Assembly: GCA_964019695.1 (NCBI GenBank)
Contig: OZ026517.1
Location: forward strand, 53,809,672-53,873,671
DNA length: 64,000 nucleotides
Reading direction: 5' to 3'
From: Loripinus fragilis
Lineage: Eukaryota > Mollusca > Bivalvia > Lucinida > Lucinidae
Within the stretch, counting starts at the first letter, position 1. The number at the start of each line of letters is the position of its first letter. Made by a program: the position numbers and the translations under genes. The notes beneath the pieces are model-generated. The model searched no databases. It saw nothing but the letters and a program-made list of their open reading frames with translations, and had not been told where the DNA came from. Of this stretch, positions 1 through 64,000 are shown piece after piece.

Positions 1-520
1 TGATCAAAATGGGTGGGGTAATTCAAGGGGAGATAACTCGGTTAGTACCCAGAATCAGAGGTGTCATCAACTACTTTTAAAAACTAGAGACCCCACATTT
101 TTATTTGGTATATAATACTAGATGTTGCAAAGATCTGACCAGTAGACCCCTCTGACAGCCTTGAGATCTGCAGTACTAAGAGTGAAGGTCGTTCAAAATG
201 TATTTGTTTTCAATAACTCATAAACTACATGGAGTTTTGAGAAGAAAACATGTTCCTCTCACCCACTTTATAGTTATATGAGCCTGGTGACCTTGAAAAT
301 TCATTTATTAAGGTCGTCCCAATGATGTATCTGTGTCAGTTTCATCTAAATCTAGTCACTGGTTCAGAAGAAAGAGTGGTGACAAGTTTTTTTCTTCATA
401 TATTTATATGAACCTAGTGACCTTGAAAATTAGCTATGTAGACACTATCCATAACAAAAATAATATGTCCGCCCACCCCTTTGAACGAGTGAGGTTTGGG
501 GGTGGAGGGGAGCACAATAA
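1..520. other. Intergenic, no gene seen
   Basis: I see no exon here. Two copies of a block containing 'gtgaccttgaaaatt' (about 287-302 and 418-433) suggest a degenerate dispersed or tandem repeat of about 130 bp. Missing 3' exons of the minus-strand paraoxonase gene would be expected in this direction, but none is recognisable. Confidence 0.4.
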
Positions 521-3500
521 TCATGCTTTCTCAATAAAGCGGTGCCATTCGTATTTTTGTATGTCGTCGTATAAACAGGAGCTCTAAAGAAGGCCCAGCA
601 TCTTAATACAAATATGTATTACAAGAGGGATAAGGGTCGATGTAAGTTGGGTGTATAAAAGTTCTATCCAATATCTTTGGCATGTTTTACCAGGCACACA
701 ATGTTCAATCTTGTAAGGTTCGTGACTGTCGCTAGACAGATTTGCTACTTAAAACCGTTTTTATCCAGACTGTCATGGCTTACCAGTTGCCAGCATATGC
801 CTCATAAATAGCCACATATATGTTGGTTTGAGAAAAGAATCTAATTCTACCACGTTGTCGCTCTCATGAAGCACAGTTGATCTCGTTTTAGTTGTCGCTA
901 AATGTTCTATAAAGAACAGTACCTGCACTAAACAAGCAAGCAAACACTTTTCTGAGACGCTCAAAATCAAAATATTAGCCAAAACCGCTTGGTTGTTTCT
1001 AATATATTCCATTAGAAACATCAAAAGTAGAGCAGGACATAACCCATTGATGTTGGTGATTTGTTTTTATCCACCCCCTGTGCGTAGATTTAAGAGTGTA
1101 AGGTTTGTTACCCCAATCTTCTCCAGAGTTATGACTAGTAACTAATATAGAAGCTGTCAAATAATCCCACATATATCTTAAACAAAGTTGGGATTAGAGA
1201 AAGTATACACGTTTGACGGGAAGCTTTGAAATTCTAGTTAGAGGCGTGAGATTTAAGGTTCGTTACTGTAAGAATCGTTACCATAAAGTATAGGAATGGC
1301 ATAAATTTATTTCACACACATAAGCACCAAGAACCTACGTCAGTTTTGGAAGTATAAGACCTCACAGAAATTGTCGTGCAGTTTTATTTGGCATTTCAGC
1401 AGCTGCCCTGTTGTTATTGCGGTGTCAAATAGGAAATCACTGTATACATATTAGTCAAAACTTCAAATAAAAGATTCTCACGATTTGATACGAATATTTT
1501 ATCATGTATGTTTCTTCAAATGTTGTACATTTAAAATTTAGTCGATATTTGCCTCTTTGATGGACATGATAGCCATAGGCAGGCTTGACAGTACAAGTAA
1601 GGTTCGTTTAAAGTGGTAACGAACCTTTCAAGTCATTGCCAGTTCATGTGACTATAGTGACAATGACTTAATTAACATACATTAGTATTTTTTATTTAAT
1701 AGACGTCTGTTCTTCGAATAAAACAACCGTCAATATAGTTGCTTTGCACGAGTTTACATTTAAAATAATTTGCTTGCACGCTCAAACAAAGTCTCATAGT
1801 TGTTTTGCAATGCAGTATGTGGAAGTGAAAATATTCCTGGCAGTATGCAAATTCGTGTTTTCTTAACACACATCTCATTTCTCTCAATTTAAACCAAATG
1901 TATATCAATGTAAACTACTTTCTCGTTAAAATATGTAGTAGATGCCTGAGTAAGGTTCGTTTATAACTTAGAAACGAACCTTACAAGAACAATTATTGGA
2001 ATTTACTTTCCTAAAACTTTGAAAACATCAAACCCATTATTCATAATCACAAACCTTTTCAATTATCTATGTTTTTTTTTTGTCTGATGTGTAGAACAGG
2101 CATGTCCGTTCTTAGTGAATATAGTACTTTTAATCATGCTGTATTTTACGAGATAATACTCCTATCATGTGCTGCGTGGAGAAAGTCTGGCATCATTTGT
2201 TATCACTAATATATGCAATATTTCAGTTTTCTCCTTGACTAATGCTAATATCTGGTATTTTCAATCAATTGTTGATTATTGTCGCTGGCAATTAACCACT
2301 AGATTAAGTTTTGATTATCGTCACTGAAAATTAAACCCATCTCAACAATGGTATGTATCAAGTTAGCTTCTTTATTTCAGTACAGTGTGTTAATCGATCT
2401 GGTAGCTTCCCTATGACGATACAATCAATAAAATCAAATCAATCAACGCTTCCCTATGATGATACATTGCAAAGGTTAGGAAACATGTACGCGAGCTAAA
2501 CATATTCTGTGTTTTTTACAACAAAATAATCTAAGGCAAAGAGTTGACCAGTAAAATCAATTTAAGCTCACATTGGTTGCTACTGGCGGTGGTTCTGCTA
2601 TTGATGATGCACCAGCTATTGTTACTCCCATTGTTTGTGTGGGAGTTGTATTTGGTTCCTGTTTATAAACAGTACTAAGTGTCTTTCTAGTTTTGCAATC
2701 ATCTCTCTGGGGTAAAAAGTTGGTTGCTTTACTTTAGTTTTTTCTTAATGTTACACTGAAGTGGTTTGTGCCTTATCCTCTCGGTGCCATGGTATGGTCT
2801 GCAGAATATGTCTGTATCATTTCCTGGTAATGCTCGCTATTTCATTCTCTACCCCCAGATATGTAATTAATGATGCATTACTTCAAAACGTACTGCAGCT
2901 TGTAGCTTAATTAGATGAAATGGTTTTACATCCATACTATGTTTGTTTTCCGTTTTGATACACCACATAATCATACAATATTCTTTTTGTGAATTTTATA
3001 TTTTCTCAACCTGGAACGAAGTTTCCGAAGTTGTCTGTCCGTTTGCTTTCCCGTCTGTCTGTTACTGTATATATTTAAACATGATTTATCATTTCATTTC
3101 CTCTGATGCAGTAGCAATCGTCTGGCGTACGTGCATTCGTTTGTCTAATAGTAAATACAGTCTCCTGCGAGAGTATTGAATAGATGTTAAGATAGGCATC
3201 AATGTATTGTCGCATGTTACTTCAGAGGAAAGAAAAAGCAAGAGAAACGTGTGAAATCTGATGTGAAGCAAATCAAAATTACTTGTTCGTTATAATAATT
3301 ATTGTATTCACCTTACGTCTCTTAATTTCTGTGTAATTTCATGGACTGTATAAGTAACGAACCTTACAGTAAAACAGATATTCTTAAATAGAGGCCATTT
3401 AAATGCATCTAATTATATTTGGAAATTTCACTTACAAAATGGGCGAATACTGTAAGTTAATAAAGCTTTCCTAAAATTATTAGGTTTTGAAAAATAAAAT

Positions 3501-4462
3501 CGTCAATTTCGACACACTGCTTTCAATAACGAACCTTACATCAATAAGGTAAGAGTATATTCCATTAAGATTGGAAATACTCAAGTTTTTTGAAGTACAA
3601 ATTACCTTTATCTGGCAAACATGTGTTAGAGTATTTTACCATTACATAACAAAACTACAACTTTTTGTGGAAGTGTTTGAATGACCAATGTTCCAGTATT
3701 TTTGCTGTATCAAATGATGAATTTATTTCACAAACAGCTATTAATGTAATGTTTTGCTTAGGAAATATTTTATTTATCAATTAAGAGGCAGAAATTTATT
3801 CACTAAATGGTTTTCATGGGAACTTTGTCTCTTTCTTTTAAGAATTTGTAACACATTGCAACGAAGTAAGGTTCGTTACATTTTACATGTACATATAATT
3901 AAGCTTACAATCCATAAAAGCGCACAGTAACTTACTATAAAAAGTCCCTTCTAACTGAAAACCTATCAGCTTATAACTTGCAATTAAACACAATGGAACG
4001 CAAAACTGCACAATCAAGTTATAATTATATTAAATATGAATAAAAAATACAACTGCATTTTTTTTTTATTAGATTTAAAATTTGCTTAGTTTTCAACTCT
4101 ATTTTTTCAAAACATCTATGATTCATGAATGTTAAGGTTAAGATTCTATTGAAAAGTATCATATATAGATGGAATTACTAAGTGCTTTTTATCCTAAATG
4201 AAAAAAGTGTTGAGCTGTTAGGTTTTTAAAATATGATAGTAGTAAAATAACAAACCTTACAGGGTCCATTTAAACGGTTTTATGTGGGTTTAGTAAACTC
4301 GTCATTGCAAAAAAATGGTAGAATTCTTGTTGAAAAATACTCCGGCTATGATAATTTGACACTTTGTCCTGAAGGAAAATGATACTTTCAATGCTTTACA
4401 GGGATGTTGCAAATTTGATGTCTTAAAAGTGCCATTGGCACCGCTTTATTGAGAAAGCATGA
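521..4462. mobile_element. 3.94-kb non-coding element with 27-bp inverted ends and dispersed 13-mer motifs
   Basis: The first 27 bases (521-547, starting TCATGCTTTCTCAATAAAGC) recur as a perfect reverse complement at 4436-4462. Between them the motif GTAAGGTTCGTTA or a close variant occurs eleven times: forward at 713, 1098, 1253, 1597, 1950 and 3866; reverse at 1617, 1972, 3354, 3527 and 4247. Two pairs (1597/1617 and 1950/1972) form small hairpins. No long ORF is present, so this looks like a non-autonomous DNA transposon with repeated internal, possibly transposase-binding, motifs. No target duplication is clear, so the true ends may lie slightly outside the repeats. The superfamily is unknown. 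Confidence 0.6.
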
Positions 4463-4599
4463 ATACGCTTTGGTAGTGAAAAGAATACTGAGGTTGGTAA
4501 AATATGATTGCTATGAGTTAATTTATATATAATTATGAGAAAGGATATTAATATTTTCTTGCAAATATGACCATGTAAACAAAGAAAAAACAAACCTAC

Positions 4600-4729
4600 T
4601 TGTATAGAGCAGGATCAGTGATGCTGTTTAAATGTTTAAGAACCCTTTCTGATGGAATGAAGTCAAACATCTCAACTCTGTCGCCACCAACAGAATCTGG
4701 GTGTGTTATTATACCAACAGTTATACTGC
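4600..4729 (-). CDS. PON: PON-like exon (third recognised)
   Basis: 130 bp on the minus strand, with acceptor 'ctatttcag' just above 4729 and donor 'gtaggt' below 4600. It starts in phase 1, matching the previous exon, and encodes SITVGIITHPDSVGGDRVEM, then a segment ending in LNSITDPALYK. This matches the PON segment between the PHG motif and the central calcium-binding loop. It ends two bases into a codon. Confidence 0.82.
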
Positions 4730-7388
4730 CTGAAATAGTTTTATAGGCCCCTAGTTATGAGCGTGTAATCAAAAAAATAATTTTCTTATTTCTCAACTGA
4801 AACTTATGCTGTGGGTGTTTAAAAGAACCATCCCAATGAGCCAGGTAGGCGGCAATGGAAAATGTTAATAATATCGACGAACGTAGATAAAAATCGTTAG
4901 AAACAGAGTTTTTAATCGCCATTTGTCGCCCGATTGGCAACAAATGGCAATTGAAAGCTATGATTTTAGCAATTTTTGATCCGCGTTCATCGATTGTTAA
5001 GAGTGTTTTCGATTGCCGCCTACCTAGTGTGAAAACATATGATTTAACTGATGGATAAGATAATCACAATTTTATGCAAGAAAATTCTGCTTATCTGGAC
5101 ACAATGCTCATTTTTGTTTGTGTTGATGCTTAAAGTCAAAGTCAACAATAGTTAAGTCATTTGGGGATATTTTCCTTCTTCCATGTGCACATTAAGCACC
5201 AAAATCTCATGTGCTGGCCCAAATATTGATATCATACACCATTAACAGAGACAAAATCTATGTCTTAACACAACAATACACATGCTGCAATGACCTGCTT
5301 TGCCACTTACAGAATACAGGGCCTCTAAACTTTATGACAGCTGATCTGTAAATCGCTCTTTATATTTAGCTTGGTCCTGGGAGATGGCTATTCATGAAAA
5401 TTTCGATCCGCATGTTGACTATTAAACGATGACAAGATGTAGTGCCATAATTTTCACAAACTTCAGTGAATATTTCTTTGAATTTATGCAATATTGTATA
5501 AAAATAAATGGTATCAAATACTGTATTATATATATTTTTTCAATGCATTACCATTGACCAGGTCTCTCTAGAGATGTTGTTGACCTCTGCCTTCAGCCTA
5601 AGTTTCTAACATCTCTCTTGGGACCTTGCTAGCAGCAATGTTTGTTGTCTGCTGATAACATTTGCAAACAGTTTGGACTCAGATCAGGACTGACCTTCTA
5701 TCCGTCCTGATCTGGCTCCAAAACCGTTTGACACTCTGATAGTGGTCCTAAAAGAATTTTTTGAAAAGATTAATTTTGAAAAATGTCAGCAGAGTCATTA
5801 AAAGCATAAAAAATTATTCAGCATGCAAAGAGTAAATGCATGAAAAACTATGTTTGATGCCTCTGTTGCATGGGTGAAAGTTCAAAACTTCCCAAATACT
5901 GAACTTTGGAAATTTCAATCTTAAAACTTGCAGTATGCACACTAAATATCCACAATTTCAAGATTAAATGGTCAGTTGTCCTAAGACAGACTGAAAATAA
6001 ATCAATCTCCTTATTTCAGCATTTTGAGGATGATTTTCTGTGGAAAGTCATCCTCAAAATCTTGAATTCAAGAATAATCCTGAAAACTTTCACCCATGAT
6101 ATTGTGGTATTCTCATTAGTTTACCTGTTTTGTCATCCATCCAGGTGGAAAGTCCATGAGGTTTAACCATGAATTCTTCGATACCATTACCCCCTTCTAT
6201 AATGAGATCTTCCACCTCAGCATTGGGGTCATTGAGGTCAAGAAGCTTCATTCGACCTACTTTCTCATATAAACACTGTAAATGAGAGAAAATACATATG
6301 CGCCGCGACATGAGATTTCCAACAATGTGGTATGTGCGACCAGCAAAGGCTGCATATGAGCAGTCTGATCAGAGCCTTTGCTAGTCACTTGAATTCTATG
6401 AATATTAAGCTACTGACTGAACATCATTTGGAGTTTCCAAGCTTAAAAGGAGGCTGCACAGGCTCGTCTGAGTCTATACTTGTCAAAGTGCCACATCGTT
6501 GGAAATCACGTGTCACGGCTCATATACATGTATAGTGACAGGCTTTAAAATTATAGAAACACTTTTTTTGCACTTATCCATCCATAGGGTTTGCTTTTGT
6601 AGTGTTAGCATGATTAAACATTCGGACCTCGTCACGAGAAAACCTCACTTTGTTACATGCAAACAACAAAGGTGCAGTCTCATCAGTTTATTTTTTTCTG
6701 TCCCTGGCAGTGACTATGGGTATATAAAACAGCCATAGAAAGCATGTTAAAAACTTTTATACAGATTAATAGACTAAAAATGAAATTTCTTGTTTGCCAA
6801 GACAACTCAGACACAAAACTAACAAATAGCATACCAGTTTGTGTTTGGTCTCAAGTGCTACACAAGAGCTAGGGCACAAAGTAAGTAAGGGTGCAAAGAT
6901 CAGGAATCGATACAATCAAGTACCACACCTGACCCAGGATACCAATGGGAAAGTGACAAACTCACAGTAGACACCACAAACGAGAGCCAAGCATTCAAAC
7001 ATTTCTTATACCATAATGATATCTGAATAGATATTTATATCACTCTAAGACATAGCTGTACTTCATTTTTGGCTAGTGCAAGCAACTATCTACAGCAAAT
7101 TGTGATGAGCATGGCAGCTCAATGGTAGTCTGTTAGACTTGAGTCAGAGGGTCGCTAGTTCGAGACTCACCAGAGGCACTACGCTATGTCCTTGAGCAGA
7201 ACACTTATATCCTCTGCTTAGTACTGGTTCAACCCAGGAAGGCAGGATATCGTCCCGACATGACTGAAAAATTATTGACTGGGATGAAAGCATCAACACA
7301 ACCAAACAAACAGCAGATTGTTACAAGCATACCGAAGATATAATTGCCAGACCATTGCCTATCACTGTTAGATCTTCTGAACCATTCT
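4600..7388 (-). CDS. PON: Paraoxonase/arylesterase-like gene, partial (three internal exons)
   Basis: Three minus-strand exons (7388-7333, 6275-6125, 4729-4600) join in a continuous frame to give about 112 residues of a six-bladed beta-propeller calcium-dependent esterase/lactonase of the PON family. In order they read NGSEDLTVIGNGLAIISS, then a blade with GRMKLLDLNDPN and VKPHGLSTWMDD, then DSVGGDRVEMFDF. The Glu-Asp pair of GSED corresponds to calcium ligands of PON1 (Glu53/Asp54), and the His of PHGLS to the active-site-region His115. The N-terminal exon (signal anchor) and the exons for the C-terminal half are not found; the 3' exons should lie left of 4600, perhaps outside the window. 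It is transcribed divergently from TTK. I am confident of the family, not of which paralogue this is or whether it is intact. Confidence 0.85.
4741..5100 (-). mobile_element. MITE-A copy interrupted by another MITE
   Basis: MITE-A is a near-palindromic element of about 190 bp whose centre reads AAAGAACCGTCTCAATGAGA followed by its mirror, flanked by 'acatatgttttggttgagaaa' type arms and ends like GGGCCAGTTAAGC / GGCCTTTAGTTAAG. Here the left arm ends at 4840 and the right arm resumes at about 5028, with a separate element in place of the palindromic centre. Confidence 0.65.
4841..5027. mobile_element. Small MITE with CCAGGTAGGCGGCAA ends, nested in MITE-A
   Basis: Inverted ends AGGTAGGCGGCAAT (4843-4856) and ATTGCCGCCTACCT (5012-5025) enclose about 155 bp with further self-complementarity. 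It lies between the two arms of a MITE-A copy, showing that it inserted later or replaced the centre. Confidence 0.6.
5101..5628. other. PON intron, no feature seen
   Basis: AT-rich sequence with no exon, repeat family or structure I can support. Confidence 0.4.
5629..5833 (+). mobile_element. MITE-B copy
   Basis: MITE-B is about 200 bp. It starts like TTAACTCTTTGCCTGCTAGT, has a central imperfect palindrome built on CAAACAGTTTGGACCCAGAT / ATCTGGATCCAAACAGTTTG, and ends like ACCCAGCATGCAAAGAGTTA. This copy has a diverged centre and ends near 'gcatgcaaagagtaaa'. Confidence 0.65.
6125..6275 (-). CDS. PON: PON-like exon (second recognised)
   Basis: 151 bp on the minus strand between acceptor 'tctcatttacag' and donor 'gtaaac'. 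It begins in phase 0 with CLYEKVGRMKLLDLNDPNAE and ends with VKPHGLSTWMDDKTG. PHGLS is the conserved PON motif with the active-site-region histidine. The phases agree with both neighbouring exons. Confidence 0.87.
6309..6522 (+). mobile_element. MITE-C copy
   Basis: MITE-C is about 215-235 bp with inverted ends GAGATTTCCAACAATGTGG / CCACATTGTTGGAAATCTC and an internal block 'gcagtctgatcagagcctttgctagtcg' type. This copy begins 'catgagatttccaacaatg' and ends 'cgttggaaatcacgtg'. Confidence 0.72.
6523..7104. repeat. PON intron with a dispersed repeat block
   Basis: Positions about 6866-6975 (around 'caatcaagtaccacacctg') resemble 19745-19850 over about 100 bp in the same orientation. This is an unclassified dispersed repeat; nothing else is recognisable in this intron stretch. 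Confidence 0.5.
7105..7315 (+). mobile_element. tRNA-derived SINE (SINE-S)
   Basis: The head resembles a tRNA: an A-box-like 'agctcaatggtagtctgtt' and a B-box-like 'gctagttcgagactcacc'. A conserved body follows: 'tccttgagca', 'cttagtactggttcaaccca', 'ggaaggcagg', then 'gactgggatg' and a CAAACA-rich tail. The body is shared by about seven other copies in the window. The structure fits a metazoan SINE with a conserved central domain. Confidence 0.75.
7333..7388 (-). CDS. PON: PON-like exon (first recognised)
   Basis: 56 bp on the minus strand, with acceptor 'tgtttgtttcag' above and donor 'gtatgc' below. It encodes NGSEDLTVIGNGLAIISS, matching the start of the PON propeller, where Glu-Asp bind the structural and catalytic calcium ions. 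It starts in phase 1, so an upstream exon ending in one codon base must exist; I could not find it. Confidence 0.85.
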
Positions 7389-7427
7389 CTGAAACAAACA
7401 AACAATAATAGGACCAGCCTATCACAT

Positions 7428-7615
7428 GTTTAGATAAACAAAGTTTTTGAATGTAAAATTGTGATTATTTTCTTACCCATCAGTTTAAACATATGTTTGG
7501 GGTGCTCAAAAGAATCGTCTCATTGAGACGGTTCTTCTGAGTACCCACAACATATGATTTGGTCGAGGAATAAGAAAATAATTTTTCGTTACACACACTT
7601 AACTAAAGGCCTGGC
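7428..7615 (+). mobile_element. MITE-A copy
   Basis: Centre 'aagaatcgtctcattgagac' with its mirror 'ggttcttctgag'; ends 'cacacttaactaaaggcctgg'. Full length with a few substitutions. Confidence 0.75.
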
Positions 7616-7929
7616 CCATTCCGTGTGATAAAGCAATTTATCCCAGTTCGTTGGATTTGATGTATAGTTTTTGGTCTAGTGTGTAAAACTTCTTATTTGT
7701 TTGGTTTGTGGTTAAACATCTCATACAGCTATGGTCATGTCGAGATGGTCAGTTAAACTAATCACACTTTTCATGGCCAAGCTTAGACTAAGCGGTTAAC
7801 CAGTGCACATACTTTCGCTTGTAACAGACAATGACTAGCCCTTCTTGAATCAGCTGAAGTAGGAGAATGACTGTAGAAAATATTTCATGATCAATTACCA
7901 GGAAAGTATGGGGGGCTAGAAATAAGTGC

Positions 7930-8163
7930 AAATAAAAAAGAGTAAGCGTGTTTTGGGTAACGGGTCTGAAAACTTCAGGTAGGGTAGGCACACATATTTT
8001 TTTTTCTGGAAAAAAAAAATTGTATGCATTTTGAATGGCAAAATGCCTTTCAAAATGCATAAAATATTTTTTTTCTTCAGAAAACCTGAAAAAAATATCT
8101 AGGTTTCATCAGTAAATTACGGTAGGGTCGGGTTACCCTAAACACAGATATTTTTTATTTGGC
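7930..8163 (-). mobile_element. Palindromic MITE (family H)
   Basis: The centre is a hairpin of 'tgcattttgaatggcaaaat' and 'gcctttcaaaatgca'. The outer arms contain 'aggtagggtaggcacaca' and 'ggtagggtcgggttaccc'. A second copy lies at 13030-13266. Confidence 0.6.
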
Positions 8164-8300
8164 CTGAACTCCCAACCTCTGGAAAAGCAAAACTTTTTAA
8201 ATTTGATACTATCTTTTGACAAGTGGATCACTCACCTGAGCCCTGGCTGATGAGAGTTGATGTTTAATAACAAATCTATTGTTAGCTCTATTCACACATA

Positions 8301-8963
8301 GGACCAATCAGTGACCTATATAAGAGTGACTAGAAACTCCAATGAAATACCAAATACTCAACTCAAATAACGTTGTCGTGCATCTTACACAGGTAAATCG
8401 ATATCATTTAACTACATGATTTGCCTTTACCGCAAATTTGGAATACACAGCGTAATTTCTCTATTGTTTACCAAAACTTTTAAGACCTTTACAAACACTG
8501 AAATAGTATAATAACGATAATTATGAATCATATGACATCTTAACTTATGAATATTGATTAATCGAGACACAGACATAGCCATGTTTGAATCTTTTTTCGT
8601 CGCAGTGAAAGAGGTATTGTTGAAGCTATTTTTGCCGATTTCCGCAACTTACATAAAATCTGTAGATATTTACACTGTCATAACCTGATAGGATTAATTT
8701 TAACATTGCAGAAACATAGCATTTAGCAATATTTCATCTATGTTTTTTCGATAGTTATTAACATGATGTACCAATAAGCGATATTTACAACAAAGTACAC
8801 TAGTCAAGATATCTATGAATGCAGTGGTTTCTCAAGCTGTGTCACCATTTTGTGTGTGTACGATGAAAGGCACGCCAGGTGTAAGTCACGTGACACATGC
8901 CACGGCATACCAATATGGCTGAGAAATGAAGTTTCTAGTCACTCTTATATGGGTCATTGGGCC
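8301..8963. mobile_element. 663-bp element with about 35-bp inverted ends
   Basis: The left end (8301-8340, containing TATAAGAGTGACTAGAAACT) is mirrored at the right end (8928-8963, containing AGTTTCTAGTCACTCTTATA). The interior has no ORF. The right end abuts a MITE-A copy. Class unknown. Confidence 0.6.
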
Positions 8964-9150
8964 AATTAAGCAAAATTTTTGAGCGTAAAATTGCAATTAT
9001 TTTCTTATCCATCAGTTTAAACATGTGTTTTGGGTGCTCAAAAGAACAGTCTCAATCGAGACGGTTCGTTTGAGTACCCACAACATATGTTTTGGTTGAG
9101 AAATAAAAAAATAATAATTTTCAGTTACATACTCTTATTTGGGGGCCTGT
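8959..9150 (+). mobile_element. MITE-A copy
   Basis: Begins 'gggccaattaagcaaaattt'. The centre 'aacagtctcaatcgagacgg' is slightly diverged. It ends 'cttatttgggggcctg'. Confidence 0.75.
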
Positions 9151-9151
9151 T

Positions 9152-9500
9152 CACAGCTCTGGTGGCAATTTTGTTCGGCAGAGTAGAACCATTTGTGCAA
9201 TTTAGGGAGATTATTATGAAATTAATTTGAATTTGGACCAATGGTTCAGGAGGAGATGTCGTTTCAAGATATTTCTTATCTATAGCTCTGGCGGTCACTT
9301 TGTTTGGTTGAGGGTACTATGGGGATTGGGGTACATTCATGTGAAATTATTTTGAATATGGACCGGTGGTTCAGGAGATGTCATTTAAAGACATTTCTTA
9401 TATACAGCTCTGGTGGCCATTTTGTTCCTGTGGAGCAGAACCATTTTGTGCAATTTTTGTAGAGGGCATTATGGGGAATATTCATGTAAAATTATTTTAA
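9152..9500 (+). repeat. Degenerate tandem repeat, about 130 bp unit, 2-3 copies
   Basis: The phrase 'cagctctggtggccattttg' and its variants recur at about 9152, 9282 and 9407, each followed by 'gaattaattttgaat.tggacc.gtggttcagga' type sequence. No coding potential. Confidence 0.6.
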
Positions 9501-9659
9501 ATAAAACATGCACCTTTTGACAGTTATTGCCAATAAAAATTGATGTCTTACTCAAATAAGCTGTTAACAAGAGTCACCTTTCAAAATCTGTCTACATGGT
9601 CCTGGGGCATGATGGTAGGGCACTGTTCTGTGAAAATCCATCTTCATTCTGAAAATGAA

Positions 9660-11985
9660 AACAAATGAAGATAGTCAATAAGCAATGCTTATTTGATACC
9701 CCCCGCACAGTAAGGGTCAGTGAACAAACTTAGTTTTAGCAAGTGATAGTTCAAACCAGCAGACCCAAGTTTTGAAAAAAAGATTTCAGTAGAATCTGTG
9801 AAAATAAGATTTCAGTAGAATCTGTGCAAATGATCTTAAAGCTTGCAATCTGGAACATTTGTTAAGATCAAATACACAAAATTATTCACACCTGAAAGCT
9901 CTATATATCAAATCTTATATCGGAAAAATAGTCTAAGTTCTCATAGATGTCATTTTATAAAAAATTATTTTTTCCCAAACCAAACTCCTTCATGCATATG
10001 TTCAATGTGTCTTTATTGTATGGACATTGGACAACATATCAAATTGCTCCATCAAACGCTGTGGTAGGAGTTGATCGGCCCATGAAGGCACCATCTATGC
10101 ATATACAAAAGCCTTGTTAGGGGAAATCCTCTAAGTTCTAACAGCTGTCAATTTGTCAAAAATAATTTTTTACAAAACCAAACTCCTTCATGCATATGTT
10201 CAATATGTCTACATTGTAGCAGCAAAGTATCAGATTGCTCCATCAAAAGCTGTGGTAGGAGTTGATCGGCCCATGAAGGCACCATCTATGCATATACAAA
10301 AGCCTTGTTAGGGGAAATTGTATAAGTTCTAACAGCTGTCGATTTGTCAAAAATTATTTTTTACAAAACCAAACTCCTTCATGCATATGTTCAATATGTC
10401 TACATTGTAGCAGCAAAGTATCAAATTGCTCCATCAAAAGCTGTGGTAGGAGTTGATTGGCCCATAAAGGCACTACCCATGCATATACAAAGGCCATTAA
10501 GTGAAAAATTGTCTAAGTTCTCATTGCTGTCATTTTGTCAATTTTTTTTTCAACCAAACTCCTTCATGCATATGTTCAATGTGTCTATATTGTATAGGCA
10601 AAGTATCAAATAATTGCTCCATTAAAAAGTGTGGTAGGAGTTGATTGGCCCATGAAGGCACCATCTAAGCATATATAAAAGCCTTATTAGGGAAAAATTC
10701 TCTAAGTTCTCACAGCTGTCATTTTGTCAAAAAATATTTTTTTTGAACCAAACTCCTTCATGCATATGTTCAATGTGTCTACATTGTATAGGCAAAGTAT
10801 CAAATTGTTCCATCAAAAGCTGTTATAGGAGTTGATCGGCCCATGAAGGCACCATCTATGCATATACAAAAGCCTTATTAGGGAAAAATTGTCTAAGTTC
10901 TCACAGCTGTCATTTTGTCAAAAATTATTTTTCGGAATTAAACTCCTTCATGCATATGTTCAATGTGTCTCTATTGTATATGCAAAGTATCAAATTGCTC
11001 CACGAAAAGCTGTGGTAGGAATTGATCGGCCCATGAAGGTACCATCTATTAATGTACAAAAGCCCTATTAGGGAAAAATTGTCTAAGTTCTCACAGCTGT
11101 CATTTTGTCAAAAAAAAATTTTTCATGAGCGGATCCAGGAATTTTCGTCAGGGGGGGTCCAGGTCAATCTGACAAAAAAGCACTGACAACGTTTTTTTTT
11201 TTTTAGTCCTCAGCTTATTTTTCAGCCGTCAAATGGTTAATTTCAAAGAAAACTATCATTTTCAAGGTTCCATAGGGGGTCCAACATTTTCCAGGGGGGG
11301 GGGGGAGGTCTGACTTTTTCCAGGGGGGGTCCAATTGCTTATTCCCTATAGAAACCCATATAACTTGTGATTTTCCAGGGGGGGATCCGGACCCCTTGTC
11401 CCCCCTCTGGATCAGCACTTGTTTTTCTAAACCAAACTCCTTCATGCATATGTTTAATGTGTCTACATTGTATAGACAAAGTATCAAACTGTTCCATCAA
11501 AAGCTGTGGTAGAAGTTGATCGGCCCATGAAGGCACCATCAATGCATATACAAAAGCCCTATTAGGCAAAAATTCTCTAAGTTCTCACAGCTGTCATTTT
11601 GTCAAAAATTATTTTTTCTGAACCAAACTCCTTCATGCATATGTTCAATGAGTCTACATTGTATAGGAAAAGTATCAAATTGTTCCATCAAAAACTGTGG
11701 TAGGAGTTGATCGGCCCGTGTATGGACTATATTAGCATAAAGTCCTATATAAAAAGCCATTTAGAACTACAAAGGGAAATAACTCTAATAGAATTGGTCC
11801 CTAGCCCTTACTTTTTTGTTTAAAGTATTTGTCTTGCATATATGAACATGTTTGCAAGGTTTGATGAAAATCCAGCAATGACTCTTCAAGATATTTAAGG
11901 AAATAAAACGTTACGGACGAACGCAAGCACGGACAATAAGCAGGGACAACATGAAAACAGTATACCCACCACAAATAGCGGGCCA
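9660..11985 (+). mobile_element. Tandem-repeat element, about 2.3 kb (pearl/Helentron-like)
   Basis: One end carries 'aagcaatgcttatttgatac' followed by CCCCCCGCACAGTAAG. A core of about eight tandem units of about 190 bp follows, each with 'ctccttcatgcatatgttca' and 'ggtaggagttgatcggccca'. The other end contains 'tatatgaacatgtttgcaag' and 'cgttacggacgaacg'. The same ends and units occur in reverse orientation at 56581-57560. The layout (unique ends around a satellite-like core) resembles bivalve pearl-type non-autonomous Helentron relatives; that classification is an inference. Confidence 0.65.
11126..11420. mobile_element. MITE-G nested in the tandem-repeat element
   Basis: Ends GCGGATCCAG / CTGGATC(A)GC enclose G-rich blocks such as 'ccaggggggg' and the phrase 'attccctatagaaac'. 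It splits one unit of the surrounding tandem array. A second copy lies at 48647-48914. Confidence 0.7.
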
Positions 11986-12039
11986 TCTTATGATCTTAAA
12001 TGTCTATACTTGTCAGGCCTTTAGTTAAAGGCATGTAAC

Positions 12040-12930
12040 AATTTTTAATCCCCTGCCACGAAGCAGATGGGGGTTATAGGAATGCCCTTTGTCAGTCAGT
12101 CAGTCAGTCAGGCTGTCATTCCATCCATAACACTTTTGTCAAGGTCACACTTCAAGGTCATATGGTTTACCCTTCAATTCCTGCCCGCTCCATATCTCCT
12201 GAATCCTTTGAAGGAATTTCACTAAAATTCACTCAAATGTTCCTCTCATTGAGACGGTGAGCAGAGCACATGACCAAGCTTTGTGTACCTAGACTCAAGG
12301 TCAAGGTCACAGGTCAAGGTATTTACCCTTGATTTTCGTATCCGTTCCATATCTCCTGAACCCTTAAGGGCGATTTTCATTAAACTTTACCCAAATGTTC
12401 CTCTATGTAAAACGATGTGCAGAATCTATGACTCGGCTACACAGACTCAAGGTCACACTTGGAATGCCCTTTGTCTGTCAGTCAGTCAGGCTGTCATTCC
12501 ATCCGTAACACTTTTGTCAAGGTCACACTTCAAGGTCATGTGATTTACCCTTCAATCCATGTCCGCTCCATATCTCCTGAACCCTTTTAACGATTTTCAT
12601 TTAATTTCATCCATATGTTCCTCTCTGTAAGGGGTGTGCAAAACCAATGACTCAGCCACGCAGACTCAAGGTTAAGGTCACACTTCAAGTTCATGGTATT
12701 TACTTTTCTTCAAATCTCCTCAACCATTTGTTAGATTTTCATTAAACATCACTCATATGTTCCTTCAGTGAGTTGGTGTGCTGAACCCATGACTCAGCTA
12801 TGCAAACTCAACTTTATCTAAACCTGCGCTTGTGAATTCGGCATTTTCTTTTTGTGAGTTTGACTCTTCTGTCAGAGGGACACTCAAAGAAGGAATCCCA
12901 ACATGCCAACACAATGAACTCTTGCTCTTT
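12040..12930 (+). repeat. Dispersed repeat with about 200-bp tandem units
   Basis: Begins with 'cccctgccacgaagcagatggg' and a short (TCAG)n run. About four units follow, with 'cttttgtcaaggtcacactt', 'ccgctccatatctcctgaa' and 'aaatgttcctct'. The units carry TCAAGGTCA motifs. No ORF. Confidence 0.65.
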
Positions 12931-13029
12931 TTTACCAAGCTTGTTAAGAATTTAGAATTTTGAACAGTTGGTAATTAGGTCTTGTGCTACCTATATTGAG
13001 TCATGACACTTAATGCAATTGATGGCTAG

Positions 13030-13266
13030 GGCCAAATAATAAAATACCTGTTTTTAGGGTAACCAGACCCTACCTAAATTTACTAGATTTTTTTTCATGT
13101 TTTCTGGAAAAAATATAATTTTATGCATTTTGAAAGGCAAAATGCTTTTCAAAATGCATAAAATTATATATTTTTTTTTCAGAAAAAAATAATAAAAAAA
13201 ATGTGTGCCTATCCTACCTAAAATTTTCAGACCTGTTACCTGAAACACACATATTTTTTAGTTGGC
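13030..13266 (+). mobile_element. Palindromic MITE (family H), second copy
   Basis: Bounded by 'ggccaaataataaaatac' and 'atattttttagttggcc'. The centre is a hairpin around 'tgcattttgaaaggcaaaat'. Confidence 0.65.
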
Positions 13267-13578
13267 CTAACTAAATGTAATTGGAGATGTTGAAATGAAA
13301 ATATATCAACAAAATAGACGATTCAAGGAAATCATGATTTCAGAATCCCTCTCTGATGAAACTATATCAAACCCATTTGAACCAATGAAATTTCCCACTC
13401 TTATCAAATGGACCAGTCCATTTCCATTTTAAGGGTTGTTGGGTGGTATTTTTCATTTTTATTTTAATTCTAATAGAACATTCTGTAAGCAAACAGCGGA
13501 CACCCTGATCAGATGGTATCTGATCTGAGTCTGCACGGTTTCCCTATGTGCCACAAAATGGCCGCTAGGCTTATATGG
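13267..13578. other. No feature seen
   Basis: Single-copy-looking AT-rich sequence without exon or repeat signals. Confidence 0.4.
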
Positions 13579-13784
13579 ATTAACTCTGGCATGCTGGGTA
13601 ATTTTTCTTTTTGTTGTTTGCAGATTCTCTTCAAAATGTTTTTTTCAAAATGCTAAAATATTCAGAGTTCCAAAACAGTTTGAATCCAGATGAGGCCCGA
13701 CGCGTAATTGTTGGACCTAAACTGGGTCCAAACTGTTTGCAAAGGTAATTAGCAACAGAACTCATCACTAGCAGGCAAATAGTT
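13579..13784 (-). mobile_element. MITE-B copy
   Basis: Reverse orientation: starts 'ttaactctggcatgctgggt', ends 'gcaggcaaatagttaa', with the central pair 'cagtttgaatccagatga' / 'ctgggtccaaactgtttg'. Confidence 0.7.
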
Positions 13785-13837
13785 AATTCAGCACTCTGAG
13801 AATTATAACCAGTATTTTTTGGAAACACTTTAAAAAA

Positions 13838-14028
13838 CAAAATTTTTGAGTGTAAAAATGTAAATAATTTCTTACCCATCAGTTTTAACATACGTTTTGG
13901 GTGCTCAAAAGAACCGTCTCAATGAGTCTCAATGAGACGGTTGTTTTGAGTGCCCACAACATGTTTTGGTTGAGAAATAAGAAAATTATTTTTTTTTTTG
14001 TGCGCACTCTTTACTAAAGGCCTGCTTG
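13838..14028 (+). mobile_element. MITE-A copy with duplicated centre
   Basis: The centre reads 'gtctcaatgagtctcaatga', a 9-bp tandem duplication of the hairpin loop not seen in other copies. The flanks are otherwise standard. Confidence 0.75.
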
Positions 14029-14029
14029 T

Positions 14030-14235
14030 TGCATGTTGGTTAATTTTTCATGCTATATTGTCTTCTACCAACTTTTTTCAAAATTAACTTTACCAAAAAA
14101 TTATGTCAGGAACACTATATGAGTGTCAAACAGTTTGGATCCAGATCAGGACTGACAAAACGGCTGTCCTGGTCTGGGTTCAAACTGTTGGTGAAGGTTT
14201 TCAGCAGATGACAAAAGTCGATGATAGCAAAGAAA
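14030..14235 (-). mobile_element. MITE-B copy
   Basis: Starts 'tgcatgttggttaattttt'; the central pair is 'gtttggatccagatcaggac' / 'gtcctggtctgggttcaaac'. The distal end is diverged. Confidence 0.6.
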
Positions 14236-14413
14236 GTTTACTCACAGTACTTTCATCATGTGATGAGCTGCCACAGCCAAAAGTATGGTGAAAATGACCT
14301 TCCCCAACATTATCTGTCACACTTTACACCATATAACAGATCTACATGTATCTGTAAAAAAGAAATTTATTATTTATCCTAAATACCCAGGAATGGGGAA
14401 TACCTCGAATCTG

Positions 14414-14653
14414 TGAGGCTTGTATAGGGGTTTTAGGAATACAGGATATTTGTCATTTTACTTCCAGGGATATAGGATACTATCCATTTTACCTCCAGGG
14501 ATATGGGATACTTGGTTCAATATTTTGGTTACTTCCAGAGATATTGAAAATTTAGGAAAATTAATTATGGGGATATTTGCCGATTTATAAGGGATATTTG
14601 CCTGTTAACTTCAAGGGATATGGGATATTTGGTACCCCCCTATACAAGCCTCA
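14414..14653. mobile_element. 240-bp element with 17-bp inverted ends and ggatatgggatac repeats
   Basis: TGAGGCTTGTATAGGGG (14414-14430) is mirrored perfectly at 14637-14653. The inside is a degenerate tandem repeat of 'cagggatatgggatactt'. Confidence 0.65.
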
Positions 14654-15050
14654 TCTGTCTTACGGCTCGTTACACAAATGCCTCTTTCATTTTTTGATGG
14701 AGGATGTTCATATTTGGCATGGTGTGCAGTCTCGTAATATTGGTATGACCTTGGTCAAGGTCAAATATACTTAAAATCTGTAAAAATCTGTCTTTCATCT
14801 TGTAGAAAGCTCCTCTTTCATTTTCTGATGGAGGATATTCATATTTAGCACAATGATTGCTTATGGTGTGCAGATTGCAGCGAAGGTTTCAGATAACTGA
14901 TATGATCTTGGAGTCAAAGGTCAAGGTCACAAATACTTAAAACCTGATTATGGCTCATAACTCAAATTCCTTTTTCATATTAGTCACAATGATTGCCTAT
15001 TGTGTGTCGATCACAACAAAGGTCTCAGATAAGTTTGTTCTCTTTAAAAC
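14654..15050 (+). repeat. Tandem repeat, about 150-170 bp unit
   Basis: The phrases 'ctctttcattttttgatgga' and 'ggaggatattcatattt' recur two to three times together with 'gaccttggtcaaggtcaaat' type sequence. Degenerate and non-coding. Confidence 0.5.
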
Positions 15051-15409
15051 AGAGAAGCGTGAGTATAACTTTTTCTAACAGTAAGCTGTTGAGTTAGCCG
15101 GCAGAGCACAACGTTTTACTACTTAGTTACAGCAACTCATTCATATCTGTTACCGACAATGCACTTCGGGTCTAAACAAAACATCACACAAGACAATTAC
15201 GCATGGATTTTTATTGAATAAATAGATAGGACATCCATTAAAAGTAACTGATTTTTTAATTTTCATATCGATAATCGTTTTTCTATTGTATATCGACCGA
15301 TTAACCGATCTTTCAATTAATTGTGCCAGCCCTACAAGATACTACACTGAAAACCCGTGTATGCGAACGGAAAGACATTTTTGCATGCGTATGTAGGTAA
15401 GTACTAAAT

Positions 15410-16365
15410 GGTTGTGGCTAAAAGCTGTAACCGAACCGAATTCGGCCATACATACGGCAATAGCCGAATGGACACGGCCCGAATGTACGGAAAATGACGG
15501 TAGTGTATGGTTTTCCGATACCGGGATTTAGTACCGTAACCGGTTCGGTATTGCAAATGTGATAAAATAATAATTTTATATATTCATTTATTTAGATTAA
15601 ATATATTTTATTGCATAAAACAGCAATGGGATTGGACACAAGTTATAACCGTTGAACATTATACCGTCCTCTCCCTACATCATGTACATTGTAATCACGT
15701 CGCGCACGGTATTGGCGTACAAAACATAACATAAAAGATATCATAACGTCGCGGTGCTAATCAGTTTCGTATTGTTTCTGCATTTTACATTTTAACTACA
15801 TTTCAAAATTGACACATACAAAAGTATAATATGACTGGTCGAACTAGTAGATAATAATAATTTTATATTTTTTTTAAAATACGTATTTAGTGGAATATCA
15901 AGCATGTAGGCTAAATACCGTCAGTACAAGAAAATATTGAACGGAAATATAATTTTGACTAGCACATGACATTTCGATACTTATAATAAAGGCAAATTGA
16001 AAAGGCACAGACGAGACTGTGCATTCGTACTCTTGTCAGAAGAGTTCATGCTCGCATGCAATATTGAAAATCCACAAAATCTATATGCAAAACGACAACT
16101 TATTCTTAAATGCATTTATCTTCTTTGACGTTCCCCTTTTTAACGTCACTTTTCCCACCGGCAACAAAATTTAAGAGTGGGGAATTGTCCATAAACATTC
16201 TATTTTTTCGGCTTATTCAATTCAAATATGGCATTTTAAGTAAGGAAACAAAGTATCAGAAAACCATACGTTTCCGTCCTTTCCCGTAGATTCGGTCCGC
16301 GCCCATTCGGCTATTGCAGTATGTTTTGGCCGAATTCGGTTCGGTTACAGCTTTTAGCCACAACC
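15410..16365. mobile_element. 956-bp DNA transposon with 9-bp target duplication
   Basis: The inverted ends begin GGTTGTGGCTAAAAGCTGTA and extend about 70 bp, including 'accgaaccgaattcggcc'. They are flanked by a perfect direct repeat GTACTAAAT (15401-15409 and 16366-16374). A 9-bp duplication and long arms fit MULE- or Merlin-type transposons. No transposase ORF, so it is non-autonomous. Confidence 0.8.
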
Positions 16366-16643
16366 GTACTAAATAACGGTTTATAGACTTATCCATCGAT
16401 AAGTAAATGCATGCCTCCACCCATCGGACGGATGACTGCAAGATAACACTGATGCACAATGCACACCAATGCAATACACAACAGATACCCTGGTGTAGTG
16501 ATCAAATTTTAATCAAACCAATATCATGAGAAAGAAAGATACATAATGTTTTCTTGCATGTGATATTTTTATACATCTGATGTATCAGAAATTGCTTATG
16601 GAAGTGTCTTAAGTTTCTTAATTGAGGATCGAGTCACTGTCAT

Positions 16644-16947
16644 GAGGGTCTAGATGGGGTATAATGATAAGTGAATAATGGGCTTATTTTATAATGAATA
16701 GTGAATAATGACCCAAAAAATTAATGAATAGTGAATAATGAGGGCCTAAAATATAATGAATAATCCAAATTTTTTAATGAATTGAAGAAAAAATTAATGA
16801 ATAGTGAATAATCAGATTTCTTTGCCACCTTTCTTACTTTTAATGAATAATTGGTCTTATTTTAATGAATAGCTCAAAATTTTAATGAGATGAATAATGG
16901 GCTAAATTTTTAATGAATAGTGAATACCAGACCCCCATCCAGACCCT
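16644..16947. mobile_element. Element with GAGGGTCTAGATGGGGT ends and (taatgaatagtgaa)n interior
   Basis: The left end 16644-16660 and right end 16931-16947 (ACCCCCATCCAGACCCT) are imperfect inverted repeats. The inside consists of degenerate copies of 'ttaatgaatagtgaataatg'. A relative with a different filler sequence is at 49573-50000. Confidence 0.6.
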
Positions 16948-17829
16948 TTGTCATCATTTCTAAGCTGCAGGTTTTTCACAAGTCTTTATCAAACAGTTCA
17001 ATTATACATTTATTAGAAACCTGTTTTAATAGAGTTAATCACCTATTATCAATTTTGTTATTTATCCAAAAGCATTTCCTCTGGCCAATTCGGGTACGTT
17101 TTGACAAGGGGGCGTTTTGACTTGGGGACGTTTTTCTGTAATCCGGATAAATCTGTCGATGTATGATTAAGGTCAGACACCGGTATAGACAAAACCAAAT
17201 AAAGAAAGATAATGCTTTTAACACGCATAAATATATAGTGTTAGAGAGGTGCAAAATATGTGAAAGAATATATTTTAGGAAGTTATCCGCATTCAATGGT
17301 GTAAATTCGTTATTTTCTGTTTGTTTACTTTTCAGCTGACCTTTACCTTTGCACCGAAAGCTCGGTTGCGTCCCTTTGCAAATTTACCGACCAATCAAAT
17401 TTTTGGGCACAACGTTCAAATTGAGGAGACTATCAACAAAAACAACGCCATAAAAAGTCAATTTAGCTTGACAGTAGTTCTGGGACCATAACGTAGTTTG
17501 TAAGTTTGTTCTAGGCTCAAACTACGTTATGGTTTTTATGCACGATAGAATGAAAATTAAGTCATGTATTTTAATCCATGCAATTCCAGCTTGCGTGTAC
17601 TGCTGTGCACTTCTGGCAATTAGTAGTCATGAAGAAAAATGTTGAAATATTTGAAATACAATAAGTATGTCGTATATTGACACTTACGATGTGTTAAAGA
17701 GTGAAAAAACAAAAGTGTTTTGTAAACAGAGAGATGTTGTTGTCCTACATCATGGCGCGTGGTTCTCAGTGTCATCAGCGTCAGTATAGGAGGCAGGGTA
17801 CCAAACTTGACAGGTATTGGGGTATAACT
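16948..17829. other. Intergenic, one hairpin
   Basis: The only clear structure is a 14-bp-stem hairpin, CCATAACGTAGTTT (17488-17501) with its complement ending at 17533. No exons are recognised. Confidence 0.4.
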
Positions 17830-19060
17830 AAACACCGGAAGGAACGTTCCTTACGCGGAAGAATGCTCCTTGTTACTCTTCAGCATGGCTTAACCTCCAC
17901 ATTGGACAGCGGCGTACAGGCAGACACGATTGTCTTGGAAATTTTCTAAGGCTTTTGACAGAGTTCCAACAATTCAGTTTACCTGGGAGGCTACACCACG
18001 ATGGCATCAGGGGATACCCAACAGTAGATCACATACTTCCTTTTTGGCAGAACCCAGTGTGGCTGTTGAGGGTTGTTCTTCAGAAAGCGTGCCCGTCTTA
18101 AGGGGGGGGGGGGGGGTCCTGTATGTGTCAGTACTGGGGCCCTTGTTATTTTTGCAATTTATTCTGTATGTGCCAGATACTCCAAACACCTCTAGGAGAG
18201 TATTTACTATTACATGGAGTGCACACTGAAATGGCTATGAATTTTTAGTCAAAATAATCAGAATATAACATGAAAAGGACAATCAAGAAAGATGTGTAAA
18301 TGAATTGACAAACCGTAAATTTTGGAATTTTAACTGTATTTCGAACTATAATTAATTATTGTTGGAAAGGGGGATGGCATGCTGTGAGACTGACACGACT
18401 AAAAATTCTAGATGATAGTATGTGTGAATGATTGATGATAGATGATTAGTGTCATTAACGACCTCAAGACAATCTCATCTCGAGACATGTTTGTTTGCAG
18501 ATGACTGCATAATGTATGGACCGTGATTATGTCGTCCTACAGCAAGACCTTGATGCTTTAGCAGAGTGGGAATCCAAGTCGGGTGGTGAATTCCATCCTC
18601 AGAAATGCAGTGTCCTGAGTGTATCAAGATCCAGACACCCTTCAGACCCCCTCCCACAAGCTAATAGGACACTTCATGAATACTGAAGATGCAACAAAGT
18701 ACCTGGGTGTCAACCTCAAGGCTACCGTTTCTTGGAAGACACACATAGAAATTATCTCCAATAAGCCCAACAGCATGCCCAGGATCTTAAGACGCAGCCG
18801 CAGGTCTTGTGGTGAGGATTAAAAAGCAAACACCTACTTCAGCATAGTCCGCTTGAACTTTGAATACTGCTCGTTTGTTTGGACCCAGCACAAGAAGTGT
18901 CAGATTCGGAAATTAGAGATAAATCAAAGAACAGCTGCCTGGTACACAACAAACCGAAACAGGAACACCAGCAGCCTGCCATCAATTCTCAAGCTTCTCC
19001 AGTGGGAATCTCTCGATTCCAGGCGTTCCAAAATTCAACTGATACAGACAGATAGTATAA
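17830..19060 (+). pseudogene. Decayed non-LTR retrotransposon reverse transcriptase
   Basis: Frame-shifting but collinear fragments of a LINE reverse transcriptase (jockey/CR1-like group). In order: LLVTLQHGLTSTLDSGVQAD and FSKAFDRVP (RT block 3); SVLGPLLFL (equivalent of the G-PLLF block); an F-A-D-D-like stretch near 18495 ('ttgcagatgactgcataatg'); QQDLDALAEWES-like codons near 18540; then EDATKYLGVNLKATVSWKTH, NFEYCSFVWTQHKK and LKLLQWESLDSRRSKIQL. Several frameshifts and stops are present. No endonuclease domain or poly(A) tail was identified, so it is 5'-truncated and dead. Confidence 0.85.
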
Positions 19061-20860
19061 TGTGTCCTTATTATATGTACAAGGGAGTATGCAGGTTTAT
19101 TTGTGTTGTTATTGCTTCTTTGGCTTTTATATAGTGGTTTTGGCTGCATTTTCTTATATCGTCTTTACAGTTGGTCAGGCCTTTATAATGACGATTGTGG
19201 CATAAAACTTTCATGGGTGGGTTAGAGCCTGGTGTTTTAGTTGGTTGTACTTACCGTGGTTAAACTAGGGGGTTTCTTTGGCTCTGGCAGAATGGGACTT
19301 AAGAGCTTTTTACTTTGTTTCATCTAAGTATGTTGATTTGATATTATTATATGTATTAGGTGTCCATAGAAAGGCAACTAATGCAGCTGGTACTTGAAGG
19401 CACAATAAAGGATTTGTCTGCAGTTTGTGATTATGGTATTTCCTGACCATTCTCACTTACTTTGATTTATTCGATTGTTTCTCTGTGATGATACATTGCA
19501 TTCCCTAAGAAGACTCCATGCGAAGTAAACAATTTAGTTTTAATGACAACAGAGTCTTGGGCAAAGATTTGCCCCCGGTAAAATGAGAAACAAAACATTT
19601 TTGCATCTTGATCCACATCTGAACGAAGGTTGAGGTTGGTACAGTGAAACTACTTTAAGCCCACCAGTAAAGGTATTTTACTGACCGTTCCAAGGCGGTG
19701 CTTCTTTGTGTATCATGTTTGTTATTTATGTTTCATTGTAAGAAAGAGGGTGAAGATCAGGATTCAATACAATCAAGTACCACACCTGTCGCAGGATACC
19801 ACATGGAAAAGTGACAAACACACAATTAGACATCACAAACAAGGGCCAAGAGGTCAGCCCTTTCCCAGCAGGGGACAACAAGGCATCAATAAAAAGACGC
19901 CCGCGAAAGCATAACAAACACAAGACAGAAATAACACAAATGATGCACAAAAGAATTACCACCTTGGAACGTGCAGTAATAAAATCATAAATAAAGTTGC
20001 CATATCACGTAACGTCGGCACTTTTCAAAAGAATATCACAGCAGAAGTGAAACGATATCATATGATAACGATATTTTGTCACATGTTACCTAAGAATCCA
20101 TTGATCCATCTTCAGGATTCAGCTTTGATTAACTTATATCTGGTGCGACACGCTCTAGCTCCAATGACTTGCTGACACCTCTATCTCATTGACAGAACGT
20201 AGGTCAGTATGAATGCCTGTAGGATGTTTCTCCATTCCTGAATGAAGGACTGCTGCAGCTGTTGTTGGTTATGCCGAGCTTCGGTTTATCTCATTCTATA
20301 AATATTCAATAGCATTAATGTCAGGTGTCTTTGTCCATGGTAGCCGATGACTATTCTGCAACTGTACCAGTGCCTGTCTGTGATATTCTTTTGAAAATTG
20401 GCGCCATTATGTGATTTTGTGACTTTTACTTATGGCGTGATATTTTTATTTTCTATGATTTGAATTTATCATTGAATCGATTGAAAATAAATTTATGCCA
20501 GGTATGTATCACGCTTATTCCCAATTTTAACGCAATCTGTACACACATTATTAAATTACATAACTTATATAGTAAGTATTGCATTAGCTGTGGTCTGGAG
20601 TGCATTTTATCTCCGTCAGGTCTGGTACTTGATTGTATCTATCTGATCTTTGGATAATTCTTTACCTTTCCTTTAGCTGCAATCAAATACCTATTTATGC
20701 AGATATACTATTACTTACACACCTGAGTGCTTGTAAGTAACAAATGCTGTTTCTAAAACACGCATGGCAATAAATAAAGAAGGGATGGCTAGGTATGGAA
20801 TGGTAACAGATGTCAGTCATATAACAGAGCAACGCAGCATAATATTATATTTCCATATGC
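19061..20860. other. Intergenic, no gene
   Basis: Contains the partner of the 6.9-kb dispersed repeat at about 19745-19850 and otherwise no recognisable exon or repeat. Confidence 0.4.
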
Positions 20861-20867
20861 CTTATTT

Positions 20868-21150
20868 GGTAGGTAGGTAGGTGCTGGGTGGGTATATAGG
20901 TAGGTGGATGGGTGAATGGGTAGGTAGGTATGTTGACCTGTAAGAAGGTATCTAGACCTGCATGTAGGTGGGTAGATCTGTATGTAGGAAGGTAAATATT
21001 ACTGTAGGTAGATAGGTAGACCTCTAGGTACGTAGGTGAATAGATAGATAGGTAAGAAGGTACAGATAGATAGGTTTGTACATAGACCTGTAGGTAAATA
21101 GGTAGGTAGACCTGTTGGTAGTCAGGCCCGTAGGTAGGTAGGTAGGTAGA
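20868..21150 (+). repeat. Degenerate (TAGG)n / GGTAGGTAGACCTG minisatellite
   Basis: TAGG tetranucleotides dominate, with longer units such as 'gtaggtagacctgtaggta'. The long reverse-strand reading frame rich in Tyr-Leu-Pro-Thr is a by-product. Confidence 0.85.
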
Positions 21151-21821
21151 TTGGGTTATGCAGCCCTTTGAAAATTCGTGGAAGAACAATTTCGGTATTT
21201 AGTATATCCCTAACAACCTCTTTCTCAAAATCATGACCGGCCATTCAAAACGTTCACAGAATGTGTAAACATATGATTGAGGTTGAATAAAACCGATCAG
21301 GTGAGGTTTTTCCAAAAAACATTCCTAGCGGCGTAAAGATAAGTATCTAAGGAACATTTCTATATAAGTTTTATAAGGTTACGTCATAAACTGAAGTGAA
21401 AATTGAGTCCACTCTTATCAATTAGAATTTTGAACAAAATGAGCACATAAATATTACGCCGTAGAATGTGTCAAAACCAAAAATGACATTCGGAGGCGTA
21501 ATCTTACACCTAGCTTGACAGGTACTCGTTATGTAGATCTAAACGAAATTTTATCAAATAATGTTTATCCATTTAGCATTTAGACGGCTAAAACGATAAT
21601 TTTAAGACCTTGAGAATGAAAAATAACGAGCCCTCGATTCATTAATCAACTGTAACCAATTACCGACAACAATGAACAGAACGCACCAAAGTGGCAAAGA
21701 TACTAGCAAAGAAATTTAGTTATTTCTATCCCCGTTTAAAGCAGATGGTGGTATCCAAGGAGCAGAGGGCCTATCTGGCAAACAGCCATGCTGGGCGATC
21801 CAGTGAATTCTGCAGAGGGGG

Positions 21822-23134
21822 CCAGGTTGGGAACACTTCTATTTTGGTCTATTATAGATCAATTGATCTAAAAGAGACAGATTTGTCTACTTAAAAGCAC
21901 TGAAATAATGCTTTATATGCTCTGCGGAGCTGTTGCCAAAAAATTGCAAAATAATTTGCCAGCCAAACTGTAGCCTTTGTTGATGCGATCTTGATGGTGT
22001 AAAAGTTTTTATTTTTCGTCGAGGAAATTTTTGTAGAAAACCCTTTTTTATAAATTTGTCTGCTGATTTTGTTAAAAATTCAATTTAACAGATGATTTTT
22101 CAGTAAATAATGCTATTTCTTATAGACTTCTTGAGAACAACATGCACACTGTCATTTCTGGATTCAAAGATGATAATAAGGTCACTTGTTCCGCTGCAAA
22201 TCGCTTTTTCCCCCCTTAACAGCATCCAAAAGTATGAAGGCAAATAAATGACATTCATATACAGAGAAAATTGTAGCTTTTTGAGAAAACAGTCTTTATT
22301 GTGTGCGAGTTCAGGGTTTTCCTTAAGGTTTGCGTTACAAGAGTCAATAGGACTCTCTTTCTATGGGTTTTGAATGTCCCAGTTCAAATTTTAAGAATTG
22401 CATAAAACATGTTTTTGCTTGTATTGTTTTAAAAAGCACATACTTGAAAGCATGTCAAGGGAGGCAACTAAAAAATATTGAAATAATATTTTTGTCTGAG
22501 AAAAAGTTGAAATTTTGACACAGAAACAAAATACTAGATAAAAATATATCAGGAGAATAAAATTCATGAGTTTTAGAATAAATACATAAATGGAACCAAA
22601 CTTAAACTTATGCAATTGTATACCAAAGATAATTGAATTATGCACTGTATATTAACTGTAAACCCATTTGTCTAAATATGCATGACACTTATTGGCCACC
22701 ATACATTTGGATGCTGTTATGGGAAAATTTGATTTGCAGCAGCCCAATCGACCCCATTATCATGACTGGGCCAAAGAAGGACCGCAGAAATGGCAGTGTA
22801 CATGTTGGTCTCAAGAAGTCCGGAAGCTTCAGCAGCATTTATTGAATGTTCATCTGTTAAACTGAATTATTAACAAAATCAGCAGACAAATTTATAAAAA
22901 AAGGGTTTTCTACAAAAATTTCCACGATGAAAAATCAAAACTTTTACATCATCAAGATCGCATCAACAAAGGCTACAGTTTGCCTGGAGAATTATTTTGC
23001 AATTTTTTGGCAACAGCTGTGCAGAGCATATAAAGCATTATTTCAGTGCTTAAAGCAGCTTTCAAGAAGACAAATCGGTCTATTTTAGATCAATTGATCT
23101 ATAATAGACCAAAATAGAAGTGTTCCCAACCTGG
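21822..23134. mobile_element. 1.3-kb element with about 260-bp inverted arms
   Basis: The outer 26 bp (starting CCAGGTTGGGAACACTTCTA) at 21822-21847 are perfectly mirrored at 23109-23134. Complementarity continues with small gaps through 'gatcaattgatct', 'ttgatgcgatcttgatg' and 'aaatttgtctgctgatttt' up to about 22085 and 22865. The interior of about 780 bp lacks a transposase. It is bordered by G runs that hide any target duplication. Confidence 0.8.
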
Positions 23135-23314
23135 GGGGCAGTGACTAAGTGAGACGATATTTCGGACATTTTATGGCGTTGTGGTTTGTTAATAGAATTT
23201 TCTAATTAACATCCCGCTCTGGATCATCAATTAGTTTGTTTTCTCAGATTCGATTGTATTTGATAAAGTATCTACTGCATTCATTAATTACACACTCGCA
23301 ACTGATGAAAACGT

Positions 23315-24059
23315 GGGTCCGTGGAAACACCCCAAACCACCTCCAAACTACCCCAAACCACCTCTAAACCATCCCAAAACACTTTCTTAACACACAGAAT
23401 ATGTTTTTGTGATAGTATCAATAATTGAAGAAGAAATTATTAAGCATTTTTATTACGTTGATTTGCCATGTTAGCCCAAAACCTCCACCAAACCACCCCA
23501 AACCACATCTAAGCCACCCAAAACCACATTCTTAACACACAGAATAAGTCTTTGTGATCCTATCAATAATTAAAGACAGTTATTTTTTCTTTTAACTGAT
23601 TACTTAATTAATTGCTTGCATACAAGCAGTCGAAATTAAATATGGACTAATCAGCTTCTGAATAAGGATTAAAGGTGCATCACATGTTTGATCTTCACAA
23701 TGAATGGTGTGAAGCGAAAAAGGGATTTACTGTTTGTGGATGTGTTGGTCCAGGTAGAGAGAGAGAGAGAGAGTGAGTGAGAGAAGGAAAGAGAAAGAGG
23801 GGGAGGGGTGTGTGAGTGGGCGTGGGGGAGGTAGGTTAGCTTGTTTGTGTTCATGGAGACTGATCTGAGGTGGTTTGGGGTGGTTTAGATGTGGTTTGGG
23901 GTTGTTTATATGTGGTTTGGGGCTAACAAGCCAGGCGACGTAATAAAATGCTTTTAAATGTGTTCTTCAAGTATTGATACTATCACAAACACAATCTCTG
24001 GGTATTAAGAATGTGGTTTGGGGTGGTTAAGAGGTGGTTTGGGGTGTTTCCACGGACCG
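23315..24059. mobile_element. 745-bp DNA transposon with 9-bp target duplication
   Basis: The ends GGTCCGTGGAAACACCCCAA / TTGGGGTGTTTCCACGGACC are inverted repeats extended by 'ccaaaccacc' repeats. They are flanked by a direct repeat TGAAAACGT (23306-23314 and 24060-24068). The subterminal 'caaaccacctctaa' repeats and 9-bp duplication suggest a MULE-like non-autonomous element. A GA microsatellite lies inside at 23754-23810. Confidence 0.8.
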
Positions 24060-24068
24060 TGAAAACGT

Positions 24069-24477
24069 CAGTAATTATACCAGTCTGTGCATGTTGCAAT
24101 CACTTTCCAATTAATTGAAATGAGTTCTATCACAACACCCAACCAATTTCGAATATTTGCACAAGGTACAAGTTTTTCAAGGAAAAATATCAGCGATTTT
24201 ACAGATCTGTAAAAATCAAATCTGGAAGTTCCGTGTAAACGGAATCGTTTCAGTTATTGGAAGTTGTGTGAACGTTTACCAAACGTTTGTGTACATGTAC
24301 ATGTAGCAGCATCTAGAGAGTTACTTTGTTTTATTTTAAAGGTATTATATACATTGGCAATATATATTTATTTTATTTGTGTGTGTAGGGGTTGGGGGGA
24401 GGGGGTTGTGAAGCTCTGGAGAGGTCAGTAGGACTGCTGAGTAAGATACTCGTAATTAATGGTAAAATTTTTGTTTT
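24069..24477. other. Upstream of TTK, no clear promoter
   Basis: No CpG-rich block, TATA box in context or non-coding exon could be supported. A 'gtacatgtacatgta' palindrome lies at 24291-24305. The TTK 5' non-coding exon is presumably upstream, position unknown. Confidence 0.35.
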
Positions 24478-24690
24478 GCTTTTCGCATGCTTTTTTGTCA
24501 TCCACTGATTTCTAAATTCTTTCAAAAATAGTATTTTTGAAACATTTCAGGAATACCATCAGAGTGTCAAACAGTTTGGATCCAGATCAGGCCTTGGCCC
24601 GTCCAATGCTCAATCAGGCCAGACCTGGGTCTAATCTGTTTGCAAAGGTTATCAGTAGACAACACCAGAAGAGCTGATGCAAACAGTTAA
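24478..24690 (-). mobile_element. MITE-B copy
   Basis: Starts 'ttgcttttcgcatgcttttt', with the central pair 'cagtttggatccagatcagg' / 'cagacctgggtctaatctgt'. It ends directly at a MITE-A copy. Confidence 0.65.
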
Positions 24691-24889
24691 CCAGGACTTT
24701 AGTTAAGAGTGTGTAACGAAATTTTTTTTTTTTTTTATTTCTCAACCAAAACATATGTTGTGGGTACTCAAAAGAACCGTCTCAATGAGACGGTTCTTTT
24801 GAGCACCCAAAACTTATGTTAAAACTGATGGGTTAGAAAATATTTACAATTTTACGCTGAAAAATTTTGATTATCTAAACCTGTGGGTA
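24691..24889 (-). mobile_element. MITE-A copy just upstream of the TTK start exon
   Basis: Begins 'ccaggactttagttaagagt' and carries the perfect centre hairpin AAGAACCGTCTCAATGAGAC. It ends 28 bp before the acceptor of the exon with the TTK start codon. Confidence 0.8.
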
Positions 24890-24917
24890 ACTGCTGCTAT
24901 TTTTTTTATTATTTCAG

Positions 24918-25014
24918 TGCACTGTCAGGATGAGTTTGGCTAGACTGAAAGAAAAGTTGAACAGAATCAAATCCAGGCAAACTGATGATACAACATCAAC
25001 ATTTGATGTTTCAG
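24918..25014 (+). CDS. TTK: TTK exon 1 (first coding)
   Basis: Acceptor 'ttattatttcag', then 12 non-coding bases, then ATG at 24930; donor 'gtaaga'. It encodes residues 1-28, [20 protein letters not shown] and a short tail, ending one base into a codon. The acceptor before the ATG implies an unlocated upstream exon. If it is not used, transcription could start within the preceding MITE-rich sequence. Confidence 0.85.
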
Positions 25015-28000
25015 GTAAGAGTCGCCCCAGTAGTTGTTTTTATTCCTTACTACAGTGCAGACCCTTTATAATGCTATGTTTGGTTCCATATGAATGGACC
25101 ATGTTAAAAGTGAATCATGTTAATATAAAGAGAATTTTACAAAGGAATTACAGGAAAATTACCATTTGATTTTGATGGTATTTTTCCTATAATTCTAAAT
25201 GTAAAATACCATGGTAAAACCACAACATGACTGTTTTGTATCCAAATCCCCGTTATGATGAGGGGTGTTAAAAAGGGATTGCACTGTATTTGCAACATGT
25301 ACACTGTATCCTAATTTCTCAGATTTGCCAAAGACCTAGGGAGCTTTGTTCATTTTTAGAGCAATTTACAGCATTTGTCCCTATAAGTAGTCAGAGCACG
25401 TACTTCTACAGCTGATTGTTATAATCAATTATATGCATGGCAATTTAGCAAGGAATTTTTCAAGAAACTGAAAGGCCTTGTCATATTATTGCTGTTTTCC
25501 CTTTCTACAACACCTAAAGGTACTCATTTTAAGTATAAGAATTTATGTAAGTGTTTAGGCCTAAATGAAATATATGTGTGGTTCCTGTTGCATACCAACA
25601 AAATTTAGGGTAGGTAGGTAGGGAAATTATTAAATTTTGTTATAACATTTAACAAAGAAAATAGTGACAAAATCTGAAAAAGTGCCCATTTTAGGTATTT
25701 TTTCTCTAAATACCATTTTATTGTTTAGGGTAGGGTTAAAAAAAAATAGGGTAGGTAGGCAACAGGAACCACACATATATTTCATTTAAGCCTAAGTAGA
25801 TACTTAACATAATAAAAAAAACCTTTCCTTTCTTTGTTACTTTCAGAATCAGTCATGGCATAATGCATGTGATTTAGTTACAAATGATGTCACCAGGACA
25901 AGGGTTAACTATTTGCCTACTGGGTATTATTTTTTCATGCTTTTCGTCATCGGCAGAATTTTTCAAAATCAACTTTTTTGACAAATTTTAAGAATACCAC
26001 CGGAGTGTCAAACCAGATTGGATCCAGATCAGGCTTGATGCTTTGTCGGGCCCGATCTGGGTCCTATCTGTTTGCAAAGGGTATCAGCAGACAACACTAG
26101 TAGGCAAAGAGTTGATAAACTACTGTTCTAATTCTATTGTTACACAGACCAAGACACATGGCTTCAGAAGATAACACAAAGAGGGAACCAGCCCGAGGAT
26201 TGGTTAGAGTACATAAGTCTCGTCAAATGTGAAGTGACCTTTCCGAACAACATTGCAAGGCATAACTTCTTGAACGATCTCTATGAGAAAGCTCTTCATG
26301 TGAGTACATGTACTTTTCCTGTAACTCTGCATGCTTGGTTATTTTGAATGATTTTGTCATCTGCTGATTTCTCTTTCAAAATCAACATTTTTAAAAACTT
26401 TCAGGAATACCATCAGTGTCAAACAGTTTGGATCAAGATCAGGTTAGATTCTATTTGCAAAGGTTATCAGCAGATGGCACTGGCAGTCATATATGTCCAG
26501 ATAAGGATCGTATGTGCACTTATTGCATTTATTTCCTTACCCATCAATTTAAATATGTGTTTTGGGTGCTCAAAAGAACCGTCTCTTTGAGACGGTTCTT
26601 TTGAGTACCCACAACAAATGTTTTGGTTGAGAAAATAAGAAAAATAATTTTCAAATATGCAAAGATATTCATTTTAAGTATTTTAATTTATCTGATCTGG
26701 GGGGGCTGCAGACAGGCAGAGCTAAATTAATGTTATATATAGTTCATGCATAATTGTGAGGAGTACAGTGGCTCTGTGGTAAAATGCTTGACTTGAGAGA
26801 TAGGGGTTGTCAGTTCGAGTCTCACTGGAGGCACTGCATTGTGTTCTTGAGCAAGACACTTTCTCCTCTGCTTAGTACTGGTTCAACCCAGGAAGACTGG
26901 TCCCAGTATGTCTGAAAATTTGTTGATTGGGACGTATAGTCGTAAAACAAACAAAAACATAATTATTTTGACTGCATGTTCCCAGCTTTTCAAAGTGGGA
27001 AGAAGATGAAGATGGTAGTATGTTGCTTTTCAGGGCTTGCCTGTAGTATTATCCATGGAATAGATGATTACGCAAGGTAATTTCCTGCCAAGTGACCACT
27101 GATGATACATTGACAATTGATTGGTCAACATATGATAATAGAATGTTCCCATCATCTCGATCAATTGACTGCCATTGCACATTTGCTCCAATATATGTAG
27201 ATAACACAACAAAAATGGCGAAGAATCCAGCAGCAGTATAAATCATAATTTCATTAAAAAAGCACATAACTATGAAACCATGACTGTTGATCAATGCTGG
27301 TATATGGAGGAAGATAGCACATACAATTGTTTATTTAAAGGATATGTACATGAGCCTGTAAGCTGAATAATAACACAGACACTTTGGGTCAGTAGAGAAA
27401 ATCTAGAACGTTATGGCATCTTTGTACTCGCCGTATTAACTCTTTCCTTATTAGAAGCAACTTTTTGGTCTTCTGCTGATAACCTTTGCATTCAGTTTGA
27501 ACCCGAATCAGGCCCGACAAAATGTCAGGTTTGGTCTGATCTGGATCCGATCTGTTTGATACTCTGAAATATAGTATACCTGAAAAAAATTCTATAATGT
27601 TGATTTTAAAAACATCAGCAGACGACAAGAAAGCATAAAAAATTACCCAGCATGCAAAGAGAAAAGAGCCTTTTTTTCCTTTTCCTTACAGGAAATCAAG
27701 TTAGATAACAACAGGAACAGTGAGGCTTATGCCAGGCTTTTTGTCAATTATGCTTGGTTAAAAAGGTAAGTGTTCCAAACAAAAGGTAAAAATATTTTGT
27801 TTCCTTCTGGGATTGGTCATATAGAATATCAAATTAAAGGGAATGAAGCATAGAACAGCATGCAAACAAGAAGCTTGACCTTAAGACGGCATGATTTAGT
27901 TGTCCTGACTGTCATGGATTACAAATCATGCCAATTCACACCAGACTGCTATTATTCCTTATTACAGGATCATGTATGTATCAAGACGGCATGATTTAGT

Positions 28001-31000
28001 TGTCCTGACTGTCATGGATTACAAATCATGCCAATTCACACCAGACTGCTATTATTCCTTATTACAGGATCATGTATGTATCAAGACGGCATGATTTAGT
28101 TGTCCTGACTGTCATGGATTACAAATCATGCCAATTCACACCAGACTGCTATTATTCCTTATTACAGGATCATGTATGTATCAAGACGGCATGATTTAGT
28201 TGTCCTGACTGTCATGGATTACAAATCATGCCAATTCACACCAGACTGCTATTATTCCTTATTACAGGATCATGTATGATTTCAAAAGTCAGCACAACAA
28301 ATCATGTGGAATAGAACTTGTTTTATTTGCCATTACAAAGTAAAACCGAATAAACCAATCAGCTTGTATGCCACTGAGGTAAATGGCTTTCCCATTCAAA
28401 TGGGGGAAAGTTTACACAGTTTCCATTCATAACATTCTCTAGATAAGTGAGTTACAGTTGTAGAATAAATCCTAGGTCAGCAAAAGATGACCTGATAGGC
28501 TGATATTGAATTTTTTATCCTGAAACCTTCAGAAGAACTGAACTCTTTCTTTCAGTATATGGAGAAACATTGATTAATTATTCCTTAAACATCATTCACA
28601 TCCAACCTGACAAAGCTTCTAAACCCTTTAGGATCCTCTGAATACACATCATTCATTAGAAAAACATGAGATCCCTATTGCATATGTCTGCGTATCCAAG
28701 ATTTTGCCAAGCCCAGTCTGTAACATGTCTGGCTACAGATGCAAGTCTAAATGCAGATCTCGGTGGTCACGAATTTGATCCCAGCCCGGTCCCATACTTT
28801 CATGGAGATTGATCGTAAAATAATTTATACAGTCATTTTCCTACCTTGTGCTGATTCATTCAAGAAGGGCTGTTGTCAGTTACAAACGAAAGTATGTGCA
28901 CGAAGTACTGGTTAATTACTTGTGGTTATGTGAGCTGACAGTATGAAACCATAGCTGTTGACTGGGATGTAAAGCGATAAACCAACCCCCCCCCCCCCCA
29001 CCTGCCCAAAAAAAGCCTAGACATGACTTCTTTACTTTGTTTTTATCTTGACAGTGAGTACTTGGCAGAGGATGTTCAGATGATCTTCAATCAGGCCAGG
29101 GGTATAGCTCGCAAGTTTGCTTTCGTCCACATAGCCTCAGCCAAGTTCGAGCTGGAAACTCTAGGTAAGTCCTCCATGTATCATGTTCATAGTTCATACA
29201 CTAGGGTAAAGTCGGGTATATTGAGACAAGACAGCTAAATTTGGACAGCAACCATGTTTGTTTCATATTCCAAATATTGGAATAAAAAATAAATTACTTA
29301 AGCAACAGTGAAAATCCTGATGAGACGGCTTATAAGGAGCCGTCTCATCTGGATTTACACTGTTTGCAACGGTGTGTCCGAATTTTCCTGACTTTACCCT
29401 AATTGATTCTTACTTCTGATTTAATGCAATAAACATGGGATGGTACATTGTGTAAATTGAGGGGTCACAGGTTGTAAGTATTTCTTTCTCTAAAGATGTT
29501 TTTGTTCGGTCAAACAGTGTAGACCCTGATGAAATGCAGTATTATACAGCATTTCATCTGGGTCTTCAATGTTTGCCAAGGTACGAATTTAGGAGTCACT
29601 AATTTACGAAAGTTTAACAGCTGACCAACTCCATTCATGGATCCAGCTGCTTCTCGTCAAAACAGTTCTTTTGAGTGCTGCAACCTCGTATGGTTCTATT
29701 TAGACCTACTCCAGTACTAGACTAGCTGCAAGTATATGATATGACACATTGATGAAAAATTGTTTTTAGGACTGGAGGCAGTCTAGATTTGATTGTGAAA
29801 TAAGAAAATAAATTTTCTATTATGTACTCCAAGGACAGATGAACCAGATCTGCCTTGTGTGCAACTTGTGTACTCTTATATGGAGGTAGGGAGCGCAGTG
29901 GCTCAGTCGTAGAGTGCTTGTCTGGAGACCGAGGGGCTGTGGGTCCGAACCTCACCGGCATAACTTGGTTGTGTCCTTGAGCAAGAGCATTAATTCTAGC
30001 TTAGTACTGGTTCAACCCAGGAAGACCCGTACCTTTATAACTGAAAGATTGAGAATCAAATCTAACAAAATAAAAAATCTTTATTGAGGTCTAATGCCTA
30101 GGTAACTCTTAAGGTAAACATAATGATGCCTTGACTTTCAACGGGTGCACATCTTATAGGTCTTGAAAAATACCTTGATTTTGATGTTTGTCTTGAAAAC
30201 CCCTTGATTTTGATGTATGCCTTGAACACAGGTGGTAAACCTAGGAACTACTACAAAATTGTGTTATCATAAAACTATTCCCATGCCACATATTATGAGA
30301 CATATCAGGGTAGTTGGCCACATATGGGATATATCGGGGTAGTTGCAACTTCAAAAAACGATAAACAAAGATTGGTGTCATTCTTATTTATATTTTACCA
30401 TGATGGACGAATAATTGAATTGTGGAGAAGTTGGGCAATGTGGTTCCATGTAAATGTATCTAAGCTTCCTCTATAGCCCAAAAGTCATTTGCTTACTCTA
30501 AATCTTTCTTTAGACCACTTTTCTCCAAAGACTGTCAGTTTGAAAGAATTCGGTTATATCTCAGTTAATTTGAACTGAGTGACTGAGTGTTGGAAACATT
30601 ACTGATACAAATGCCCTTGATAAATGTTTCTACATAGAACATAGAAATCAAGTGTAAACTAGTAAAGGGTTCAGGCGCCGTTTTTTGAGGCATAGTAGTT
30701 TCCAGATCATCTAGGTAGTTTCCATGCTACTTTTGAGTGCCCAAAACATATGTTTTGGTCGAGAAATAAGAGAATTGTTTTTAACTACCTTATCTAAAGT
30801 GATGGGAGTTATTTATATATGTTACATAATACCAGGACTTTAGTTAAGAGTGTGAACGAAAATTTGATTTTCTTATTTCTCAACCAAAACATATGTCGTG
30901 TGTACTCAAAAGAACCGTTTCAATGAGACGGTTCTTTTGAGCACCCAAAACATCTGTTAAAATTGATGGGTAAGAAAATATTAACAATTTTATGCAGAAA

Positions 31001-34000
31001 GTTTTTGTGAAGAAAATTGTTTTTAATTATGTTATCTAAAGTGATGAGAGTGACAGAGAGTTGTTTATAAATGTGACATAATACTGTATGTTTTTCACAG
31101 GGAATAAATCCAAAGCTCTGAAGATTCTTGAGAAGGCATTGTTATTTGAAGCTAAGCCGGCGGAAGATTTAAAGGAGGCGATCAAGTGCATTAAAGAAGG
31201 CAAACAAATTGTTGTTGATTTGGAAGAGACCAGTGGTAAGATGTTTTGTCCTTTCAAAGGTAGCCTTATCATGATCGAGCTGTGACATGAGATTTCCAAC
31301 AATGTGGCATTTTGACATTAATGGACTCAGACGAAACTCCTCCGAAGCTTAGAAACTCCAAATGATGTTGGGTCAGTAGCTTAACACTCATAGAGAATGT
31401 ATGCGACTAGCAAAGGCTTTGATCAGACTGCACGTTGCGCAGGCTGGTCTGACCCTTTGCTGGTCGCACATATCACATTGTTGGAAATCTCATGTCGCAT
31501 CTCATGTATATTTAACCCTTTGAGGAAAAGAAACCTCTAAGCCGGTACTTTAGCAAACAGTGAAGACCCAGATGAAATGCCGCATAATGCAGCATTTCAT
31601 CATGGTCTGCATTGTTTACTAAAGACATAATTGATCTTCAGAGAAAGAAATCACATTTTTTATAAAAAAAATTATAACCTGAGACCCCACAATATATATA
31701 TATATAATGGATCATCCTGACTTAACTGTATCAAAGTTTATGGGAAATTCCATTGGTACAAAAAGGGTTAGATAAGATTCAAGCACATGTTTTGGGGTGT
31801 TTAATGTTTGTTGTGGCTATGATAATGAAATTTGCAAGTACATGAATGGCTGTAGATCCCTTACCTGTTTTATCTCCTTGTGACATGATAGAAGCTAAAT
31901 GAGCTAGCACATTTAAGATTTGGGTCCTTATCACATATGGGCAAAAGCCTTTAATAGATCTGATGCCCATGCTGATGTATCCCACTCTTTTGCTACGAGT
32001 CCTCATCTACATCCATACTTTGTGTAAACAAGCAGCGAAGGCTTCGATGAGTCTGCACATATTCACAGGCTTGCCTGAGTCTTCTATGCTCTGCAGTGCA
32101 ATAAGTACCAAAATCTCACATCCTAGTTTAAATAAAATGCATTGCTGACATGTTTGGATTGTGATACATGGGGCAAAGATGATTTAAGCTAGAAGTTAAA
32201 TGTGAAAAAGTATGTGTGATTAGCCCTTTGCCTGCTACGAAAAAATATATCTGAAAATTTTGTCTGCTGAAATTATCCGCTGCTCATAGAAGAGCAATCT
32301 GAACTGAGTCCACACTGTTTGCTACAGACACGTTTTAAAAGAACCAGCAGACAACTAACATCAGACAACATTTAGTTGTTAATAGTTAAAATAACTTGAT
32401 TTATATGGCACCATGTTAAATTTAGTAAAAATGTTGATTATTCTAAACTCATACCAACTTCTTTTACTTCAAATTACTGATAAAAAGGTACCCATAAGTC
32501 ATTCTCATACTCCAGTAAAATGTACAAATAAGTGGATGCTTCACCAGTATGTTTATTCTCTGCTTCCATTAGTATCCGGTAAAGAACGTTCAAGAGTGCC
32601 ATCAGGGGATTTATCCCGAGAGGTCAAGGCTGCAGCTCCCCAGCTATCGGGGTTTCCGTCATTTACGAAGACAACCCCACCACAGCAGTCAACACTACCA
32701 TCATTGTTGAACAGGTTACAGCCAGAATCAGCTGTTAAACAAAATGCACAGGAGTAAGTATCATAGGGCCAGTTAAGCCAAAAATTTTAGCGTAAAATTG
32801 TGATTATTTTCTTATCCCTCAGTTTAAACATGTGTTTTGGATGCTAAAAAGAACCGTCTCAATGAGACGGTTCTTTTGAGTACCCACAAAATATTTTATT
32901 GTTGAGAAATAAGAAAAATGATTCTTTGTTATGCACTCTTAAAATGGGGGCCTGAAGTAATGAGATTTTCCATAGGTCTAGATAAACCAAATTTTTGAGC
33001 GTAAAATTGTGAATATTTTTTATCCATTAGTTTAAACATATATAGATGTTTTGGGTGCTCAAAAGAACTGTCTCAATGAAATGGTTCTTTGAGCACCCAA
33101 AACATCTGTTTTGGTTGAGAAATAAAATTTAAAAATTGATTATACACCCTTATCTAAATGCATGATTTTTTTAGGATGGCCCAGGGGTGTAAAGTTATTT
33201 TTTTACTCACTCGCCCTGCAGGACTAGTGGGTGGAAAAAGCTACAAGCCCTCATTGCATTTTCACTCGCCCTTAATAACTGATCATTCATGTACTTGAAA
33301 CATTTTAATAAACATTTAATTTTTTTCAGTTTAAATAGTGTTTTTTTTATCATAGTCCTTCTGCTGAGGCTTCATTTTTTCTGTCTCTCATTATCTCCTC
33401 CCCCTATTTTCTTCCCTTAAAATAATCTCATGTCTCTCTGTGACATTTAATTTTTGGCAGCAAATGTTGTACTATTTCGACCGTTGATGATGTTAACAAA
33501 AATGCGGTGTTCAATGTCTGAATTCGCCCGCTGTTTTTGAGGACCTCTGTGGTCAAACTTCCCATAAAGAGGAGGCTCTGCAAATAAAGTCTACTGAAAG
33601 GCGGCGGCTGGGTAGTTAACTGAAACCAGTCTGAAAATGTGCATGCATAGTTGTAACAGTCAGATATAAACATCTGGTTTACTATGAAAAAGATCGATGA
33701 TCTGTTGTGTTACTTTCGTTAACTGTTTCTGTAGATAAATGAGGAGCCCTGGTGGCTCATGTTTCCCCATCTGTAATCTTCTCAAAAACTCTGTGACTTC
33801 CGGTTGGGATAATAAAAGTCAATGAGTTTATTTGAATGCAATTTTTTTTTATCTACATTTCATGGTAGATCTCACTGGTGTCAAAAGGTTCATGCACAAG
33901 GTGTTTAGTCTTCGCTAACGGATAAAATGCATTTTACATGTCAGAACATGCACTTGCCTGTAAGGGCGAGCTTGGCAGGTATTGTACTCGCCCGAACCAA

Positions 34001-37000
34001 AAATTATCTTGCCAATGCAAGCAGGCAATTGATATTTTACACCCCTGGATGCTGATTTTAGCCTATTGATAATTCACAGATTACATGTAGATATTTTATC
34101 CCTTTTTTGGAGCGAAAAAATAGCTGAAATTCAGCTTTAGTTTCAGTGTTACTTATCACTTCTCACAAAATAGCAAGTAAATTTGTAAATTATGAAAGGG
34201 GTACACCAATTAAGAGTAGGTGCCAATGTGAAGACCTTCCCTTTTCAATAACACTGTAAAAATGTTGCTAAAACTTAAACTGCAAGCTGCTTTCCCCGCC
34301 AAAATTGGGGTTTTCTGACAATCTATATACAATGTACAAAGTTCCCTACTTGCTAGTATCTGTTATATAGGTAAAGGGAAATAATTTTTGAAAAAATAGT
34401 CCCAATTGGTGCACTCTGTGACCCCTTTTGGTTGTTTTTGTATGCTTTTGGAGGGGGGTGGGAAGAGGGGTGGTGTGGAAATCATCAAAATATAGATTCA
34501 AAACTAGGTGCTTCTTAAAAGCTCAAGAAAAAGACGTTAGACAGACCAAAATATGGTGGACCCACTTTTGTTTAAGCCAGTACTTGTTTGAATTTTGTGT
34601 ATTGGATTCTCGCAGCATGTCTCTCTCGATCAGTTTTCTGTAGGAGAAAAAAATGGCTGGATTTCAGAGATATTTTATGGAATAAAGTGTACCTCTCTGC
34701 AAGAAAGCAAACTTGCTTGGATGGCTTGATTTTAATGACTTTCTTCGGTGGCATTTTGCAGACAGCTTGTGGTGAAACAAGGGTGAAGCCAAAAGTAAAA
34801 ACACAGCATCCTCAGCTTGATTCTGCAAGCTACACTATTGATCTGCCGCAGACTTATGCTTGTTTCATCTCTAACTGATCCATATTTAAAATGCAGATAC
34901 GAAGATTTGCGATGCCCTCTGTATGGCAATTGGAAATAAAACAAACACAAACAAAGAAACCAATATGGATTCCCTCTACCTTTTTCCTAACATGTAAACA
35001 AGAAGTGAAAATGCAATATTTCGGGACATTGCGCTCTGGAAAAACATTAAATGCGTATTAATGAGTATTTAGTTTTTTGTACATGATATGCACTGGAATT
35101 TAAATAAATGCGTATCCTGCTTAATATTTGAGTAATTTATGCGGTACTCAGGCTTATCTTTAACCCTGCCCAGGGTCCCTTTATTTAAACTTCAAAACTC
35201 TTAGCCCAGGGAAATGAAAGTCTCAGTGACTCTTAAAACTTTTTTTGGAGGGAAAAACCTGGAACAAAGTCTCATGTGCTGGCTCATATGTTGTAGATAC
35301 TCATTGGACGCATCTTATTGAGACATTTTCAATGAGCATCCAACAAATGATTTCCAATGGCAATAGGAAACATATCACTATATTTTGTTAAGAATGAAAA
35401 ACATGTCATTTATGGCAATTTTAGGTCAAGAATACCCACAGATCATAAGGAGATAGAAGCCATTAAACCTGTACCACTGTCCAGTCTAGACCACAACACG
35501 ACAGAACCAAAACAGACTCACCATCCACCCATGGAACCATGTAGTTCAACAGTGAAACGAGGATTTCATAAATATCACAGTACACCCGTGCTTAACAGTG
35601 AAAAGAAGTAAGTTTTTCATGTCAAGATAAACATACTTTTTGAGCTTAAAATGATTAATATTTTCTTACCCATAATTGTTAGCATATGTTTTGGGTGCTA
35701 AAAAGAAGCATCTCATTGAGACAGTTCTTTTGAGTACCCACAACATATGTTTTGGTTGAGAAATAAGAAAAATATTTTTCTGTTATGCACTCTAGTTTTA
35801 ACTAAAGGCCTGGAGCTGGAGTATGGAGTGTACTTATTCACTAAAGTGATGAGCTTATTGTTATTAGAAATCAGGTATTAACAATCGATAGTTGAAAGTA
35901 CTATTGCAATAGATATCCACTTGAAAAATATGCTATTAGAGTACAAAGTTATCGCAATACATGGATTGACCATTACAGAACTACAATGACTCCCTTTGGA
36001 ATGCCTTATTGAACTTTCAGCATGTTTTAACCCTTAAAGCGCCAATCACAAGTGCAGCAGACAACAAATTTTGCGACATCTTTTTTAATTTTCGAAAAAA
36101 ATAAGGTATGATATTTCATGATAATCGTCTGCCAGCAGACGATCCTCATGAAATATGCCATATTTGTTATTTTTGAAAAAGCAGCAAAATTTTAAATTGT
36201 CATCTGCTGCAAATTATAGGAGGTGCTTAAAGGGTTAACCATTTACCTGCTACGAAAAATCCATGTGAAAAAATCATCTTCTAAAGTTGTCTGTTGAAGT
36301 TGTAAGCTGCATGTAAATGCTTACGCCAAGGACAAATTTCGTCAAACTTTGTTTCTATCTGTATAATTGCAGAAGATCAAAAGATTTTCCTCCTCCTCTG
36401 AGGGTCAAGAGGATCAACCTGCCATTTACTTTATATTTCTATCTGTATAATTGCAGAAGATCAAAAGATTTTCCTCCTCCTCTGAGGGTCAAGAGGATCA
36501 ACCTGCCATTTATTTTATATTTCTATCTGTATAATTGCAGAAGATCAAAAGATTTTCCTCCTCCTCTTAGGGTCAAGAGGATCAACCTGCCATTTACTTT
36601 ATATTTCTATCTGTATAATTGCAGAAGATCAAAAGATTTTCCTCCTCCTCTGAGGGTCAAGAGTATCAACCTGCCATTAACTTTATGTTTCTATCTGTAT
36701 TATTGCAGAAGATCAAAAGATTTTCCTCCTCCTCTGAGGGTCAAGAGTATCAACCTGCCATTTACTTTATATTTCTATCTGTATAATTGCAGAAGATCAA
36801 AAGATTTTCCTCCTCCTCTTAGGGTCAAGAGTATCAACCTGCCATTTACTTTATATTTCTATCTGTATAATTGCAGAAGATCAAAAGATTTTCCTCCTCC
36901 TCTGAGGGTCAAGAGGATCAACCTGCCATTTACTTTATGTTTCTATCTGTATGATTGCAGATCAAAAGATTTTCCTCCTCCTCTGAGGGTCAAGAGGATC

Positions 37001-40000
37001 AACCTGCCATTAACTTTGTGTTTCTATCTGTATAATTGCAGAAGATCAAAAGATTTTCCTCCTCCTCTGAGGGTCAAGAGGATCAACCTGCCATTAACTT
37101 TGTGTTTCTATCTGTATAATTGCAGAAGATCAAAAGATTTTCCTCCTCCTCTGAGGGTCAAGAGGATCAACCTGCCATTAACTTTGTGTTTCTATCTGTA
37201 TAATTGCAGAAGATCAAAAGATTTTCCTCCTCCTCTGAGGCTCAAGAGGATCAACCTACCATTTATTTTATGTTTCTATCTATTATTGCAGAAGATCAAA
37301 AGATATTCCTCCTCCTCTGAGGGTCAAGAGGATCAACCTGCCATTAACTTTATGTTTCTATCTGTATAATTGCAGAAGATCAAAAGATTTTCCTCCTCCT
37401 CTTAGGGTCAAGAGGATCAACCTACCATTTACTTTTAGTTTCTATCTGTATAATTGCAGAAGATCAAAAGATTTTCCTCCTCCTCTGAGGGTCAAGAGGA
37501 TCAACCTGCCATTAACTTTATGTTTCTATCTGTATGATTGCAGAAGATCAAAAGATTTTCCTCCTCCTCTGAGGGTCAAGAGGATAAACCTGCCATTTAC
37601 TTTGTGTTTCTATCTGTATAATTGCAGATCAAAAGATTTTCCTCCTCCTCTGAGGGTCAAGAGGATCAACCTGCCATTACCTTTGTGTTTCTTTCTGTAT
37701 AATTGCAGAAGATCAAAAGATTTTCCTCCTCCTCTGAGGGTCAAGAGGATCAACCTGCCATTAACTTTATGTTTCTACCTGTATTATTGCAGAAGATCAA
37801 AAGATTTTCCTCCTCCTCTGAGGGTCAAGAGGATCAACCTACCATTTATTTTATGTTTCTATCTATTATTGCAGAAGATCAAAAGATTTTCCTCCTCCTC
37901 TGAGGGTCAAGAGGATCAACCTACCATTTATTTTATGTTTCTATCTGACAGTGTATAATTGCAGAAGATCAAAAGATTTTCCTCCTCTTAGGATCAAGAG
38001 GATCAACCTACCATTTACTTTTAGTTTCAATCTGTATAATTGCAGAAGATCAAAAGATTTTCCTCCTCCTCTGAGGGTCAAGAGGATCAACCTACCATTT
38101 ATTTTATGTTTCTATCTGTATAATTGCAGAAGATCAAAAGATTTTCCTCCTCCTCTGAGGGTCAAGAGGATCAACCTACCATTTACTTTTAGTTTCTATC
38201 TGTATAATTGCAGAAGATCAAAAGATTTTCCTCCTCCTCTTAGGGTCAAGAGGATCAACCTACCATTTATTTTATGTTTCTATCTATTATTGCAGAAGAT
38301 CAAAAGATTTTCCTCCTTCTCTGAGGGTCAAGAGGATCAACCTACCATTTATTTTATGTTTCTATCTATTATTGCAGAAGATCAAAAGATTTTCCTCCTC
38401 CTCTGAGGGTCAAGAGGATCAACCTACCATTTATTTTATGTTTCTATCCGTATAATTGCAGAAGATCAAAAGATTTTCCTCCTCCTCTTAGGGTCAAGAT
38501 AATCAACCTACCATTTACTTTTAGTTTCTATCTGTATAATTGCAGAAGATCAAAAGATTTTCCTCCTCCTCTGAGGGTCAAGAGGATCAACCTGCCATTA
38601 ACTTTATGTTTCTACCTGTATTATTGCAGAAGATCAAAAGATTTTCCCCCTCCTCTGAGGGTCAAGAGGATCAACCTACCATTAACTTTATGTTTCTATC
38701 TATATAATTGCAGAAGATCAAAAGATTTTCCTCCTCCTCTGAGGGTCAAGAGGATCAACCTGCCATTAACTTTATGTTTCTATCTGTATAATTGCAGAAG
38801 ATCAAAAGATTTTCCTCCTCCTCTGAGGGTCAAGAGGATCAACCTGCCATTAACTTTATGTTTCTTCCTGTATTATTGCAGAAGATCAAAAGATTTTCCC
38901 CCTCCTCTGAGGGTCAAGAGGATCAACCTGCCATTAACTTTATGTTTCTACCTGTATTATTGCAGAAGATCAAAAGATTTTCCCCCTCCTCTGAGGGTCA
39001 AGAGGATCAACCTACCATTTACTTTATGTTTCTATCTGTATGATTGCAGAAGATCAAAAGATTTTCCTCCTCCTCTGAGGGTCAAGAGGATCAACCTACC
39101 ATTTACTTTAAGTTTCTATCTGTATGATTGCAGAAGATCAAAAGATTTTCCTCCTCCTCTGAGGGTCAAGAGGATCAACCTGCCATTTACTTTATATTTC
39201 TATCTGTATAATTGCAGAAGATCAAAAGATTTTCCTCCTTCTCTGAGGGTCAAGAGGATCAACCTGCCATTTACTTTATATTTCTATCTGTATAATTGCA
39301 GAAGATCTAAAGATTTTCCTCCTCTGAGGGTCAAGAGGATCAACCTGCCATTTACTTTATATTTCTATCTGTATAATTGCAGAAGATCAAAAGATTTTCC
39401 TCCTACTCTGAGGGTCAAGAGGATCAACCTGCCATTAACTTTATGTTTCTATCTGTATAATTGCAGAAGATCAAAATATTTTCCTCCTCCTCTGCGGGTC
39501 AAGAGGATCAACCTACCATTTACTTAATGTTTCTATCTGTATTATTGCAGAAGATCAAAAGATTTTCCTCCTCCTCTGAGGGTCAAGAGGATCAACCTGC
39601 CATTTAGCTATGAGGAGGAAGAGGAACATGATTCCTTAGACAGTTTCAAACCTCTCGATACTCATCATGGAAATGGTAAGATTTGAATAGCAGATACAGT
39701 TCAGTCCCTTTATTACACTATATTTGGGGTCCTTAGGAATGGACTGTGTTATACGAGAACAGTGTTATTAAGGGACAATTTTACAAAAGAATTATAGGAA
39801 AATGACCATTTTATGGTCATTTTCCTTTAATTCCTTTGTAAAATTTCGTGATAAATTTTTGGAGCCAAAGCATGACTGTTTTATATCCAAATCCATGTTA
39901 TAATGAGGTGTGTTATAAAGGGACTACACTGTATACTCCAAATTTTGAACACCTACTTTTGTCAAATGGAACCTTCCATTTGTATTGTGTTATGCCCCCA

Positions 40001-42933
40001 AAGGAACTTTGTGAGGCATATAGCAGGGGTGATAAAGTTCAGGATTAATCAGGATTTTCTGATTGAGCACTCATGCATTTTGCATATAAAATCAAATTTA
40101 TTATTGCTGTAATTTGTTATCAGAACCTATCATGATCTTTTAATCACATATTTAATAAAGAAAAGCGTAAACGGATTGCTTTCTACGGATGTTTTGTTCT
40201 TTTTAACATTTTATTGGTGATTTCTGAACACTTTTGGCCAAGTTCTGGAATGGATTGAGCTTAAAGATTTTCCTGATTGAGAATCTTGGACTGTTACCAC
40301 CCCTGATATAGTAATCACACTGTCAGTCCGTCCGTCCCCCTTCGTGTCCGCTGCATATCTCCTATATTCTTTGAGATAGGAATTCCATATTTGGTTTGTG
40401 GATACATCATGGGATGGCGGAGTGTCGCGTATCATTTTCGGGTCACTGTGACCTTGACCTCTGACATGGTTTTTAGAATAATCGTGTCCGGAGCATATCT
40501 CTTATGTTATTTGAGGTAGGAATCTCAAATTTGGTGTGTGGATGCATCTTGGGTTGACAAAGTGTCGCTATTCATAATTGGGTCACTGTGACCTTGAACT
40601 TGACCTTTGACCTAGTTTCTAGAAACTGCATTGAGTCTGGTGCATATCCCCAATATTCTTTGAAATAGGAGTTCCAAATTTGGTGTGTAAATGCATCTTA
40701 GGATTACAGAGTGTCACATATCATTTTGGGGTCACTGTGACCTTGACCTCTGACCTAGTTTTAAGAATTATTGTCTCCGGATTCTATCTCTTACATTCTT
40801 TGAGGTAGGAACACCAAATTTTGTGTGTGAATGCATCTTGGGATGGTGGAATGTCGCATACCAATTTTGGATCACTGTGACCTTTACCTTGACCTCTGAC
40901 CTAGCTTTTAAAATAATCGTGTCCAGAGCATATCTCTTATATTATTTGAGGTAGGAATCCCAAATTTGGTGTGTGGATGCATCTTGTGATGACGAAATGC
41001 TGTATACCATAATTGGGTCACTGTGACTTTGAACTTAACCTCTGACCTAGTTTCTAGAAACTGCATTGAGTCTGGTGCATATCTCCTTAATTCTTTGAGA
41101 TAGAAATTCCAAATTTGGTTTGTAAATGCATCTTGGGATGACGAAGGGTCACATACCATTTTCTGGTCACTGTGACCTTGACCTCTGACATAATTTTAAG
41201 AATTATTGTGTCCGGAGCATATCTCTTATATTCTTTGAGGTAGGAATTCCAAATTTGGTGTGTGGATGCATCTTGGGATGGTGGAGTGTCGTGTACCATT
41301 TTTGGGTCACTGTGACCTTGACCTCTGACCTAGTTTTTAGAATAATCATGTTTGGAGCATATTTTTCTATATTATTTGAGCTTGGAATCCCAAATTTGGT
41401 GTATCTTTGCATCTTGGGATGGCAGAGTGTCATGTATCAGTTTTGTGACCTTGACTTTATTTCTACAATAATTGTGTCAGGAGCATACCTCATATATTAT
41501 TTGAGGGAGAATTTCCAAATTTGCTGTATGGATACATCTTTGGATGCTGATGTGTCCCATACCATTTTTAGGTCAATGTGATCTTGACCTATGACCTAGT
41601 TTCTAGAATAATTTGGTCTGTAGCATATCTCCCATATTATTTGGTGTAGGAATCCCAAAATTTGGGGTGTTGATTCCTCTTGGGATGGCGGAGTGGTGCA
41701 TACGATTTTGGGTCACTTTGACCTTGACATTGACTTCTGGCCTCAATTGTTAACATTGTTGAATGATTCACAATTGGATAGGCTATTAGAATATATTATG
41801 AGAATGGGATAGAAGGGAAAGAAAAATTATCATGAGGATCACCCTTTGACATCACGATCAAGGGCTTGCCGAATGATGACAAACAGTGGGATCAAAGGGA
41901 CAGATTTTTCTTTACCATCCTCACTGAAAAACATGTACTGGATTCTAATGGATCCACATAAAAAGGCTCTCAGAAACTCCTGAAGATGTGAGAGAAGACT
42001 TCACTTTTAGCATTGCAGCCATGTGTATGATGTGAATTTCTATCCCAGGGTAAATGTCCGTATCTGGTGTACAAGAATGTGTGTGATACCTCAAATACCA
42101 GGCAGTGGTGGAGTTTAACCAAATATGCAAATGGTATTACATTTGAGTATGATAAGTATGATCCCATCCACGAGACGTGATACAGTATGCCAGATCAAGT
42201 TACTATTATAATAATATGTTTATTATATACCTTTTTCCAATGATTATTCTGATTTTATAAATTGTTTTGGTATTTAATCCTGAAAAATGCGGGAATGTTT
42301 GCCATTACGTTTCATTACATGATGTTACGTCATCATGTTTTCCGCCTCCGGTTCCATTCTTGAAATTTACTTTACGCAATGTTGACGCAAAAACAGGTAA
42401 CCCACGTTAGCCTCGTTTTAAAGGATAGTGATACAAATTCAGAAAACCTCAGTTTGTTGATCCGGCTTTCTGTATCCGATGACCAGAAAACAGACAGTTC
42501 AAACGTTGTATCATTTATTGGTATATAATAAAGAGTTGTGACAGCCTTATTTAAAGGTCACTCTTGCACACATATTTTGAGAATGCTACCTAGGAAAGAG
42601 TTAAGTACCCACCACAGCCATGTGGTTACTGATTTCTTAAATCATTTTCAGGAACTTTGGGGCTCAGTCATGCCCACACCTCGGGATACCAGTCCATGAC
42701 ACAATTCACAGACTGCACAATTTCTACAGAAATAAAACCACCACAACCAAAGGTAGGTTTTTTACTTTAGTAAATTATGTTTTTGTTTATCAGACAATAT
42801 TCAGTTACTCATGATCTCAATAAAAGGGTTTTTAGTTGTCCATGCATCTCGTAAATACAACCGATACAAAGACTTTCTCTCATACATTGGCCCTGGAAGG
42901 GGGCATTTGTGTCACACTGACACATTTCTAGCC

Positions 42934-42971
<38 letters not shown>

Positions 42972-45900
42972 AACAAGAACCCGTATATCATGTGTGCTCA
43001 TTGGAAGTATCTCAATGAGACATTTTTATTGAGTACCACAAGATGTATTATAGGGCCAGTTAAGCAAAAAATTTCAGGGTAAAATTGTGATCGTTTTCTT
43101 ATCCATCAGTTGAAACATGTGTTTTGGGTGCTCAGAAGAACCGTCTCATCGAGACGGTTCTTTTGAGTACCTAAACATATGTTTTGGTTTAGAAATAAGA
43201 AAAATAATTTTCAGATACACACTCTTATCTAGGGGCCTGATGGATCACTTTGGACTGCACCCTTGATGCTGTTTTCTTAGGCGTGATGCGCCAAAAACTA
43301 TAACATGCTGTTTTGATGCTCAAAAAATTGTGTTGCTGTGACAGAAAAATGCTGACACATCCTAAAATATGATGTGTGAAATTCAGAGCTAAAACTTAAT
43401 TAGCTGCACAGGAAAGTACTTGACAGTGTTGTATTGAATGAAGTTTAAAGCATCTATCGATACAACTGTATTTTAACCCTAGTAACCCACAGTAGTGCCT
43501 TTGGATGCCTTTACCTATTACTCCATGGAAGCACCATTGGATACTACCTATTCCCCAATTGACACCTCTACCTTATCTTCATGGCCTTTTGATGTCTCAT
43601 ATTTCAATATAGGGATCAAATATGTTTTACTATGCATTAATATCTGCTGGACCCCAGTGTGGTGTTGAAACCCGAGCCTGAAAGGCGAGGGTTTCAATGA
43701 CATTGAGGGGTCTAGCAGATGTTAGTGCATCAGAAAACCATATTTGAGCAATATTACTGCATATTCATTTTGTCACTTGAAAACTTTGGAAAAATGCTTC
43801 GAAAAGTTCATTTTTGTAATACTATAATGGCATGCAAAAGCATGAAAGTTTAGAAAACACCTATTCTAGAGCAAAGACTTATGTCATTCTAACATCACTA
43901 CTGGTAAATTACGTTCATTTCTATGCATGTTACTGTTGATGATGTCAATTTTTGTGACAGCCTAGAATGCATAAATGTTAAGTACAAATGCCATGCACCA
44001 ACAGCATGTGAATTGCCTGATTAATGCATGGATTTTTGCAAGGTAAATTAGGGCTGTTTAAGTGTGCAGCACGTTTTTTTATGCAAGAAAATTGCATAGG
44101 TTCACCTGAGCCTTCATTGCTAGACAGTTTGATAAGTAGAAAATCTCCTGCACTGGTGTATAACATTTTCAGAGAGATATTACAGAGGAGAAGGTCCCCA
44201 CAAGCAGTGTCCAAGAGAAACCACTAAAACAGCCGATGATACAGCCAATGATACAATTGCCAGAGCCTAAAGTCATGAGACCTATCCCAGAGGTTCCACC
44301 AAAAGTTGAGAGTAAAGCTCAGCCCCAAGTCAACAATCCTTTACACAGGTAATTAGGGTAGAGTCAGGTAACTTCGGACATCAGGTTAATTCAGACAGCG
44401 GCCTTGTTTGCTTCATACTTTAATTTCTGGAATAAAAAAAAATGAACTAAGCAAACAGTGAAAATCCTGATGAGATGGCTCATGAGCCATCTCATCTGGA
44501 TTTCCACTGTTTGCTAATGAATGTCCAAGTTTTCCTGATGTCTGAAGTTACCTGACTTTACTCTACGAATGAAATTAGCATGTCAAATGTTTCAAAAGGT
44601 TGAAGTTGATACTTTTTTTTGTCTACATACTACATATGCCAAAAATAGTTTCCCCATATCCCACTATTAACTGTAGTCTGCTCTGTCATATGCTCGTGTA
44701 CTTTGGCTGCCTATATGGCAAACAATATGCAACCAGATCAGATTGCTCCCCCTATATTGCAAAACAATATGCACCCAGATCAGACTGCTCCCATAGTAGC
44801 AGTCTGATCAGAGTTCATAGTGTTTGCTTCCAAAATATAAATGCAAACATTCTGGGAGTGCATTTGAATATATGAAGCAGAGGTAATAAGCAGGCATCAT
44901 TTTCTGGACAAAAAGATCGGCAGGATAAGGTTATTCTTTGCCTACTAGTGTCGTCTGTTGATAACCTTTCCAAACAGTTTGGCCAAACATCAGGCCTGAC
45001 GTTTTGTCCGACAAAATGCCTGGCCTTGATCTGGATTTGGATCCAAACCATTTGACACTCTGTTGGTATTCCTGAAATTATTTTTCAAAAATGTTGATAT
45101 TGAAAAAATTAGCAGATGACAAAATAGCATGCAAAATTACCCAGAAGGTAAAGAGTTAGGAGGTTGTTGCTGGCGTCAATCTTTATTCACTCCAGGGATT
45201 AAAATTAGCCTTTGCTAACTTGCTAAGTGCCAGTGGTTTTGACCTTAGTCACAGGTGAAAGACGTGGTGATTTGTTTTTCGTGGTACACTATGACTATCG
45301 TATAGAAAGGTGTTTATGTTCAATGGCATTTTCTGCTTTTACCAGGTACCACTTGCAGTTTTGTTTCATAGCTCACCAAATATTGCTTCGGGGACAAACT
45401 CTACGGCCTAAAAGTATGCCCAAGGGATGTGGTAACAGAATGCCGCTTTAAAATTTTCCCGATTCTCTTGCATTTGCATTCAGATGACAGTTAAACATAC
45501 AAGATCCCAAGGTCGGACACGCATGCAATCGGTGTGAGTAAGTGAAAGGAAATAATTATTGTTGTACCCTCCAAATGCATTTTTCGCACATTTCGCCATA
45601 CTTTTTACAGTTCAGTGATGTAGACTGGGGTTGTACATGCTTATCAGATTGTGTCCGACCTGGGGATCTTGTATGTTTAACTCTTTTACCCAATTGTTTA
45701 ATAAATTTAATAATGCATGAGCACTCATGTAAGATCTTCTTTATCTTCAGTGAGAATGTCAACAATCCAATGTTTAGTACACCATCAATGAAGGGAGTGA
45801 TCCCAGGAACAATTGTACCAAACACACCACTTGTAAGTACCTACTTTTGCCAGGTTTTTATCACGGGTGGTAATGTCGTAAGGGGCAATCAACGGTTATG

Positions 45901-48900
45901 CAAATGAAATCTTTATGAGATCATCCGGACATGAGCTACGGGAGCAATAAACAGTGGAATCAGCTATGTGAGTAGTCCTGTTTTAACTGTTTTAACCGCT
46001 TTGGAGCCTAATATAAGAAAACAGAGAATGCTATTCCCAATAATGTCCATTTCTGTACAAGAGGCAAAAGAATCTGACATTCATAGTTTACATCTAACGA
46101 ATTATATACTTTCTCCTGAGTAAGGTGTACGCATAATATCATTTTAGTGTATGCTAATGAAGGTGTTCTGTTCAATAAATGTTCTTAAATGCTTTATTTT
46201 TGTAAAAAGTCATATCCTTTCCAACTTATTTTTCAAGCATAAGCCGTATACACCATTCTCTTGACGCCACTTTGTGTCTGCGACGAGTTTTTGGTGCCCA
46301 TTCCCCCTTACGACATTGGTTGCCCCTAGTGGTACGATTGCCCCTTACAAGACAAATAAACTTGGATAGTTCAAAAAGAAAAGTAGAACAGATAAGTTTT
46401 AGAAAATTACTCGTTGTGATGCATGACGTGTCACTGATATAAATTCAATTTATCCTCGTCATGTGAAAACCTGCTTAATGCCAATTGCGACCAACAAAGG
46501 CGCAGATCAGCCGGCCTGCGCAGTATGAACAGCATCCATTATTTCGCTTCTTTGATAGTAGGATATCTACTGATGTTAAAGCCAGCCTAATCATGCTAAA
46601 ACTAGAATGTCAATGATGCAGCTTGTTTCAGTGGCTGAGGAGGCTGGTTTGAATTTTACCTTGTCGGCCTAGAAATCCATAAGACACATTTTCGTATGGT
46701 ATGGCTCAATTCCAAATTGATTATATTGAGGAGCGCGGTGACTAATTGGCGAGCTCCAGGGGTTGCGGGTTCGAGTCTCAGAAAAGGCGCTGCGTTGTGG
46801 CTTCAAACAAATACTTGATTAATTGCTTGGTACATGTACTGGTTCAACCCGATTTTGAGATCAACGAAGTTTTGAATAGTATTAATTTTGTGCGGGTGAG
46901 GGTGGGGGGAGGGGTTTGCCGTTGAATGGGGATGTTTGGTCATTTTAAGGTTAAGGTAAGATAGATAGGAATACTTTAGGGAAGGGTGTGAGCTATATTT
47001 TGTGCGTTTGTGAGTGCGTTGGGGTGCGTGCTAGAAATGTATAGTTGAGGGAGAACTAATACTGTAGACGAAAACTTTTGAATATAGCCCCCCCCCCCCC
47101 CCCCCCCCCTGCCCCCTCCACCACCCCAACCAATGTGCATGTTTTCACTTGGTGATTTTCTTTATTTATTTTTTTTTGCTGGGGGCAGGAGGGGTGTTTG
47201 GGTTGCTACTAAATAGGATTTTTTTTTTGGGGGGGGGGGGGGGGGGAGGTCATGTATGGTCCACTCTTAGGCTAAGGCTAAGACTGGGAATAGTTTTGGG
47301 GATGGGTTATACTCAAATTCAAATGTTTTTGGGGTATGTTTGATACATATATCTTGAGGAAGGGGTGTGGAGCAAAGTAGTCAGTGGATTGTAAGCCGAC
47401 CTGATAATTTAGCCAGAAAACAATGAACATAGACGCCCCCACCCTCACACACCTTCCACTGGACGTGTGGGTCATTATCGGGACGTGGTGTATCCCAAGC
47501 AATTTCGCTACGTAATGTGGTATTTTAACATGCAAGGATTTGAACAGAGCTAAAAAATGCAATTGCAGCGAATCTGAGTGCACCACCACAACCAAACTCT
47601 TTCCTATACCCCAACCAACTCCTCTGCTAGTACTTGACTAGGGCTACAGTTTCGTTTAAATTTTCCCCGGGTCTGCTTAAACATCACTTCATACATCTAG
47701 GAGCTGCCGTGGTGTAGCGGATGAACTGGGGGGTTGCAGGTTAGATCCCCGGCTTCACCAGTCTGTCAGATGAAAATTTATGCCTGGGTCCAGTCTCCTT
47801 ATGACCTTAGTTGTTGGTGGGACGTTTTAAACACTGTGCATACATCTATCAAAGGGACGTGTGTTGTTGTTTTGTTATAAGAATGACACCATGCTGTCCC
47901 TTTCTGACAAGATCAGGCAAATGTTGTTGAAACGTTCAATTCTACTTCAATCTTGATTCGGGAGAGCAGTGGTTCAGTGGTAGAGTGCTTGACTCAAGAC
48001 CGAGGGGCCCCGGGTTCGAGTCTCACCGGCGTCACTGCCTTGTGGTCTTTGAGCAAGACACATTTATCCTAGCTTAGTACTGGTTCAACCCAGGAAGACC
48101 CGTCCCTGTTTAACTGAAAGATTGTTGATGGGACGTAAAGAATCAAATCAAACAAAATCAAACAAAAAATCAATCTTGATTCCTATATTGATAATCCTTA
48201 TTTCGAACAAATTGCCCTTTTGGTATGTGTGAGGTCTTCGTCTCCGCTGAGTAAACCATCAAAATGTGTTTCAAAGCAACTCGCCGTTTACAAAGTTGTG
48301 AAAACTTGGAATTTCAACCCCCACACCAAATGTGTCATCCTTAAGCCTGGTGCCGTTTCGACCATGAATGCAGTACTTTTTTTTTCAACGTGTAAACGTG
48401 CTGAATTGTTAAGGAATGGATAGAAGTGCTCTTTGAATCAAAAAGTGTAATATCTTCTTTCTGCGCAAGTGTACGAAAAATGCTAAGATACGTAACGTTT
48501 GTCATTGGAAAGTTGAAACATGTCTTTCAGTTCAGTTTTAGATGCTTCTCTCCCACATCTCTCCTTTTATCCAAGATAGCATTCGGACAATGAAATGTCG
48601 CACCGTACATACACAACATATGTAAAACACATCTTAGGTCACACGCATGCGCGGATCCAGGAATTTTCGTCATGGGGGGGGGGGGGTGGGGGTGGTCCAG
48701 GTCAATCTGACAAATAAAGCTCTGACAAGGTTTTTATAGTCCTCAGCTTATTTTACAGAAGTCAAATGACTAATTTCAAAGAAAACTATCATTTTACAAG
48801 GTTCAGGAGGGGGTCCAACTTTTTCCAGGGGGGTCCAATTGCTTATTCCCTATAGAAACTTGTGATTTTCCAGGGGGGTCCGGACCCCCTGTCCCCCCTC

Positions 48901-51900
48901 TGGATCCGCACTTGACACGTCGCATATCTTAGCATTGTTCGTACGCATGCGCAGAAAGAAGGCGTTTAACGTTTGGATTTAACGGGCCCACCTATCCTTA
49001 AAATATTAGTGCATCTTACTCTTCGAAAAAAGTCAATGCATTCACTCAGTTTGGTCGAAAATTGGTACCCAGTTTGAAGATGGAAACTGAGAAATAAAGT
49101 GGAAGGGGTTATAAAATCCAAGTTTTCATGACTTTTGTTAATGTGAGTTGCTTTAAGGGAAGATATTTGAATTTTTCCTTTCTTCAATAAGTCACGCCTC
49201 CTGGTCATATTCATTTATAGCGTTTTCGCTATTTTGTAGAGGGTGAATTAGTGTTATTTTTTTCAAATTCTGATAATTATTTCAAAGAAGATGTTTTAAG
49301 ATTCTTATATAGGTAAAGAAGCACCCTGGTTGCCATGTCTTTGATGTGTAATGTTTTCGCTAGTTTGGAACCAGATCATTCAGTAATCGATTCTTCTTAA
49401 TTGTTTTGAATTCTGATCACATGATTGCTCTCGTAATGGTTTTAAACCATGCAGTACTACTGTTCTAATTTACTCTTCTTTAAACAAAGAACAACAGAAA
49501 ACAGTCTCAAAAGCATTTTGTTCTTTGCCGAAGGCTTTAAAGATGAGATGATAAATTTCAAGTGTGTATCATGAGGGTATCAATGGGGTTTACTTATTAA
49601 CGAAGTATGGCCCTAAAAATTAACAGTTAGCAAATTTTAGGGTAAATTTAACCAATAGCGGAATGAGAGCTTCTAGTGGTTAGCGAATTAAGGCATAAAA
49701 TATAATGATAAGGGATTTGGGGCAAAGAAATACCGAATAGCACATTGGCGCATTTAATCAGTTAACGAATTTGATGGAAAAACGCTATTCTGCTATATCA
49801 CCTCGTAAATGCCTCCAGAGAGGCTACTGATTTTGGGGCCTAAACTTTACTGATTTCTGTGGCCAAAATTTAACTGATTCGCGATTTGGGGCCTCAATTT
49901 TACTAGTTGACGATTTGTGGGCATAACTTTACAAATTAGCGATCTATGAGGCCCAAGTTTTACTGATTAGCGATTTCAAAGGTACCCCATTGAGACCCTC
50001 TATCATGTATGGATAATGTGCAAGTGCTAGACCAAGAATTTTCTAGCAGACACTTAAGAGTTATCCGTTGTCTGTCAGATGAAGGGTGTTTACCATACGG
50101 TCTCGTAAGGGTTAACTGACTCGTAAGGGGGAGTCAATGTCGTAAGTGTTGATTTTTTTTCTATTTAGTCTATGTCAACATTTTAAACCCGATTTTGACT
50201 AAACACTATTAAGGCATAAAAGAAAATTTATGTAAAGTATATTTGTGTCACTAAATCTACCAGTAAACATGTTAAAAAGCCCCTAAACCATGTTTATTTA
50301 AGATCAAAACCAAAAAATCAACACACCCTCGTCCAGGAGAAATTAATTTTTAGACAAACTACTGGGTTTTCCACCTCCGCTATTGCTTCCCATTACACAA
50401 AAATGATAACTATTGGGAATAGCATTGCCTGATATCTGAATATTAATCTGCAAACATTGAAATAAATGTAGAAGTCGCTAATATACATTTTGCTCGTTTT
50501 ATTTTCATCCCGTCACTCATATCTGGACGCTCTCGTAAGGCGACCGTTTGCATAACCTTTTTATCGCCCCTTACGACATTACCACCCGTGTTATATGGCT
50601 AAAGTTTGTAACAATTTATTACCAAAAAGGGCTAGATAAACCTGACACTTTTCAGCATTTATCATATTTTTAGCCTGATTCGGTTGTTGACATGTAGTAT
50701 TTTGGCATAATAACACCCCTTGCATTCATGCCGAGGGGAATATAGTTTTCGTCTTTCAGTTCATCCGTTCGTATGTTCGTTTGTTTGTTCTTCTGTTGCG
50801 AAAAAGTTTTGGTTCATGACCCAGGGTGGAGCTAGAGTTCAAAATCTAGGACACCTTTAAAAAGTGCTATTCTATTTTTCTGACTTTATGCAGATATCTT
50901 TCTAACCATTTATTAGGGAACATTCATGTTTGGATAATTGGTACCATTCATGGCAGGCTTCCATTGGACTGCTTCAGATGCATTGTTACATGCTATTGCT
51001 CTAATTCTAGGACATCTTTAGATTTTTTTGTCATGGTGGAATTGGGGTTGGGACAGTAAGAGCATTGGCAGGGGGTTGTATGTGTTCTCAGAGCACTTAT
51101 TCTGTTTCTAACTGTTTTCTTGGTAGGGGCGTTTTTTTAAACTGTCGTCCGTCGATATTCATTGCAAACAGTTGGTCCAAGATCAGGACCGACAATTCTG
51201 TCAGTCCTGATCGGGAACCAAATCATTTAAAACCCTGATAGTTTTTCCAAAAGAATTTTTTGAAAAAGTGAATTTTGAAAAAAGGAAGCAGACAACAAGA
51301 AAAGCATGACAAATTAACACAAAATATGATATTGGTTCTTTTGTGATCGTAAATAGACAAGTGATGTATGTAAATAGACAAGTAATGTATATTTTTCTTT
51401 CAGACAAGTATGAAAATGATCACTGTGAATGGGCTACAGTATGGCATTCTGGGAGTGATGGGGAAAGGGGGCTCCAGCAAGGTAAGTAGCAGAGTTCCAG
51501 ATAAGAGCCTACGATAAGACTGAATTAAATGTGTATGTGTACTATTACTGTAGGCTTATTGAACATCAGACTTAAAGGACAAGAAAGAACACTGGAAAGT
51601 TGATTCAGAATTGGCAACCATGTTAAAACACTGTTGTATTATACCTAGCATTAATTTCCTATTGTATTGCAGTGAGATAGTTTAAGTATCTTGAGGAGTG
51701 AAATATTTCTTTAGTGAAATATGATTTTTGCCAGAACTACTTTTTTGTAAAAGCTTAAGTATCTTGAGCAGTGACATATTTCACTAGTGATGGTATGATT
51801 TACTGTCTGCCTGTGCATAACTACGTATTTTTATTTCTTTGTTGCCTTTTCTTGCCTTTTTCTGTCTCTTTTTTTCTTAGAAACACTAAAAAGGTATATG

Positions 51901-54900
51901 ATATACAATATAATATGTCCCTTTTCCATGATATGAAAATCTGTCACTCAGGCTTGGCTGAATATGCATAAACAAGTCTGCCAGGACAAGTTGTTTACGC
52001 ATATTCAGCCAAGCCTGAGTAAACATGTGTTTTGGGTGTTTAAAAGAACCATCTGATTGAGATGGTTCTTTTGAGTACCCACAACATATGTTTTGGTTGA
52101 GAAATGAGAGGATAATTTTCAGTTAGGCACTCTTACCTGGGGGCCTGTGCTCAGCTATAGAAACAAGCTAGAATTGTATGGAGCAAGCTAAGATATAACA
52201 CTTTGCAATGAGCGAAAACTAAAGGCGCTGATCAGTCTGCACTGATGTGCAGGCTGGTCTGTTCCTTTGTTGTTCGCACATTTGTCTTTTCTTTTCTTCG
52301 TATTTTGTAGGTGTATAAGGTAATTGATAGTCAACATGCTGTTAAGGCAGTAAAGGTGGTCAACCTTGATAACGCTAATGAGACAATCGTGGAGGGCTAC
52401 AAGAATGAAATAAAACTGCTCAGGAGGTTACAGTACTGTGATAAAGTCATCAAGATGTATGACAGGTAAGTCTACTTGAGTTATTTGATAACGCCAATGA
52501 GACAATCCTGGAGGGCTACAAGAATGAAATAAAACTGCTCAGGAGGTTACAGTACTGTGATAAAGTCATCAAGATGTATGACAGGTAAGTCAATTCGAGC
52601 TACGGTAAATGTTCTAAAATTTTGAACACTTTTCTCTTTCTGTTCTCAAATAAAATGTTGGTTTTCAGGGATGCTTGTCAGAATAGCAAACAGAGAAGAC
52701 CCTGATCAGACTACTTCTTCAGAATCTGATCTGTGTCTGCCCTATATGATTAGGCCTTTTTGGCACTTGGCAGGCAACTAGAATCTGATCTGTGTCTGTC
52801 CTGTATGTCTAGGCCTTTTTGGCACTTGGCAGGCAACTAGTGTCTGATTTGTGTGCGCTGTATGTCTAGGCCTTTTTGGCACTTGGCAGGCAACTAGTGT
52901 CTGATCTGTGTGCGCTGTATGTCTAGGCCTTTTTGGCACTTGGCAGGCAACTAGTGTCTGATCTGTGTACCCTGTATGTCTAGGCCTTTTTAGCATTTGG
53001 CAGGCAACTAGTGTCTTATCTGTGTGCCCTGTATGTCTAGGCCTTTTGGCACTTGGCAGGCAACTAGTGTCTGATCTGTGTGCCCTGTATGTCTAGGCCT
53101 TTTGGCACTTGGCAGGCAACTAGTGTCTGATCTGTGGGCGCTGTATGTCTAGGCCTTTTGGGCACTTGGCAGGCACCTAGTGTCTGATCTGTGTGCGCTG
53201 TATGTCTAGGCCTTTTTGGCACTTGGCAGGCAACTAGTGTCTGATCTGTGTGCGCTGTATGTCTAGGCCTTTTTGGCACTTGGCAGGCAACTAGTGTCTG
53301 ATCTGTGTGCGCTGTATGTCTAGGCCTTTTTGGCTACCAGTAGTGTCTGATCTGTGTCTGTGTTGTTTGTCTAGGCCTTTTTGGCACTTGGCAGGCAACT
53401 AGTGTTCAAAATTTTAGAACATTTACCTTATGTTGGTGTAGGCTTAAGACTGGCAAAAAGGCCAAATTCTAGTTTCTTGCTGATGTTAGCGAAAAGGGCA
53501 GTGGCGCAGCTGGTAGAGTGTTAGGATTTGGATCAAAGGGTCGCTTGTTCAAGACTCACTGGAGGCAGTGTGTTGTGTCCTTGACCAAGACACTTTATCC
53601 TTTGTTTATATAGTGCTGGTTCAGCCGAGGAAGACAGGAAAACATCCCAACATGACTAAAAATTGTTGACTGGGATGCAAAGCAACAACAAATAGAAGCA
53701 AAATATCGAAAAGCTTTTTAAAGTATTACAGCCTTTTGAAATGGTGACACTTTATTAAACCCTATAAATATCAATCATGACTGCAGCAGACAAAAAATTG
53801 TAACATTTTTCTTCATTTTTCTGCAAACAAGGCTTGATATCTCATATGAATCATCTGCTGGCAATGTTCTTCTAAGACAAATACAAAAACTGAAAGTAAT
53901 GTCTGCTGCATATGGTTGTCTGTGCTTTAAGGGTTAACTATTTCCTTGCTAGCAGCCAACTTCTGTCTTAGTCTGATAATCTTTGCAAACAGTTTGGACC
54001 CAAATCAATATGTCAGTCCTTACCTGGATCCAAACCAGTAGCCAAGATCTTGCCTCATTCTTCAAATGTTGAACGAAAGATCGAAAGGCAAACATTGAAC
54101 CCCCGCCTCAAGGAATTTAATTTAAAGTTGCCTTCAACCTCCTAGTGATACTTTTTCCTGTAATAGCCTTTAGTGCAGGTGATGTTGTTAAATGTAAGCC
54201 TGCATGTCACAAAGTTACTCATCTTGCAAAGTTTTTAATCATAGGTCCAGATAATGAAGTTTTTAGTATAAAAATATAATTATTTTCTTACCCATCAATT
54301 GAAACATGTGTTTTGGGTGCTCAGAAGAACCGTCTCATTGAGACGGTTCTTTTGAGTACCCACAACATATGTTTTGGTTGAAAAATAAGAAAACAATAAT
54401 TTACAATTATACACTCATATCTGAAGGCCTGCTCATTTACTTTGTTTCAGTGAGTATGTTCCTGATGAGAACAGGCTATATGTAGTAATGGAATCTGGTA
54501 GCGAAGATCTTGCCTCATTCTTCAAAAGTAGAACGAAAGATCGAAAGGTGCTGTCGGATAATCTTGTCAGATATTATTGGGAGTTTATGTTAGAGGCTGT
54601 GCAAGCACTCCATAGAGAAGGTGGGTTATACAGTAAAACCTGTCTTAAGCAGTCACTCAAAAAGAAGACCAAAAATTGGTTTTCAAGACCAATTATCGCT
54701 TATTGCAGCCCACAAGCATTGCAGAATGCTCCAAAAGAGCATTCTGCAATACTTTTGACCTTCATAAGCTCCCATTTGTCTGTAAGATCTTTGTTTTGTA
54801 TATTTTTGTGTGATTGCTTTAGACAGGTTTACTGTATGCTATTCTATCACATGACATTGTGCCTGGGAGTGATATAGTGCCATGTATTTAAATTGATTAA

Positions 54901-57900
54901 ACATTTGTGGTTTACATATTTAGTCACGTTATGTAATGATGTTCATAGCAATATTGCATACAAATTGATTTACTGTCTGCTTTTAACCCTTAAAGCACCA
55001 ATTACAACTGCAGCAGACGGTAAATTTTGCAGCATCTTTCCAAATTTTGGAAAAAAATAAGGTATGATATTTCATGAGAATCGTCTGCCAGGAGACGATT
55101 CTCATGAAATATCCTGCCTTATTTGTTATTTTTGAAAATGCGGCAAAATTTGAAATTGTCGTCTGCTGCAAATTATAGGTGGCGCTTTAAGGGTTAAAAG
55201 TCACCACTAAAGGGTAGAATTAAACAGAGAGTGAGACCAATTACTTGCACCATGAAGAAATAATCCATAGACTGCAGTCACAACTTTTGATGTCTCTTCC
55301 TCTCTTCTGCTGATGCTCTTAGGTAGCCCATATTGAAATAATACGGACTGAATTAGCACTTATTTAATGCAAAGTTTATTAAAAAAAAAGATATTGTTAA
55401 CCAGGTAATATTCACAGCATAAAAATTTTACAATTTTAAAAGACTGACATACTGGGGTAGTTTAATTTTGGCGGTTTCTCAATTTAATGTCCTTTAAAGT
55501 TTTAATCTATTCATATGGGGGCTACCTTTAAAGGAAATAATATACTTGTACCGTTAAAAAAAGTGATTTTGATGATACAGATACTAAGGATAAGTGCCCA
55601 TATATTGCTTATTGTGTAACTGAACATCAAAACTATATTTCGCTGTCTCATATTTTGGTGATTAGGGAGTGCAGTGGCTCAGTGGTAGAGTGCTTGACTC
55701 GAGACCGAAGGGCCGCGGGTTCGAGCCTCACCGGCGTCACTGCGTTGTGTCCTTGAGCAAGAACATTAATCCTAGCTTAGTACTGGTTCAACCCAGGAAG
55801 ACCCGTCCCTTTATAACTGAAAGATTGTTGATGGGACGTAAAGAATCAATTCAAACAAACAAAATATTTTGGTGATTTTTGTTTTTACTGCCAATAGCGT
55901 CAAGTATAATACCGGCTGAATATAAGATTTTTACAGTAATTAAGAAAAAAAAAATAGATGCAAAATTACCAGTATCCAGCATTTAGAGTTAACCCTTTAC
56001 TCCATATTAACGCTTTTTGACACCTTTGAAATATTATGTATTTGAAATATTATGGAAAATGGAGCATTTGGTCTTTATGGAAAATGGAGCATTTGCTCTT
56101 TTGGAGCAAATTCTGCATTTTCCATAATATTTTTAAAAGTTTTCAAAACTTAACTTAAATTTTTCTTCAATGTTGTCTAAAAATAAAAAGTGATGTCACA
56201 GTCTAAAAATAGCCTATGTAGTAAAGGTTTAACCAGAGACAACTGTATTTATTTCATTTTCAGGTATTATTCATTCAGACTTAAAACCAGCCAATTTTCT
56301 GCTCGTTGGAGGCAATCTGAAGTTGATAGACTTTGGTATAGCGAAGGCCCTTCAGCAGGATAAAACAGGGGTCATACTGGATACCCAGATAGGGACCCTC
56401 AACTACATGAGCCCGGAAACAATCAAAGACATGGAAGCACAGGGTGGGCAGGGCAAGCCCAAATTTAAGGTAAAGAGATTATTCACAACTGATGTTTGGT
56501 TAGGGTTTCAGCTCTAAGTTTACCAATTCAACAATTCAACGGACGCTTAGGTATTTCGATATTTTTAGCAGCATTTTTATAGCCCCCCCCCCCCCCTGTG
56601 CGTCCGTCCATCCGTCCGTAACTTTTATTTTTAATATCTTGAAGATTCATTGCTGGATTTTCATCAAACCTTGCAAACATGTTCATATATGCAAGACAAA
56701 TACTTTAGAAAAAAAAATAAGGGCTAGGGGCCAATTCTATTTGAGTTATTTCCCTTTGTAGTTCTAAATGGCTTTTAATATAGGGTTTTATGCTTATGCT
56801 ATTATAGGCCATACACGGGCCGATCAACTCCTACCACAGCTTTTGATGACACAATTTGATACTTTGCCTAGACAATGTAGACACATTGAACATATGCATG
56901 AAGGAGTTTGGTACAGAAAAAATAATTTTTGACAAAATGCCAGCTGTGAGAACTTAGACTATTTTTCCCTAATAAGGCTTTTGTATATGCATAGACGGTG
57001 CCTTCATGGGCCGATCAACTCCTACCACAGCTTTTGATACTTTGCTGATACAATGTAGACAAAATGACAGCTGTGTGAACTTAGACTATTTTTCCCTAAT
57101 AAGGCTTTTTTATATGCATAGATGGTGCCTTCATGGGCTGATCAACTCCTACCACAGCTTTTAATGGATCAATTTAATACTTTTCCTATACAATATAGAC
57201 ACATTGAACATATGCATGAAGGAGTCTGGTTGAAAAAAGAATGAATTTTTGACAAAATGACAGCTATGAGAACTTAGACAATTATTCCCTTATATGGTTT
57301 TTGTATATGCATGGATAGTGCCTTTATGGGCCGACCAACTCCTACCACCTTTTGATGGAGAAATTTTATACTTTGCCGATACAATGTAGACACATTGAAC
57401 ATTTGCATGGAGGAGTTAATAATTTTTGTTTGCACAGATTCTACTGAAATCTTCTTTTCAAAACTAAGGTCTGCTGGTTTGAACTACAACTAGCCAAGTT
57501 TTTTCACTGAATCTTACTGTGCGGGGGGTATCTAATAAGCATTGCTTATTGACTTTTTTCATTGCATCACAGTTCTTGCATCAACTTGTTTTGTGATGTT
57601 GTTTTGCTATAATCGCTGTAACTTCTATTCATGGTTTGCTAAGCACTCGCCTAGAATATATTCAGTGCCCTTTGAACCATATTGAATATATAACCAAACC
57701 TTACAAGGGTCAATACAGCTGACCCAGGATCTGTAACTGGGCCAAAATGAAATCACTTGATTAATGACATTAGAGCCAGTGCATGAGATTTCCAACAATG
57801 TGGTATGTGCGACCAGCAAAGCCTCAGACCAGCCTGCGCATACGCGCAGTCTGATCAGAGCCTTTGCTAGTCGCTTGAGTATTCTATGATTGTTAAGCTA

Positions 57901-60900
57901 CTGACTGAACACCATTTGGAGTTTCTAAGCTTTACAGGAGGCTGCAGAGGCTCGTCCGAATGTCTACACTTGTCAAAATGTCTAATTGTTGGAAATCTCA
58001 TGCCGGGGCTCAGTTATTACTTAAAATATGTAGCACTTTTTCGTTAGATTTTACCTAAGCTTAATACAGCTTACCTCAGACTAATACTATTGACTTCAAG
58101 TCAATATTGGTTAACCTTGGATCAATACAGTGTACATGTGAAGTTAGGGCTATTCCAGAAAAAAAACCTGGTGGTGGGCTGGGGAAGAAGGCAAAGAATA
58201 TATTTTTCTATGGGTGGTTGGTGACTTGGTTTTGACATTTTTTAAATTATATGGGTCATTGGTGTTTGAAAAAATCTGATAACATGGGTGGTGGGGTTTT
58301 ATCGGAAACCCTGCTACTGACGTTTGATAGGTATATCGAATTGAACCTTTCTGTATCAATCAAAATATCAAATCCCAATTGTTTAAAACAGCTGAGTTGG
58401 ACCAATGAGGGTGATGTCAGACAGAAAAATACAAATAAAGTTTTGCAAGTTGATCTGAAACCATTTGCTTCAAAACTAAAACGCATGAAGCTTTTCATTC
58501 ATTGACAGTTGTTGTTTTCTGTAGAGGTGGTTATTGGAAATGTCATATGTCGATGGGCGTAGACAAGACAGTATAGGAAAATGAGAATGACTTGCACTTT
58601 CCTCTTTCTTTTACGGAAGTTTATTAAAATAATTCACCTGGGTAGATGTTAGACTCGCTTACTCTATATCAATATCGATCATTTTGTATCGACACACATA
58701 TCTTTTTTAATTCTATGGATAGTTGGTATATGAACCTTTCTGATAACATGGGTAGTCGGTATCAAAAATATGTCACCTTGTAAGGATGCCTGGTTCTACA
58801 TTTTATGTCTATTGCAGATTGGTGTGAAGAGTGATGTCTGGTCACTTGGCTGTATTCTATACAACATGGTGTACGGCAGAACCCCCTTTCAGCATTTACG
58901 GCATGATTTCTCTATTTTATGTCTATTGCAGATTGGTGTTAAGAGTGATGTCTGGTCACTTGGCTGTATTCTATACAACATGGTGTATGGCAGAACCCCA
59001 TTTCAGCATTTGCGGCACGATTTCTCTATTATTACATCTATTGCAGATTGGTGTTAAGAGTGATGTCTGGTCACTTGGCTGTATTCTCTACAACATGGTG
59101 TACGGCAGAAACCCATTTCAGCATTTGCGGCACGATTTCTCTATTATTACATCTATTGCAGATTGGTGTTAAGAGTGATGTCTGGTCACTTGGCTGTATT
59201 CTCTACAACATGGTGTATGGCAGAACCCCATTTCAGCATTTACGGCACGATTTCTCTATTATTACATCTATTGCAGATTGGTGTAAAGAGTGATGTCTGG
59301 TCACTTGGCTGTATTCTATACAACATGGTGTATGGCAGAACTCCATTTCAGCATTTACGGCACGATTTCTCTATTTTATGTCTATTGCAGATTGGTGTGA
59401 AGAGTGATGTCTGGTCACTTGGCTGTATTCTCTACAACATGGTGTACGGCAGAACCCCATTTCAGCATTTACGGCACGATTTCTCTAAGCTACAAGCAAT
59501 CATCAATCCAGAATTTCCAATAGAGTTTCCTGACATTCCAAACAAGCATCTTATAGATGTAATGCAGGTACATAGAAATATTTGAGGCGCAACATGTGAT
59601 TTCCAACAATGTGGCATTTTGACAAGTGTAGATTCTGTGCAGCCTCCTGTTAAGCTTAGAAACTCCAAATGATGTTCAGTCAGTAGCTTACCATTCATAG
59701 AATAGTCAAGGGACCAGGCTGGTCTGAGCCTTTGCTGGTCGCACATACCATATTGTTGGAAATCTCATGCCATGGCTCAAGTAATGTTTATTTTCAAACA
59801 CAAGACACTTTGTTATGTCCTTGAGCAAGATACTTATCCTCTGCTTAGTACTGGTTTAACCTAGGAAGACAGGAAATTCTGCGGACATGATTAAAAAATT
59901 GTTGACAATGACATAAGTCATCCGCACTGGCAAAAAGAGTTTTGGGCCATCACAAGAGGGATTGGTTCTTATCACATTGACAAGCAGCAAAGACCCAGAT
60001 GAGACCGGGCAGTCTTGCCAGAGCCCCGGCTGCTCACATAAAGAATGGAAGTAGACGGAGGATCAGTCCAAATTCATCACTCTATCCCCACTAGATAGCT
60101 GTGCATGCATGTGTTAAGCATTACTTAACATATGTGTGATAAGTATCAAAATCTCCTGGTCAGTCTGGGCAGTAATGCGGATTGTAAAACATTAGTTCTA
60201 ATTGTAAAATAATAACTGAAAAGAAATAAAATCAAAATGGGACTGGCTTGTTTTCAACACTCTTTTGGTGACCAATTTATTTCATCTACATTACTCATTA
60301 TGCCCCCAACTTTGAAAAAGTTGAAGGGGCATATTGCTTTGGGCGCATCCGTCCGTCCGTCCGAACAAAAATTAAGTTAGGGAGTTTTAAATTTCATAGA
60401 TTCCCCATCAAAAATTAACCGACCTGCATTTTTTTAAAATCTGGATTATCTGCCTTTGTGAAGTTATGCCCCGTTTAAAGGGTCAGAGTGAAATTTTGTA
60501 ATCAAGATACCTATGAGTTAATTCAGCTAGGAGCTTCAAACTTGGTCAGCGGATGGAGGATAATGAGCAAATAACCTGGTGAAAATTAAAAAGAAGTTAA
60601 TTTTTTTAGTATTTGCCCTTTGCAAATTTTGGCATTGAAAACTTGTAATCAAGATCTCTCAAAAACTATTACAGCTAGTAGCTTCAAACTTGGTCAGCTG
60701 ATAGAAGATAATGAGCAGACTACCTGGTGAAAATTTAAAAGGAAAGTTATTTGATTGTTACGAGTTATTGCCCTTTGCAAGTTTGGGCATTGAAAACTTG
60801 TTATCAAGTTCAAATTAGGTCAGTCGATAGAGGATGATGACCCTTGTGTTATAAAAGATTACCATCCTTCTTGCACAAGCAAAGGATTGGGGGCACAGTG

Positions 60901-62946
60901 TTTCATAAACATCATTTGAGCCGTGGCATGAGATTTCCAACAATGTGGTATGTGCAACCAGCAAAGCCTCAGATCAGCCTGCACATACACGCAGTCTGAT
61001 CAGAGCCTTTGCTAGACACTTGCATATTTTATGAGTGTTAAGCTACTGACTGAACAGCATTTGGAGATTCTAAGCATAAAAGGAGGCTGCACAGGCTCGT
61101 CTAAGTCTATACTTGTCAAAATACCACACTGTTGGAAATCACATGCCACGGCTCATTTCTAGTTACATACTAGTTCCATCTGCTGATAACCTTTCAAGCT
61201 TTGTAAACAGTTTGGACCCCAATCAGGCTCGACAAAACATAGCTCTTGTTCTGGATCTAAACAATTTGACACTCTGATAGTGTATCTGAAAGAATTTTTT
61301 GATTAAGTTAATTTTGAAAAATGTCAGCAAACGACAACAAAGCATGAAAAATTACCCAGCATGGAAAGCCTGATCTAGATTCCAACTGTTTGACACTGAC
61401 GGTTTTCCTGAATTTTTTTTTTAAAAAATGTCAAAAAATAACTAGCAGACAACAAAAAAGGCAAGCAAAACTACCCAGTAGTAATAGAACACTAGGCTGC
61501 CCCTGTAACTTGATTTCCCTTTATTTCAGAGTTGTTTATGCAGAGATCCTAAATCCAGACCGTCCATAGATGACCTTCTATCACATCCATATGTTACTGG
61601 TGATTCACCAACAGAAGGTAATTCATGCCTGCTAGCGGTGAGCTGATCTGGTTCAAAAGTGCTTGACACTCTGATAGTGTTCCTGAATTAAGGGTTAACT
61701 CTTGGCCTGCTAGTTTCATCTGCTTAAAACATTTGCAACCAGTTTGTACCCAGATCAGGCCTGACAAAATGTCAGGCCTGATCTGGATCCAAACAGTTTG
61801 ACATTCTGATACTATTCCTGGAAGAATTGTATGAAAAAGTTAATTTTGAATAAAGTCAGCTGACAAATATCATGAATTTGAAAAATTACCCAGCATGCAG
61901 AGTTGACCATAAAGCTCTTATAAAGACGAAAGCAGGTGGTGAGCTTTGTGATATCATCATAAATATGGAAAATAAGGCTTACAAAGGAATGAAAGGATTT
62001 ATAAGAAAATGACCATGGAATGAACATTTCCCTATAATTCCTTTGTTAAATTCCTTGGTAATAAATATGGGTGCCACAGTATGCCATGTTATGACCAAAT
62101 CTGTGTTTAATGGAAATGCACTGTATATATAAACAAATTTCTTGCACTCTGAATAAGGATATTTGTTATTGTATCCTGAGTTAGTTGTTATCTTACACAC
62201 GTTACAACATTATCAGGCTGTCACATAGGATTGTGACATGTGATTTCCAACAATGTAGTATGTGCGAACAGCAAAGCCTCAGATCAGCCTGGGCCTATGC
62301 CCAGTCTGATCAGAGCCTTTGCCAGTCGCTTGAACATTCTATGATTGTTAAGCTACTCGCTGAACATCATTTGGAGTTTCTACTCTTAACAGGAGACTGC
62401 ACAGGCTTCTCTGAGTCTACACTTGTCAAAATGCCACATTGTTGGAAATCATGTGTCGCGGTTCAAATTTTTGTATTGTTATTACATCCTTATATAGTGA
62501 TAGATTTACAATGCCAATTTAGGAAATTCTGGGAGCCTTTTTCGAAAAACAAAAATTCTGAATTTTATGGTGTACAAGAAAAAGAATCTATTATTTATGT
62601 GAGGATGCTTCAGACATGAAGACTATTTCAACTTTGTCATCACTCGGCAAGCCTTGTGATGCCAAATGGTGATCCTCGGTACGGATTTCTCTATCCCACT
62701 CTCACACTCATGTATAGTAAATTGTATCAGATTGAAAAAGAAATTCTATCTGAAAGCCAAGTAATGGTCATGAATTCACAATAACGATTGGTTTATTAAC
62801 TTGTAGGAGTTGTGGTGGTGGAGAAAAAAGAGGATAAAATCATCAACAAGAAGATGGAAGCTCTTGTAAATTCCTTAGCCAGTCAATATGCCCTCTCACC
62901 TGGTGGGGTACGCAATCTCATAAAGAAGACAATTGATACTGAACAG
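24918..62946 (+). CDS. TTK: TTK/MPS1 dual-specificity protein kinase gene (18 exons seen, 3' end missing)
   Basis: Spindle-checkpoint kinase; family members phosphorylate KNL1 MELT motifs at unattached kinetochores. Eighteen exons with fully matching phases give 806 codons (human TTK: 857). Residues about 30-185 form the TPR domain ([10 protein letters not shown] ... [18 protein letters not shown]). Residues 186-475 are a Pro/Gln/Lys-rich linker. The kinase domain runs from the Gly-rich loop GKGGSSK (488-494), with Lys509 in AVKVVNL, helix-C Glu527, HSDLKPANF with Asp608, DFG at 625-627, T-loop [11 protein letters not shown] with Thr647, and SDVWSLG, to HPYV near 750. HSDLKPAN and NYM-PE are TTK hallmarks. 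The tail begins in exon 18. The start ATG (24930) is 12 nt into an exon, so a 5' non-coding exon is likely. Exons 8, 13, 14 and 16 have partial duplicates beside them; only the phase-consistent copies are listed as exons. The identification is very secure. Confidence 0.96.
25050..25290 (+). mobile_element. MITE-D copy in TTK intron 1
   Basis: MITE-D has ends TACAGTGCAGACCCTTTATA / AAAGGGATTGCACTGTA and an inner palindrome 'ttacaaaggaattacaggaa'. Other copies are at 39697 and, partly, 61940. Confidence 0.7.
25552..25798. mobile_element. Palindromic MITE with 37-bp inverted ends
   Basis: TTAGGCCTAAATGAAATATA... is mirrored by ...ATATATTTCATTTAAGCCTAA, with 'tgtggttcctgttgc' arms and internal 'agggtaggtagg' motifs on both sides. 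Confidence 0.8.
25909..26117 (-). mobile_element. MITE-B copy
   Basis: Starts 'ttaactatttgcctactggg', ends 'tagtaggcaaagagttga', about 30 bp before TTK exon 2. Confidence 0.75.
26148..26299 (+). CDS. TTK: TTK exon 2
   Basis: Acceptor 'ttgttacacag', donor 'gtgagt'; residues 29-79. It encodes [20 protein letters not shown] and ends [11 protein letters not shown], the first TPR helices; the EDWL motif is conserved with vertebrate TTK. It ends on a codon boundary. Confidence 0.92.
26323..26490 (-). mobile_element. MITE-B copy, shortened centre
   Basis: The central part is deleted: 'gtttggatcaagatcagg' is followed soon by 'ttctatttgcaaaggttat'. Confidence 0.6.
26535..26665 (+). mobile_element. 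MITE-A copy, left end truncated
   Basis: Perfect centre AAGAACCGTCTCTTTGAGAC with both inner arms; the outer left end is missing. Confidence 0.7.
26758..26955 (+). mobile_element. SINE-S copy
   Basis: Head 'cagtggctctgtggtaaaat' and 'cagttcgagtctcactgg', body 'cttagtactggttcaaccca', tail 'aaaacaaacaaaa'. Confidence 0.8.
27440..27665 (+). mobile_element. MITE-B copy next to TTK exon 3
   Basis: Full length; the end 'ttacccagcatgcaaagaga' lies about 25 bp before the exon 3 acceptor, so the MITE may supply branch-point-region sequence. Confidence 0.75.
27692..27765 (+). CDS. TTK: TTK exon 3
   Basis: Acceptor 'ttttccttacag', donor 'gtaagt'. It encodes [20 protein letters not shown] and AWLK (TPR region, residues 80-103), ending two bases into a codon. 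Confidence 0.9.
27883..28279 (+). repeat. Four tandem 100-bp repeats in TTK intron 3
   Basis: Copies start at 27883, 27983, 28083 and 28183, exactly 100 bp apart and apparently identical, each beginning AAGACGGCATGATTTAGTTG. Such uniformity implies recent amplification or an assembly effect. No coding similarity was seen. Confidence 0.92.
28280..28690. other. TTK intron 3, no feature seen
   Basis: Single-copy-looking intron sequence. Confidence 0.4.
28700..28985 (+). mobile_element. Degenerate SINE-like sequence ending in poly(C)
   Basis: B-box-like 'cacgaatttgatcccagccc', later 'gactgggatgtaaagcgata' as at SINE-S 3' ends, then a run of about 14 C. Probably a diverged SINE of a related family. 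Confidence 0.5.
29055..29164 (+). CDS. TTK: TTK exon 4
   Basis: Acceptor 'tttatcttgacag', donor 'gtaagt'; residues 104-140. Includes [20 protein letters not shown] and [15 protein letters not shown] is highly conserved in TTK TPR domains. Confidence 0.94.
29203..29400 (+). mobile_element. MITE-E copy
   Basis: Ends 'agggtaaagtcgggtata' / 'ttcctgactttaccct'; the central hairpin is 'cctgatgagacggcttataa' with its mirror 'ggagccgtctcatctgg'. Second copy at 44356-44565. Confidence 0.75.
29503..29581. mobile_element. Short hairpin MITE (GATGAAATGC arms)
   Basis: 'aaacagtgtagaccctgatg' pairs with 'catctgggtcttcaatgttt', with an inner 'aaatgcagtattatacagca' palindrome. A second copy lies at 31551-31624. 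Confidence 0.65.
29884..30078 (+). mobile_element. SINE-S copy
   Basis: Head 'gcagtggctcagtcgtagag', B-box-like 'gggtccgaacctcaccggc', body 'cttagtactggttcaaccca', A-rich end. Confidence 0.85.
30079..30720. other. TTK intron 4, no feature seen
   Basis: Contains only a short local repeat ('ccttgattttgatgt' near 30175 and 30204) and 'atcagggtagttggccac' / 'atcggggtagttgcaac' at 30305-30345. Confidence 0.4.
30728..30800 (+). mobile_element. Half MITE-A
   Basis: Right arm only: 'tttgagtgcccaaaacatat', 'gaaataagagaattg', 'cttatctaaag'. Confidence 0.55.
30838..31012 (-). mobile_element. MITE-A copy
   Basis: Begins 'ggactttagttaagagtgtg'; perfect centre AAGAACCGTTTCAATGAGAC. It ends about 90 bp before TTK exon 5. 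Confidence 0.75.
31101..31235 (+). CDS. TTK: TTK exon 5
   Basis: Acceptor 'gtttttcacag', donor 'gtaaga'; residues 141-185. It encodes [20 protein letters not shown] and ends [10 protein letters not shown], the last TPR-domain helices. Confidence 0.92.
31286..31499 (-). mobile_element. MITE-C copy
   Basis: Both ends intact (GAGATTTCCAACAATGTGG and 'acattgttggaaatctcatg'), inner part in reverse orientation. Confidence 0.8.
31551..31624. mobile_element. Short hairpin MITE, second copy
   Basis: 'caaacagtgaagacccagat' / 'atggtctgcattgttt' arms and 'gaaatgccgcataatgcagc' centre. A TA microsatellite follows at 31693-31706. Confidence 0.65.
32222..32390. repeat. Degenerate MITE-like sequence
   Basis: Starts 'tagccctttgcctgctacga', contains the palindrome 'ctgctcatagaagagcaat' and ends 'ttagttgttaatagtta'. 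A half copy occurs at 36232-36310. Confidence 0.45.
32573..32753 (+). CDS. TTK: TTK exon 6
   Basis: Acceptor 'ctgcttccattag', donor 'gtaagt'. Residues 186-245: [20 protein letters not shown] ... [21 protein letters not shown] Ser/Pro/Gln-rich, probably disordered linker. Support rests on phase match and open frame, because this region is poorly conserved between phyla. Confidence 0.82.
32766..32953 (+). mobile_element. MITE-A copy
   Basis: Starts 'agggccagttaagccaaaaa' just 12 bp after the exon 6 donor; perfect centre hairpin; ends 'ggggcctg'. Confidence 0.82.
32978..33160 (+). mobile_element. MITE-A copy, second in direct succession
   Basis: Same orientation, 25 bp after the preceding copy, more diverged ('aagaactgtctcaatgaaat' centre). 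Confidence 0.75.
33180..34048. mobile_element. About 870-bp element with CCAGGGGTGTAAA ends
   Basis: 13-bp inverted ends at 33180 and about 34036-34048, with subterminal 'ctcgccct' / 'gggcgag' motifs repeated near both ends. No transposase ORF. Confidence 0.6.
34049..35424. other. TTK intron 6, mostly featureless
   Basis: A weak inverted pair 'ggggtacaccaatta' (34198) / 'caattggtgcactctgtgacccc' (34404-34426) may mark an old MITE. Near 35290-35350 lies a diverged palindrome with 'cattttcaatgagcatcc'. No exon seen. Confidence 0.4.
35425..35607 (+). CDS. TTK: TTK exon 7
   Basis: Acceptor 'ggcaattttag', donor 'gtaagt'. Residues 246-306: [20 protein letters not shown] ... [16 protein letters not shown]. 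Linker region. It ends two bases into a codon, exactly matching exon 8. Confidence 0.85.
35622..35812 (+). mobile_element. MITE-A copy
   Basis: Centre 'agaagcatctcattgagaca', end 'ttaactaaaggcctgg'. Confidence 0.78.
36025..36237. mobile_element. MITE-F copy
   Basis: Ends TTAACCCTTAAAGCGCC / GGTGCTTAAAGGGTTAA; the centre hairpin 'aatcgtctgccagcagacga' is surrounded by 'tatttcatgat' arms. Second copy at 54984-55197. Confidence 0.8.
36342..39607 (+). repeat. 39-unit splice-acceptor-containing array before and into TTK exon 8
   Basis: Thirty-nine tandem units, mostly 84 bp, a few 81, 82 or 90. Each unit is the 28-bp intron end ('ctttatatttctatctgtat' + 'aattgcag') plus the first 56 nt of exon 8 (AAGATCAAAAGATTTTCCTC and following). 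Predicted exon starts fall at 36373, 36457, 36541, 36625 and so on to 39467, with the genuine one at 39551. Many units also have a branch-point-like 'ttaac'. Units differ by substitutions (ctgagg/cttagg, tgtataattg/tattattg, ctgccatt/ctaccatt), so the array is real and evolving. Because 84 is divisible by three, long open frames arise across it; they are not separate genes. Confidence 0.95.
39551..39675 (+). CDS. TTK: TTK exon 8 (last unit of the array)
   Basis: Acceptor 'tgtattattgcag', donor 'gtaaga'. Residues 307-348: [41 protein letters not shown]. The first 56 nt are shared with 38 upstream repeat units; from 'gctatgagg' on the sequence is unique. Only this acceptor gives an uninterrupted frame, because unit 38 carries an in-frame TAA ('cca ttt act taa'). 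Confidence 0.85.
39697..39933 (+). mobile_element. MITE-D copy
   Basis: Ends 'cagttcagtccctttattac' / 'aaagggactacactgta'; the centre 'aaaatgaccattttatggtc' is palindromic. Confidence 0.78.
40290..41760 (+). repeat. Tandem repeat array, about 145-bp units, about 10 copies
   Basis: Each unit has 'gagcatatctcttatattct', 'taggaattccaaatttggtg', 'gcatcttgggatgg' and 'gggtcactgtgaccttgacc' + 'tctgacctag'. Units are diverged by about 10-25 percent by eye. Located in TTK intron 8. The unit contains TGACCTTGACCT, a direct repeat of nuclear-receptor half-sites. Confidence 0.88.
41761..42651. other. TTK intron 8, remainder
   Basis: The block at 41839-41885 ('ggatcaccctttgacatcac') is similar in reverse to 62634-62680, so it is a dispersed repeat. 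No exon before the exon 9 acceptor. Confidence 0.45.
42652..42752 (+). CDS. TTK: TTK exon 9
   Basis: Acceptor 'aatcattttcag', donor 'gtaggt'. Residues 349-382: [20 protein letters not shown] and [13 protein letters not shown]. Linker. The phase matches and the exon ends on a codon boundary. Confidence 0.83.
43052..43241 (+). mobile_element. MITE-A copy
   Basis: Starts 'agggccagttaagcaaaaaa', centre 'aagaaccgtctcatcgagac', ends 'cttatctaggggcctg'. A diverged half copy precedes it at about 42985-43040. Confidence 0.82.
43246..44172. repeat. TTK intron 9 with one palindromic MITE
   Basis: 43622-43745 is an imperfect palindrome: 'tatgttttactatgcattaa' pairs with 'agtgcatcagaaaaccata', with the inner hairpin 'gaaacccgagcctgaaaggc'. 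The remainder is unassigned. Confidence 0.55.
44173..44348 (+). CDS. TTK: TTK exon 10
   Basis: Acceptor 'taacattttcag', donor 'gtaatt'. Residues 383-440: [20 protein letters not shown], then a Pro/Gln/Met-rich stretch with the short tandem motif QPMIQPMIQ, ending QPQVNNPLH. Disordered linker. Confidence 0.85.
44356..44565 (+). mobile_element. MITE-E copy
   Basis: Begins 8 bp after the exon 10 donor site: 'gggtagagtcaggtaacttc'. Central hairpin 'gatgagatggctcatgagcc'. Ends 'gttacctgactttactct'. Confidence 0.75.
44690..44832. repeat. Short local duplications with a hairpin
   Basis: 'aaacaatatgcaaccagatc' and 'aaacaatatgcacccagatc' are direct repeats about 53 bp apart. 'gatcagactgctcccatag' folds on 'tagcagtctgatc'. 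Confidence 0.55.
44930..45158 (+). mobile_element. MITE-B copy
   Basis: Starts 'gttattctttgcctactagt', ends 'cagaaggtaaagagttagg'; the centre is slightly expanded ('caggcctgacgttttgtccg'). Confidence 0.75.
45751..45832 (+). CDS. TTK: TTK exon 11
   Basis: Acceptor 'tctttatcttcag', donor 'gtaagt'. Residues 441-468: [20 protein letters not shown] and IVPNTPL, the Pro-rich stretch just before the kinase domain. Ends on a codon boundary. Confidence 0.86.
46730..46865 (+). mobile_element. Truncated SINE-S copy
   Basis: 'gagcgcggtgactaattggc', 'gcgggttcgagtctcagaaa', 'actggttcaacccg'; the 3' part is missing. Nested in the 4.73-kb element. Confidence 0.65.
47085..47255. repeat. Long homopolymer runs
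   Basis: A run of about 20 C near 47089-47109 is followed by a run of about 18 G near 47229-47246. Such runs are error-prone in assemblies. Confidence 0.8.
47699..47850 (+). mobile_element. SINE of a second tRNA-derived family
   Basis: Head 'tgccgtggtgtagcggatga' and 'gcaggttagatccccggc' (A/B-box-like), followed by 'gttggtgggacgtttt' similar to SINE-S ends. Confidence 0.6.
47957..48172 (+). mobile_element. SINE-S copy
   Basis: Well preserved: 'gcagtggttcagtggtagag', 'cccgggttcgagtctcacc', 'cttagtactggttcaaccca', 'gatgggacgtaaagaatcaa', A-rich tail. Confidence 0.88.
48647..48914. mobile_element. MITE-G copy
   Basis: Ends GCGGATCCAG / CTGGATCCGC; shares 'ccaggtcaatctgacaaa', 'ttcaaagaaaactatcattt' and 'attccctatagaaac' with 11126-11420. 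Confidence 0.8.
49573..50000. mobile_element. Element with GAGGGTATCAATGGGGT ends and degenerate tandem filler
   Basis: The left end 49573-49589 pairs with ACCCCATTGAGACCCTC at 49984-50000. The inside has many copies of 'tttactgattagcgatttgg' type sequence. The ends match the element at 16644 while the filler differs. Confidence 0.65.
50591..51114. other. TTK intron 11, no feature seen
   Basis: Short stretch 'tcgtatgttcgtttgtttgttc' at about 50770; nothing else recognisable. Confidence 0.4.
51115..51315 (+). mobile_element. MITE-B copy
   Basis: Left end diverged; centre 'cagttggtccaagatcagga' / 'cctgatcgggaaccaaat'. Confidence 0.65.
51404..51481 (+). CDS. TTK: TTK exon 12 (Gly-rich loop)
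   Basis: Acceptor 'tttttctttcag', donor 'gtaagt'. Residues 469-494: [33 protein letters not shown] is the ATP-binding glycine loop (human GSGGSSK). Confidence 0.95.
51946..52019. mobile_element. Short hairpin, 30-bp stem
   Basis: 'actcaggcttggctgaatat' with 'gcataaacaa' is mirrored by 'ttgtttacgc' and 'atattcagccaagcctgagt' around a 14-nt loop. It abuts a MITE-A half, perhaps replacing its left arm. Confidence 0.75.
52020..52147 (+). mobile_element. MITE-A copy, left arm missing
   Basis: Centre 'agaaccatctgattgagatg', end 'ggcactcttacctgggggcct'. Confidence 0.75.
52311..52465 (+). CDS. TTK: TTK exon 13 (catalytic lysine)
   Basis: Acceptor 'cgtattttgtag', donor 'gtaagt'. Residues 495-545: [20 protein letters not shown] ... 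[20 protein letters not shown]. By spacing to the Gly loop, Lys509 in AVKVVNL is the ATP-anchoring lysine and Glu527 in NEI the helix-C glutamate. A nearby AVK (Lys506) makes a tandem AVKAVK. Confidence 0.95.
52487..52595 (+). pseudogene. TTK: Duplicate of TTK exon 13 3' part with donor site
   Basis: 98 nt matching exon 13 from 'gataacgc' to its end plus about 11 nt of intron, starting 22 bp after the genuine donor. It differs at a few bases (GTG to CTG, changing Val to Leu). It has no acceptor of its own. Using its donor would retain an in-frame TAA at the first donor, so it should be non-productive. Confidence 0.93.
52604..53427. mobile_element. DNA transposon with 26-bp ends filled by a 57-bp minisatellite
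   Basis: GGTAAATGTTCTAAAATTTT(GAACAC) at 52604-52629 is mirrored perfectly at 53402-53427. Adjacent TA on both sides fits a TA-target (Tc1/mariner-type) insertion. Almost all of the interior is the repeat described at 52740-53401. Confidence 0.78.
52740..53401 (+). repeat. 57-bp minisatellite, about 12 copies
   Basis: Unit 'ggcacttggcaggcaactag' + 'tgtctgatctgtgtgcgctg' + 'tatgtctaggccttttt'. As 57 is a multiple of three, reverse-strand frames repeat a 19-residue motif; these are not genes. Confidence 0.92.
53494..53700 (+). mobile_element. SINE-S copy
   Basis: 'cagtggcgcagctggtagag', 'cttgttcaagactcactgga', 'tagtgctggttcagccgagg', 'gactgggatgcaaagcaaca'. More diverged than other copies. 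Confidence 0.72.
53745..53932. mobile_element. Diverged MITE-F relative
   Basis: 'actgcagcagacaaaaaatt' / 'taatgtctgctgcatatgg', centre 'atgaatcatctgctggcaat', ends 'gctttaagggttaac'. Confidence 0.6.
53933..54036 (+). mobile_element. Truncated MITE-B
   Basis: Starts 'aactatttccttgctagcag' and breaks off after 'acctggatccaaacc', where a fragment of TTK exon 14 begins. Confidence 0.65.
54037..54089 (+). pseudogene. TTK: Fragment of TTK exon 14 in intron 13
   Basis: About 53 bp around 'agatcttgcctcattcttca' and 'gaacgaaagatcgaaagg' match 54494-54547 of exon 14, with differences that create a TGA. No splice sites. Located about 410 bp upstream of the genuine exon. Confidence 0.88.
54244..54434 (+). 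mobile_element. MITE-A copy next to exon 14
   Basis: Perfect centre AAGAACCGTCTCATTGAGAC; ends 'catatctgaaggcctgc', 17 bp before the acceptor, so it borders the exon 14 polypyrimidine region. Confidence 0.82.
54451..54620 (+). CDS. TTK: TTK exon 14
   Basis: Acceptor 'actttgtttcag', donor 'gtgggt'. Residues 546-602: [20 protein letters not shown] and [24 protein letters not shown] is the hinge (human MVMECG). Ends one base into a codon. Confidence 0.94.
54984..55197. mobile_element. MITE-F copy
   Basis: Ends TTAACCCTTAAAGCACC / GGCGCTTTAAGGGTTAA; centre 'tcgtctgccaggagacgatt' with 'tctcatgaaatat' arms. Confidence 0.85.
55198..55661. other. TTK intron 14, no feature seen
   Basis: AT-rich sequence without exon or repeat signals. 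Confidence 0.4.
55662..55866 (+). mobile_element. SINE-S copy (best preserved)
   Basis: 'gcagtggctcagtggtagag' (A-box region), 'cgcgggttcgagcctcacc' (B box), 'cttagtactggttcaaccca', 'gatgggacgtaaagaatca', tail 'aaacaaacaaaa'. Intact box sequences suggest relative youth. Confidence 0.9.
55988..56233. mobile_element. MITE with TTAACCCTTTACT ends
   Basis: 'gttaaccctttactcc' pairs with 'gtagtaaaggtttaac'; the centre 'aatggagcatttgctctttt' is palindromic, with 'atattatggaaaat' arms. It ends 30 bp before exon 15. Confidence 0.72.
56264..56469 (+). CDS. TTK: TTK exon 15 (catalytic loop, DFG, T-loop)
   Basis: Acceptor 'atttcattttcag', donor 'gtaaag'. Residues 603-671: [53 protein letters not shown] rather than HRD is typical of TTK. 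Asp608 is the catalytic base, Asp625 the DFG metal ligand, and Thr647 matches the T-loop autophosphorylated threonine of the human enzyme. All catalytic residues are intact. Confidence 0.97.
56581..57560 (-). mobile_element. Tandem-repeat element, reverse copy (pearl/Helentron-like)
   Basis: Reverse complement of the family at 9660-11985: starts with a C run and 'gtgcgtccgtccatccgtcc', then 'caaaccttgcaaacatgttc', then about four 170-190-bp units with 'gggccgatcaactcctacca', and ends 'cttactgtgcggggggtatc'. One unit is internally deleted. Confidence 0.75.
57782..58010 (+). mobile_element. MITE-C copy
   Basis: Both ends present; contains 'cctgcgcatacgcgcagtct', a palindrome, and 'tgattgttaagctactgact'. 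Confidence 0.82.
58011..58793. other. TTK intron 15, remainder
   Basis: No exon or repeat family recognised. 'cattggtgtttgaaaaaatctgataacatgggtgg' at 58257 is echoed near 58735 ('gaacctttctgataacatgg'), suggesting an old duplication. Confidence 0.4.
58800..59486 (+). repeat. Six-copy array of the TTK exon 16 acceptor and 5' part
   Basis: Exon starts at 58818, 58932, 59047, 59162, 59277 and 59391 (spacing 114, 115, 115, 115, 114). Each unit has 96 nt of exon (ATTGGTGTGAAGAGTGATGT onward, coding [20 protein letters not shown]) plus 18-19 nt of intron ending 'tctattgcag'. Copies differ by a handful of bases. Only the last continues into the unique exon end. The penultimate copy is in frame with it and free of stops. 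Confidence 0.96.
59391..59567 (+). CDS. TTK: TTK exon 16 (kinase subdomains IX-X, last copy of array)
   Basis: Acceptor 'tatgtctattgcag', donor 'gtacat'. Residues 672-730: [62 protein letters not shown] holds the invariant Asp of helix F. IEFPDIP is nearly identical to vertebrate TTK. Using the acceptor one unit earlier would insert 38 residues here. Confidence 0.95.
59590..59775 (-). mobile_element. MITE-C copy
   Basis: Begins 22 bp after the exon 16 donor site; ends 'catattgttggaaatctcatg'. The interior has a deletion near 59705. Confidence 0.78.
59796..59925 (+). mobile_element. 5'-truncated SINE-S
   Basis: Body only: 'tccttgagcaagatacttat', 'cttagtactggtttaaccta'; no head. Confidence 0.65.
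59926..60299. other. TTK intron 16, no clear feature
   Basis: Contains 'gcagcaaagacccagatgag' and 'gtctgggcagtaatgcgg', possibly old MITE debris. Confidence 0.35.
60300..60895 (+). repeat. Dispersed repeat with about 140-bp tandem units
   Basis: Begins 'atgcccccaactttgaaaaa' with 'ttgaaggggcatattgcttt' and 'gcgcatccgtccgtccgtcc'. About three units follow with 'agcttcaaacttggtcagc', 'ggataatgagca' and 'ccctttgcaa'. Ends 'ttgggggcacagtgtttc'. Confidence 0.7.
60924..61155 (+). mobile_element. MITE-C copy
   Basis: Ends 'ggcatgagatttccaacaat' and 'actgttggaaatcacatgcc'. Confidence 0.82.
61165..61485 (+). mobile_element. MITE-B copy plus a partial tandem second copy
   Basis: A full copy to about 61370 ('ccagcatggaaag') runs directly into a second right half (61371-61485: 'cctgatctagattccaactg' to 'actacccagtagtaatag'). 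Confidence 0.7.
61530..61617 (+). CDS. TTK: TTK exon 17 (end of kinase domain)
   Basis: Acceptor 'ccctttatttcag', donor 'gtaatt'. Residues 731-759: [29 protein letters not shown]. The RDPKSRPS arginine (subdomain XI) and HPYV match TTK. Confidence 0.95.
61693..61902 (+). mobile_element. MITE-B copy (best preserved)
   Basis: Starts 'ggttaactcttggcctgcta'; the centre 'caggcctgacaaaatgtcag' is a perfect hairpin; ends 'acccagcatgcagagttgac'. Confidence 0.82.
61940..62125 (+). mobile_element. Partial MITE-D copy
   Basis: 'gcttacaaaggaatgaaagg', 'aatgaccatggaatgaacat', 'taatggaaatgcactgtata'; left end lost. Confidence 0.6.
62235..62462 (+). mobile_element. MITE-C copy
   Basis: Ends 'gtgatttccaacaatgtagt' and 'cacattgttggaaatcatgt'. 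Confidence 0.8.
62466..62806. other. TTK intron 17, remainder
   Basis: 62634-62680 ('cactcggcaagccttgtgat') is the reverse partner of 41839-41885. No exon before 62807. Confidence 0.45.
62807..62946 (+). CDS. TTK: TTK exon 18 (C-terminal tail)
   Basis: Acceptor 'attaacttgtag', donor 'gtatgt'. Residues 760-806: [43 protein letters not shown]. It matches the region after the kinase domain (human ... LNSPNSILKAAK ...). Ends on a codon boundary. A further exon with the stop codon is expected but not found before 64000. Confidence 0.88.
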
Positions 62947-62998
62947 GTATGTGCCGCCAGCTAATGGATGAGAAATTTGGAGGGAATAAATGTGGTTG

Positions 62999-63893
62999 CA
63001 TATGAGGGTCAGTCATAAATAACTGAACCCTACTTCATAACATTTTAGCTTCACTTTGTAGACAAGAAATGTGATTTTCTTTTATAAGTATGTCATAGAT
63101 GAACTACCCCAGTGAAGCTTCTTTTATGGTTGCTAGGCAACTCAAGATCTTCAGTCAGATTGATGATCTTGGCCACCAGGAATAAACAGTATGTCTTAAA
63201 AAACTTTGGGTACTTGATAGTTTTTGTGGAAGACATATTTGACATTTATTTGAATAACATGTATCATTGTGTCTTTTCATTGTATTTGGTTCGTAAATGT
63301 TTAGGTGAACACTGATTGTATGCATTGCCTAGCAACAAAAGAAGTCAAAATTTCACAAATTTTCAAATACATGAGGATTGTGTTGCCATGGAAACAGAAT
63401 TGTGTATTTGAAACAAGGAACTTAATATGTCTGTGGGTTTATTTGTGTATGCAGTACTGTTAAAGCATTATTAGGCTAATATTTTATGTTTTATATTAAA
63501 ATTGTGTTAATATGAATGTGGATGGGGTAGATTATAGGACTGGAGGTATGTTAAAATTTGATAAATTCTGAAAACAAACTACCACAGCATCTATTATTTG
63601 GGGTCAGTTGGTTTCTTTTCTGTGACACTGAATAGGTAAATAAAGCATTACTTTAACATTATTGTTTCCATAGCAACGCTTAGATATTGATGTATTACAG
63701 CGTGAAGGCACCCATTTGACAGGTCATATTCTGTTGCCTAGCAACAGGTGCAAAAAGTCTACCAACAGATATAAATTATGTTATAGAATAGATGACATAT
63801 AACTGCAATGAAATATCATCAAAATATATCATGTCCATTTTACTTGACTTAAATGTTATGAGGTAGGGCAAAGTTATTTTTGACTGGCCCTCG
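62999..63893. mobile_element. Mariner-like non-autonomous element with X-box motifs
   Basis: The ends TGAGGGTCAGTCATAAATAA and (reverse) CGAGGGCCAGTCAAAAATAA are imperfect inverted repeats, each flanked by TA, typical of Tc1/mariner insertions. The interior of about 850 bp has no transposase but five palindromes of the RFX X-box type (63129, 63324, 63382, 63664, 63733). Confidence 0.72.
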
Positions 63894-63895
63894 TA

Positions 63896-64000
63896 TGTCC
63901 AGTTAAGCAGAATTTATGAGCTTAAAATTGGTAAACAAATTTCTTACCTAATAGTTTAAACATGTTTTGGCTGTTCAAAAGAAACGTCTCATTGAGACCG
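63896..64000 (+). mobile_element. MITE-A copy cut by the window edge
   Basis: Starts 'tgtccagttaagcagaattt' and reaches the centre 'aaacgtctcattgagac' at the end of the window. Confidence 0.7.

Follow-up and report, generated by a model that had tools for sequence, protein, structure and literature searches.

Minisatellites lying across exon-intron boundaries have been described in amphioxus as 'mirages'. According to the accessible part of the report, their unit comprises approximately 10-160 bp, length and somatic instability were reported, and RT-PCR suggests that splicing proceeds undisturbed (PMC3087553). PGBD5 and TnC are named as further cases in section 17 of a second paper, likewise accessible in part (PMC3902484).

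Here, we analyse such an array in the TTK gene of Loripinus fragilis. The window, i.e., the whole stretch of DNA that was analysed, comprises 64,000 nucleotides (C4:53809672-53873671), and positions refer to it unless a contig is given. A sequence-only reading of this DNA had reported 39 consecutive acceptors in front of one coding exon, arranged in 84-bp units that each hold a complete acceptor region with about 56 nt of exon 8, and had named the gene as TTK with the exon 7 donor at 35608. The acceptors were recovered by our scan and the array by Tandem Repeats Finder, the unit has the composition described, the gene is TTK according to the best protein matches and a frame of 767 codons, and exon 7 ends at 35607. 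One statement had to be given up. The reading knew of no described system of this form, which the mirages have as far as the accessible parts of both papers describe them (PMC3087553, PMC3902484). Nor does the array stand alone: we find two more edge duplications in TTK and donor-side arrays in six other genes.

We classify the array in front of exon 8, termed array A, as a mirage-type minisatellite; its copy number is extreme, and it has several counterparts in this genome. The unit runs across an exon-intron boundary in all three TTK arrays (A, B and C). With 84, 119 and 114-115 bp in TTK and 85-145 bp in the other genes, unit lengths lie in the range stated in the accessible text on mirages. 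Both edge types occur, the acceptor side in arrays A and C and the donor side in array B and in the six other genes. Mirages, to the extent that the accessible text covers them, resemble the present arrays in that the authentic copy is continuous with the exon body and the copies contain splice signals. Differences concern the copy number, with 39 and at least 30 copies here against 6 and 3 units in two BflGb6 haplotypes of the lancelet in the accessible description, and the lineage, which is likely bivalve here. Boundary minisatellites are thereby extended beyond lancelets; no earlier report of boundary arrays in molluscs was found among the open-licence papers listed.

Dscam carries an array of mutually exclusive exons, that is, complete exons with donors which are chosen in turn. 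As in array A, the copies stand in tandem by the tens, and each has an acceptor of its own. The copies of array A are partial, however, and instead of each copy being complete and open, only 1 of 39 is open. Three other systems, as represented in the accessible portions of the literature, are neighbours rather than matches: earthworm metallothionein repeats, intron gain by tandem duplication, and decoy exons. Intron gain has in common with array A a duplication that carries splice signals, and in the potato case the duplicate likewise consists of an intron end and an exon start. A new intron or exon arises in the systems so described, whereas array A has no good donor and suggests no new exon. 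Decoy exons in intron retention share non-coding intronic splice sites able to compete; in the accessible text they possess both splice sites and a demonstrated effect (PMC8706089), neither of which applies to array A.

Structure of the edge arrays in TTK

The following features of the TTK gene are referred to below, each with the evidence it was derived from.

35425..35607, + strand: TTK exon 7, followed by donor GTAAGT at 35608 (in-frame joins to exons 1-6 and, via the last acceptor, to exon 8)
36350..39606, + strand: array A, an 84-bp minisatellite across the intron 7-exon 8 edge, with 39 acceptors (repeat finder, acceptor scan, unit comparison)
39523..39530, + strand: TAA of unit 38 at 39525, in frame and terminating every reading that starts from acceptors 25-38 (frame test)
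39551..39675, + strand: TTK exon 8 as read from the last acceptor, followed by donor GTAAGA (sole open choice of 39; single copy in seven related proteins)
39613..39627 (approximate), + strand: 15-nt purine run GAGGAGGAAGAGGAA, a candidate splicing enhancer 3' of the repeated part (run-length comparison)
52311..52465, + strand: kinase exon E12 of TTK together with the first, in-frame donor (frame reading)
52366..52591, + strand: array B, two copies of a 119-bp unit of exon end and donor GTAAGT (repeat finder; the second donor leads to a stop)
58808..59487, + strand: array C, a 114-115-bp unit of acceptor and first part of kinase exon E15, with six acceptors (repeat finder, frame test)
59391..59567, + strand: TTK exon E15 from the last acceptor (frame, related proteins)

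The 17 joined TTK exons give 767 codons with no stop and with canonical splice ends; this frame begins at an ATG in the first exon and ends at an arbitrary point of the last piece, the C-terminal tail being excluded. Kinase exons were mapped with a probe based on human TTK. The best database matches of the window protein are TTK proteins, including those of Mercenaria mercenaria (identity 62%, query coverage 62%) and Ruditapes philippinarum (identity 53%, query covered in full), and by these matches the host animal is likely a bivalve. In an alignment with seven related proteins, five from named bivalves plus P0002 and P0004, each repeated segment is present in one copy in all seven, both where exon 7 meets exon 8 and where exon 14 meets exon 15. 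The number of residues from SEK to NLPF/NQPF equals that of the window protein in Mercenaria, Ruditapes and P0004 and is one fewer in P0002; both unionid proteins carry a longer, non-repetitive stretch. The agreement in length supports TTGCAG as the start of exon 8. Positions 54038-54088 hold part of a further TTK exon, duplicated and decayed.

Three boundary duplications within a single gene might suggest that the window holds a decaying copy of TTK whose arrays are without consequence, a clean TTK being located elsewhere. The stop-free 767 codons with canonical splice ends stand against this. Furthermore, the kinase scan of the genome lists the window's own TTK exon (C4:53865928) as the only one among the 135 of 1075 candidates that were scored, and a 23-nt piece of the array A unit occurs nowhere else in the genome. 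We regard a decaying copy as very improbable.

Array A was detected by Tandem Repeats Finder as one repeat of period 84 with 38.9 copies and 94% matches. A motif scan finds 39 TTGCAG acceptors, with last bases from 36372 to 39550, and the 38 spacings between them measure 84 (29 times), 81 (four times), 82 (four times) and 90 nt (once). Each unit consists of the intron end and roughly 56 nt from the start of exon 8, and the whole exon is reached only from the last copy. Among the 38 inter-acceptor units we count 35 distinct sequences (mean pairwise identity 93.0%, minimum 82.1%). Adjacent units are 94.1% identical and units 31-34 apart are equally similar (94.6-96.0%), which points to turnover within the array. 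The 23-nt piece was searched in the whole genome (1.99 Gb, or 1,987 Mb, in 685 contigs) and occurs 31 times, always inside array A, while its reversed control has no occurrence.

Tandem arrays are hard to assemble, and the copy number may thus be off. That the assembler multiplied the repeats altogether is, in our estimate, highly unlikely, considering the 35 different sequences in 38 units, the variants and indels spread along the array, and the nine independent arrays in seven genes described below.

Within the intron part, a branch-point-like TTAAC is located at -29 in 13 of the 39 acceptors, and a YTNAY motif between -15 and -45 is present for 37 of them, though absent for the first. Per position, the intron part is more variable (55 substitutions at 29 positions) than the exon part (53 at 55 positions), but 29 of the 53 trace to two common variants, and we give this difference no weight. 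TTGCAG is invariant in all 39 acceptors. Chance explains this invariance (P 0.14), so it gives no sign of selection that keeps or silences the outer acceptors.

The last bases of the six array C acceptors are 58817, 58931, 59046, 59161, 59276 and 59390. Acceptors 1-4 lead to stops 274-510 nt before the end of exon E15, acceptor 5 leaves the frame open and adds 38 residues, and acceptor 6 yields the conserved TTK protein.

Reading frame and acceptor choice at exon 8

Exons 1-7 were joined in turn to each of the 39 acceptors of array A, and acceptor 39 is the only one from which the frame stays open through the end of exon 8. Readings from acceptors 1-11 stop at 37367, 2306 nt short of the exon end; the corresponding stops are at 37956 for acceptors 12-18 (1717 nt short), at 38404 for 19-23 (1269 nt), at 38453 for 24 (1220 nt) and at 39525 for 25-38 (148 nt). 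From the frame, together with the related proteins, we infer that the last acceptor is in use. A stop lying farther than 50-55 nt upstream of a junction marks a transcript for nonsense-mediated decay, and by this rule TTK products of the outer acceptors are predicted decay targets. The sequence-only reading had spoken of 38 decoys. This is right in so far as the frame from each of them is interrupted before exon 8 is complete, but under the best-supported reading they are no full competitors, having neither a donor nor the purine-rich exon part.

Acceptor strength was considered as the reason for the choice and rejected, as the last acceptor comes only 9th among the 39. Scores in array A are low, most of them 0.8, and the outer acceptors score like the authentic one; 15% of the 2180 AGs in the TTK gene score at least as high as the last acceptor. 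The underlying matrix is weak, being built from 13 sites: in leave-one-out scoring, real sites range from -1.7 to 12.3, with 4 of 13 at 1.8 or below. Each unit also contains a second AG after a 15-nt pyrimidine run (GCG instead in one unit), which outscores TTGCAG in 38 of 39 units with values of 3.3-8.3. Splicing at this position would remove ten residues that related proteins retain.

The best donor within array A scores 1.45, compared to 7.4-13.6 for TTK's own 15 donors, on which the donor matrix was trained. The purine run of exon 8 is the longest among the 16 TTK exons listed; the longest run in array A measures 7 nt. Situated 3' of the repeated part, the exon 8 run may act as a splicing enhancer. 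Masking of the outer acceptors by RNA structure was rejected, since neither the fold of two units (z -0.83) nor that of exon 8 including its edges (z -1.05) is remarkable. Reading array A as a coding repeat was dismissed as well: frame shifts occur, every multi-unit reading contains stops, and in a protein search the repeat peptide matched none of 7991 scored candidates at E 0.001.

In exon definition, acceptor and donor are paired across the exon. A first-come rule would lead to the first site in both array types, whereas exon pairing allows the last acceptor to be combined with the first donor. We consider it likely that array A is a minisatellite over the intron 7-exon 8 edge whose 38 extra acceptors are bypassed via such pairing, and that the arrays are tolerated passengers. 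Exon definition would select the innermost copy in either case, among acceptors the last and among donors the first. Outer acceptors would be at a disadvantage with neither a good donor nor the purine-rich exon part close by, and outer donors would sit past a donor that already defines the exon. Most of the outer splice products would presumably be cleared by nonsense-mediated decay. Acceptor 38 would yield an exon of 209 nt, which is an ordinary size; thus, among the last two or three acceptors, exon pairing by itself makes no clear distinction.

A different outcome would be a noisy use of several acceptors, with much of the TTK pre-mRNA lost as nonsense products. In sequence and in score, the outer acceptors hardly differ from the authentic one, and the first of them is transcribed first. 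However, TTK is an essential checkpoint kinase, and heavy loss should be selected against. Moreover, RT-PCR in amphioxus suggested regular splicing past such arrays, according to the accessible part of the report (PMC3087553). We judge noisy use to be improbable.

Edge arrays outside TTK

A Pfam kinase scan of the animal's own genome, in which 135 of 1075 candidates were scored, provided 46 kinase loci that were chosen without regard to repeats (the 30 best matches and 16 fetched loci; two overlap). Tandem partial copies touch the matched exon in two of the 46, L014 and L025. L014, which from its motifs we take to be a TSSK-like kinase, has a donor-side array of seven donors. In L025 the copies derive from the final part of a coding exon, with no splice site visible. 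Outside the 46-locus set, L055 was selected for two side-by-side kinase matches; its exon, by its motifs presumably that of an AMPK-like kinase, has three donor copies, one of them degenerate.

In a kinesin scan, 122 of 327 candidates were scored, and P-loop loci were counted by hand, one row per locus, and rechecked. Among the kinesin matches listed, there are 32 P-loop exon loci, four of which carry donor arrays (L056-L059). L056 and L057 have 12 and 7 donors; in L058 and L059 the arrays extend past the fetched piece, so that their counts of 5 and 30 donors are lower bounds. In each of the four, the frame is open only from the innermost donor.

Altogether, nine edge arrays on the acceptor and donor side are found in seven genes, three in TTK and the others in six further genes. 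They contain 102 outer splice sites (38 in array A, 5 in C and 1 in B; 6 in L014; 2 in L055; 11, 6, 4 and 29 in the kinesins), and from 101 of these the reading runs into a stop short of the exon end, the exception being acceptor 5 of array C. Such stops are partly expected because outer sites pull intron sequence into the exon. A few fall less than 50 nt from the donor used (33 nt in L055, 11 nt in L059), and these are no decay targets by the 50-55 nt rule. Read from the genomic DNA, the frames show that all seven genes would need the innermost copy, i.e., the last acceptor or the first donor.

From a functional perspective, one could suppose that array A is a working decoy, whose acceptors engage early splicing factors and thereby retain the intron or divert transcripts to decay, so that copy number sets TTK output. 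The preservation of TTGCAG in 39 of 39 acceptors would fit, but it is expected by chance (see above). Array A units lack a good donor and hence are not exons, similar arrays lie in unrelated genes on either exon side, and the related TTK proteins show no trace of needing an array. A role as decoy is, in our view, unlikely.

An exon with 39 near-identical acceptors before it and another with at least 30 near-identical donors behind it are natural experiments on splice-site choice: under a first-come rule the first site should be taken on either side, under exon pairing the last acceptor but the first donor, and the frames of all nine arrays need the latter pattern. New introns and isoforms could draw on edge arrays as raw material, and annotators should be aware that gene prediction may place false exons in them.

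Background density and origin of the arrays

For the origin of the arrays, one may think of a process tied to splice junctions, e.g., transcription-linked DNA breaks, that multiplies acceptor or donor segments to dozens in many genes, while a near-absolute exon definition copes and always takes the innermost copy. We find this rather unlikely. Under the preferred reading of tolerated minisatellites, a repeat-prone genome probably produced ordinary tandem duplications, some of them lying over exon edges, and unequal exchange or slippage would have enlarged these into the arrays.

We count 27 tandem arrays with a period of at least 40 across 246 kb of kinase loci, and 10 in the 64-kb window. This background density predicts 0.015 edge-spanning arrays per exon boundary. 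By random placement of units, three edge arrays in TTK have a P of 0.045 (8 arrays) to 0.076 (14 arrays). Set against the background density, P is 0.013, a value biased by the window having been picked for its array, and 0.074 without array A. The three edge arrays of TTK are thus near chance expectation for a repeat-prone gene.

For the kinesins, four edge arrays are observed versus 0.95 expected (P 0.016), which is only a hint of an excess over background density, as arrays at coding exons are easier to spot in such a scan. Taken as it stands, this excess is poorly accounted for by pure chance placement.

Predicted cryptic acceptors in array A

In array A, the 84-bp minisatellite over the intron 7-exon 8 edge of the cell-division kinase gene TTK, the exon part of the units (36373-39606) contains a 15-nt pyrimidine run, which is followed by GAG in 32 of the 39 units, by TAG in six and by GCG in one. 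Scored with a small matrix, the site behind this run exceeds the TTGCAG acceptor. We predict a cryptic second acceptor at this position, one per unit.

Arrays at kinesin and kinase loci

A kinesin locus of the same genome carries a 107-bp array with at least 30 donors (L059:1-3308). Since most of its units combine TTCAG or a similar motif with CAG|GTAA, very short exons or introns may be spliceable inside the array.

Two kinase loci were also observed to hold tandem repeats. At L025:759-1592, a kinase coding exon has its terminal part repeated in tandem (302 bp, 2.7 copies), and no splice site is visible in these copies. The TSSK-like locus, which also carries a donor array, has a 65-bp array of ten units (L014:2933-3591).

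Further repeats within TTK

Intronic minisatellites of TTK
40344-41743, about 140 bp, 10 copies
52725-53405, 57 bp, 12 copies

The second of these starts directly past the doubled donor of TTK. Further downstream, a decayed 51-bp copy (54038-54088, 94%) of part of exon E13 (54498-54548) lies in the intron, 460 bp upstream of its source segment, and is possibly the relic of another boundary duplication in the gene. Another TTK intron contains a 100-bp tandem repeat (27883-28278) with four perfectly identical copies, an identity that reflects either a very recent origin or an assembly effect.
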